Assembly (NCBI GenBank): GCA_016281255.1
Contig: JAEEIG010000111.1
Coordinates: 1 to 49,338 of the forward strand
DNA: 49,338 bases
From: Bacteroidales bacterium
GTDB taxonomy: Bacteria > Bacteroidota > Bacteroidia > Bacteroidales > WCHB1-69
Reading direction: 5' to 3'
Position numbers and translations under genes: made by a program. Positions 1-49,338 of this stretch are shown here, one piece after another. The stretch's first letter is position 1, and each line of letters begins with the position of its first letter. The notes under the pieces were generated by a model. That model was not told where the DNA came from. It was given only the letters and a program-made list of their open reading frames with translations, and ran no database searches.

Positions 1-784
1 CATCGACGAGATCGTGGCTTCCGTGACTGCCAACGCCCCGGTTTACGACTTCGTGGCCAAGGAAGACGGCTTCGGTCACCGTTTCTGGGTGATTGACGAC
101 CGCAAACTCATCGACGAACTGGTGGAGATTTTCGACAAGCAGGTTCCCGCCATGTACATCGCCGACGGTCACCACCGCAGCGCCGCCGCCGCTCTCGTGG
201 GCCAGGAGAAGAAAGAGCACAACCCGAACCACACCGGCAAGGAGGAGTACAACTACTTCATGACCGTGATTTTCCCGGACAACCAGCTCAACGTCATCGA
301 CTACAACCGCGTGGTGAAAGACCTCAACGGTCTCAGCAAGGAGCAGTTCCTCAACGCGTTGAACGAGGCATACACCGTGGAAGAGATGGGCGCCGACATC
401 TACAAACCGGCCAAACTGCACGAGTTCAGCATGTATCTGGACGGCAAATGGTACAAGATGACCGCAAAGCCCGGCAAATATGACGACAACGATCCCATCG
501 GCGTGCTGGATGTGAAGATCCTCAGCGACCATGTCTTGGACAAGATCTTAGGTATCAAGGACCTCCGCACCGACAAGCGCATTGACTTCGTGGGCGGCAT
601 CCGCGGTCTGGGAGAACTGAAACGTCGCGTTGACAGCGGTGAGATGAAAGTGGCTTTCGCTTTGTATCCCGTTTCCATGCAGCAGATCATCGACATCGCC
701 GACACAGGCAACATCATGCCTCCCAAGACCACTTGGTTCGAGCCGAAGCTCCGTTCAGGCCTTGTCATCCACGAATTAGCTTAG
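1..784 (+). CDS. DUF1015 family protein, 5' truncated by the window edge
   Basis: Frame is open to the window start; motif YIADGHHRSAAA and overall composition typical of DUF1015. Confidence 0.85.
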   Translation, partial: IDEIVASVTANAPVYDFVAKEDGFGHRFWVIDDRKLIDELVEIFDKQVPAMYIADGHHRSAAAALVGQEKKEHNPNHTGKEEYNYFMTVIFPDNQLNVIDYNRVVKDLNGLSKEQFLNALNEAYTVEEMGADIYKPAKLHEFSMYLDGKWYKMTAKPGKYDDNDPIGVLDVKILSDHVLDKILGIKDLRTDKRIDFVGGIRGLGELKRRVDSGEMKVAFALYPVSMQQIIDIADTGNIMPPKTTWFEPKLRSGLVIHELA

Positions 785-805
785 TATTCACGAACTCTCA
801 AGAAT

Positions 806-1735
806 ATGTTCAAAGTTCCTGTTCTGCTCATCTTATACAATAGAGTAGAGGAAACGCACGACGTATTTCAAGTTTTGCGCACGGTGCAACCCACCGAGTT
901 GTATGTGGCGGGCGATGCAGCGAAGCCGGATTCCATGCTGGACCGGATGCGCGTCTATCAGGCCCGCGCCGTCATCCAGCCCGAGTGGCCGTGCCAGGTG
1001 CATAAATTATGGCAGGACAACCATCTGGGCAAGACCCAGATGGTTGCTACAGCCATGAAATGGTTTTTCGAGCACGAGGAAGAGGGGATTATCCTCTTCG
1101 ACGACACGGTTCCTGGGTATGACTTCTTCCCCTACTGCGAACAGCTGCTCGAAAGATACCGCAACAACAAGAAAATCTTCAGTATTGGCGGCTTCTACTG
1201 GCGCCATCGAAGCCGGAAAAGATACAAAAAGCGCATGAAAAAGGGCGAGTCCTCCTATTTCTTCTCCGCGTACGCCTCCACGTGGGGTTTCGCCACATGG
1301 AAAAACCGCTGGTCCGACTTCTCGCTCTCCATGGATCAATACACCAAAGAGGATTTCGAGAAGATGATTGAGCCCTACATGAAGAAAAACAGACAGAAAC
1401 TCTACTGGATCAACCGGTTCAACAGCCTCAAGAAATACAAGGCGACCCACTGGGCCTCCCAGTACAACTTCCACATCTGGGCGCATGAGGGTTTGTGCAT
1501 CACCCCGTACCTTAACTTGGTGACCAACATGGGCTTCCGCAAACGTGCGGAACGCAAAATCCGTCATCTGAAACGCAATGCCTACCCCATCATGCCTTTG
1601 GTGCATCCTGAGGAGATTCAACAGGATTACGGCGAAGACCGCTATATGTTCAAGCATATCTTCAACGGGGCCTACATCGCCCTGTTCAAGAATTGGCTCA
1701 ATGAATTGATTTCCAACAACAAATACGAAGAATAA
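806..1735 (+). CDS. Glycosyltransferase / nucleotide-diphospho-sugar transferase-like protein
   Basis: N-terminal 'PVLLILYNRVEETHDVFQVLR' and 'HLGKTQMVATAMKWFFEHEEEGIILFDD' resemble GT-A type nucleotide-diphospho-sugar transferases. Confidence 0.7.
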   Translation: MFKVPVLLILYNRVEETHDVFQVLRTVQPTELYVAGDAAKPDSMLDRMRVYQARAVIQPEWPCQVHKLWQDNHLGKTQMVATAMKWFFEHEEEGIILFDDTVPGYDFFPYCEQLLERYRNNKKIFSIGGFYWRHRSRKRYKKRMKKGESSYFFSAYASTWGFATWKNRWSDFSLSMDQYTKEDFEKMIEPYMKKNRQKLYWINRFNSLKKYKATHWASQYNFHIWAHEGLCITPYLNLVTNMGFRKRAERKIRHLKRNAYPIMPLVHPEEIQQDYGEDRYMFKHIFNGAYIALFKNWLNELISNNKYEE

Positions 1736-1741
1736 AACATT

Positions 1742-2617
1742 ATGGACAATAAGCTGACCACCAAAAAAGTGTTGCAAGAGGTGAAAAATTACTTTTTTAT
1801 CTTCCTCGGACTCAGTCTGTTCACTTTTGGGTGGTCGGCGTTCCTGATTCCTTACGAAGTGTCGGGTGGTGGCGTGGCAGGTGCGGCCTCCATCCTCTAT
1901 TTCGCCACGGGAAAGATTCCCATCGGGGTCACCACGTTTGTGCTTAACGCCGTGCTCATTGCCGTTGCCTGGCGGGTGCTGGGCACGAAATTCTGCGTTA
2001 ACTCGCTGATTTGCACTGTGGTGATGAGCGGCTTCTTCTCCGTATGGCAACCGCTATTCCCTCGTCCCATCGTCGATGACATGTTCATGAGTGTCATCAT
2101 CGGGTCGGCGATTGCGGCCTTCGGCATCGGCATGGCCATCAACTGGGGCGGCAACACCGGCGGCATCGACATCATCGCACTGATGATCGGCAAATACCGC
2201 AACATCTCATACGGCCGCATCAGCCTGGCTTGCAACATCCTCATCGTGGGCAGCTCTTATTTCGTGATCCACGATGTACAAAAACTGGTCTATAGCTTTG
2301 TGGTGTTGCTCGTCTCCATTATCGTATCCGACTTAGTGATAGATGGTTATCGGCAAACCTATCAGTTCATGGTCTTCTCCATGAAAAACGAGGAGATTGC
2401 CCAAAAGATTGGTTCTACACTGCACCGCGGGGCCACATTCCTGAAGGGGTATGGCTCTTACAAGCATCAAGAGAAGGATGTGTTACTGATTGTGGCGCAC
2501 AGAACCGACAAGAGCGCCATTACGCGCATTATCAAGGATATTGATCCCGATGCCTTCATTACTATTTCGAAAACCGCCAGCGTTTTCGGCAAAAATTTTG
2601 ACAACATTAAGATATGA
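1742..2617 (+). CDS. YitT family membrane protein (DUF161/DUF2179)
   Basis: Multiple TM segments, 'GGNTGGIDIIALMI', C-terminal DUF2179-like region. Confidence 0.85.
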   Translation: MDNKLTTKKVLQEVKNYFFIFLGLSLFTFGWSAFLIPYEVSGGGVAGAASILYFATGKIPIGVTTFVLNAVLIAVAWRVLGTKFCVNSLICTVVMSGFFSVWQPLFPRPIVDDMFMSVIIGSAIAAFGIGMAINWGGNTGGIDIIALMIGKYRNISYGRISLACNILIVGSSYFVIHDVQKLVYSFVVLLVSIIVSDLVIDGYRQTYQFMVFSMKNEEIAQKIGSTLHRGATFLKGYGSYKHQEKDVLLIVAHRTDKSAITRIIKDIDPDAFITISKTASVFGKNFDNIKI

Positions 2618-3393
2618 GGAGAGATTTTGAGCCCGTTGAGGCAAAAGTCAATGCCAAAATCAACATCGGTTTGCAAATCGTACGCAAGCGTAACGATGGC
2701 TACCACGATTTGCAGACGGTTTTTTATCCAACAGATTTCTTCACAGACACCCTGCGTATTTCTCCCGCCAACGCGGAGATTCTGTTCAAGATGGAGAGCA
2801 AGGAGAATCTGGGAAACCCGTGTGACAATCTTTGCATCAAAGCTTTCCGCCTGCTTCAAAATGACTTTGGCATCTCCAACGTGGAGATTTTCCTCACCAA
2901 AGGCATTCCGTCCGGTGCAGGATTGGGCGGCGGTTCCGCCGATGCCGCCTTCACCCTCAAAATGCTCTGCGATATCTTTCAACTGCCTGTCTCCAAAGAG
3001 AAAATGGTGGAATATGCTTTGCAGTTGGGCAGCGATGTGCCCTTCTTCCTCATGAACAAGCCGGTATATGCCACCGGTCGGGGTGAAGTGATAACCCCCA
3101 TCGGTTTGGACTTGTCCCAATATCGGTTAAAAATCGTTAAACCCGACATCCACATCTCCACCAAGGAGGCATACGCTGGGGTGACACCGCACGAAACAGA
3201 GGTTTACCTCCCCGACGTGCTGCAACATGATGTCGCACAGTGGAAAGGAGTAGTGGTCAACGACTTTGAAGAATCTTTGTTTGTAAAGATCCCGGAATTA
3301 CAACAAATCAAGGAAGACCTATACCAAGAAGGGGCCCTTTATGTCTCCATGTCGGGCAGCGGATCGGCTTTCTTCGGCATCTTTCCCGCTTAA
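2614..3393 (+). CDS. ispE: 4-(cytidine 5'-diphospho)-2-C-methyl-D-erythritol kinase
   Basis: GHMP kinase motif 'GIPSGAGLGGGSADAAFTL', N-terminal 'AKVNAKINIGLQIVRKRNDGYHDLQTV'; ATGA overlap with the upstream gene. Confidence 0.95.
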   Translation: MRRDFEPVEAKVNAKINIGLQIVRKRNDGYHDLQTVFYPTDFFTDTLRISPANAEILFKMESKENLGNPCDNLCIKAFRLLQNDFGISNVEIFLTKGIPSGAGLGGGSADAAFTLKMLCDIFQLPVSKEKMVEYALQLGSDVPFFLMNKPVYATGRGEVITPIGLDLSQYRLKIVKPDIHISTKEAYAGVTPHETEVYLPDVLQHDVAQWKGVVVNDFEESLFVKIPELQQIKEDLYQEGALYVSMSGSGSAFFGIFPA

Positions 3394-3416
3394 TCCAAAC
3401 CGCTTTTTAACAGTAC

Positions 3417-4457
3417 TTAACGCTCGAAGTTCTGCTTCCCATAGTTCCGCCATTTCTCCAAAACAGCGGCGAAGTCATCGGGCAGTTCCGATTCGAACTG
3501 TATCGTTTTGCCTGTGACAGGGTGCTTGAAGCCCAACGACTTGGCGTGCAATGCCTGACGCGGCATCAGCGCGAAGCAGTTGCGGATGAATTGCTGGTAT
3601 TTCGTGAAGGTGGTGCCTTTGAGGATGCGGTTTCCGCCATACGCTTCGTCGTTGAAGAGCGGATGCCCGATGTGCTGCAGATGCACGCGGATCTGGTGAG
3701 TGCGGCCCGTCTCCAATTGGCACTCGATGAGCGTGACATATCCGAAACGTTCCACTACACGCCAATGCGTGACAGCGTGTTTGCCTTGGTCGCTGCCTTC
3801 TGGAAAGACGGTCATCACCATACGGTCTTTCGGGTTTCGCCCCACATTGCCGACAATCGTGCCGGAATCTTCTTCCATGTCACCCCACACCAACGCCCAG
3901 TAGCGGCGTTCCAGGTCGTGGTCGAAGAAGGTCTTCGCCAGCCGCATCTGGGCCAGTTCGTTCTTGGTGACAGCCAGCAGCCCGGAAGTGTTCTTGTCGA
4001 TGCGGTGCACCAACAACGGTTTCATCGGGGAGCCGTCCTCTAACTTCTGGTCTTTCAGGTAATAGTAAAGCGCATTAACGAGCGTTCCCGTGTAATTGCC
4101 GTAGGCGGGGTGCACCACCATGCCTGCCTCCTTGTTGACAATCAGCAGGTCGTCGTCTTCATATATTATATTTAAAGGAATGTTCTCGGGCAGAATTTCG
4201 GTATCGTTGGGCGGATTGGGCATCAGCACGGAAATGGTGTCGCCGGGGCGCACCTTGTAGTTCTGCTTCACGGGTTTGCCGTTCACCAAAATGCAATCCG
4301 CCTTCGCCGCCTGCTGCACTTTGTTGCGCGAGGTGTTGGCTATCAGATTGAACAGGTATTTGTCGATGCGGAGCATCTCGGTCCCCGCCGTCACCTCGAA
4401 CCTAAAATGTTCGTATAATTCGTCTTTTTCCTCTGGATTCTTTACTATTTCACTCAT
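3417..4457 (-). CDS. rluD: RluA/RluD family 23S rRNA pseudouridine synthase
   Basis: S4 domain then 'LLVHRIDKNTSGLLAVTKN' catalytic motif and 'ETGRTHQIRVHLQHIGHPLFNDEAYGG'. Confidence 0.9.
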   Translation of the reverse strand: MSEIVKNPEEKDELYEHFRFEVTAGTEMLRIDKYLFNLIANTSRNKVQQAAKADCILVNGKPVKQNYKVRPGDTISVLMPNPPNDTEILPENIPLNIIYEDDDLLIVNKEAGMVVHPAYGNYTGTLVNALYYYLKDQKLEDGSPMKPLLVHRIDKNTSGLLAVTKNELAQMRLAKTFFDHDLERRYWALVWGDMEEDSGTIVGNVGRNPKDRMVMTVFPEGSDQGKHAVTHWRVVERFGYVTLIECQLETGRTHQIRVHLQHIGHPLFNDEAYGGNRILKGTTFTKYQQFIRNCFALMPRQALHAKSLGFKHPVTGKTIQFESELPDDFAAVLEKWRNYGKQNFER

Positions 4458-4472
4458 TTTTGCTATTCATAA

Positions 4473-4543
4473 ACCCAGGGCTGATGCTGATGCCTTACCC
4501 TGAGCTACCGAGCTCTTGCCCCTATCGGGGCTGCTCAAGGAAA
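4473..4543. repeat. Intergenic repeat copy A (ACCCAGGGCT...GCTACCGAGCTCTTG-CCCC-TATC-GGGG-CTGCTCAAGGAAA)
   Basis: Near-identical second copy at 19556-19625; hairpin with compensatory change. Confidence 0.8.
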
Positions 4544-4553
4544 ATTTTTTACT

Positions 4554-4581
4554 ATTGCCTGTTGCCTGTTGCCTGTTGCCT
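4554..4581. repeat. Heptanucleotide tandem repeat (RTTGCCT)x4
   Basis: ATTGCCT-GTTGCCT-GTTGCCT-GTTGCCT read directly; abuts the stop codon of the 820-aa gene. Confidence 0.9.
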
Positions 4582-7042
4582 ACCTATTGCACGCTTTGCA
4601 GATTACCTTTTTCGCCTCTTCGTTCTCCAAAATGCAAGTCGGCAATTTGTCCACCAGACCGCAAAGCCGTGTCGGGTTCTTCTCCGCCGCCAACTTCACC
4701 GCTTTGGTGAAAAGTCCGCTGAGGTAGGTTTCCTCGCGGTGGGCAGCCAACGACACATAGGAGAAGATGAAGTCCTCAGAAATGGTCGGGTCATCCAGGA
4801 ACGGGGTCATCAATGACAAGGAATACATGTAATCGTAACGTTTGTTAAAGTAGGAGGCCAGCTTGAATGCGTTCTTCCAGCTGTCCATCTTTTCGTTACG
4901 TATCTCTTTGATTTTCTGATAGGTGGTATTCAACAAAGCGGTATTTTCCGTACTTGCAGGCAGCGTGTCCAAGTAGTTGATGATTTTGAATTGATACTCC
5001 AAATTGAGGCTGTTCACGCGGTCCTTCGGAATAGCGGGAATGGTGTAGAGTCGGTCGATGGCGGCCTGGGTCTTGAGGATGTCCGCTGGGGAGCTGATCG
5101 TAGCGGCCAGCACATCGCTCAACGTCGTATTATAGAGCAACAGCTGGTTGTTCGGGTTGAGGTCGTAGATTTTTGTCATCTGCTCGGCAATCGCGGGCGT
5201 CAGTTTGGAGCTCTTGTAATACTGCGCGTAGAGCTTGTTGTTCAGCAGGGTTTGGTACTCTTTCTTGAACGGGATGTTCATCTTTTCAAGAGAAAGGGAG
5301 GAGAATTTGCCGTTTTCCACCTGCTTGATGATATAGTTCTCCACCGACATGGCGAAACCGAGATTCTTGGGGCTGGTGACAGCGTTGTTGAATTTCCAGA
5401 GAGCGAAAGCCTCTTCACTGGTCGGGGAATCGGCGTAATAGGTCACATTCTGACGGAGTTCCATAGTGCGCAGCGGAGCCAGGTAGCCTGAATCCAACAC
5501 CTTGGCCGCATAACGGTTGTAGAGGCGCAACTCCTTGGCGGCCTCTTCCAACGTCTTGAAACTCAAATCGTAATACTCCTCATGTTGGGTGATTTTTTCT
5601 TTGAACTGATCCCAGCAATAGTCATAAACCACCTTGATTTCCATACCGGGGAAGTAGCGTTGCAGATCTTTCTTGATAGCGGCGACACGTTTCTCCTGAA
5701 TGGTTTTGTAAGCCGCATCCTGATAATAATCGGGAGAGATGTGGGAAATCAACTCCACGCTGTTGACCTTGTATTGCGGACAATCAGGATCTTTCTTGTC
5801 CAGATTGAAACCAGCGGCAGTGTAGTCGGTCTTTTTGGCGTCATACGGGAATGAGACGCTCACTTTGCCGTCTTCAGGGGAAATCACCCATTCGCCGGCA
5901 CTCTTGACCCCGGTCTCGTCCTTCACGAAATTGATCTTCTCGGTGTAGTCGGCGCCTTTGCTTTCAATGTGCTTGGCCAAAACGGAGCGGCAGACGCGGT
6001 TGCCTTCTTTCAGCACCAAAACAATGACATCCAAACCTTTACTGTCGTCCACATTGTCGGGAAGGTCGCCTAACTTGGCAATCAGTTTGCCGGATTTGAG
6101 GTTGGCATTTTCATTGACGGACATCATCTTTTCGAAAGTGATGGGCTTGGTGACCACACCGCGGTGATAGAGGTCGTAATCGACTTGGTGGTTGTCGCAC
6201 TCATACTGGCCCTCCTGCACGAGGTCGATGGCGATAGCGTCGCCCTCCTTGCCGATGAGGCGTTTCAACTCTTTGTAATTGTCGCAAGTGAGGTAGATTT
6301 CGCCGTTTTTGTTCACGGAGACATACTCTGACAACGCTTCCAAAGCAGGTTCGGCGGCACATTTCTTGCAGATTTTTTCGTCATAGCCCTTCAGGCCCGC
6401 CTGTCCCTTGGTGTAGGGGACATCCTTTTCGTTGAAACCGGCCTTGTAGTGGTTGAATGCACGGTCGTTGGTCAGCACGAGGGAGACGTAGAGGCTCTTC
6501 ATGGCCACGTCGGTGTTGTAGCCGAAGCCCATGTAGGTGTACTGTTCGTTGAGCATCACATCGGCGGTTTTGACATTTTTGAGGATAGATTGCACCAATG
6601 AGAGACAGAGGTCGTAGTAGGAGTACTCGGTCTCTCCCATGTAGGCCTTCGCTTTGGCCACCAGTTCGTCGCCGTTGCCCGACAATCCGTACTTGCGCAA
6701 GCGGAAATAGGTGGTTTTATAGGGCGCGTTGTTATCCAGGGTCTTTTCATCCTTGGACGCCTGGAAATCAGCTTGGAACTGTGCTGTCGAGTCCAGACTG
6801 ACATCGTGTTTCAGCTTAGGGACATAGCGGAATTCGGCACGCGCCAGGTCCACCATGTCGGTGAAACACTGGTACAGGACCTTCTCGTCGTAGTTGTTCG
6901 GCGCAAAATTCCGCACATATTTGGCATTTTCCTTCAATGAAACGGGATCGAACTTGCTATACTGATTTTCGGTTTGAGCAAATAGCAAAACATTGAAAAA
7001 CAGCACAATAGAAAAAATTGAAAGCGTAGATTTTATATTCAT
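4580..7042 (-). CDS. Large secreted protein, possible N-terminal CAP/SCP-like domain
   Basis: Signal peptide 'MNIKSTLSIFSIVLFFNVLLFAQ'; N-terminal region 'FTDMVDLARAEFRYVPKLKHDVSLDSTAQFQADFQ...YMGFGYNTD' resembles CAP-superfamily proteins; remainder uncharacterised. Confidence 0.6.
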   Translation of the reverse strand: MNIKSTLSIFSIVLFFNVLLFAQTENQYSKFDPVSLKENAKYVRNFAPNNYDEKVLYQCFTDMVDLARAEFRYVPKLKHDVSLDSTAQFQADFQASKDEKTLDNNAPYKTTYFRLRKYGLSGNGDELVAKAKAYMGETEYSYYDLCLSLVQSILKNVKTADVMLNEQYTYMGFGYNTDVAMKSLYVSLVLTNDRAFNHYKAGFNEKDVPYTKGQAGLKGYDEKICKKCAAEPALEALSEYVSVNKNGEIYLTCDNYKELKRLIGKEGDAIAIDLVQEGQYECDNHQVDYDLYHRGVVTKPITFEKMMSVNENANLKSGKLIAKLGDLPDNVDDSKGLDVIVLVLKEGNRVCRSVLAKHIESKGADYTEKINFVKDETGVKSAGEWVISPEDGKVSVSFPYDAKKTDYTAAGFNLDKKDPDCPQYKVNSVELISHISPDYYQDAAYKTIQEKRVAAIKKDLQRYFPGMEIKVVYDYCWDQFKEKITQHEEYYDLSFKTLEEAAKELRLYNRYAAKVLDSGYLAPLRTMELRQNVTYYADSPTSEEAFALWKFNNAVTSPKNLGFAMSVENYIIKQVENGKFSSLSLEKMNIPFKKEYQTLLNNKLYAQYYKSSKLTPAIAEQMTKIYDLNPNNQLLLYNTTLSDVLAATISSPADILKTQAAIDRLYTIPAIPKDRVNSLNLEYQFKIINYLDTLPASTENTALLNTTYQKIKEIRNEKMDSWKNAFKLASYFNKRYDYMYSLSLMTPFLDDPTISEDFIFSYVSLAAHREETYLSGLFTKAVKLAAEKNPTRLCGLVDKLPTCILENEEAKKVICKACNR

Positions 7043-7076
7043 AACATATTATTTTTATACTCGCGATTTAATTTAG

Positions 7077-7084
7077 CAAAGGTA
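7077..7084 (-). promoter_or_regulatory. Bacteroidetes -7 element TACCTTTG for the 820-aa secreted protein gene
   Basis: Matches TAnnTTTG on the minus strand, 35 nt upstream of the start codon. Confidence 0.6.
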
Positions 7085-7162
7085 CAATAATTTCAAAACA
7101 AACCATAAAGGTTCATTTTTTTTTGTAGCGGCAAGCCATAGTTCATCACTACAAAAAAAGTG

Positions 7163-7170
7163 TATCTTTG
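7163..7170 (+). promoter_or_regulatory. Bacteroidetes -7 element TATCTTTG for typA
   Basis: Matches TAnnTTTG, 26 nt upstream of the typA ATG. Confidence 0.65.
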
Positions 7171-7195
7171 CAAGCTTTAATTAAAAATACGTAAA

Positions 7196-9010
7196 ATGCA
7201 GAATATCAGAAACATCGCCATCATTGCGCACGTTGACCACGGTAAAACCACGCTCGTAGACAGAATTTTATACCAATCACATCTCTTTCGTGAGAATCAA
7301 CAGGTGCAGGATTTGGTGCTGGATAACAACGATTTGGAAAGGGAACGCGGGATTACGATTTTGTCCAAAAATGTTTCCGTTAGATATAAAGGAGTGAAAA
7401 TCAATGTGATCGACACTCCCGGTCACAGCGACTTCGGCGGCGAGGTGGAGCGTGTGCTCAACATGGCCGACGGCGTGCTCCTCGTGGTGGACGCCTTCGA
7501 GGGTCCGATGCCGCAGACCCGCTTCGTGACGCAAAAGGCTATCGAACTGGGACTTAAGCCCATCGTAGTCATCAACAAGGTGGACAAGCCGAACTGTCAC
7601 CCCGACCTCGCGCAAGAGGCCGTCTTCGAACTGATGTTCAACCTCGGTGCCAGCGACGACCAGTTAGACTTCCCCACCGTTTACGGTTCCGCCAAGAACG
7701 GCTGGATGGGTCCCGACTGGCAGAATCCGACCTCCGACATCTCCTACCTGTTGGACACCATCATCGAGCACATCCCCGCCCCGAAAGTGGAGCCCGGCAA
7801 CCTGCAGATGATGATTTCCTCCCTCGACTATTCCTCATACGTGGGCCGTATCGCCGTGGGGCGTGTGAAACGCGGCACCATCCAATGGGGCCAGAACGTT
7901 TCGTTGGTGAAGCGCGACGGCACTGTACAGACTTCCAAAATCAAGGAACTTTATGTGTTTGAAGGACTTGGCAAGGAGAAATTCAAAGAGCCGGTGGAGG
8001 CTGGCGAAATCTGCGCTCTGCTCGGCTTGGACGATTTCGAAATCGGCGATACGGTAGCCGATTTCGAGAATCCTGAGCAGCTGCCGCCCATCAAGGTGGA
8101 TGAACCGACCATGAGCATGCTGTTCACCATCAACAACTCCCCGTTCTTCGGAAAAGAGGGCAAATACGTCACTTCCAGACACTTGCGCGACCGCCTTTTT
8201 GCCGAATTGGAGAAAAACCTGGCCATGCGAATCGAGGAGACCGACTCCCCCGACCGTCTGAATGTCTTCGGACGCGGCATTTTGCACCTCTCCATCCTCA
8301 TCGAGACGATGCGTCGCGAGGGTTACGAGATGCAAGTAGGTCAGCCCCAGGTGATTATCAAAGAGATTGACGGTCAGAAGTGCGAACCCGTCGAGCAACT
8401 CACCGTCTTGGTTCCCGAAGAGATGTCAAGCCGCGTCATCGACTACGTATCCAGAAGAAAGGGTGAACTGATGTCCATGGACACCGTGAACGACCGCGTC
8501 CACCTCAACTTCACGATTCCGTCCCGCGGTCTCATCGGATTAACCAACCAGCTGCTGACGGCGACGGAGGGCGAGGCCATCATTTCGCACCGGTTCGTGG
8601 AATTCCAGCCATGGAAGGGCGAGATTGCGGGTCGCCACGCCGGTTCGCTCATCGCGATGGAGACGGGACAGGCATACGCTTACTCCTTGAACAAGCTGCA
8701 GGACCGCGGCCGTTTCTTCATCGAACCGAACGACCAGGTCTATGCCGGCCAGATCATCGGCGAGCACATCCGCCAAGGGGATTTGGTGATCAACGTCTGC
8801 AAATCCAAGAAGCTCTCCAACATGCGTGCCGCCGGTTCCGACGAGAAGTTGGTGCTGGCCCCGGCCATCAAGTATTCATTGGAGCAGTACATGGAGTTCA
8901 TCGCGAAGGACGAATACTTGGAAATCACGCCGCAGAGCTTGCGTGTGCGCAAAATCATTTTGGACGAAACCGAGCGCAAACGCGCCGAAAAACGCAATAC
9001 CGACAACTAA
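7196..9010 (+). CDS. typA: Translational GTPase TypA/BipA
   Basis: '[22 protein letters not shown]', '[12 protein letters not shown]', '[16 protein letters not shown]', 'NKVDKP' G motifs. Confidence 0.97.
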
Positions 9011-9013
9011 TTT

Positions 9014-9829
9014 ATGCAGAAAGAGGTCTTTTTCGAGCATCTTTGCGAGGAATTGCGCCAGAACAGGGGGCTCTATCCGTACTACAAGCTGACGGACGGC
9101 TCCGCTGCACGGCAACAGTTCCGCAAGGCCTATTTTCTGCAACGTCTGGACTATCTCGACCGCCATGTTGACCTCAGCAAGCATCCCAGGATTTGGGACT
9201 GCGGCTGCGGTTACGGCACAACCGGCTTCTATTTCGCCCTGAAGGGGCAACCCGTTTACGGCACCACACTGGAGTATTACCCCGAGCAGTGGGACATGCG
9301 CCGCCGATACTGGAATCAATTTGGCGACACCTCCCTCTTCACCTGCGAGTACGCCAACCTTTTTGACCAGAGCATTGAGGAGAACAGTTACGATTACATC
9401 ATTTTGCAAGATACTCTACACCACATTGAACCGTTGGACGATGCTTTGGCCATTTTTTACAAAGTCCTGAAACCCAATGGAAGATTGGTACTGATAGAGG
9501 AAAACGGCGGTTGTTTGATCAAGAGCGCCATGCTTTTCGCCCAACGCGGCACCAAAAGGGTGATTTCCGTTTACGACGACGTTCTCCGGAAGGAGATATT
9601 GATGGGCAACGAGAACATCCGTCCCGAGAAACTGTGGCGCAAACACTTCGACAAGGCTGGTTTCAGAATGGAAGAAGAGAGTCTGCAATACATCCGTTTT
9701 CTGCCCTCCTGTTGCTTCAATGACAACAATCTGCAAAAAAATGTGGAAAAAGAGCAGAAGGTATGGAGAAAAAATGCATTTTTGCGCCGCAATGCCTTTT
9801 GGGGTTTGAATATGGTGTTTATAAAGTAG
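9014..9829 (+). CDS. Class I SAM-dependent methyltransferase
   Basis: 'RIWDCGCGYGTTGFYFALKG', 'YDYIILQDTLHHIEPLDDAL'. Confidence 0.85.
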   Translation: MQKEVFFEHLCEELRQNRGLYPYYKLTDGSAARQQFRKAYFLQRLDYLDRHVDLSKHPRIWDCGCGYGTTGFYFALKGQPVYGTTLEYYPEQWDMRRRYWNQFGDTSLFTCEYANLFDQSIEENSYDYIILQDTLHHIEPLDDALAIFYKVLKPNGRLVLIEENGGCLIKSAMLFAQRGTKRVISVYDDVLRKEILMGNENIRPEKLWRKHFDKAGFRMEEESLQYIRFLPSCCFNDNNLQKNVEKEQKVWRKNAFLRRNAFWGLNMVFIK

Positions 9830-9875
9830 GCTTGCGTGCTTAGAGGTTTAGACAGGAAAATCAGTTAATATCAAA

Positions 9876-11690
9876 ATGGAACAAGAAGAAAAAAATTATC
9901 AGCCGGAAACCAGATCGCGTAAATTTTGGCGCGTGGTGTTAGGTTCTATGGTGGGTTTCGTGCTCGCCTCCATGATCACGTGCATTATGGGCATCCTGAT
10001 GATGTTCGCGATGGTGGCCACATTGCAGAAATCCGCCTCCTCGATGTCATCCACGGTGAATGTCAAGGAGAACAGCGTACTAATGCTGGATCTTTCGTCT
10101 AACATCTCGGAACGGGCGGTGGAAATCCCGTTCAACTTCGGGAATTATGCAGACCAAAGCCTCGGCCTCGACAATATCCTGAAGGCCATCAAAGCCGCCG
10201 CCTCCGATTCAAAGATTGAAGGTATCTACCTGAAATCCAGCACAGTGGGAGGTTCTCCCGCTACCGTGAAAGCCATTCGAGATGCGCTGATGGAGTTCAA
10301 GAAAAGCGGCAAGTTCATCTACGCCTACAACGATATCTATACCCAAAACGGCTACTACATGGCCACCGTTGCCGACAAGATACTGCTGAACCCCACGGGC
10401 GACCTCTCCATCAAGGGTTATGCTTTCCAGCTGATGTTCTATAAAAACCTCCTCGACAAAATGGACGTGGAGGTGCAGATTTTCCGTCACGGGCAATTCA
10501 AGAGCGCGGTGGAACCTTACTTCTTGGACAAAATGAGCGATGCCAACCGCGAGCAGCTCTCCACCCTGGCCAACTCTTTGTGGACCGTCTATTTGCAGGA
10601 TGTCTCCAAAGCGCGCAAAATCTCTGTGGATCAGCTGAACAACATCGCCGACAGCATGCTTTGCTCCTCTCCCCAAGAGGCCTTGAAGCTGAAATTAGTG
10701 GACAAATTGGCTTATTCGGACGAGGTGGAGAAGATGATGAAATCGAAAATGAACCTCGGCGATAACGACAAAATCAACTACATCACAGTCAGCCAATATG
10801 CCAAGAGTGTTGCCGACAAGGAGAACAACAGTGGCATGAAGGTGGCGGTGATGTACGCTTACGGCGAGATTTCCGACGGCAAAGGCGACAGCAACCGAGG
10901 CATCTACTCCGAGACCTTCATCAAGGAGTTCCGCAAAGTTTACAAGGACAACAACGTGAAAGCCATTGTGTTGCGCGTCAATTCCCCTGGCGGCAGCGCA
11001 TTAGCTTCCGAAAACATATGGCACGAGATCGAGAACGCCAAGAATGCCGGCAAGAAAGTGGTGGTCTCCATGGGTGACTATGCTGCTTCCGGCGGTTACT
11101 ACATCTCCTGCAATTCCGACTACATCTTCGCAGAGCCCAACACCATCACCGGCTCCATAGGTGTGTTCGGCATGATTCCCTCTGTGCAGAACTTCCTGAA
11201 GAACAAGATCGGCATCACGGTGGACCAGGTCGGTACCAACGCACACTCCGACCAGGGCAGTCTCATGCGTCCGCTGGATGCTTTGGAAAGCGAGCGTATG
11301 CAAGCTTCTATCGAGCAGATTTACAGCACCTTCACGAAACGCGTGGCCGACGGTCGCCACTTGGACGTGGCCTTCGTGGACAGCATCGGACAGGGCCGCG
11401 TGTGGGCCGGCAGCGACGCTCTGCGGCTCGGCTTGGTTGACAAGCTCGGCAACATCAACGACGCTATCGCCAAAGCCGCTGAACTGGCGCAACTCGACAA
11501 CTACGACGTCTGCTATTATCCGAAACAAAAAGATTGGTTCGAGATGGTTTTCAGCATGAAGGACGATGCGATCGAAGAGGCGGTCCGTCAGAAGATGGGC
11601 TATTTCTATCCCATGTTCAACGATCTGCAACAAGTGCTGGAGCGCGAAGGTGTGCAAGCACGCATGCCCATGACCATTATCATACAATAA
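9876..11690 (+). CDS. sppA: Signal peptide peptidase SppA, 67K type
   Basis: N-terminal TM; 'RVNSPGGSALASENIW', 'MGDYAASGGYYISCNSDYIFAEPNTITGSIGVFG'. Confidence 0.95.
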   Translation: MEQEEKNYQPETRSRKFWRVVLGSMVGFVLASMITCIMGILMMFAMVATLQKSASSMSSTVNVKENSVLMLDLSSNISERAVEIPFNFGNYADQSLGLDNILKAIKAAASDSKIEGIYLKSSTVGGSPATVKAIRDALMEFKKSGKFIYAYNDIYTQNGYYMATVADKILLNPTGDLSIKGYAFQLMFYKNLLDKMDVEVQIFRHGQFKSAVEPYFLDKMSDANREQLSTLANSLWTVYLQDVSKARKISVDQLNNIADSMLCSSPQEALKLKLVDKLAYSDEVEKMMKSKMNLGDNDKINYITVSQYAKSVADKENNSGMKVAVMYAYGEISDGKGDSNRGIYSETFIKEFRKVYKDNNVKAIVLRVNSPGGSALASENIWHEIENAKNAGKKVVVSMGDYAASGGYYISCNSDYIFAEPNTITGSIGVFGMIPSVQNFLKNKIGITVDQVGTNAHSDQGSLMRPLDALESERMQASIEQIYSTFTKRVADGRHLDVAFVDSIGQGRVWAGSDALRLGLVDKLGNINDAIAKAAELAQLDNYDVCYYPKQKDWFEMVFSMKDDAIEEAVRQKMGYFYPMFNDLQQVLEREGVQARMPMTIIIQ

Positions 11691-11701
11691 GTCAGCGCAT
11701 T

Positions 11702-12511
11702 ATGGTTCTCGGCTTATGCTTATCCGCCTTTAATATCTACCTTTGGGTGATGATTGCCATCGCCATGGCGGTCTTCGTCTCCCTCTATTTCGTGGATGCC
11801 GGTTACGGAATGCTCAGAAGCGCCAAATGGGGCAAAAGCATCAACAACAAAGTGGCGTGGTTCCTGATGGAGTTCCCCATCTTTTTGTCCATGCTCGTCA
11901 TCTGGCTGCTCTCACCGCACCGTTTCGACATCGTGCCGTTGGTCTTCCTGCTGATTTTCGAAACCCACTACTTCCAACGGGCCATCATTTTCCCGTGGTT
12001 GATGAAGGGCAAGAAGAGCACCATGCCGCTGGGCATTATGTTCTCTGGCATCGCTTTTAATATTTTGAATGCGATGATGCAGGGATACTGGATTTTCTTC
12101 GAATCCTTCAAGGTCGATTATCACGCATTTGGACTTTCATACGCCGACACAGCCTGGCTTTCATCGCCGCAGTTCATCATCGGCTTGATCATCTTTCTCT
12201 TCGGCTTCTACACCAATTTGCGTTCGGACTACATCATCCGCCATCTGCGCAAAAGCGACGACGACACGAACCATTATCTTCCGGAAGGCTTCATGTTCGA
12301 GTATGTCACAAGCGCCAACTACTTCGGCGAATTGACGGAATGGTTGGGGTTTGCCATCCTCACCTGGTCGTTCTCCGGTCTGGTGTTCTTCATCTGGACG
12401 TTTGCCAACTTGGTGCCCCGCGCCCACGCTTTGTACAAGCGCTATCAGTCGGAATTCGGCGAGATTATGAAGCAAAAGAAATTGAAACGGGTCTTCCCGT
12501 TCATCTATTAA
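11702..12511 (+). CDS. Steroid 5-alpha-reductase family (DET2/SRD5A-like) membrane protein
   Basis: C-terminal signature 'GFMFEYVTSANYFGELTEWLGFAILTWSFSGLVFFIWTFANLVPRAHALYKRYQSEF...FPFIY'; start placed at ATG 11702 rather than the 11534 ORF start, which overlaps sppA. Confidence 0.85.
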   Translation: MVLGLCLSAFNIYLWVMIAIAMAVFVSLYFVDAGYGMLRSAKWGKSINNKVAWFLMEFPIFLSMLVIWLLSPHRFDIVPLVFLLIFETHYFQRAIIFPWLMKGKKSTMPLGIMFSGIAFNILNAMMQGYWIFFESFKVDYHAFGLSYADTAWLSSPQFIIGLIIFLFGFYTNLRSDYIIRHLRKSDDDTNHYLPEGFMFEYVTSANYFGELTEWLGFAILTWSFSGLVFFIWTFANLVPRAHALYKRYQSEFGEIMKQKKLKRVFPFIY

Positions 12512-12572
12512 CCTTTGTGAGCAAGAAGTGCAAAAAAAATCATAAAATCGAGTTGTATTAAAATCATATAAT

Positions 12573-13703
12573 ATGAAAAAAACACATTTAATCATTTGTT
12601 TTGCAATAATGATTATTGCAGGATTTTGCATGTCATGCGGCAAAGGCAAAAATGCCGAAACGCCGCAAGCCAAGTTCGAGACCAAAGTGCTTAAATTGGA
12701 GTCTCGTACCTACAACATGACCTTTCCTGCCACATTGGAAGGTACCAGTGAGGTGAAGGTGTATCCTCAGGTGGAGGGCATCGTCAAAGTCAAGAATTTC
12801 ATCAACGGCACCAAAGTCACCAAAGGACAGACCCTTTACATCATCGACCCGACTGAATACAGATTGAACGTGCAATCAGCGGAGGCCAACCTCAGCGCAG
12901 CCAAAGCGCAGATGGAGACCACCAAGTTGCAGTACGAGTCGAACAAGGAGCTGTACAACAAGAAAGTGATCAGCGACTATGTGCTCAAGACCAGCCTCAA
13001 TTCCTACAATTCAGCCAAGGCGTCCGTCCTGCAAGCGGAGGCTCAGCTCAACATCGCCCGTACCAACCTTGGCTATTGCACCGTGACCTCACCGCTCACC
13101 GGCGTTGTTGACGGCAATGGTTTTGACGTGGGCGATTTGGCCAACCGCGGCAACTATCTTTGCCAAGTCAGCGACAACAGCGACATGGATGCCAAATTCT
13201 CCTTCACGGAAAGCCAGCTTCTCGAACTCATCAAGCAGTTCAAGCTGAAGGTGACAAGCAGAGGTATGGAAGGTCCGAAAGGACAGTTCATCGGCGATGC
13301 CATGCCAGCGTTGAAGTTGCAGCTTAAGGACGGCAGCACTTATCCTATGGATGGTAAAATGACGAAAATGGACGCTATCGTGCAAAAGAGCACGGGTACG
13401 GTGACATGCACGGGTTCCTTCCCCAACCCCAATGGCGAGATTCGCTCGGGAATGTCGGCCACCTTGGTGATCCCCATCTCGTCCGACAGCGTGCTGTGCG
13501 TGCCGCAGACCGCCGCCGTGCGCCTGCAGGACCAGATGATGTTTTACCGTGTCAAATCGGACGGCACGGTAGAGGGCATTATCTGCCATGTTATCCCGTC
13601 AAACGATGGTACTGAATATTATATAGAAGATGGTTTGAAAGTGGGGGACGAAGTGGTCGTCAACGGTGCTCGTAAACTATCTAATGGCATGAAAATCAGA
13701 TAG
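12573..13703 (+). CDS. RND efflux periplasmic adaptor subunit (lipoprotein)
   Basis: Lipobox 'IAGFCMSCGK', MFP features 'FINGTKVTKGQTLYIIDP', 'SPLTGVVDG'; upstream of the RND pump gene. Confidence 0.92.
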   Translation: MKKTHLIICFAIMIIAGFCMSCGKGKNAETPQAKFETKVLKLESRTYNMTFPATLEGTSEVKVYPQVEGIVKVKNFINGTKVTKGQTLYIIDPTEYRLNVQSAEANLSAAKAQMETTKLQYESNKELYNKKVISDYVLKTSLNSYNSAKASVLQAEAQLNIARTNLGYCTVTSPLTGVVDGNGFDVGDLANRGNYLCQVSDNSDMDAKFSFTESQLLELIKQFKLKVTSRGMEGPKGQFIGDAMPALKLQLKDGSTYPMDGKMTKMDAIVQKSTGTVTCTGSFPNPNGEIRSGMSATLVIPISSDSVLCVPQTAAVRLQDQMMFYRVKSDGTVEGIICHVIPSNDGTEYYIEDGLKVGDEVVVNGARKLSNGMKIR

Positions 13704-13705
13704 CT

Positions 13706-16700
13706 ATGGAAGAGAAAGTCAAGAAAACCAAATTTTTCGTAAAGCATTGGGTGGCGGCGCTCGCCATCGGTGTCGTCCTCTTGCTGGTCGGTACGTTGAG
13801 TATTTTCACGTTGCCTATTGAGCAATACCCTGACATCGCCCCTCCGCAAGTCATCATCTCGGCCTACTACAGCGGAGCAGATGCCAATGCAGTGCAGAAA
13901 TCGGTCATCCTGCCCATTGAGGAGCAGGTAAACGGCGTGGAAGACATGTTGTATATGACCTCCACCGCCAACTCCAACGGTTCTGCTGAAATCTACGTCT
14001 ATTTCAAGCAGGGCACCGATGCTGACCAGGCTACTACCAATGTGCAAAACCGCGTGAACAGCGCATTGGGACTTCTGCCCTCGGAGGTGACCACCCAAGG
14101 TGTCACAGTGACCAAGAGTGTGAACGCCATTTTGCAGATTCTCAGTTTGGAAAGCACAGATGATCGTTTTGACCAAAAGTTCATTACTAACTATTTGGAC
14201 ATCAACGTACTACCCGCCATCAGCCGTGTTACTGGCGTGGGTCGTACCCAGCTGCTCGGCGACAAGTACGGTGTGCGTATTTGGCTCAAACCTGATATAA
14301 TGGGCACTTATGGCATTACCCCTGAAGAAATCGTTGCGGCTATCAACGAGCAGAACTTGGTCGCCCCTATCGGCAGTTTTGAAAGCGCTGTCAACAAGAT
14401 TGACATTGAGTTCAACGGACTGCTCAACGACATGAGCGAGTTCGAGAATATCGTGATACGCGCCACCCAAGACGGCAATGTGTTGCACTTGTCTGACGTG
14501 GCGGATGTGGAACTGGGTACCAAATCGTACGATTACCGTTCCGATGTTGACGGGCATCCCGGTGTGCTGTTCCTGATCAACCAGGCCCCCGGCGCCAACG
14601 CCACGCAGGTCAACGCCGAAATCAACAAAGTGCTTGACAACCTTTCCAAGAGTCTGCCCGCAGGTCTGGAGTTCAAGCAGTTGGAGACTTCCGACGACTT
14701 CCTGTTCGCCTCCATGCACAGTGTGATCGAGACCCTGATTATCGCCATCATCTTGGTGATTTTGGTGGTCTATCTCTTCCTGCAAGACTTCAAGGCCACC
14801 ATCGTGCCTTCCGTCTCCATTATCATCTCTTTGGTGGGCACCTTCGCCGTTGCCAAGGTGGTGGGATTCTCTCTCAACTTGTTGACGCTCTTTGCTTTGG
14901 TATTGGCCATTGGTACGGTGGTCGATGATGCCATTGTGGTGGTGGAGGCCGTTATGGCCAAGCTGGAGTCGGGCTACAAGAGTACAACGTCTGCCGTTAA
15001 CGATGCTTTGAGCGATGTGACCGCTGCCTGTATCTCCACCGCATTGGTTTTCATGGCGGTGTTCATCCCCGTGACCTTCATGTCAGGTACTTCAGGAACG
15101 TTCTTCAAACAGTTCGGTATCATTATGGCTGCGTCCGTGGCACTTTCGGCCGTGTCGGCTCTGACCATCTGCCCCGCCCTTTGCGCCCTGTTGTTCAAAC
15201 CGAAGCAAGAGGGGGAAGCCGAGAAAAAGAATCTGAGTTACTATGTGCGTGTGGCATATAACACCGCTTTTGGTGCCATCGAAAAGAAGTATCTGAGCGG
15301 TATCTCCAAGTTCATAAAGAAGCCTGCCTTTGCATGGATTCTGTTGGTCGCCTTTACCGGTGGAATGATCTGGTTGATGGCGACCGCACAAAGCGACCTT
15401 GTGCCGCAAGAGGACCAGGGCTTCATGATGGTGGATGTCGGCATGGCTTCTGGCACCTACCTCAACGAAACCGAGCAGACTGTCAAGAAATTGGAAGATT
15501 TCATTCGCACCATCGACGAAGTTGAGATCGTGAGCGGCATTACCGGCTATTCCATCATGAACGGAGGTGCGGGCACGAACTACGGCACTTTGATGGTGAG
15601 GTTGAAAAATTGGGAGGAACGATCGTTCTACAGTATCGCGGACGTTCAAGGTCAAATTTACTATTGGGCGCTAGAGCATTTGCCCCAAGCAACCGTCACC
15701 CCGTTCCAGATGCCGCAGATTCCCGGCTACGGTACAGGTTCCATGATGGAACTTAACCTGCAAGATCGTTCGGGAACCGGCGACAACCAGTCATTCGTGG
15801 ATATGGGTGCCCAATTCGCCAAAAAATTGCAGGAACGTCCGGAAGTTGCCCTTGCATCATCCTCCTACTCGCAAGACTATCCCAAATACCGTCTGGATAT
15901 TGATGCAACAGCCTGCAAACGCAAGGGTGTCTCTCCGAAAACGGTTTTGAATACTATCGGCATCAACCTTGCTGGCAACTACATAGGCAACTATATCCAA
16001 TATGGAAAAGTGTATCAGGTTTTGTTGGAGGCTGGCGAATCCTACCGCATGGAACCCAGCACGCTCAACAATATTTTCGTTCAGACGGGCGGCGGCATGT
16101 CACCTGCATCCGAGTTTGTCACCCTGACGGAGGGTTTGGGCTCTTCACAGGAGCGCCGCTTCAACATGTTCCCAAGTTACAATATGAGCCTCATGCCAGC
16201 CACCGGTTATACCTCCGACCATGTGAGAACCGCTGTTCAAGAGGTGATGGCCGAGGTCTTCCCGACCGATTACGGTTACGAATACGGCGGTATGGCCCGT
16301 GAGGAGGCTGAAAACGCCGGTTCCAACGAAACCATCCTCATCTACGGTATTGCCATACTGATTGTTTACCTCATCTTGGCATGCCTCTACAATTCCCTGT
16401 TTATCCCCTTCGCCGTCCTCTTCTCCATTCCGTTTGGCCTTTTCGGGGCCTACCTGACCGTCCGTCCGCTGGAAACGCTGATGGGCGTGGGTGTGAACGT
16501 CTATGTGCAGACGGGTGTCATCATGTTGATGGGCTTGGTGGCCAAAACCGCCATCCTGATCACGGAGTTCGCCATCCAGAAACGTGAGGAGGGTCTGTCG
16601 ATTTTTGACGCGGCCATCGGTGCTTGTAAAGACCGTCTGCGTCCTATCTTGATGACCGTTTCCACCATGGTCATCGGTATGATTCCGTTGGCTATCGAAG

Positions 16701-16894
16701 GTGGCGCCGGTGCCGTGGGCAACAAATCGCTGTCACTCACTGTCATCGGAGGTATGATCGTGGGTATCATCGCCATTCTTTTCGTCACACCGGCATTCTA
16801 CATTTTCTTCCAGAAGGTACATGAGAAACTGACACCTGGTGAAAAGGAAGAGGAAACAGACAATGCTGAACCGGTAACAGTAATCAGTGAATAG
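13706..16894 (+). CDS. HAE1/AcrB-type RND efflux inner-membrane transporter
   Basis: 1062 aa; 'TLPIEQYPDIAPP', 'GTVVDDAIVVVEAVMAKLE', 'GLVAKTAILITEFA'. Confidence 0.95.
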   Translation: MEEKVKKTKFFVKHWVAALAIGVVLLLVGTLSIFTLPIEQYPDIAPPQVIISAYYSGADANAVQKSVILPIEEQVNGVEDMLYMTSTANSNGSAEIYVYFKQGTDADQATTNVQNRVNSALGLLPSEVTTQGVTVTKSVNAILQILSLESTDDRFDQKFITNYLDINVLPAISRVTGVGRTQLLGDKYGVRIWLKPDIMGTYGITPEEIVAAINEQNLVAPIGSFESAVNKIDIEFNGLLNDMSEFENIVIRATQDGNVLHLSDVADVELGTKSYDYRSDVDGHPGVLFLINQAPGANATQVNAEINKVLDNLSKSLPAGLEFKQLETSDDFLFASMHSVIETLIIAIILVILVVYLFLQDFKATIVPSVSIIISLVGTFAVAKVVGFSLNLLTLFALVLAIGTVVDDAIVVVEAVMAKLESGYKSTTSAVNDALSDVTAACISTALVFMAVFIPVTFMSGTSGTFFKQFGIIMAASVALSAVSALTICPALCALLFKPKQEGEAEKKNLSYYVRVAYNTAFGAIEKKYLSGISKFIKKPAFAWILLVAFTGGMIWLMATAQSDLVPQEDQGFMMVDVGMASGTYLNETEQTVKKLEDFIRTIDEVEIVSGITGYSIMNGGAGTNYGTLMVRLKNWEERSFYSIADVQGQIYYWALEHLPQATVTPFQMPQIPGYGTGSMMELNLQDRSGTGDNQSFVDMGAQFAKKLQERPEVALASSSYSQDYPKYRLDIDATACKRKGVSPKTVLNTIGINLAGNYIGNYIQYGKVYQVLLEAGESYRMEPSTLNNIFVQTGGGMSPASEFVTLTEGLGSSQERRFNMFPSYNMSLMPATGYTSDHVRTAVQEVMAEVFPTDYGYEYGGMAREEAENAGSNETILIYGIAILIVYLILACLYNSLFIPFAVLFSIPFGLFGAYLTVRPLETLMGVGVNVYVQTGVIMLMGLVAKTAILITEFAIQKREEGLSIFDAAIGACKDRLRPILMTVSTMVIGMIPLAIEGGAGAVGNKSLSLTVIGGMIVGIIAILFVTPAFYIFFQKVHEKLTPGEKEEETDNAEPVTVISE

Positions 16895-16961
16895 TAATCA
16901 GTATATATTAAATGCACTTTAAGCAGTCTCGAAGAAACAAGGTGCAAGAAGTGCAATTAAC

Positions 16962-16990
16962 CCCACAAAAGGCGTTAGCCGTAGTGTGGG
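16962..16990 (+). promoter_or_regulatory. Nested hairpin in the leader of the outer-membrane factor gene
   Basis: CCCACA-AAA-GGC-GTTA-GCC-GTAG-TGTGGG, about 20 nt upstream of ATG 17011. Confidence 0.5.
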
Positions 16991-17010
16991 AGGACAAAAG
17001 ACAAAGTAAT

Positions 17011-18366
17011 ATGAAAAACAGACGCGTATATATCATGATAATAGCAGCAACGCTGCTATTCACCAGCTGCAACCTATATCGGAAATACCAGTCCGACACC
17101 ACCGTCCGCAGCGACGTGATGGGCGATGTGGTGAACCCGCAGGACACCGTCTCCTTAGGCGCCGCGGACTGGCGCACCGCATTCCCCGACCCGCTGCTGC
17201 AGCGGCTCGTCGAGACCGCATTGGCCAACAACACCGACCTGCGCGTCGCGCAGCTCTCCATCGAGCAGGCCCGGAACAACGTCAAGGCCGCGAAATGGGG
17301 CTTTGCGCCCACACTCTCCCTCTCCCCGCAGGCTTCCTACGCCCACCAGGGGACGGGCGCGTTCACCTTCCAGGTGCCCGTGACGGCCAGCTGGCAATTG
17401 GGCATCTTCGGGCAGACCACCACCAATGTGCGGATGGCGAAATCCCAGACCGCCTACGCCGAGGACTACAAGCAGGCCGTGCAGGTCAGCTTGGCCGCCA
17501 ACGTCGCCAGCCTCTATTACACGCTGGTGATGCTCGACCGCCAGCTGGAAATTGCCGAGCAGACCGACGCCTTGTGGGGCGAGTCGCTGGAATCGACACG
17601 CGCCCTGTACGAGGCCGGCGTCACCCAAAGCCCCGCCGTCTATCGGATGGAGGCTTCCGTGGCGCAGGTGAAGGCGGACATCGTTGACTTGCGCAACAGC
17701 ATCCTCACCACGGAGGCGGCCCTCTGCAATCTGCTGGCGGAGCCGCCGCACCACATCGAGCGCGCCCCCTTCGGCACGTTCCGGATGCCGGAACAGCTGC
17801 ATGTGGGCTTGCCCCTGCGCCTGCTCGACGCGCGTCCCGACGTACGCATGGCCGAGCGCAACATGGAACTCGCCTACTACGGCACCCAGCAGGCCCGCCA
17901 GGCCTTCTACCCCACTCTCACCATCAACGGGCTCTTCGGCATGGCCGGGAACCCCGTGCAAATGATCGGACAGGCGGTGGCATCGCTGGTGCAACCCATT
18001 TTCGCCGGCGGCCAGCTGAACGCCCGGCTCAAGAATGCGAAGTTGGACCAGGAAATGGCAAGACTGGAGTTCGAGCAGGCCCTGCTCGACGCGGGCAGCG
18101 AAGTCTATGAGTATCTTCATGACTGCCAGGCCGCCGGACAAAAGGCCGCCTTCATCGACACGCAGGTCCAGTCTCTCCAAAATGCCTACGACGCGACTTC
18201 CGAGCTGATGATGAACGGCACGAACACCTATTTGGAGGTGCTCACGGCGCAGGAGTCGCTGCTGACGGCACAACTCACGCAGGTGGAGAACCGGTATGAG
18301 ATGATCCAGGCTCTCATCAACCTCTACACGGCGCTGGGCGGCTTCGGAACGGGAACAGAAAAATAA
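17011..18366 (+). CDS. TolC/OprM-type outer-membrane efflux lipoprotein
   Basis: Lipobox 'LLFTSC'; OMF repeats 'NTDLRVAQLSIEQARNNVKAAKWGFAPTLSL' and 'NGTNTYLEVLTAQESLLTAQL'. Start revised from 16912. Confidence 0.92.
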   Translation: MKNRRVYIMIIAATLLFTSCNLYRKYQSDTTVRSDVMGDVVNPQDTVSLGAADWRTAFPDPLLQRLVETALANNTDLRVAQLSIEQARNNVKAAKWGFAPTLSLSPQASYAHQGTGAFTFQVPVTASWQLGIFGQTTTNVRMAKSQTAYAEDYKQAVQVSLAANVASLYYTLVMLDRQLEIAEQTDALWGESLESTRALYEAGVTQSPAVYRMEASVAQVKADIVDLRNSILTTEAALCNLLAEPPHHIERAPFGTFRMPEQLHVGLPLRLLDARPDVRMAERNMELAYYGTQQARQAFYPTLTINGLFGMAGNPVQMIGQAVASLVQPIFAGGQLNARLKNAKLDQEMARLEFEQALLDAGSEVYEYLHDCQAAGQKAAFIDTQVQSLQNAYDATSELMMNGTNTYLEVLTAQESLLTAQLTQVENRYEMIQALINLYTALGGFGTGTEK

Positions 18367-18373
18367 ACGATAG

Positions 18374-19540
18374 CTAACAGCCTTTTGCGCGGCGGGGATC
18401 CTGACGGATCTTCGCCGCCATTTTTTTGTCATCAAGCGGGAGACGTTGCGGACCAACGGAGTAATCCTTGCCGGTCTGCTTCCAAGCAAGGTAGCATTCC
18501 CGGATTTCGTCGCGCCAGCCCCTGCGGATGAAGAACTGGCCGGTGCGGTCCCAGAAGTCGTTGACCTCGATGACCACCGGGCCGTCGTCGGTGAGGGCGA
18601 TGTCCCAGCCTGCCACCTTGCAATAAGGGAACGCCTGCTGGAAACGGATAACCTCCGCCTTCACGGCCTCCCAGTTCTCGACGAGAACCCCGTTCAGCTG
18701 CGCCCCGCTGTCGGGATGGCAGTCGATGTCTTTCACGTTGCGCCAGCCGCCGAACTGGATGGCGTGGCGGATCTCGCCGGTGGCCACATCCACGCAGACA
18801 TCCACGTTCCCGCCGCCGCCCGCGTTATCGACGCAGCGGCCGGCCCGCCCGACCTTGATGAACGTGGCGATCACCTTCGCCGAGCCGTCCGGATAGAGGG
18901 CGGTCATGAAACGCACCGTGTTGACGGACGAGGCATTGAAAGCGGCGAACTGGGCCGTCTGCCGCACCACGCTCTCGAAAACCAGCGCCTCGTCGCCCAA
19001 AACGGACGAAAGAGCCAGCTGTTGTCCGTCGAAGCGGGTCAACGTTGCGTCATCATCTTGATAGTCGATACTTTTGATCACCCAGACATTGTCGCCGTGC
19101 GAGCTCTCCGTGGTCTTGATGACGCAGGATTGCACCCCCTTGGCCTTCATGATACGCAACACCCCGGCGAGATTGCCAGCACATTCGGAATGAACCGTGT
19201 AACGGCCTTCGGGTTGGTAGTGGCAGTACAGTTCGGAAGTCCGCACCCCCGTGTTTTCCAGCATCTTGTGCGCCACAAACTTGTTGCGGGCCAGCGACAT
19301 ATACTTCAACGGGTTGAGCAGTTCCAGATAATACCGCTGCTCGTCCAATCCCAGGAAATCGCGGCGGAAATCCTCGCTCCGTTTCTCAAATTCGAACTCG
19401 TAATACTCCTCTGGCCGCAAACCCTTGGCACGATAGAGGGAGAGATAGTCTCGAATCACCCTCATCCGCGCCGGAACGGGATACTTCCTTGCCAGCTGAA
19501 TGGCGTGATAAACGGCTGATATGTTGCTTCTTATAGACAT
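18374..19540 (-). CDS. Sugar-transfer-associated ATP-grasp family protein
   Basis: ATP-grasp-like 'VIKTTESSHGDNVWVI', 'VAGWDIALTDDGPVVIEVNDFWDRTGQF'; within a glycan gene block. Confidence 0.75.
   Translation of the reverse strand: MSIRSNISAVYHAIQLARKYPVPARMRVIRDYLSLYRAKGLRPEEYYEFEFEKRSEDFRRDFLGLDEQRYYLELLNPLKYMSLARNKFVAHKMLENTGVRTSELYCHYQPEGRYTVHSECAGNLAGVLRIMKAKGVQSCVIKTTESSHGDNVWVIKSIDYQDDDATLTRFDGQQLALSSVLGDEALVFESVVRQTAQFAAFNASSVNTVRFMTALYPDGSAKVIATFIKVGRAGRCVDNAGGGGNVDVCVDVATGEIRHAIQFGGWRNVKDIDCHPDSGAQLNGVLVENWEAVKAEVIRFQQAFPYCKVAGWDIALTDDGPVVIEVNDFWDRTGQFFIRRGWRDEIRECYLAWKQTGKDYSVGPQRLPLDDKKMAAKIRQDPRRAKGC
18389..18427 (+). terminator. Rho-independent terminator for the RND operon, embedded in the 3' end of the convergent ATP-grasp gene
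   Basis: GCGGCG-GG-GATCC-TGAC-GGATC-TT-CGCCGC followed by a 7-T tract (18421-18427). Confidence 0.75.
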
Positions 19541-19555
19541 TGACTTTGAATTTTG

Positions 19556-19625
19556 ACCCAGGGCTGCGGCCTGCGGCCTTTCCCAGGGCTACCGAGCTCT
19601 TGTCCCTTCGGGACTGCTCAAGGAA
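19556..19625. repeat. Intergenic repeat copy B
   Basis: ACCCAGGGCT...GCTACCGAGCTCTTGTCCCTTCGGGACTGCTCAAGGAAA, homologous to copy A at 4473-4543. Confidence 0.8.
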
Positions 19626-19672
19626 ATAATTTTAATTTACGTAGGCTTTTACACTCGCCAACTACTAACTAT

Positions 19673-20410
19673 TTATAAATGTGTGCGGACATAATGGTAC
19701 TTTTCGTCCATCTCTCGTTGGATGTCCAAGTCGAAAATACGTTTCATGCCTGTCGCTTTCACGGAGGCGGGCATCCCTGCCAGCAGACTGTGAGGTTCGA
19801 TATTGGAGAAATCCTTGTTTACCAAACTGTTGGATGCCACTATGGTTTTATCGGGGACAACTGCGCCTTTGGTAAAAGTGGTGCGGTTGCCGACCCAGAT
19901 GTCCTCGCCGAGGATGATGGGCTTGGTCAAGGGCCCGATTTCCCCGTTCTTGTTGAGATTCTGCACGTAATGGAACGTCGTGTCCATGAACTGGCAGTCC
20001 CATGCCGCGCGCACGTTGCTTCCGATGACAATCCGGTCAAAGCAGAAAATCTTAAGGTTGGTGCCGAAATAGGATTCCCTTTCGCCGAACTCCAACGTCG
20101 CATTGTCGGAAATCACCACGTAGGAGCCGTGACCGAAGATGACAGGTCCGTTGAAGATGAGCGTTCCCCGCACGTTCCAGATGCACTGTTGGATGGCGGT
20201 ATCGACATAATGGTCGTTTTTCCCGATTCTGATCATCCCGGAGGTGATGGGTCCATTGATGACGATTTTCCCCGTAAGACTGCGGAAAGTCACCTTCCCG
20301 TAGAGCCACACCGGCAGTTTCTTCGCCACCGCGAAGGGGAACACCTTGAAGTTGAACCAGAGGGTCTTAATCACGTTGATGGTTCGGATGATATATAGGA
20401 ATCGTCGCAT
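19673..20410 (-). CDS. Left-handed beta-helix (hexapeptide) acyltransferase
   Basis: 'IILGEDIWVGNRTTFTKGAVVPDKTIVASNSLVNKDF' hexapeptide repeats; start revised to MRRFLYIIRT (ORF track begins with TTG inside a heptamer repeat). Confidence 0.85.
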   Translation of the reverse strand: MRRFLYIIRTINVIKTLWFNFKVFPFAVAKKLPVWLYGKVTFRSLTGKIVINGPITSGMIRIGKNDHYVDTAIQQCIWNVRGTLIFNGPVIFGHGSYVVISDNATLEFGERESYFGTNLKIFCFDRIVIGSNVRAAWDCQFMDTTFHYVQNLNKNGEIGPLTKPIILGEDIWVGNRTTFTKGAVVPDKTIVASNSLVNKDFSNIEPHSLLAGMPASVKATGMKRIFDLDIQREMDEKYHYVRTHL

Positions 20411-20415
20411 ATTAG

Positions 20416-20464
20416 TTTCAAATTTCAAATCTAAATTCCCTGGTCTTAAGTCTTAAGTCTCAAG
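20416..20464. repeat. Short heptanucleotide repeats (TTTCAAA x2; TCTTAAG x2 + TCTCAAG)
   Basis: Direct reading of the intergenic sequence between the acyltransferase gene and gmhA. Confidence 0.8.
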
Positions 20465-20469
20465 TCTAT

Positions 20470-21048
20470 TTATTTCCCAAACATCGCAGTCTCCACCAAT
20501 TCGCAAATAATATGCCCGATCATGATGTGGCTCTCCTGGATGCGCGGGGTGTCTTTGGAGGGCACATTCAGCAGCGTGTCGGCATAGTCTTTCATCGCAC
20601 CGCCGGTCTCGCCGGTCAAGGCGATGATTTTCACTCCCATCTCTTTGGCCACCTCAAAAGCGTTGAGGATGTTTTTGGAGTTGCCGGAAGTGGAGATGCC
20701 CACGATGACATCACCGGTTTTGGCAGTGCCGCGCAGCAGGCGCGAGAAGATGAGGTCGTAGCCGTAGTCGTTGCCCACCGCGGTAAGGTAGGAGGTGTTG
20801 CAGTGGAGGGCTTCGGCGTTGAGCGGTGGCCGGTCGAAGTAGAAACGGCCGGAGAGTTCCGCGGCAAGGTGTTGCGCGTCTGCCGCGCTGCCGCCGTTGC
20901 CACAGAAATGGATTTTGCCGCCGTTGCGCAGAGAAGCGGTGATCATGTCTGCTGCCTGTTGGATGCGGCCGAGGAATTCGGGGTTGTTCAAAATCGCCTG
21001 TTTCGCGGCGATGGATTGTTCGATGGATTGGGGGATTCTGGGGTTCAT
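20470..21048 (-). CDS. gmhA: D-sedoheptulose-7-phosphate isomerase (SIS domain)
   Basis: 'GGKIHFCGNGGSAADAQHLAAELSGRF', 'VGISTSGNSKNILNAFEVAKEMG'. Confidence 0.92.
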   Translation of the reverse strand: MNPRIPQSIEQSIAAKQAILNNPEFLGRIQQAADMITASLRNGGKIHFCGNGGSAADAQHLAAELSGRFYFDRPPLNAEALHCNTSYLTAVGNDYGYDLIFSRLLRGTAKTGDVIVGISTSGNSKNILNAFEVAKEMGVKIIALTGETGGAMKDYADTLLNVPSKDTPRIQESHIMIGHIICELVETAMFGK

Positions 21049-21055
21049 GATGAGT

Positions 21056-21076
21056 TTAAGGGTTAAGGGTTAAGGG
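21056..21076. repeat. Heptanucleotide tandem repeat (TTAAGGG)x3
   Basis: Read directly; abuts the hddC stop codon (21077-21079). Confidence 0.9.
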
Positions 21077-21814
21077 TTAGAGTTCGTTTTGGGCACGGGC
21101 GTAGTCTTCGGGGATGCCGATGTCGATGAAATAGCCGTCGGAAGGCATGGCAAAAAACCGTTCTTGCGTGTAAAGTTTCTCCATCAAGTCTTTCTCAAAG
21201 GAAAACTTTTTGGGTCGAGGATATTTTTCGAAAAGGGCACGGTTTATCATATAGACACCGCCGTTGATGAAGCCGCGACCTGCAGAGATTCCCTTTTCAG
21301 AGAAAAGGATGATCATGTTGTTGTTGCCGATGGTCACACTCCCGTATCGAGCCACATCGTCCACCTCGCGCAACACGATGCTCAGCAAGCAGTTCTTTGC
21401 TGCATAAAAATGCTCGAATTCGGTGAGATCCACCTTGAACATGGTGTCACCATTGATGACCAACACGTTGTCGGTCTTGCATTTGGACATGGCGAAAAGA
21501 ATGCCGCCACCGGTGCCAAGGGGTTCCACCTCCACGGCGTAGTCAATCTCCAGCGATTTGTATTGCGTACCGAAAAACTCTTCTATCTTTTCATGCAGAT
21601 AGCCTACGGATAGAATCACTTTGGTGTATCCATAATCTACCAGATAATCAAGGATATACGTCAGAAAAGGCTTCCCGTTGACAGGTGCCATCGGCTTGGG
21701 GACGTCCTTTACCACGCCTTGCAGCCGGGTACCAAACCCACCTGCCAATACGATGGCCTCTTTATAGTTATTTTTCATCGCTTCATCGTTTTTCATCGTC
21801 TCATCGATTTTCAT
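21077..21814 (-). CDS. hddC: D-glycero-alpha-D-manno-heptose 1-phosphate guanylyltransferase-like nucleotidyltransferase
   Basis: 'EAIVLAGGFGTRLQGVVKDVPKPMAPVNGKPFL'; between gmhA and hddA. Three in-frame ATGs (21814, 21796, 21778). Confidence 0.82.
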   Translation of the reverse strand: MKIDETMKNDEAMKNNYKEAIVLAGGFGTRLQGVVKDVPKPMAPVNGKPFLTYILDYLVDYGYTKVILSVGYLHEKIEEFFGTQYKSLEIDYAVEVEPLGTGGGILFAMSKCKTDNVLVINGDTMFKVDLTEFEHFYAAKNCLLSIVLREVDDVARYGSVTIGNNNMIILFSEKGISAGRGFINGGVYMINRALFEKYPRPKKFSFEKDLMEKLYTQERFFAMPSDGYFIDIGIPEDYARAQNEL

Positions 21815-21840
21815 CGCCTCATCGTCTCATCGTTCATCGT
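21775..21840. repeat. CGATGA repeat tract spanning the hddA/hddC junction
   Basis: Minus strand: ACGATGAACGATGAGACGATGAGGCGATGAAAATCGATGAGACGATGAAAAACGATGAAGCGATGA (8 CGATGA copies). Confidence 0.9.
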
Positions 21841-22854
21841 CCATGTCTTCAAACCTTCGGTGACAAACTCATAACGTTTCGACTGTCCGCCAAATTCGGC
21901 GAGGCGATCGATGACTTTGTAGCGCGCATTGGAGGGACAATAGAAGAACATGAAACCTCCGCCGCCCGCACCGGAAATCTTGCCACCGGTGGCGCCTGCT
22001 TGGATGGCGGCTGCGTAAACCTCATCGATGAAATCGTTGGAGACGCTGTCGGCCATCTGCTTCTTGTGCTGCCAACCCTCGTCCAGAATCTGACCGATGG
22101 CGTCCAAATCACCCTTCAGCAAAACCTCTTTCATGTGGAAAGCCTGCTCCTTCAGGGCTAACATCGCGTCAATCGACTTCTGCTTTTTGGCAGTGACGTT
22201 TTTCTGCTGTTCCTCGATGATTTTCGCGGAGACGTGACTGGTGGCCGTGTGGTAGAGCACGAGGTTGTGCGCTAACTCGTCCAGATAACGCTGGCGGATG
22301 CGCAACGGATTGACAATCACGTTGTCGCCGATGAATTCCATATAGTTGAATCCACCGAAAGTGGCTGCATATTGGTCTTGTTTGCCGCCTGCCATTTTCA
22401 GGTCGATACGCTCGATTTCGTATGCCAGCTTTGCAATGTCGTATTCGCCCAACGGCAGTTTCAGCCACTCCACAAAGGCACCCAAAATGGAAACGACCAA
22501 CGTGGAAGAGGTTCCCAAACCTGATCCCGGAGGTGCATCCACAAAAGTGCTCATCTTGAAAGACAACGGCTTGTGTGTGAACTGTTTGACAATGCGATTA
22601 TAAACGCCTTTGTGAAGAATGAAGTAGCCTTCGGGGGTTATATTCTCCGTAGCTGCAAGCGTTTCTCCCAACTCTTCCTTGGCCGGGTTCTCGAACACAA
22701 TCTGCCCGTTGTCCAAAGGCTCAAGGGTGGTATAGGCGTACATGTTGACCGTGGCGTTGAGGATAGCGCCGCCATAGATATCGGAAAAGGGTGAAACATC
22801 CGTTCCGCCACCGGCCAGACCTAATCTCAAGGGTACTTTGCTGCGAATAATCAT
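21811..22854 (-). CDS. hddA: D-glycero-alpha-D-manno-heptose-7-phosphate kinase (GHMP family)
   Basis: 'RSKVPLRLGLAGGGTDVSPFSDIYGGAILNATVNMYAYT', 'DAPPGSGLGTSSTLVVSILGAF', 'GKISGAGGGGFMFFY'. Confidence 0.9.
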   Translation of the reverse strand: MIIRSKVPLRLGLAGGGTDVSPFSDIYGGAILNATVNMYAYTTLEPLDNGQIVFENPAKEELGETLAATENITPEGYFILHKGVYNRIVKQFTHKPLSFKMSTFVDAPPGSGLGTSSTLVVSILGAFVEWLKLPLGEYDIAKLAYEIERIDLKMAGGKQDQYAATFGGFNYMEFIGDNVIVNPLRIRQRYLDELAHNLVLYHTATSHVSAKIIEEQQKNVTAKKQKSIDAMLALKEQAFHMKEVLLKGDLDAIGQILDEGWQHKKQMADSVSNDFIDEVYAAAIQAGATGGKISGAGGGGFMFFYCPSNARYKVIDRLAEFGGQSKRYEFVTEGLKTWTMNDETMRR

Positions 22855-22946
22855 ATCGTGAATCTACAAATTATTGTTTTATCTTCTTTAATATCAGATT
22901 TATACGAAGATTCCTCAGCATATAAATCTTTATGCAAAGATAGCAT

Positions 22947-24080
22947 TTATTTTAACATGTCGAGAATGCTGTCGATGGCCGCCGAGAAGGTGGGCCAAGC
23001 GTATTTTTTCTTCTCTTCCACCACATTCCGTTCAAACTCCTCCTGCTTGTTTTTTTCGAAGAAACGACACAACGCATCGGCAATCTGCTTGGCATCGGGT
23101 TCCACCACGTAACCGATTTTCCCGTCAGGCACGATTTCGGCAAGACCGCCCACATGGGTGACCAACATCGGTTTCTCGAAGTGGAAAGCGATTTGCGTCA
23201 CGCCGCTTTGGGTGGCCGTTTTGTAGGGTTGTGCCACGATGTCGGCCGCACTGAAATAACGGTTCACCTCGCTGTCGGGGATGAAATCGGTGCAGAGCAC
23301 TACCCTGTCTTCTATTTGCAGGTCTTTGATTTGCTTGAGGTAAGGTTCCGGGTCGCCGTAGAACTCGCCCGCCACAATCAGTTTGACATTGTCCTCCTTC
23401 AGACGGCTGTCAGCAAAGGCTTCCAGCAACAGATCCAGACCCTTGTAGCCGCGAATGAACCCGAAAAAGAGCACATAGCGGTTGTCGGGACTGAGGTTCA
23501 ACAACGAGAGAGCCTCTTCGCGAGACAAACGTTCTCCATAGTGATCGTACAGCGGGTGCGGACTGAATACGGCGGGTTTGTCTTGGGTGAAGAGTCGCAG
23601 GTCGGCCAGCACCGACTTCGACATGGCCACGAAGCCGTCGGTGGGACGGATGAAGTAACGGACGAACATCTTGTCGCCGGGACGGTGTTCGTGAGGGATG
23701 ACATTATCGAGGATGGAGACAAGCCGGGTGTGTTTGTTCTTGCGCACGATGCGTGCAATGGTGCCGAAGCAGGGCGACATGAAGGGCAGCCAGAACTTGG
23801 TGATCATCAGGTCGGGTTTCTTGCGGGCGATTTCGCGTCCCACCTTGAACCAGTTGAACGGGTTGTAGGAGTGGACTTTCCGCACAATCTTGAGTCCTTC
23901 GGGCGCGGGTTCGGTGCTGTATTGCGTCTTCCCGGGGAAGAGGAAGTTCGGATATTGGTGGGTGAAGGTGTAAATCTCAACCTCATGACCCTGGTTCTGA
24001 TATTCGTAGGCGAGCCGTTCGTTGAACGCCGACAGTCCGCCGCGATAGGGGTATGCTGTTCCGAGAATGATGATTTTCAT
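22947..24080 (-). CDS. Glycosyltransferase family 4
   Basis: Starts 'MKIIILGTAYPYRGGLSAFNERLA'; 'VLFFGFIRGYKGLDLLLEAF', 'QPYKTATQSGVTQIAFHFEKPMLVTHVGGLAE'. Start revised from 24200. Confidence 0.9.
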   Translation of the reverse strand: MKIIILGTAYPYRGGLSAFNERLAYEYQNQGHEVEIYTFTHQYPNFLFPGKTQYSTEPAPEGLKIVRKVHSYNPFNWFKVGREIARKKPDLMITKFWLPFMSPCFGTIARIVRKNKHTRLVSILDNVIPHEHRPGDKMFVRYFIRPTDGFVAMSKSVLADLRLFTQDKPAVFSPHPLYDHYGERLSREEALSLLNLSPDNRYVLFFGFIRGYKGLDLLLEAFADSRLKEDNVKLIVAGEFYGDPEPYLKQIKDLQIEDRVVLCTDFIPDSEVNRYFSAADIVAQPYKTATQSGVTQIAFHFEKPMLVTHVGGLAEIVPDGKIGYVVEPDAKQIADALCRFFEKNKQEEFERNVVEEKKKYAWPTFSAAIDSILDMLK

Positions 24081-24085
24081 AATTT

Positions 24086-24143
24086 TATACGCTTTCGGGT
24101 ATAAAAACGCTGCAATTATCGAATTTATACCTTTTCGGGTGCA
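24086..24143. promoter_or_regulatory. Pair of HipB-operator-like elements (TATAC-N8-GTATA and TATAC-N8-GTGCA) in the GT4 promoter
   Basis: TTTATACGCTTTCGGGTATAAAA and TTTATACCTTTTCGGGTGCAAAA, 40 bp centre to centre; the distal one overlaps the -7 element TACTTTTG (minus strand, 24142-24149). Confidence 0.55.
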
Positions 24144-24178
24144 AAAGTACAAAAAAATGTGATGCGAATACCCTTTGA

Positions 24179-25177
24179 TTATTCGCCCCTCACAAACCAC
24201 TGTCGCCGTTGGTTAATGATGCGCCAATAGTTGCGTTTCATCTTGTCGTTCAAGAAACTGCGGGCGATAAGTTCTTTAACCACGGGTGGAAACTCCATAA
24301 AAAGATCCAAAACTCGTTCGGCTCTTTTTGCAGGCAGTCCGATGCGTTGACCAAATCGCTTGAAATCAGTCCGGCATAAATGACCTGTTCGGAGCAGGGC
24401 GTTGCTCGGCTCTATGTCGGGGGCGAGGCCACCTTTCAATCCCAAATCATCGCTTTCAAGATGGAGGCGGGTGTTCGACAGGTCGTATGCGGGGGCGAGC
24501 GCATACTCGCCATTGTGATTGATGAGCGAGAAATTCTTCAGATGCGCATCCTCGTTTGCGTACAGGTAGTTGAATAACACCAGTTTAAAGAAACGCTCCG
24601 TTTCCACCATCCATGCCGGCACAATCGTTCGAATGGCATCGGCAATCATGGCGTAATGACCGTCATATTTGAAATTGCTGTCGGCGCCCTGCTCGGTTTT
24701 GCCAAGCACCGATGCAAAATCCTCCATCGAATACTTCGTCAAGTCGGGTTTCACATCAAACCTTCGAGTGATATACACCGGTTGTCCTTTCGCGCTGAAA
24801 CACAATGCATTCGCTGCCGTCTCAATGCCATAAACCTGTGAGGCTATCTGCATGGTGAGATGTTCGTTGGCAGGAATCTGTTTACGGGTTTGGATATTCA
24901 TCAGCGGAGCTGGTTTCAAGATAAATGTCCCTTGTTCATCAGGGTTCGACAGACGGATATGACCACGCTCCACCACGGCCGAATATTTCTCCTGCACACC
25001 GGAGATTGAAAGGTTACTCTGGTTTTCTGGCAAATCAGAGCTGGCATTAATGCCATCAAACTCAAAATCCAAAACAGGTGACACCTTTTCGCCACCAAAA
25101 AGCAACTTCAGTGCCATCGGCGAATAGGCATCATACCCGGGTTGCAAAGTGGCCGGACAAACGCTAATAGTTCTCAT
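24179..25177 (-). CDS. hipT: HipT-like kinase toxin (HipA C-terminal domain)
   Basis: 'LSISGVQEKYSA' Gly-rich loop, 'YANEDAHLKNFSL' catalytic loop, 'APAYDLSNT'; lacks the HipA N-terminal subdomain; start at MRTISVCPA (ATGA overlap with the hipS-like gene). Confidence 0.85.
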   Translation of the reverse strand: MRTISVCPATLQPGYDAYSPMALKLLFGGEKVSPVLDFEFDGINASSDLPENQSNLSISGVQEKYSAVVERGHIRLSNPDEQGTFILKPAPLMNIQTRKQIPANEHLTMQIASQVYGIETAANALCFSAKGQPVYITRRFDVKPDLTKYSMEDFASVLGKTEQGADSNFKYDGHYAMIADAIRTIVPAWMVETERFFKLVLFNYLYANEDAHLKNFSLINHNGEYALAPAYDLSNTRLHLESDDLGLKGGLAPDIEPSNALLRTGHLCRTDFKRFGQRIGLPAKRAERVLDLFMEFPPVVKELIARSFLNDKMKRNYWRIINQRRQWFVRGE

Positions 25178-25500
25178 TTTTCCTCCTTCCTCAGTGTCAC
25201 ATTGCCAATGCAGTCCTTCCCGCAAATCATCTCCAACATGCCGAAAAAGTCCTGCTCATCCACCTTGAAAACCGTACACAAGGCCTTGCGGTTGGAGCCT
25301 TCGGGCAGCAGGTTGGTGAAAAACGGGAAGATGCGGCTGGAACGGTAGGGCTCCTCCCTTTTGGGCAGCGACAATGCAATGGCAGGTGTTCCTGAATCAG
25401 CCAAATATTGGGCATTATAGGCGAACTCGTAATCATCCTGATTCCGTTCCGTCAGCTGGCCTGCGAGCCTATTGCCCAAATAAACATCCACTGTTCTCAT
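25174..25500 (-). CDS. hipS: HipS-like protein (HipA N-terminal subdomain)
   Basis: 108 aa 'VDVYLGNRLAGQLTERNQDDYEFAYNAQYLADSGTPAIALSLPKREEPYRSSRIFPFFTNLLPEGSNR' matches the HipA N-terminal subdomain. Confidence 0.85.
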   Translation of the reverse strand: MRTVDVYLGNRLAGQLTERNQDDYEFAYNAQYLADSGTPAIALSLPKREEPYRSSRIFPFFTNLLPEGSNRKALCTVFKVDEQDFFGMLEMICGKDCIGNVTLRKEEK

Positions 25501-25724
25501 TTTGCGTCAAAATTATCGTACATATATCCCGTCTCTTTCGTCTGGATAACCATCTCCAACCCTAAGACCGTCATGATCTTCTGCAGCGTATGCAGCGAAG
25601 GGTTCCCTTTCCCGCGCTCAATGTCCTTCACGGTGGCGATGCCCACCTCGGCGAACTCTGCCAGGTCTTGTTGCGACAGTCCCAGTCGCGCTCTCCTCTC
25701 CTTGATAATAGCTGCAATATCCAT
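25497..25724 (-). CDS. hipB: HipB-like XRE-family HTH regulator
   Basis: 'MDIAAIIKERRARLGLSQQDLAEFAEVGIATVKDIERGKGNPSLHTLQKIMTVLGLEMVI'; start revised to 25724 because a -7 element lies inside the longer ORF. Confidence 0.88.
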   Translation of the reverse strand: MDIAAIIKERRARLGLSQQDLAEFAEVGIATVKDIERGKGNPSLHTLQKIMTVLGLEMVIQTKETGYMYDNFDAK

Positions 25725-25732
25725 TTTCTTAA

Positions 25733-25752
25733 AAGTATGCTTTATTGTACTT
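25733..25752. promoter_or_regulatory. Putative HipB operator O1 (AAGTA-N10-TACTT)
   Basis: AAGTATGCTTTATTGTACTT. Confidence 0.6.
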
Positions 25753-25758
25753 CGGCGG

Positions 25759-25766
25759 CAAAAATA
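25759..25766 (-). promoter_or_regulatory. -7 element TATTTTTG of the hipBST-like operon
   Basis: TAnnTTTG on the minus strand between the two operator-like palindromes. Confidence 0.65.
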
Positions 25767-25790
25767 CACTTTTTTTGATTGCACAACTTC

Positions 25791-25816
25791 AAAAAGTATG
25801 AAATATTATACTTTTT
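25791..25816. promoter_or_regulatory. Putative HipB operator O2, perfect inverted repeat AAAAAGTAT-N8-ATACTTTTT
   Basis: 26-bp palindrome read directly; same half-site spacing as O1. Confidence 0.7.
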
Positions 25817-25945
25817 CAATTGGAAGTCACAATTTGTGACCTCCAAAATATACTCAAAGGCAGAAACTTGACTCTGTGATTCGATGATTTAGGTTGTCAC
25901 TTAAGTTACGGTATATGATTACGGGGTGTTTGGTTGTCAACCAAC

Positions 25946-27529
25946 TTATGATTCTTTTATAACCCGCTCTATCTCACATTGATGCTTCTTGCTTTGCTTG
26001 TCATAATTAACACCTACCAAAACAACCTCGCCAACATAGTCTAATAGAGAATCGGTATAATGATTGTTTTTTATTTGATTGATAGCGGCTTGGACCGAAT
26101 GATCATATTTCAATTCAAGAACAATTGCAGGCAAATCAACATTACGTCGAGGAACCAGCACCAAGTCTGCAAAGCCTTTTCCTGCGGGCAATTCTCTAAT
26201 CATGGCATATTTGTTTTTGGCTGCATAATATGCCAAAGTGAGCACACACGCAAGTGAGTTCTCATCGTTATATTGCAAAATGCTGGTGTTGTCGGAATGA
26301 ATACGCCCCAAAGCCGCTTCTACCCGCTCAGTTTCCCCTGCAAGAGTCCATTGCAACAGTTGTTCGGATTGTTTCAATGATTCCGCAATCACCTCCCAAC
26401 CGGTGTCTTCAATCGCATTTTCGAATTCAATGCTTATTTCTTTGTTGGGGATACGGCAAGTGTTCGTGTCTCTGTCGAAGGAAAGATAGCCCAGATGAAT
26501 CAAAATGGTCAGAATGTCATTCTTGCTGTTGATCACATTCAGGTCGTTTTGGAAGTTTTTGGTGTTCACGGGGCAACTGTCACCCGCCAGCAATTTGAGC
26601 ACATCATCCTTCAGCCCTTCGTAATTCATCTTTATGTAATGCGCAACCGTTTCGTACGTACCTGTGTTTGACCAATAACTTTCACAGTAGTGTCGTCTTA
26701 CAGCTCTGATTACGGACAAAGGATTATAAATTGATTTTTGGTCGCCTATGCTATATCCATCATACCAAATTCTAATCTGCTCCTTGTCCATATCGTTACG
26801 GTCACACAAATCCGACACTTCCTCATCCGTGAAACCGAAACTTGCCGCCATCTCACCCGGCGAAATCATAGTGTATTCCTCAAAATTATTCAAGGCCGAC
26901 TGGGTATTGTATTTCTTAATCGGTAGAATTCCAGTCATATACACACCCGCAAAAACAGACAATGAGTTGCCCGACTTGAAAAGCAGACGGAGAAAATCCA
27001 CGTATCGTTCGACTTCATTGTCAGAATTAGATTCACGAAGGATGGCATCCCACTCATCCACAATCATAATAAACTTGGCAGGTTCTGCTTGCTGAACGAT
27101 AGCATATAAGACAGACAGCATGTCATCGTTTGCGCCGTATCTCACATTAGGGTAAGCCTCTCTAAGTTCTGCCAAAATATCGGCCTGGATATGATGTACA
27201 ATGTCACCACTGTTCCTATAGCGTGTAATGAAGTTCGTCATATCCACATACAACACCGGATATTTGTTCAAATGCTGTAGGAAAGAAGGGCTTTTTGTAA
27301 TTTTTAGGTCTTGGAACAACGCTTCAGAATGACATGAATGATTATAGTAAGCGTTCAGCATCTTGGCTGCCATAGACTTGCCAAAACGCCTTGCACGGCT
27401 GACACATATAAACTGACGCTCGGAATTCAACGACGCATTGACAACCTCAATCAGGTCGCTCTTGTCAATGTATTCGCCGTTTCGCGCCGCGCGAAAACCG
27501 TCATCTCCAACGTTGATATACAAACCCAT
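25946..27529 (-). CDS. AAA-ATPase-like protein with C-terminal PD-(D/E)XK nuclease-like (DUF1703) domain
   Basis: 'ICVSRARRFGKSMAAKMLNAYY', 'FIMIVDEWDAI', 'GKGFADLVLVPRRNVDLPAIVLELKYDHSVQAAINQI'. Start revised from 27985 to MGLYINVGDDGF. Confidence 0.85.
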   Translation of the reverse strand: MGLYINVGDDGFRAARNGEYIDKSDLIEVVNASLNSERQFICVSRARRFGKSMAAKMLNAYYNHSCHSEALFQDLKITKSPSFLQHLNKYPVLYVDMTNFITRYRNSGDIVHHIQADILAELREAYPNVRYGANDDMLSVLYAIVQQAEPAKFIMIVDEWDAILRESNSDNEVERYVDFLRLLFKSGNSLSVFAGVYMTGILPIKKYNTQSALNNFEEYTMISPGEMAASFGFTDEEVSDLCDRNDMDKEQIRIWYDGYSIGDQKSIYNPLSVIRAVRRHYCESYWSNTGTYETVAHYIKMNYEGLKDDVLKLLAGDSCPVNTKNFQNDLNVINSKNDILTILIHLGYLSFDRDTNTCRIPNKEISIEFENAIEDTGWEVIAESLKQSEQLLQWTLAGETERVEAALGRIHSDNTSILQYNDENSLACVLTLAYYAAKNKYAMIRELPAGKGFADLVLVPRRNVDLPAIVLELKYDHSVQAAINQIKNNHYTDSLLDYVGEVVLVGVNYDKQSKKHQCEIERVIKES

Positions 27530-27857
27530 ATTTCCAATCAATAATTCGTGGTCATCATCTATTTTAATGTCGCAAAAATACATTTTTTTTGTTTGCACAC
27601 GGTACAAACGAAAGCGCTGAAAAGCGAGCCATTCGAAATCCACTGCAAAATTACAATAAATTTCGAATGAAAAATTCATTTCGGCATTTTTTTCAAGCGG
27701 TTGTTGTTTCCGGTTTGTCCGGCTGAACTTGGGACCTGGAACTTCTTCCATTCTTAGGAAGGGCATAGAGTATCTATAGATACGCATAAGCGCCCCTCGC
27801 GAAGGCCCACTATAGAGGAAAACATATAATTTCAATAAAAAAAGCATAATTATAGCA

Positions 27858-28120
27858 TTGGTGAATACTAATGACCAAGAAGAACTCGCATTGACCCTCA
27901 TTGCACGGAAAAAGAAAATCAAGAAGGCAGATTTCATCCAAGCCATGCAAAAAGCCGATCTTTCCGACAAGGTTATCAACAACATTTTTAGAAGATTCCA
28001 TCAAAAAATCCCGGAATGGTTAGAAACGATTCAACAATCTTTTCTCCCCAAAGACTACCAAAAGGCCTACTGGCAGATGGTGTGCGACTGGTTAGCGAGA
28101 CTGGAGCAATGGTCATTTCC
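27858..28120 (+). pseudogene. Orphan HipA-family C-terminal fragment (approximate 3' boundary)
   Basis: 'KKKIKKADFIQAMQKADLSDKVINNIFRRFHQKIPEWLETIQQSFLPKDYQKAYWQMVCDWLARL' aligns with the HipT C-terminus in this window ('...PPVVKELIARSFLNDKMKRNYWRIINQRRQ'). Confidence 0.6.
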
Positions 28121-28154
28121 CGCCCCTGCAGCGCTCAACAACCCTGATCCATCC

Positions 28155-28856
28155 CTATTTCGTCGCCTCCAGAATCATGGTTTCCAAACGGTTATACTCA
28201 AAAGGAAGCGCTTTGAAATGACCTTCAACACCGATCAGGGCACTGTGTGTGCTTTCCCCCACTTCGCATGAGCAAACGTCTTTAAAACCGGTCTGCTGTA
28301 GGACTTCTGACAGCGTCTCTTTATCATAGATGATTTGGTGCCCCCACGCTGTATGAAACCGATTAATGACATACACCGCCGTAGGAGGAAGTCCGCCATT
28401 CTTTGCAGTATAAGCTATATACTCCTTGTGAAGAGGCTTTTCAGGGTCCTGATATAAGCCAAGCAGAAATCGCAAGTTAGGGGTGGCTATTCGGATAATG
28501 CCTCCCGGCTTAAGAACCCGATAGCTCTCCTTGAGCATATTCTGAGCTTGCTGATAGGTAAGATGCTCAAACAGATGTTCCGAATACACATAGTTGAACG
28601 AAGCATCCGGAAATGGAAACGGTTGTCCTGCATCCAAATATGCGCCATGTTTACTCTCCATGTAGGAAATGCCTGCGTTTAACCAACCTGCCAAGGAATT
28701 GTTCCCATATCCAATCTGTAATTTTGGTTCATTAGCGGTTTTGAAATACCGTTTTATCTTTCTATTTCTCCAAAAACTGGCACGAAACAACCGATAAGAA
28801 ATCTCTTGGACAATTTTGATTCGACCTATTGACGATATGATTCCATTCATTTGCAA
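28155..28856 (-). CDS. Class I SAM-dependent methyltransferase
   Basis: 'KLQIGYGNNSLAGWLNAGISY', 'FPFPDASFNYVYSEHLFEHLTYQQAQNMLKESYRVLKPGGIIRIATPNL'. Confidence 0.88.
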   Translation of the reverse strand: MQMNGIISSIGRIKIVQEISYRLFRASFWRNRKIKRYFKTANEPKLQIGYGNNSLAGWLNAGISYMESKHGAYLDAGQPFPFPDASFNYVYSEHLFEHLTYQQAQNMLKESYRVLKPGGIIRIATPNLRFLLGLYQDPEKPLHKEYIAYTAKNGGLPPTAVYVINRFHTAWGHQIIYDKETLSEVLQQTGFKDVCSCEVGESTHSALIGVEGHFKALPFEYNRLETMILEATK

Positions 28857-28923
28857 ATAGTGTTTAACGGTACTCTTTTTTATAGGCGTTTATGATTAAA
28901 GAGCCCTCCTTTTTTTGAAGCCG

Positions 28924-28931
28924 CAAAGATA
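28924..28931 (-). promoter_or_regulatory. -7 element TATCTTTG for the methyltransferase gene
   Basis: TAnnTTTG on the minus strand. Confidence 0.5.
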
Positions 28932-29001
28932 CTTTTTTTTCTCTTTGTTTCTATCTCCTATTGAAAGCTTATCTTAACGATTAAACAGCACATTTTTTTC
29001 G

Positions 29002-29009
29002 TACTTTTG
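29002..29009 (+). promoter_or_regulatory. -7 element TACTTTTG for the YfhO-family gene
   Basis: TAnnTTTG, 37 nt upstream of the ATG. Confidence 0.6.
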
Positions 29010-29045
29010 CAGCCTTGAAATTTGAAATAAAAAAACATCAGAAAT

Positions 29046-31526
29046 ATGAAACCGATTCTTAAGAAAACACTGACCCATTGCGGCATCATCCTCATCTTCT
29101 TCTTGGTGGCAGGTGCTTACATGTCCCCCGCCTTTGAAGGCAAAGTCATCCAACAAGGCGACACCATGAAGTGGAAAGCAATGGCCAAAGAGCAGCATGA
29201 TTTTCACGACAAAACGGGCGAATACACCACTTGGTGCAGTTCTATGTTTAGTGGTATGCCAGCCTATCAGGTCACAAACCCACCCTATAAATCTGTTTTC
29301 GGTAAGATACATAATATCTTGAATCTGAATTTTCTGAACTATGGAGGTAATATTGGCATCGTATTTCTTTATTTATTAGGATTTTACGTCGCTTTAATCG
29401 CAATAGGACTTTCTCCATGGCTAAGTTTGTTGGGGGCATTGGCTTTCGGATTAGGTAGTTATAATATCATTATTATTGAAGCAGGACATATTACAAAAGC
29501 GTATGCCATGTCTATGATGGCACCCATTATCGGTGGAATGCTATTGATATTACAAAGAAAGAAGTATTTGTGGGGCGGCATTCTCTTTGCAGTTGCTTTA
29601 GGTGTTCAAATTTCCTGCAACCACATCCAAATCACCTACTATACTATGCTTGTGGGTCTTATTCTTGGTCTCGTCTATCTCGTTTACGCCATCAAAGATA
29701 AAGAGTTCAAATCTCTACTTTTAGGCATGGGCGTTATGTTGATCGGAATTGGATTTGCTATCGGAGCCAACGCCCGATTGCTTTTCATCAACCAAGAGTA
29801 TGTGAAATACACCATGCGTGGCGGTTCTGAAATCACTGTGACACCCGAAGATTTATACAAGGACGGCGAAGCTAAATCCATCGCGGCTTCCAATGGTCTG
29901 GATATTGATTACGCATATAGCTGGAGCTATGGCAAAGGTGAAACCTACACGCTGTTAGTGCCCGGCGCATACGGTGGCGGCTCCGGCGAAACCGTCGGCA
30001 CCGACTCCGAATTTTACAAAAACTTCCGCCAGAAACAGGCACCTCTCTATTGGGGCGACCAGCCCTTCACTTCCGGCCCCGTCTATTTCGGAGCCATCGT
30101 CATTTTCCTGTTCGTTTTAGGTCTATTTGTGGTGAAAGGCCCTGAACGCTGGTGGATTCTTATTGCTACCATCCTCGCCATCCTCATGTCGTGGGGTAAG
30201 AACCTGATGGGCTTCAACAGTTTTCTGTTCTATCATTTGCCGCTTTACAACAAGTTCCGCACCCCTTCCATGAGTCTGGTAATAGCCAACGTGACTATGG
30301 TCATGATGTCGGTGCTGACGCTAAAAGCCATCTTCAACAAAGAGAATCCGGTCGATAAAAAGAAACTGAACCTCGGGCTCTACATCTCCACAGGTATTAC
30401 TGCAGGCTTTATCCTGCTGATGATGGCGTTCTCCGGGAACTTCTCTTTCTCGGGTGCCAGCGACGTGCAGATGGCTGCGCAATATGGTCCCCAATGGGAT
30501 ATGATAAAAGATGTGTTGGTGAAAGACCGCAAAGCCCTGTTTATGTCCGATTCCTGGCGTTCACTGGTATTGATTCTGATTTCAGCCGTGCTCTTGTGGC
30601 TCTACATTAATCAGAAGATCAAACAGTCTGGTATCATCATCGGTGTGTTGGCATGCTTGGTACTTTTCGATTTGTGGGGTGTGGATCGTCGCTACCTCAA
30701 CGATTCCAACTTCATCACCGAGAAGCGTCTCAAACTCAAACCCTCTCAAACCGACCAGGTTTTGGATCAATATGCCGCACAGTTCAAAGACGAGGATTAT
30801 CGCGTGTTCGACCTCTCGGTGAACACCTTTAACGACTCTTATCCTTCCGCTTTCCATCATCAGATTGGCGGTTACAATGCGGCCAAACTGCGTCGTTACC
30901 AAGACATTATCGACTTCTACCTTTCCCGACATATCAACTCCGGTGTGCTCAACATGCTGAACGCCCGCTATGTGGTGATGCCCGGACAAGGCGGACAACC
31001 CATGGTGCAGCGCAACCCTGATGCTTTGGGCAATGCCTGGTTTGTGGATGCCTATCAACTGGTGGAAGATCCCAATGCAGAAATTCTGGCACTGAATGAC
31101 TTCAATCCCGCCGACACCGCCATTATCGACAAGTGTTTCGCTGAAATGGTGCAGGGTAAGAATTTAGAGCGCGACAGCAACTCGGTTATTGTAATGGAGC
31201 ACCAGAAACCCTATAATCCGGACTATGTGGTCTATAAGACAAAGACATCCAAAGACCAATTGGCGGTCTTCTCCGAAGTCTATTATGAACCTGACTGGCG
31301 CGCCTATATTGACGGAAAACCTGCAGACTATTTTCGCGTCAACTACATCCTGCGAGGAATGGTGATTCCCGCTGGGGAACATAAAATCGAATTCCGAAAC
31401 GAAGCGCCAATGTTACACAAGTTGGACAAGGTATCTCTGATTTGTTCTATTTTATTTGTATTGGTTTTGGCAGGTACACTGGTGCTATATTACCGCAAGC
31501 CCAAAAATAATATTGCCAAACAGTAA
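29046..31526 (+). CDS. YfhO family multi-TM protein
   Basis: 826 aa, many TM segments; 'EGKVIQQGDTMKWKAMAKEQHDF', C-terminal 'YYEPDWRAYIDGKPADYFRVNYILRGMVIPAGEHKIEFR'. Confidence 0.85.
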   Translation: MKPILKKTLTHCGIILIFFLVAGAYMSPAFEGKVIQQGDTMKWKAMAKEQHDFHDKTGEYTTWCSSMFSGMPAYQVTNPPYKSVFGKIHNILNLNFLNYGGNIGIVFLYLLGFYVALIAIGLSPWLSLLGALAFGLGSYNIIIIEAGHITKAYAMSMMAPIIGGMLLILQRKKYLWGGILFAVALGVQISCNHIQITYYTMLVGLILGLVYLVYAIKDKEFKSLLLGMGVMLIGIGFAIGANARLLFINQEYVKYTMRGGSEITVTPEDLYKDGEAKSIAASNGLDIDYAYSWSYGKGETYTLLVPGAYGGGSGETVGTDSEFYKNFRQKQAPLYWGDQPFTSGPVYFGAIVIFLFVLGLFVVKGPERWWILIATILAILMSWGKNLMGFNSFLFYHLPLYNKFRTPSMSLVIANVTMVMMSVLTLKAIFNKENPVDKKKLNLGLYISTGITAGFILLMMAFSGNFSFSGASDVQMAAQYGPQWDMIKDVLVKDRKALFMSDSWRSLVLILISAVLLWLYINQKIKQSGIIIGVLACLVLFDLWGVDRRYLNDSNFITEKRLKLKPSQTDQVLDQYAAQFKDEDYRVFDLSVNTFNDSYPSAFHHQIGGYNAAKLRRYQDIIDFYLSRHINSGVLNMLNARYVVMPGQGGQPMVQRNPDALGNAWFVDAYQLVEDPNAEILALNDFNPADTAIIDKCFAEMVQGKNLERDSNSVIVMEHQKPYNPDYVVYKTKTSKDQLAVFSEVYYEPDWRAYIDGKPADYFRVNYILRGMVIPAGEHKIEFRNEAPMLHKLDKVSLICSILFVLVLAGTLVLYYRKPKNNIAKQ

Positions 31527-31545
31527 TAGCATTATTGTAAGTTTT

Positions 31546-32634
31546 ATGAACATCCTTTTTATCCGTTATAAGAAATCCAAAAACATTTTGGAAGGCGGCG
31601 AACAGGGCAGCCAAAAGAATTATAATGTCCTGTCGCAGCTGGTGGGAGAGGACCAAATTACCACCTATTATGTCCATGATGAAAACCGAAAGAAAACGAT
31701 TTGGGATTACGCCAAGGGGGTGTTCTATTTCCCGTTCAATTACTATTTCGGGTTGACTCCAAAACGGGTGAAAGAGATTGTGAAACTGGCTCAGAATCAC
31801 GATGTGGTTTACATCGACCGCAGCGTATTCGGAATAGTGGCGAAAAAGTTAAAGGAATCCGGCTACAAAGGTCGGATAATCTCGTTTTTCCACAACGTTG
31901 AAGTTCCCTATTTTGAAGCAAAATTGGGAAACAAACCAGGGAAAAGAGTCTTCTTGCGCTGCATTGACCATAACGACCGTTATGCCTGCCATTATTCTGA
32001 CAGGACTATTGCTTTAAACCCGCGTGATGACGATGAATTGTATGATCGTTACGGAAGAAGAGCGGATGTGCTGATTCCGGTGGCCTTCAAGGACAAATAC
32101 CACAAGGACAGCTATCCTCAAGAGGAGACATCAGAGCGACCCCTTTGCCTCTTTTTGGGTGCCTACTTCCCGCCTAACAACGATGGCATTATCTGGTTTG
32201 TAAAAAACGTGCTACCGTATGTGAATATCCAAATGACGGTAGTGGGCAAGGGCATGTCAAAATTGAAGGCGGAAGAACCTGCTTTGAAAGACATAGAGGT
32301 AATCAGCGACGCACCTGATTTATTGCCCTATTTTGAAGAAGCAGACATCATGGTATTGCCCATTTTCAAAGGCAGCGGCATGAAGGTGAAGACCTGCGAG
32401 AGTTTGATGTACGGCAAGAATATCATTGCTACCGACGAGGCTTTTGTAGGTTATGATGTGGATTACAATAAAGTGGGTGGCAAATGCAATACTGCGGAAG
32501 AGTTCATTGCCTGCATCAAGGATTTTGAACAAAATCCCCGTCCCCGGTTCAACGGCTATTCCCGCCAGATGTACTTGGAAAAATATTCCGAGGAGGCAGT
32601 GGTGGAGAAGTTCAAAGAGGTGCTGTTCCGTTAG
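31546..32634 (+). CDS. Glycosyltransferase (GT4-like)
   Basis: 'CLFLGAYFPPNNDGIIWFVKNVLP', 'DIMVLPIFKGSGMKVKTCESLMYGKNIIAT'. Start revised from 31456. Confidence 0.85.
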   Translation: MNILFIRYKKSKNILEGGEQGSQKNYNVLSQLVGEDQITTYYVHDENRKKTIWDYAKGVFYFPFNYYFGLTPKRVKEIVKLAQNHDVVYIDRSVFGIVAKKLKESGYKGRIISFFHNVEVPYFEAKLGNKPGKRVFLRCIDHNDRYACHYSDRTIALNPRDDDELYDRYGRRADVLIPVAFKDKYHKDSYPQEETSERPLCLFLGAYFPPNNDGIIWFVKNVLPYVNIQMTVVGKGMSKLKAEEPALKDIEVISDAPDLLPYFEEADIMVLPIFKGSGMKVKTCESLMYGKNIIATDEAFVGYDVDYNKVGGKCNTAEEFIACIKDFEQNPRPRFNGYSRQMYLEKYSEEAVVEKFKEVLFR

Positions 32635-32667
32635 TACGGATAATTCCAAAAATTGAAAATACTTTAT

Positions 32668-33705
32668 CTACCGCTTCCTAAATGTTAACAAGAAAAAAGC
32701 ATAAAGGTTCTTCATTATACTAAGGTGGTTGTTATAACGGAACGGATATTCGGATAGAATTTCATTCATATTAAATGATGTAATAGCTCGTCTATAGTTT
32801 CTGAATTGCTTATACTTGACAGATAATCGAAAGGAAGTATAAAGACTTCGAATAAGCATCTCTCCTAAATATTTTCCGACTTTAACATCGCATTGTTTTG
32901 TGAGATTGTTTAATTCAATAATTGTATTAATAATTTTTTCAGTATCCCAATAATCATACGAATTAACCTCATTGGTATTATGAAAAATATGATTATACAA
33001 ATACTCTGGTATGAAATTGGCCTTGCTGTCAGTTCCCAGCATAGCCTGGAAACACCAAACATTAAACAAGACGTCTTCTATAGAAGATGTCTTTGTATCG
33101 CAGAAACAAATATGATTGCGGATTAAAAAATCGCGATTGTATATGTTTGGCATTATTAATGGCGATAATCTGCGTGAAACCAACCCGTAATAGATATCTT
33201 CAATAGAACTGATACCCATTTTTTGCACACTCATTGCCAAATTGCCAGAAGCCACGACAGCATATTCTCCATTATTAGCCGCTTTATATAGTTTCTCATA
33301 CATGTCTAACGTGCGAGTGTCATCATGATCAGAAAACCCTATGTATTCGCCCTTAGCCACTCGCAATCCGACATTTCTGCTCTCGCCAATGTGTAGATTT
33401 CTGTCATTTTTGACAACTGTGATACGTTTGTCTTTTCTTGCATACTCTTCAATTACTTTGTCTGAACTATCTGTAGGACAGTCTAATATACAGATAATTT
33501 CAATATCGCGAAAAGTTTGGTTCACTAATGTGTCAAGACATGGCCGTAGATACTCTCCGGCATTATACACTGGGACAATGATGGAGATTTTAGGAGAGTG
33601 TGAAATATCCTTCTCTGCTTTGGACTGTTGGATGCATTGTTCAATACATTGGTTGTCTTTTTTCAGATAGGCCTCCTCTTTAGAGTTTAATATATTGATA
33701 TTCAT
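32668..33705 (-). CDS. Glycosyltransferase family 2
   Basis: 'KISIIVPVYNAGEYLRPCLDTLVNQTFRDIEIICILDCPTDSSDKVI', 'EYIGFSDHDD'. Confidence 0.92.
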   Translation of the reverse strand: MNINILNSKEEAYLKKDNQCIEQCIQQSKAEKDISHSPKISIIVPVYNAGEYLRPCLDTLVNQTFRDIEIICILDCPTDSSDKVIEEYARKDKRITVVKNDRNLHIGESRNVGLRVAKGEYIGFSDHDDTRTLDMYEKLYKAANNGEYAVVASGNLAMSVQKMGISSIEDIYYGLVSRRLSPLIMPNIYNRDFLIRNHICFCDTKTSSIEDVLFNVWCFQAMLGTDSKANFIPEYLYNHIFHNTNEVNSYDYWDTEKIINTIIELNNLTKQCDVKVGKYLGEMLIRSLYTSFRLSVKYKQFRNYRRAITSFNMNEILSEYPFRYNNHLSIMKNLYAFFLLTFRKR

Positions 33706-33713
33706 ATAGTTGT

Positions 33714-34781
33714 TTAAATCTGTTTTTTCAAAATGTCATCCAATATTGCCCCGAGTCTTCCTCCAGTTCTCAATACAGCGGACATTTCTGCCACATGCTT
33801 TCGTATCATTTGGAGCTCTTCCTTGTCAAATTCTGAAATTCTTTTATCAAGCTCAAGCAACGAAGAAATAGTAATACCCAGTTTGTTCTCTTCCACAAAT
33901 TCCGCCAAAGCGGATTCCTTGCTGATAATAACAGGTATGCCGGCAGCTATATACAAAGAAACTTTATGTGAAGAATTGTATTTCAGATAATTCCCGAGAG
34001 GACCATGAAGGTCTTCAATGCTGTCACCATCCCATGTCAAGCCCCATTCTTCTGTAAGAGCACTGACATTTTCCGGGTTAAAACGCCCCATATATTTCAT
34101 CCATGTTGGGTAGTATGCAGTATCATCAGGGGCATTACCATACAGATGCACCCGGACCATATCGAAATTCACATTCTTTAATATCTCAAGGAATTCACTT
34201 TTGCTCAATTTTCCTGCAAAAGCAATGCAGTTGCTCTCAAAAGGCTTCTCTTCACAGGGAATATCTTTTGTTAAATAGTCAAATAACCAAAGAAGATGAT
34301 TTGGTCGGTTTACGCCATTCTCTTTTAGTAAATTCAGCATTTGAGGAGTGTGTACAATTAATTCGGAGGCGGTATTGAGAATATCTGCCTCGATTTTACC
34401 AAAAACTTCCTTGTGACGAAAATAATCGATGTCATGTAGCAACAAGACAAGATAACATTTTTTGATTTTCAAGCAACGGCAAAAGAATAACGTGAACAGC
34501 TCTCCAAATGGAGCAAGCGGGTACTGCAATAGTACCAAAGAGTTTTTCTTAACTGACAAAACAGATTGAAATAGTATAAAAAGTTTCCTTAATCTATAGA
34601 GAAAAAAACTAAGAAATGATACTTGGGATTCAGAAAACTCTTTTAAAGTACAGGTGTTAATCAAAAAAGGTTTAAATCCATGATTCTGAGCAATTTGATT
34701 GACATCTTCTCGTGCTTTTGAAAAAGCACTGAAAGAATTTTTATAAACGTAATCGACAACTATCTTTTCCATAAAATTCAC
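33714..34781 (-). CDS. Galactofuranosyltransferase-like glycosyltransferase
   Basis: 'LLLHDIDYFR...ADILNTASELIVHTPQMLNLLKENG'; immediately downstream of glf. Confidence 0.7.
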   Translation of the reverse strand: MNFMEKIVVDYVYKNSFSAFSKAREDVNQIAQNHGFKPFLINTCTLKEFSESQVSFLSFFLYRLRKLFILFQSVLSVKKNSLVLLQYPLAPFGELFTLFFCRCLKIKKCYLVLLLHDIDYFRHKEVFGKIEADILNTASELIVHTPQMLNLLKENGVNRPNHLLWLFDYLTKDIPCEEKPFESNCIAFAGKLSKSEFLEILKNVNFDMVRVHLYGNAPDDTAYYPTWMKYMGRFNPENVSALTEEWGLTWDGDSIEDLHGPLGNYLKYNSSHKVSLYIAAGIPVIISKESALAEFVEENKLGITISSLLELDKRISEFDKEELQMIRKHVAEMSAVLRTGGRLGAILDDILKKQI

Positions 34782-35911
34782 TAGTTTTGATTAATCATTA
34801 AAATCACCTTTTCCATGATAGGAGCCATATCGTAATACTTGTATTCTGCAAGACGGCCACCGAATATCACATCTTCCTCTTGTGATGCCAATGAACGATA
34901 CCGTTCAGCCAATTTATCATTTTTCTCATCATTGACGGGATAATACTGTTCCATTCCTTCTTGATACTCGATTGAATACTCTTCAGAAACAACTGTTTTC
35001 GGACAATCAAATATTGCTTGTCCAAACATCTCAAAGTGCTTGTGCTCAATAACTCTTGTGTAGGGCTTCTCATGGGAAGTAAAATTCACCACCGCATTGC
35101 CTTGATAGTTAGGAGTATCTTCAATGCGAGTCTTGAAACTCACAGTGCGCCAGTCAAGCTTACCATACCGATAGTCAAAGTACTCGTCGAGAGGACCAGT
35201 ATAAACCAATTGTTTAGCATATTTTCGCCAATTGTTGTAGTCTGATTTGAAGAAATCAGTGTCCGTTTTACAGTCAATTTCATTCAACAAAGCATCAATC
35301 AGCTTGTTGTAGCCTCCAATTGGAATTCCTTGATATGCATCATTAAAATAATTGTTATCAAACACAAAACGGACTGGCAACCGTTTTATGATGAAGGCTG
35401 GCAGCTCATTACATGGACGCCCCCACTGTTTCTCGGTATATTCCTTAATAAGCTTCTCGAAGATGTCTTTTCCCACCAAACAAAGGCCTTGCTCTTCAAG
35501 GTTACGGGGTTCCGTTATGCCCTCAGCCTTCATCTTGGCCACCGCCTCTATCTTCTGCTCTTCAATTTTTGCTTGAGCTTCTTCTGGAGTGGTTACGCCC
35601 CACATCTGATAGAAGGTGTTCATATTGAACGGGAGGTTGAAGAGTTGGCCATGATAGTTGGCGACGGGACTGTTGGTGTAACGGTTAAAGGGAACCAGAC
35701 CGTTCACAAAGTCCCATACCTCTTTGTTGTTCGTATGAAAGATGTGGGCGCCATACTTGTGGATATTAATACCTTCCACATTTTCGCAATAGACATTGCC
35801 GCCTAAGTGAGGGCGTTTGTCAATCACCAAGCATTTCTTTCCTTGTTTAGCGACAAGGTGGGCAAAAGTGGAACCAAAGAGACCAGAACCAACAATCAGA
35901 TAATCGTACAT
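34781..35911 (-). CDS. glf: UDP-galactopyranose mutase
   Basis: 'YDYLIVGSGLFGSTFAHLVAKQGKKCLVIDKRPHLGGNVYCE', 'KYGAHIFHTN', 'YTEKQWG'. Confidence 0.96.
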   Translation of the reverse strand: MYDYLIVGSGLFGSTFAHLVAKQGKKCLVIDKRPHLGGNVYCENVEGINIHKYGAHIFHTNNKEVWDFVNGLVPFNRYTNSPVANYHGQLFNLPFNMNTFYQMWGVTTPEEAQAKIEEQKIEAVAKMKAEGITEPRNLEEQGLCLVGKDIFEKLIKEYTEKQWGRPCNELPAFIIKRLPVRFVFDNNYFNDAYQGIPIGGYNKLIDALLNEIDCKTDTDFFKSDYNNWRKYAKQLVYTGPLDEYFDYRYGKLDWRTVSFKTRIEDTPNYQGNAVVNFTSHEKPYTRVIEHKHFEMFGQAIFDCPKTVVSEEYSIEYQEGMEQYYPVNDEKNDKLAERYRSLASQEEDVIFGGRLAEYKYYDMAPIMEKVILMINQN

Positions 35912-35938
35912 GAAATATTATATCTAATGTTTTAGTTA

Positions 35939-36640
35939 TTATTCCACATTTCGCCGATAAATCCGCTCTCCATTCGTCTTTGACCGTTTTTTATGATCAT
36001 CCATGTTCCATTTGGGATCGGGGGTCATGAAATGCTCGCCATAGAGAGTTTGTAGCCACTCCTCAACAAGTTCCGGCATATAGACCTTTTCACCAAGAAA
36101 ATCTTGTTTAACAAAATTGCTGTCGGGCACTTTGCGAATGATTGTGGGGAAACCGTCTGTCACGTTTGCCTCACGCCACGGCTTACTTTCATGTGGCAGA
36201 CCCAAGTCGCAATACAAATCCCCATCGTCATCCTTATAGAAATAGTGAACATCTATATGCACACCCTTATAGTCATATTTGTCTTGGCAAATGCGACCTG
36301 TAGACTTGATGTAATACTGTCGTAGCAGGGTAAAACCATGCTTTCGCATTGCATCTACCAGACTGTCAGATCGTTCCTCGGCCAAAAGGCCAAAATCAAG
36401 ATCATAATCAAAAGGGATGAACCCTTTTTCCCGATAGGCTCCAAGCAACGATCCAAAAGCCAAGAAAAGCTTGCCTCCGCACTCTTCAGTAGCAGCGACC
36501 GCTTCCCGTAAGGTCTCCAGAGCGTACTTCTTAAACGCCCTGTTCTGCCTTTTCATTTCAAGACGATTGTCAATCTTCATCAGCCAGGGATATATGCCTA
36601 ACCACGTGGCTATTTTGACAATAATTTCTCTCATAACCAA
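35939..36640 (-). CDS. LicD family phospho(no)transferase
   Basis: 'LFLAFGSLLGAYREKGFIPFDYDLDFGL' resembles LicD GTLLGxxRxxGFIPWDDDxD. Confidence 0.78.
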   Translation of the reverse strand: MVMREIIVKIATWLGIYPWLMKIDNRLEMKRQNRAFKKYALETLREAVAATEECGGKLFLAFGSLLGAYREKGFIPFDYDLDFGLLAEERSDSLVDAMRKHGFTLLRQYYIKSTGRICQDKYDYKGVHIDVHYFYKDDDGDLYCDLGLPHESKPWREANVTDGFPTIIRKVPDSNFVKQDFLGEKVYMPELVEEWLQTLYGEHFMTPDPKWNMDDHKKRSKTNGERIYRRNVE

Positions 36641-36686
36641 GTTTATTTTACGTAAATAGTGTCAATTATATACAGTAGTCCAAAAA

Positions 36687-37619
36687 TCATAAGCGATGCT
36701 TAAAATAATCAATAGTTTCCTTCAATCCATCATCAAGTGTCACTTTGGGTTCCCAGTGCAACTCTGACTTGGCCAGCGTTATATCTGGTTTACGTTTTTG
36801 CGGATCATCCGACGGAAGCGGTCTGAATAATATCTTGCTCTTTGACCCTGTCTGAGAGATAATTTTCTCGGCCAGCTCCAACATGGTAAACTCACCGGGG
36901 TTTCCGATATTGACAGGGCCGGTGAAATCGTCCCTACTGTCCATCATATGGATTATACCCTCAATGAGATCCGTAATATATTGGAAAGAACGTGTTTGCT
37001 TACCGTCTCCAAAAATTGTAATATCTTCCCCGCGCAATGCCTGCATAATAAAATTGGAAACAACCCGCCCGTCATTCTCAGCCATCCTCGGTCCATAGGT
37101 GTTGAAAATGCGAATTACTTTGATGCGAACTCCATGAATGCGGTGATAGTCGAAAAACAAAGTTTCGGCACAACGTTTCCCCTCGTCGTAACAACTGCGC
37201 AATCCGATACTGTTAACATTACCCCAATACGATTCGGGTTGTGGATGAATATCGGGATCTCCATAAACTTCGCTGGTGGACGCCTGCAGGATTTTACACT
37301 TCGTTCGGCGCGCCAGTCCTAACATGAAATAGGCACCAAAGATGGAAGTTTTGGTTGTCTGAATAGGGTCGTTTTGATAATGTATGGGGGATGCGGGGCA
37401 TGCCAGATTATAGATCTCATCTATCTCCGCCCAATAGGGCTGGCATACATCATGACGTACAATCTCAAAATTTGGCTTCCCTATCAAATGCCAAACGTTT
37501 TCCTTACTGCCTGTATAGAAATTATCGAGACATATCACATCATGCCCTTCGTTTACCAATCGTTCACACAGGTGCGACCCAATAAATCCAGCACCTCCTG
37601 TTACTAATATTCTCTTCAT
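36687..37619 (-). CDS. UDP-glucuronate decarboxylase (UXS), SDR family
   Basis: '[39 protein letters not shown]', '[23 protein letters not shown]', 'STSEVYGDP'. Confidence 0.93.
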
Positions 37620-37623
37620 CTCG

Positions 37624-38649
37624 TCATATTTTTATTTTCAATAAATGTGCAATCGAACTCAACACTTTTATTATCAAATAGGGGAATGGCATTTTGATTA
37701 ACGTATAAAAGAATCTTTGCTTCCAGTCATACTCATCCTTCTTCTTTATATAAGCGGTGATTTCCCTCACATGTTTCAAGTAGTCATTTTTCTGTTTGTA
37801 GGAAAGCAATGATGACTTCCAAACATTTGTGGTGATAAATCCTGACAAGTATCTGGAACTTATAATCCAATACACCTCCTTGGGTAGTTTGCCCGCCTTT
37901 TCATGTTCCTTTTCATTAAAGAGAGCTATCGACTTATCAAAAATGTCCAGATACTGGTGCAAATGCCACTCTTTAGTATCCTGATGCAGGCAGGAGCCCG
38001 GAACTTGAATCCAATAATAGGTCACTTCCGGTATGGTGACAATGGATTTTACCGCAAAGGCTGTTTCCAGGGCGAATAGGATATCTTCCTGCCTATGCCA
38101 CGGAACACACCTGATGCTATTTTCCTTCAGAAACGAGGTCCTGAAGAGTTTGTTCCAAGTGGCTACAGGATAAAAATTTGTTTTATTGTTGCTCATCCAT
38201 TTGGCAATCGCATATTCCGATTCTACTCGTCCAGGTGCAAAATTCGAGGTACTTATCACTTTCCCGTCAGGAGAAACCAATTGATAGTTTCCCATTACAA
38301 TGTCGGCAGGATTAGCTGTCATTGCATCATACAGCAAACGTATTGTATTGGTGGCCAAATAGTCGTCGCCATCCATAAAAAAGATATATTCACCTCTTGC
38401 CTCGTCTATGCAGGTGTTGCGGACACCTCCTGTCCCGAGATTTTTTTCATGGTGATAAATACTTATTTTATCACCATTCGGATGAGATTTGGCCATCTGT
38501 TCCACCAAACTAATGCTGTTGTCTGGACCTCGGTCATCTACCACAAGTACTTCGTAGTCCGTGAAGTCTTGGTTCAGAACAGAATCTATGCATTTTTCAA
38601 CATATTTTTCTACGTTATAAACGGCTATCGCAACAGTAACTTTTACCAT
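37624..38649 (-). CDS. Glycosyltransferase family 2
   Basis: '[47 protein letters not shown]', '[12 protein letters not shown]'. Confidence 0.92.
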
Positions 38650-38709
38650 CTTTATTGTATAATTTAATCGGGTTTGCGGATGTTTGCTTTGATTTACAAA
38701 ATAAAAAAC

Positions 38710-39801
38710 TTAACTCTCTGTCAAGATTCGGTCATATATAGATCGTATCGTCTCTTCATCCAGTTCCACCGGATTATTCCTCAACCGTTCTGGGTTAACA
38801 GACCGAGTCAGAATGTCTAACTCATCCTCGCGATTTTTGCTCTGCGGTTGCGGCATATCCAATGAGAACATAATAGTGCGGAACATCATAAGCCCCTTCT
38901 CAGGGGAGTCACAATGCATCAGCTGCCCTAACCACTCGAAAATAAAACCTATGTGATCTTCTCCACGCGGGTCAATGCACTTATCAGGATGTTCCAACAT
39001 GTACATCCACACTCCAGGCAGACACAATGCAACGGCATGTCCGTGCGGCAACCCATACATGGAAGTGAGCTTGTAGCTCATGGCGTGCGCTGCAGTGGTC
39101 TGGGTAATGTTGATTGCACGCCCTGCGTAGTTAGCTGCCTGCATGATGAATTCAGCATCCCCATCGTTGTTGTCCTCAATATAACCATGCCAGTGATCCA
39201 TAATCATCTGAATGGCTATCTTACTGAAAATCATGCTCTCATCGGTGGAATTGACACTCCACAATGACTCTATCCCCTGACACAATGCGTCCAACATGGT
39301 GCATTTCTTTTGGTAAAGCGGCAATGACTTGAGAAGTTTCGGTTCCAGAATGGCATAGTTGGGAATAATGCTATCGTGGGTCACAGACTGTTTTTTGCCT
39401 TCAAAATAGATGACGGCATAACGAGTGCTTTCACTGCCCGTACCGGCAGTGGTGGGGACTGCAACGAGAGGTACGCCACTGTCCGCATATTCCTGATGAA
39501 GGTAGTTCTTTGCAGAATCCATTTTGCAGTAAAGCTTGATGCACTTGGCCACGTCCATCGTGCTACCGCCACCCACTGCAACAATCGCATCGCAATGGTT
39601 GGCGTGAAACAGTTCCACTCCCTTGCATACATCCTCATATAACGGATTAGACGTGAATTGATTGAAAACCACGTCCGTATGGAACATGTCCTTTATGGGC
39701 AGAAATGGGAATGAGGAATCACACACCAACAAATAGTTTTGGCACCCGGTCTTTTTCAAGACAGATTCGATATTTTCCGCCCCTTTCAGTATCTGTTGCA
39801 T
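38710..39801 (-). CDS. Phosphonoacetaldehyde reductase (iron-containing alcohol dehydrogenase family)
   Basis: 'VAVGGGSTMDVAKCIKLY', 'VPTTAGTGSESTRYAVIYFEGKKQSVTHD', 'HAMSYKLTSMYGLPHGHAVAL'; adjacent to pepM and ppd. Confidence 0.85.
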   Translation of the reverse strand: MQQILKGAENIESVLKKTGCQNYLLVCDSSFPFLPIKDMFHTDVVFNQFTSNPLYEDVCKGVELFHANHCDAIVAVGGGSTMDVAKCIKLYCKMDSAKNYLHQEYADSGVPLVAVPTTAGTGSESTRYAVIYFEGKKQSVTHDSIIPNYAILEPKLLKSLPLYQKKCTMLDALCQGIESLWSVNSTDESMIFSKIAIQMIMDHWHGYIEDNNDGDAEFIMQAANYAGRAINITQTTAAHAMSYKLTSMYGLPHGHAVALCLPGVWMYMLEHPDKCIDPRGEDHIGFIFEWLGQLMHCDSPEKGLMMFRTIMFSLDMPQPQSKNREDELDILTRSVNPERLRNNPVELDEETIRSIYDRILTES

Positions 39802-39805
39802 GACC

Positions 39806-40933
39806 TTATTTCTTCAAGAAATCCATCAAGGCCTCTTTGTTCTGAATCGGCGTAGTGGTCGGGCGACCCAAATCTTTGCGGTTGCCCTTCTTTACCTTGA
39901 TCTCAAGAAAAACAGGAGCTGGGAAAGAGGTGATTTTCGGGAGCAACTGCGCCAAATCGTTCTGATTGTCAACAGAAAAAACAGAGGGGTACCCTACTGC
40001 TTTTGCAACAGCAGGCAAATCGATGTCCAACGCTACTGTAGGTTGGCCGCCAACAGAGTCATGCGCTCCGTTATTGAACACCACATGATAGAAGTTGCCA
40101 GGCTTCTTGGATGCAGTGATGGCCATGGAACCCGTATGCATGAGGACGGCACCGTCGCCTTCGAAACAGAAGATGTTGCGATCAGGTTTTTGCAAAGCGA
40201 TACCGAGGGCTATCTGCGAAGCATGTCCCATCGAGCCGACAGTCAGGAAATCGCGGCGATGGTCTTCTCCAGCCGCTTCACGATATTCGAAGAGCTCTCT
40301 GGAAATCATCCCTGTGGTGGAGACAACCACATCGTTTTCTCCCAGTGATTTAGCCACCATCTGCACAGCTTCTTCACGAGCCAATGTCAATTCGTTTTTG
40401 ACGACATTTTGGAGCGTATAACTGTCAAACGTGTCTTTTTCGACAACCAGCGCGAATGCTTCGCCTGTGGTTCGGATGCTGCTAATCGCTTTGTCTATCT
40501 GACGTTTGGCAAAATCCTCGTCTTTGTTGAGTACTTCATAGTTGATGCCCAGAACATTCAACAAACCGGTAGTGATCTTACCCTGTTTCACATGTTGTGG
40601 CTCGTCATGGATACCAGGTCTTCCGCGCCATCCGATCAGCAACAACACTGGAATATGGTACACTTCTTTGTCGGTGAGGGATGCCAACGGGTTGACGGCA
40701 TTGCCCTCGCCGGAATTCTGCATATAGACACAACCCACCTTCCCTGTAGCCAAATGGTAACCGGCCGCCAAACCCACGGCAGCACCCTCGTTGGCCGTGA
40801 TGATGTTGTGACGGTCATCGAAATGGTCGGCAATATAGGCGCAGATGTTCTTTAGCAAAGAATCCGGCACTCCGGCAAAGAAATCTACGCCATAATCACC
40901 CAATGTGTCGATGAAAAATTTCGGATTCAGCAT
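39806..40933 (-). CDS. aepY: Phosphonopyruvate decarboxylase (ThDP-dependent)
   Basis: 'NEGAAVGLAAGYHLATGKVGCVYMQNSGEGNAVNPLASL', 'LLIGWRGRPGIHDEPQHVKQGK', 'FEGDGAVLMHTGSMA'. Confidence 0.95.
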   Translation of the reverse strand: MLNPKFFIDTLGDYGVDFFAGVPDSLLKNICAYIADHFDDRHNIITANEGAAVGLAAGYHLATGKVGCVYMQNSGEGNAVNPLASLTDKEVYHIPVLLLIGWRGRPGIHDEPQHVKQGKITTGLLNVLGINYEVLNKDEDFAKRQIDKAISSIRTTGEAFALVVEKDTFDSYTLQNVVKNELTLAREEAVQMVAKSLGENDVVVSTTGMISRELFEYREAAGEDHRRDFLTVGSMGHASQIALGIALQKPDRNIFCFEGDGAVLMHTGSMAITASKKPGNFYHVVFNNGAHDSVGGQPTVALDIDLPAVAKAVGYPSVFSVDNQNDLAQLLPKITSFPAPVFLEIKVKKGNRKDLGRPTTTPIQNKEALMDFLKK

Positions 40934-40935
40934 AA

Positions 40936-42252
40936 CTATTTCTTTTTGGTTCCAGGTATCAGTTCGAGGATTTCCTTAATGGGCATACAGTACTCTTGTG
41001 AAGCCTCCAGACTGCGCTGGTGCGTCAGGATGGATTTTGCACAATTGACCATGGCCGGATATGCGCTTCTGAGCATGTGGTTGGCATAGATGACCACGTT
41101 GATGCCCCAAGATGCCAACTCGTCTTCGGTGAACTGATTATAAGTGGTAGGCACTGCGATAATCGGCGTTGTCGTGTTCTGTTGACGGAATCTCGTACAA
41201 AACTCTTTTATATCTTGGCCGTCCTTGTTTTTGCTGTGAATCATCACACCGTCCGCACCAGCTGCCACGTACGCGAATGCACGCTCAAGAGCGTCATCTA
41301 CTGATTTTCCGGCAATCAAAGACTCAATTCTGGAGATGACCATGAAATCCTCTGTGATTTGGGCGTTCTTGCCGGCTTTAATCTTCGCACAAAAACCTTC
41401 AATGGAGTCCTGAGTCTGTACCGCATCTGTTCCGAAGAGAGAGTTTTGTTTCAAACCTACCTTATCTTCAATGATGACCGCTGAGATTCCCAAACGTTCC
41501 AACGTACGTACCGTAAAAACAAAATGTTCAACTTTGCCACCCGTGTCACCATCGAAAATAATAGGCTTGGTGGTCACTTCCAATGCGTCGTTCAAATCAT
41601 GAAGACGGGTGGTGATGTCCACAGCCTCAATGTCGGGCTTGCCTTTTGAGGTGGAATCGGTCAGTGAGCTTGCCCACATGCCGTCGAATTCCTGTTTGAT
41701 GCCATTCACCTCAACGGAAGTGTTTTCGATAATCAGACCAGTAAGACCATTATGGGATTCCAGAATGCGGACAATTTTCTTGGCATTAATGAGGCGGCGA
41801 AGCCTTTTGAGACGAATTTCCGGAGTCGTACCTATTTCCTTAAGATGCTGATTCATAGCCGTTGAAGATATTCCTTGGGTGTAAGGAATGTCGATCACTT
41901 TCCCTCCCCACTCTGCCATAGCTTCGATGATACGTTGGCGGGTCTTGGCCTGCACGCCCTCCTTCCAATCATCGCCGTGAACCACAAAGTCGGGCTTGAG
42001 CTCCCGAAGGTTAGGGACATAATCCAACGTGGTTTGGGGCACGACCTGATCAACGCCCTTAATGTTGGATACAATTTCGGCACGCTGTTCGTAGGTTAGA
42101 TAAGGCAGCCGCTTGTAACTGGCGATAGCGGCATCGGTCAGCACACCCACGGTGACTGTCCCCAATTTCGCAGCCTCTTTTATGATATTCAGGTGACCCG
42201 GATGGATCATGTCGGCACTCATGCCAACGTAAACTTTCTTCTCCTTTTCCAT
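40936..42252 (-). CDS. pepM: Fused nucleotidyltransferase (HPGH)-phosphoenolpyruvate mutase
   Basis: N-terminal '[25 protein letters not shown]...[10 protein letters not shown]' cytidylyltransferase fold; C-terminal '[14 protein letters not shown]...[14 protein letters not shown]' PEP mutase motif (EDKxxxxxNS). Confidence 0.95.
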
Positions 42253-42323
42253 ATCTATTCAATCAAATGATTTTTCATTTTATGCGCATATAAATCGGAA
42301 TTTTCACCAGACAAGCGCGGCGG

Positions 42324-42331
42324 CAAAGATA
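42324..42331 (-). promoter_or_regulatory. -7 element TATCTTTG for the phosphonate/glycan operon
   Basis: TAnnTTTG on the minus strand, about 72 nt upstream of the pepM start. Confidence 0.6.
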
Positions 42332-42582
42332 CAAATAATTTGGCTTACACGAACCCTCACAATCAAAGACCAAACAATTCTCCTACTTATGCAATCCCTG
42401 ATTCAAACGGTAAACACTAACAATAAGATTGCGGAAACCAGCATTTCGTTTTTCAACCACAAAGTTGCCCAAACATCCAATTATTCTTTTACGCAATCCA
42501 CGCGTATTTGTAAATTTTATACATTCGCGGTCTATTTTATGTAATATTGTTTTTGAGATATATCCTTATCTGACAAACGATT

Positions 42583-43002
42583 ATGGCTTTGGTAGATGAT
42601 GTCAAAATAATCGAACTTCCTAAGTTCACTGATCCACGAGGCAATCTCTCGTTTGTGGAACAGCTGAAGCATATTCCGTTTGAAATAAAGCGGACATATT
42701 GGATTTATGATGTTCCAGGTGGTGAGTTTCGTGGCGGACACGCTTTCAAGCAGAACGAGGAATTCATCATTGCATTGTCTGGATCTTTCAATGTAATTAT
42801 AGATGATGGGGAACGAAAAAAGGTGTTTTCTCTCAACAGATCTTATTATGGGTTGTATGTCCCTTCCGGACTGTGGCGCGAAATGGAAGATTTCTCGACA
42901 AATTCACTGGCTTTGGAGTTTGGATCAATGCATTATGAACCCGACGACTACATCCGCCATTATAGTGAATTCTTAACACTTAAACATAATGGAAAAATAT
43001 AA
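42583..43002 (+). CDS. FdtA/QdtA-like cupin (WxcM-like) sugar 3,4-ketoisomerase family, copy 1
   Basis: 'DPRGNLSFVEQ...RTYWIYDVPGGEFRGGHAFKQNEEFIIALSGSFNVIIDDG'. Confidence 0.85.
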   Translation: MALVDDVKIIELPKFTDPRGNLSFVEQLKHIPFEIKRTYWIYDVPGGEFRGGHAFKQNEEFIIALSGSFNVIIDDGERKKVFSLNRSYYGLYVPSGLWREMEDFSTNSLALEFGSMHYEPDDYIRHYSEFLTLKHNGKI

Positions 43003-43411
43003 TGTTTTTGACTCCACTGTTGTGGAGTTAGACCAACATCATAGCGACCGCAAAGGGAATCTTTCCGTTGTTGAGAATGGCTCGACACTTCCTTTCGATA
43101 TCAAGCGGGTTTACTATCTCTATGACATACCGGGAGGATCGTCACGGGGGGCTCACGCTCATAAAGAATTGGAGCAACTGATTGTCGCCGCTTCGGGTTC
43201 TTTTACGGTCACCTTGGATGACGGCAAACAAAAACGCAGCTTCTTCTTGAATCGTCCATATCAAGGACTTTATGTAAAACCCGGCATCTGGAGAGAGTTA
43301 GAGGATTTCTCCTCTGGCGCGGTATGCATGGTTCTCGCAAACGACATTTACAAAGAAGAAGATTACATAAGGGATTATGACGTTTTTCTAAAATACAGAG
43401 ACCTAATATGA
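42989..43411 (+). CDS. FdtA/QdtA-like dTDP-sugar 3,4-ketoisomerase, copy 2
   Basis: 'DRKGNLSVVENGSTLPFDIKRVYYLYDIPGGSSRGAHAHKELEQLIVAASGSFTVTLDDG'. Confidence 0.88.
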   Translation: MEKYNVFDSTVVELDQHHSDRKGNLSVVENGSTLPFDIKRVYYLYDIPGGSSRGAHAHKELEQLIVAASGSFTVTLDDGKQKRSFFLNRPYQGLYVKPGIWRELEDFSSGAVCMVLANDIYKEEDYIRDYDVFLKYRDLI

Positions 43412-43866
43412 TACATCCACTTAGCGATTGCAAAAACACCACAATTCCAGAATCCACCAACATTTGGCAATATTGCGTTGTCCTGCCTGGTGCGATTATT
43501 GGTGAGCATTGTAACATTTGCTCCCACTGCTTCATCGAAAATGATGTGAAAATTGGAAACAATGTAACGGTGAAATGCGGAGTACAGATCTGGGACGGAA
43601 TAGAGTTGGAGGACAATGTATTGGTCGGGGCGAATGTGACATTCACCAACGACATGTACCCAAGGTCAAAGAACAAAGACTGGAAGTTGTTAAGAACAAA
43701 GGTGTGCAAAGGAGCCACCATCGGTGCCGGATCTGTTATTTTGCCTGGAGTTATCATTGGCGAAAAAGCTTTTGTCGCAGCGGGTTCAGTTGTGACTAAA
43801 GATGTTCCTGCAGGTGAGTTATGGATGGGCAGTCCCGCAAGTTTTTGTCGAAAAGTAGATTTTTAA
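43408..43866 (+). CDS. Hexapeptide N-acetyltransferase (FdtC/WxcM N-terminal-like)
   Basis: '[52 protein letters not shown]' left-handed beta-helix; located between fdtA- and fdtB-like genes. Confidence 0.87.
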
Positions 43867-43868
43867 GT

Positions 43869-44984
43869 ATGATACCTTTTTTGTCATTAAAAGATGTAAC
43901 CGCTCTTCATGGAACAGAAATCAACGAGGCTGTGGCTCGTGTGGTGAATAGCGGATGGTATTTGCAAGGCGAAGAAAACAAACGTTTCGAAGAGAACTAT
44001 GCCAAGTTTATCGGGACTAAGTATTGTGTCGGCTGCGCGAACGGTTTAGATGCACTTATCTGGATATTCCGGGCATACATTGAGATGGGGGCTATGCAGC
44101 CCGGTGACGAGGTGATTGTGCCAGCCAACACTTACATTGCCACCATTCTCGCCATTACAGAGAATGGCCTGAAGCCAGTACTTGTGGAGCCTAAACTTAA
44201 CACATTGGAAATGAATGATGACTTGATAGAACAGCACATTTCAGACAAAACGAAAGCCATCTGCATTGTCCACCTCTATGGCAGAAACGCCTATACGGAA
44301 AAAATTGGCACACTTCGTGAGAAGTACAACCTGAAACTGATAGAAGATAATGCTCAAGCCCATGGCTGCAAGCATACTGACGGCCGTACGACAGGTAGCA
44401 TTGGCGATGCGGCTGGCCATAGCTTCTATCCGGGCAAAAACCTTGGGGCATTGGGCGACGGCGGTGCTGTTACCACCAACGATGAAAATCTGGCAAAGAC
44501 TATTCGCGCTTTGGCCAATTACGGTTCCCAGAAAAAATATGTGTTCAAATATACAGGTCGTAACAGCCGTTTGGATGAAATTCAAGCAGCGGTGTTGGAT
44601 GTAAAGCTAAACTATTTAGTTGAAGACAACGCCCATCGACAGGCGGTGGCTCATTATTACTATGAGAATATCAACAATCCGTTAATCACTTTGCCCGATC
44701 ATTTGCCAGACAGACAGAATGTTTACCACTTGTTTCCGGTTCTTGTGGCAAATGGGAGACGGGACATGTTGCATGATTATTTGGAACAGTATGGAGTAGG
44801 AACTGTAATCCACTATCCCATTCCTCCACATAAACAAGAGTGCTATAAGACTTGGGATGGATTGTCCTTGCCTATCACGGAGCGGATAGCTGATGAGGAA
44901 TTGAGTTTGCCAATTGGTCCATCCATAACGATGGAACAGGTTGATGCGGTAATAAAATTGATTAATGATTGGTCAGTGAAATAA
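43869..44984 (+). CDS. DegT/DnrJ/EryC1/StrS aminotransferase (FdtB/QdtB-like)
   Basis: '[37 protein letters not shown]', 'EDNAQAHGC', '[22 protein letters not shown]'. Start revised from 43821. Confidence 0.93.
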
Positions 44985-44985
44985 T

Positions 44986-45894
44986 TTGATGATGACGGCT
45001 CCTTTAGTATCTATTGTTGTTGTTTCATATAATGCATCAGAATCAATTATTGAAACATTAGATAGCATAAAAAATCAGACATATTCCCCTTTGGAGTTGA
45101 TTATTGCTGATGATTGCTCTCAAGACGACACAGCCATCAAATGTAAAGAATGGTTGACTTTAAATCAAGAGAGATTTGTCAGAAGCAAACTCATTGTGAA
45201 CGAAGAGAACAAAGGGATATCGGCCAATTTCAATATTGGAATACGAGCATCCACGGGAGAATGGATAAAAATATTCGGGGATGATATTCTTTTGCCTGAC
45301 GCCATAGAAAAGAACATAGCTTTTGCAAACAAGAATGGCTGTAATATGGTAGTCTCAAGGGCTAAATGGATTTCCAATGAGACGAAAGAGGTGCTAACAA
45401 TCCTCCCCGAAGACAACTACAAATTTCCTGTTTCCAGTAAAGAACAATTCCTCGCTCATATTCAGAACAAACTGGTTGCCCCTTCCACGACTTGGTTCTA
45501 CAAGAGAGAGTTGTACGATAAATTAGGTGGAATTGATGAACGCTATCGATTGTCTGACGACATTCCTTTCGCCTTTAAACTGTTAGAATCCGGAGAACGC
45601 TTCTCTTACCTGCCTCAAGTGACAGTGCTTTATAGAATCACCTATACCTCCATCTCGGTGAACAGCAAATCGTCAGGAAAGCAAAAGCAGCATTTTTTCA
45701 AAAGCAGATCTGCTGTCTATTATGAGCTTCATGCACCTGCCTTAAAGAAACACAAGCTTTGGAGATCATTACTGCATTACAATTTGGAATGGTATTTTTA
45801 TAAGAAAAAAATATATTCACGGGATGATTCTTTTGCGCGCTATTTTTATGGCGCCTTCTTTACTGTATTAAAAGCCTTGCGTATTTTTTTATAA
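44986..45894 (+). CDS. Glycosyltransferase family 2
   Basis: 'PLVSIVVVSYNASESIIETLDSIKNQTYSPLELIIADDCSQDDT'. Confidence 0.92.
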   Translation: MMMTAPLVSIVVVSYNASESIIETLDSIKNQTYSPLELIIADDCSQDDTAIKCKEWLTLNQERFVRSKLIVNEENKGISANFNIGIRASTGEWIKIFGDDILLPDAIEKNIAFANKNGCNMVVSRAKWISNETKEVLTILPEDNYKFPVSSKEQFLAHIQNKLVAPSTTWFYKRELYDKLGGIDERYRLSDDIPFAFKLLESGERFSYLPQVTVLYRITYTSISVNSKSSGKQKQHFFKSRSAVYYELHAPALKKHKLWRSLLHYNLEWYFYKKKIYSRDDSFARYFYGAFFTVLKALRIFL

Positions 45895-45911
45895 CCCGGC
45901 TTGACAACACG

Positions 45912-46898
45912 TCAGTTTCTCCGAAAAACATTTTTCCCGAATTCATACAATCGTCGATAGCCACTATGCAAATAATAGTTACATCTAAAAACGCGATTGA
46001 GCGGATTATCCCAACCTATTACTTCAATGTAATCTGAATAGTTTGACAATATTAAAGTTTTTATTTCATCAAAAGCATCTTTGTTTTTGTTTTTTGCGGC
46101 TATATGCAATAAAACTTTCAATTTATAAATTGATAAACGATGCGACGCTTCTTTGTATATTGGCTCTTTATCCGCAAAAAAACTCTCCATGATAAACAAT
46201 GATTTTATTGGTTGCTCCCAAAAAACAGAATTTTGATATTGGTGTATATAAGACTGCGGATTTGTACAATCGTAATAATACACAAAACTATCTATTTGGG
46301 ATGTGTTTTTTGCGTAGTATGCCAGTAACGGTATTTGTTGCCAGTCTTCTCCCACATCGACCCCCTCCTTCAATCTGATATGGTAATCGTTATATAGTGA
46401 AAGCCTGACTAAATGGCCCCAAATTGTACGTATTCCTTCATGAATGTCTAACGTTTTCAGCAAAAACTCACGGTTGTCTTTATAGTCAGGTAAATATTTA
46501 TTTTGTTTTCCCTTGTTATTTATCACATAGTAGTTCCCCGACACAATATCGGCCCCAGTTTCCACCTGTTTCTCCACAAGCAAACGAACGGCATCGCGAT
46601 CCAAATAATCGTCGGAATCCACATGGGTAAGAAAAGGTCCTGATGCGGCATCGAGCGCGGTGTTGCGTGCCGCCGCCAAACCGCGGTTGCGCTCGTGCCG
46701 GATAATGCGCACTTGAGCCTTCCGCTCGGGATAGTCCTCCATCACCCGCTTCAGGATGGCAATGCTGTTGTCGGGTGAGCAATCGTCCACAAAAATGTAC
46801 TCCAAGTTCTCGTAAGTCTGCTCAAACAGGCTCCGCGCACATCGCTCCATATATTTCTCCACCCCGTAAACGGGGACCAAAATGCTTACGAGATACAT
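45912..46898 (-). CDS. Glycosyltransferase family 2
   Basis: 'VSILVPVYGVEKYMERCARSLFEQTYENLEYIFVDDCSPDNSIAIL'. Confidence 0.92.
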   Translation of the reverse strand: MYLVSILVPVYGVEKYMERCARSLFEQTYENLEYIFVDDCSPDNSIAILKRVMEDYPERKAQVRIIRHERNRGLAAARNTALDAASGPFLTHVDSDDYLDRDAVRLLVEKQVETGADIVSGNYYVINNKGKQNKYLPDYKDNREFLLKTLDIHEGIRTIWGHLVRLSLYNDYHIRLKEGVDVGEDWQQIPLLAYYAKNTSQIDSFVYYYDCTNPQSYIHQYQNSVFWEQPIKSLFIMESFFADKEPIYKEASHRLSIYKLKVLLHIAAKNKNKDAFDEIKTLILSNYSDYIEVIGWDNPLNRVFRCNYYLHSGYRRLYEFGKNVFRRN

Positions 46899-46954
46899 GC
46901 TTCTTTGTTTTGAACGCTGATTTTCAGTTATTTATAGTTAAATTCTTCGCGGTG

Positions 46955-46962
46955 CAAACATA
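46955..46962 (-). promoter_or_regulatory. -7 element TATGTTTG for the GT2 gene at 45912-46898
   Basis: TAnnTTTG on the minus strand. Confidence 0.5.
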
Positions 46963-47046
46963 CTATTTTTTGTCAAAAAATGATAACTATAAAATGACAA
47001 AATTATAATCGCTGAGTTTTCTTACTGCCGGTGGCGCAACGGAGCG

Positions 47047-49338
47047 CTAGAGCACGGTGATGGTGCCTCTTTGGGTGAACTTCTTGCCGAACGGATTCGA
47101 ATATTGAATAACGTACTGATAGACATTGTCGTAGAATGTCTTCCCCTTGACTTCCCCATGCCAGCAGAAGTTTTTGTCGTTGGAGTAGAAGACCATCTCG
47201 CCCCAACGATTGAAAATCATGATCTCAAAATCAGCGATCTGATTTTGGATTCTCTCAGGAAGGGAAAAATAATCATTCAAGCCGTCAGCTTTGGATGGAG
47301 TGATGGCGTTGGGAAGGTAGAGGGTGATTTCCGAGGCGGCCACATGGATGGTGACGTGGATGACGCTGTCGCAACCATAGACGCTCTGGTAAGTGATGGA
47401 GGTGTCGATGCTTTGTCCACTTTCCAACAGGCTTTCGCTCAAGAAAATACCGTGGCGGTCGTAGGCGGTTCCTTCAGAGATGGTCTCTGTGAAATGGAGG
47501 TCGTATTCGGGATGCACCCGCAGTTGCAAAACAATCACACTGTCGCATTCCCCCACCTGAAAGACTCGACTAAAATAGTAAGTTCCAGCCTCTTCCGTCT
47601 CTGTTGCAGGGATGTCGAAGTTCTCATCCGAATAAGATTCGTGAACACAAACGTCAGCCGTGACAGTATCGTTGGGAATATTGCACGGATCAACACGGAA
47701 AGTGAAGAAGTTGTCGGTGGTGTCGCACTCCCCCTGCTGTCCGCCGTTTTGCGCCACACCGGTCCCGTGGTCGTTCAGCGCCACCACGATATTTTCGAGC
47801 TCGGGAATGTCCATTAGATCCTCTTCAGCAAATTGCACCTGCCGCGTAATGCAGTTTCCAGGCATCAGTGGGGTGGAAACCAGCTCGGTGTTCACCACGA
47901 CTCCCCCGTAGTTGTTGGCATAATAGGTGATATAGAACGGGGCGGCAAGTACCTGACTGCCCGTGTTGCAGAAGGTGTAGGTGTAGGTGAAGACCCCGTT
48001 TTCGTAGGAAGAGGTGGTGTCGGCAGTGGCGGAAACGTTCGCCACCGGCATAAACGGTCGTCCATATTGGTCGAGCAAGGTGGCCTGCTGCAGGAAGTTG
48101 TTGAACGGGCAACGCACAACGCCCTGCGGGTCGGTGAACGCGGTGGCGTTGTTAAACGATGTGGTGGGCACGGTGAGGTCCTTGTTGATGTTGGTGACAT
48201 TGTACATATACTGGTTCCACACGGGCCGCGCAGGTGCCCAAGGCTGCCCCGAGGATTTGAAAACATTCAGTTTCGAACTGCCCACGGAGACAATCTCCGC
48301 CGCCCCGTCGGCATCCACATCGGCGATGACCGGATACTGCATGATGGTGGTCTCGCTATACGGGAGAGTACTCAGCTCATACACCGGAACGGTATCGTTG
48401 TGGGTGATGTGGCTTTTTCCGCTGCCGTTCACAATCTTCATCGTGGCCTGGTCGCAGATCACCAAATCCAGCAGACCGTCCATGTTGAAATCGAAAGCCG
48501 TGAAGCTGTTCGAAAAGGTGTCTTCATTGGGAACCATATCCCACATAAGAGAAAAAGACTGTGTACCGGCATTGTACTTGTAAGCCTGTATTTGGCGATT
48601 CGTCGATGCACCGCTTTGCAGCACTATTTCCAACAAGCCGTCATTGTCAATATCTGCTATCAGCGGAATACTTTTTCCTGAACGGTTCGTATTGATACTG
48701 AGCGGATTACTGACTTGCCCGTTATGTACGTCCCACACATAGCAATATACTGTCCCTGCTTGCGCATCCGTGTTCTTGATGCTGATGAAGACATCGAGAT
48801 GACCGTCCTGGTTGAAATCGGCCACCTGCGTGTGTCCGTCAACGGGTGCGCCTCCCGGCGGTGTGACCTGCTGCGCCAATGTCATCGTGTTGCCCGCCGT
48901 TCCGTTCGTGTTGGTAATAGACACTTCGTAGATTTCATTGCCTAGTATCAGTTCCGGATGACTATCTCCGTACACATCAGCGGCAAAAGGGGAGGAGAGT
49001 TTCCGATGCGTGTACTGGCTGTAATGCGCATACGACAAACCTGCGTTTGTGGTATTCGCTGTTGCCAACAGCTTGCCGTTCTCCGCGTTGAACACCTTGT
49101 TGCGCACATATACCTCGGGGTGACCGTCGCCATTGAAGTCCACAAAGCTCACATTCACGGCATATTTGTCCGTACCCGTAGCATAGGTCTCGTCCGAAAC
49201 CCAAAAGGGCGTGTTGGGTGTCGCCGACGTGAGGTCGTAAGCCCGCAGCCGGTTGTCATAACAGGCCACCCCGCTCAGCGCTATGCTGTCGGAGGTACGC
49301 ACCAGCCCGTAAGCGGCCGCATCATACTCCGACACCGG
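47047..49338 (-). CDS. FG-GAP/VCBS repeat surface protein with T9SS type B (gliding-motility CHU_C) C-terminal sorting domain, 5' truncated by the window edge
   Basis: Repeated 'DFNGDGHPEVYVRN', 'DFNQDGHLDVFISI', 'DIDNDGLLEIVLQS', 'DADGAAEIVSV'; C-terminal 'LYLPNAITPSKADGLNDYFSL...FEIMIFNRWGEMVFYS...YQYVIQYSNPFGKKFTQRGTITVL'. Confidence 0.9.
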   Translation of the reverse strand, partial: PVSEYDAAAYGLVRTSDSIALSGVACYDNRLRAYDLTSATPNTPFWVSDETYATGTDKYAVNVSFVDFNGDGHPEVYVRNKVFNAENGKLLATANTTNAGLSYAHYSQYTHRKLSSPFAADVYGDSHPELILGNEIYEVSITNTNGTAGNTMTLAQQVTPPGGAPVDGHTQVADFNQDGHLDVFISIKNTDAQAGTVYCYVWDVHNGQVSNPLSINTNRSGKSIPLIADIDNDGLLEIVLQSGASTNRQIQAYKYNAGTQSFSLMWDMVPNEDTFSNSFTAFDFNMDGLLDLVICDQATMKIVNGSGKSHITHNDTVPVYELSTLPYSETTIMQYPVIADVDADGAAEIVSVGSSKLNVFKSSGQPWAPARPVWNQYMYNVTNINKDLTVPTTSFNNATAFTDPQGVVRCPFNNFLQQATLLDQYGRPFMPVANVSATADTTSSYENGVFTYTYTFCNTGSQVLAAPFYITYYANNYGGVVVNTELVSTPLMPGNCITRQVQFAEEDLMDIPELENIVVALNDHGTGVAQNGGQQGECDTTDNFFTFRVDPCNIPNDTVTADVCVHESYSDENFDIPATETEEAGTYYFSRVFQVGECDSVIVLQLRVHPEYDLHFTETISEGTAYDRHGIFLSESLLESGQSIDTSITYQSVYGCDSVIHVTIHVAASEITLYLPNAITPSKADGLNDYFSLPERIQNQIADFEIMIFNRWGEMVFYSNDKNFCWHGEVKGKTFYDNVYQYVIQYSNPFGKKFTQRGTITVL

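Follow-up and report, generated by a model that had tools for sequence, protein, structure and literature searches.

The three-gene operon at positions 24,179–25,724 of the window (the whole 49,338-nt stretch that was analysed, positions 1 to 49,338 of Bacteroidales bacterium contig JAEEIG010000111.1) is very probably a tripartite HipBST toxin-antitoxin module on the chromosome, from an SxS-loop subclade mostly found in Bacteroidota, in which HipS would block HipT and HipB would repress the operon via two operators. Gene structure, homology, fold, catalytic residues, conservation and the operator pair were established here. The genes are as follows.

25497..25724, (-) strand: hipB, a 75-aa Cro/C1-type HTH protein read from ATG, predicted autorepressor
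25174..25500, (-) strand: hipS, a 108-aa homologue of HipA N-subdomain-1, predicted antitoxin
24179..25177, (-) strand: hipT, a 332-aa HipA_C Ser/Thr kinase without N-subdomain-1, whose ATG overlaps the hipS stop

Both the hipB/hipS and the hipS/hipT junctions are 4-bp ATGA overlaps. On re-reading, these overlaps, the coordinates and the lengths of 75, 108 and 332 aa given in the first-pass annotation were all correct, as was the Bacteroidales host, and the Gly-rich-loop motif that it had singled out, NLSISGVQEKYS, was found in HipT. Its tripartite HipBST layout is borne out by the hipB-hipS-hipT order and by the Pfam domains: HipT matches HipA_C (PF07804) at 133.7 bits (cut-off 30.5), HipS matches Couple_hipA (PF13657) at 86.6 bits (cut-off 22.5) and HipB matches HTH_3 (PF01381) at 53.9 bits (cut-off 23). 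Against TIGR03070 (couple_hipB), HipB scored 65 bits, below the 71.65 cut-off. HipT thus lacks N-subdomain-1 and retains the P-loop, the catalytic and the Mg2+-binding motifs, whereas HipS is homologous to that subdomain, as previously proposed and as the Couple_hipA, sequence and fold matches confirm. In E. coli K-12 HipBA, the kinase core and N-subdomain-1 of HipA are homologous to HipT and HipS, respectively, but they are encoded by one fused toxin gene and HipB neutralises; here, hipS and hipT are separate in the window and in 91/91 listed relatives.

A frameshift that had split an intact hipA, named beforehand as a result that would overturn the HipBST reading, is excluded. The junctions in three loci of the same genus (L005-L007; HipT 87–92% identical) are identical to those in the window, and all 91 listed non-redundant relatives keep hipS and hipT as separate frames. 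The relatives came from an alignment-seeded scan of genome contigs (at least 80 loci); since this survey is biased to about 42% identity or more, counts such as 91/91 describe one clade and not 91 independent events. Among the matches listed, the hipS/hipT overlap is most often 4 bp (58/91 non-redundant SxS operons). A hipB directly upstream was detected in 85/91, and at least some of the remaining operons sit on contigs that stop short of that position. Moreover, purifying selection acts on all three genes, well beyond chance: the four closest copies give dN/dS values of 0.04–0.13 for hipB, 0.06–0.21 for hipS and 0.08–0.15 for hipT. Given that the relatives keep the frames separate and that the genes are under such selection, the split is real.

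Most of the listed SxS operons come from Bacteroidota; a few come from Acidobacteriota, Verrucomicrobiota, Balneolota, Ignavibacteriota and Fidelibacterota. The module is patchy in the family (12/104 genomes at E<=1e-40), and plasmid copies occur in Bacteroides and Parabacteroides (B. thetaiotaomicron, P. distasonis); this patchiness and the plasmid copies fit a toxin-antitoxin role. The three-gene layout is common in Bacteroidota and the module is of an ordinary, known kind: according to a 2023 report, HipBST_Lp homologues are widespread in Bacteroidota (PMC10653801), so this kind of system was already known. The same genome also holds an unsplit 421-aa HipA (L001) and a second SxS HipBST (L002; G000:C136, 434-2931, (-) strand), which has an SLS loop and is 48% identical in HipT. 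This second module is followed by an ORF that resembles an MBL-fold hydrolase and shares 4 bp with hipT; the operator half-sites of the module differ from those of the window module.

The window HipT carries the P-loop S57-I-S59, in agreement with the SIS-type loop claimed earlier, together with K64, K88, D210, H212, N215 and D232. Among the 91 listed non-redundant SxS operons, S57 is present in 91/91, S59 in 90/91 and each of the other six residues in 91/91. In O127 HipT (PMC9325769), alanine substitutions at K64, K86, H212, N215 and D233 abolish toxicity; because they fall on residues that are kept here, we counted this for the HipBST reading. The AlphaFold model of HipT (pLDDT 91.3, with low confidence for residues 44–55, just before the P-loop serines) matches the HipT structures 7vkc, 7wcf and 7ab4 with TM 0.75–0.83, and that of HipS (pLDDT 93.7) has HipS(Lp) 7vkb_B as its top PDB match, with TM 0.84. 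By sequence, too, the best PDB hits of both proteins come from the two characterised HipBST systems, with HipT matching HipT and HipS matching HipS. We infer that HipT is toxic, that it autophosphorylates at S57/S59 and that it acts on an essential target.

It should be noted that the module resembles each of these two systems in part. With the Legionella pneumophila HipBST (lpg2368-2370; PDB 7vkb, 7wcf, 8ezr), the best sequence and fold match for both HipT and HipS, it shares gene order, 4-bp overlaps and a HipS without Trp65; however, the Legionella HipT has an SVQ P-loop with the single Ser54 where the window has SIS, the two are ~29% identical, and Legionella HipS has I65/M66 in place of S69/N70. 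A single-serine SVQ/SIQ loop is stated for Legionella species (PMC10653801). With the E. coli O127:H6 HipBST (PDB 7ab3, 7ab4, 7ab5), it shares gene order, the SIS loop with S57/S59 at identical residue numbers, D210/H212 and the equivalent of Glu63, but Trp65, essential to O127 HipS, is absent and HipT is ~27% identical. Many HipS_Ec homologues, though not all of them, have a Trp65 lodged in a HipT pocket, whereas the window has Ser69.

In pairwise comparison with the PDB segments, which are not full-length proteins, HipT_Lp gave 124 bits with the window HipT, against 80 bits for HipT_Ec. In the sequence search of the PDB, E was 7e-30 for the Legionella HipT and 7e-17 for the O127 HipT. In a tree in which HipT_Lp and HipT_Ec are, as in the BLAST comparisons, represented by their PDB segments, HipT_Lp joins an AVT-loop type (88/68), described below, and the SxS set forms its own branch (92/94). 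The window HipT does not group with O127 HipT in the best tree, yet neither an SxS+Ec clade (p-AU 0.119) nor an SxS+AVT+Lp clade (p-AU 0.147) is rejected on this segment tree with its long branches of O127 HipT and K-12 HipA, and therefore no firm subclade placement follows. Thus, of the earlier reading as a whole, the HipBST module with an SxS loop and HipS as the likely neutraliser stands, but E. coli O127 is not supported as its model, as HipT is nearer to HipT_Lp by pairwise score, Trp65 is absent and Bacteroidota are already reported to carry HipBST_Lp homologues widely.

We therefore consider it unlikely that the module works exactly as in O127, with a Trp65-type wedge of HipS and a HipT that poisons TrpRS at the KMSKS serine. 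The gene order and the SxS loop are shared, and the host TrpRS carries KMSKS. As nearly all TrpRS carry this motif, finding it here does not discriminate, and TrpRS as a target by motif was rejected as uninformative. Against such a mechanism also stand the Ser at the Trp65 position, with Trp in 0/91 listed relatives, and the higher pairwise score to HipT_Lp. HipT_O127 phosphorylates TrpS at Ser197 (PMC6581861), whereas neither TrpS nor GltX rescues the toxicity of HipT_Lp (PMC10653801); a TrpRS target is thus not inherited through family membership and is unsupported here.

To our knowledge, only two HipBST systems, both gammaproteobacterial, have been studied for neutralisation. In both, HipS and not HipB neutralises (PMC6581861, PMC9325769). 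By analogy with these two systems, which differ in contact residue, HipS is the likely neutraliser of HipT here. O127 HipS depends on Trp65 (PMC10627512), while in Legionella HipS M66A cut neutralisation only partly and I65A had no effect (PMC10653801). In the window, S69 occupies the Trp65 position, where Trp occurs in 0/91 listed SxS operons; the neighbouring N70 is Asn in 90/91, and E67, equivalent to O127 Glu63, is kept in 91/91. Since Trp65 is absent and Asn stands at the next position, neutralisation by HipS is likely but would take place through a contact that differs from the O127 type. In this scheme, HipS, as a split-off HipA N-subdomain-1, would bind HipT over the P-loop and hold it in an outward state unable to bind ATP, with the invariant Glu67 and a Ser69-Asn70 turn replacing the O127 Trp65 wedge.

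HipB alone, or together with HipS, could nevertheless be the true neutraliser. A HipBA-like arrangement, with HipB as the principal antitoxin and HipS only supplying the missing N-lobe that completes the kinase, has a low probability in our view, about that of an O127-like mechanism or slightly below it. The homology of HipS to HipA N-subdomain-1, which is part of the kinase in HipA, speaks for it; however, HipS has the neutralising role in both characterised systems, and the 75-aa HipB ends in ...NFDAK, without the C-terminal Trp that K-12 HipB inserts into HipA (PMC10627512). Neutralisation by HipS thus remains the preferred reading.

Given that Trp is found in 0/91 of the listed operons and the two serines in 91/91 and 90/91, and that the three AVT-loop modules of sister genomes have Trp at that position, a Trp-less HipS paired with a double-serine P-loop is, as judged from sequence, a property of the SxS clade. 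We tentatively propose, at somewhat less than even odds, that the SxS-loop, Trp-less, Asn70 operons, mostly from Bacteroidota, form a third HipBST type, in which a double-serine HipT would be neutralised via an x-Asn turn, unlike both the O127 Trp65 wedge and Legionella HipS. A search of the main texts of open-licence HipBST papers, mostly by terms, found no description of the SxS and Asn combination.

The region upstream of hipB contains the following elements.

25792..25815, no strand assigned: upstream operator, a perfect palindrome AAAAGTAT-N8-ATACTTTT, conserved in L005-L009
25759..25766, (-) strand: Bacteroidales-type -7 box TATTTTTG (TAnnTTTG), between the operators, read from the sequence
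25731..25754, no strand assigned: downstream operator, an imperfect copy just before the hipB start, 61 bp from the upstream copy

TAnnTTTG is the -7 consensus of Bacteroides promoters, and the element is also present in the upstream regions of relatives. With up to 3 mismatches allowed, the window contains 2 copies of the palindrome, versus 0.14 expected. When the best repeated-palindrome pair was taken from each of 87 listed upstream regions, its spacing was 58–66 bp in 52%, compared to 13% in dinucleotide shuffles, and 61 bp is the commonest spacing (30/87 loci among the matches listed). The spacing persists although the half-site varies by subclade, with AAGTAT in the window and AAATCGCAA in the SLS group. 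In Legionella HipBST, three operators with six-nucleotide arms are found instead of a pair 61 bp apart. The pair fits HipB autorepression: HipB, probably bound to HipST, would repress the operon via the two palindromic operators flanking the -7 box.

A second module has been lost nearby. An AVT-loop hipBST2 is found close to the SxS module in three genomes, G007, G039 and G041. As seen in L017, L019 and L021 of the same genus, it has three genes in the same order, but differs from the window module by its AVT loop, a HipS with PEGW (Trp) and its own operators with CCCG cores; its HipT is nearer to Legionella HipT (175 bits) than is the window HipT (124 bits to the PDB segment). In the window, two remains were found.

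24083..24149, (-) strand: apparent orphan promoter and two operators of the lost AVT-loop hipBST2, directly upstream of a glycosyltransferase gene
27858..28115, (+) strand: remnant of the C-terminus of an AVT-type HipT2 (45% identical in tblastn to residues 229–314 of the G007 copy, E 6e-14)

In G007 and G041, the same glycosyltransferase gene as in the window is immediately preceded by the AVT-type hipBST2; in G039, the sequence after hipBST2 is not the start of this gene. The region upstream of the window glycosyltransferase is 84% identical over 125 bp to that of G007 hipB2, up to the start codon, where it switches, and the orphan operators show the same twin pattern as the hip upstream regions. 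Because the hipB2-like sequence ends at the start codon and the glycosyltransferase follows, 24083–24149 appears to be a deletion scar through which this gene took over the promoter and operators of the lost hipBST2.

A gene for a YfhO-like membrane protein is found near the hip modules in the window (22947-31526) and in L017, L019 and L021, with the contents between them rearranged, and surface-polysaccharide genes are near hip modules in some of these loci. An AAA-ATPase_like/PDDEXK_9 gene (25946-27985, (-) strand) is located upstream of hipB, and a similar gene occurs near the hip modules in L019.

The remains of this second module, and relatives in which hipT is disrupted while hipB and hipS are intact (G041, L009/L021; G010, L015; a S. 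copri plasmid, L105), could suggest that the operon is decaying, or that its kinase is inactive and kept only as a regulator. For the window operon this is very improbable, as hipT is full length, keeps every catalytic residue and has the low dN/dS given above. The disrupted copies could reflect toxin decay or assembly errors.

The window module is thus a well-formed HipBST. It belongs to a known family, and what sets its whole clade apart is the contact residue of the antitoxin. The two studied HipBST systems disagree on the importance of the HipS Trp and of the double serine; as the double serine and the missing Trp occur together across the 91 listed relatives, the two features are separable. 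Moreover, the conserved operator pair offers a direct handle for testing autoregulation, and because sister genomes carry both HipBST types next to each other, cross-neutralisation tests are possible.
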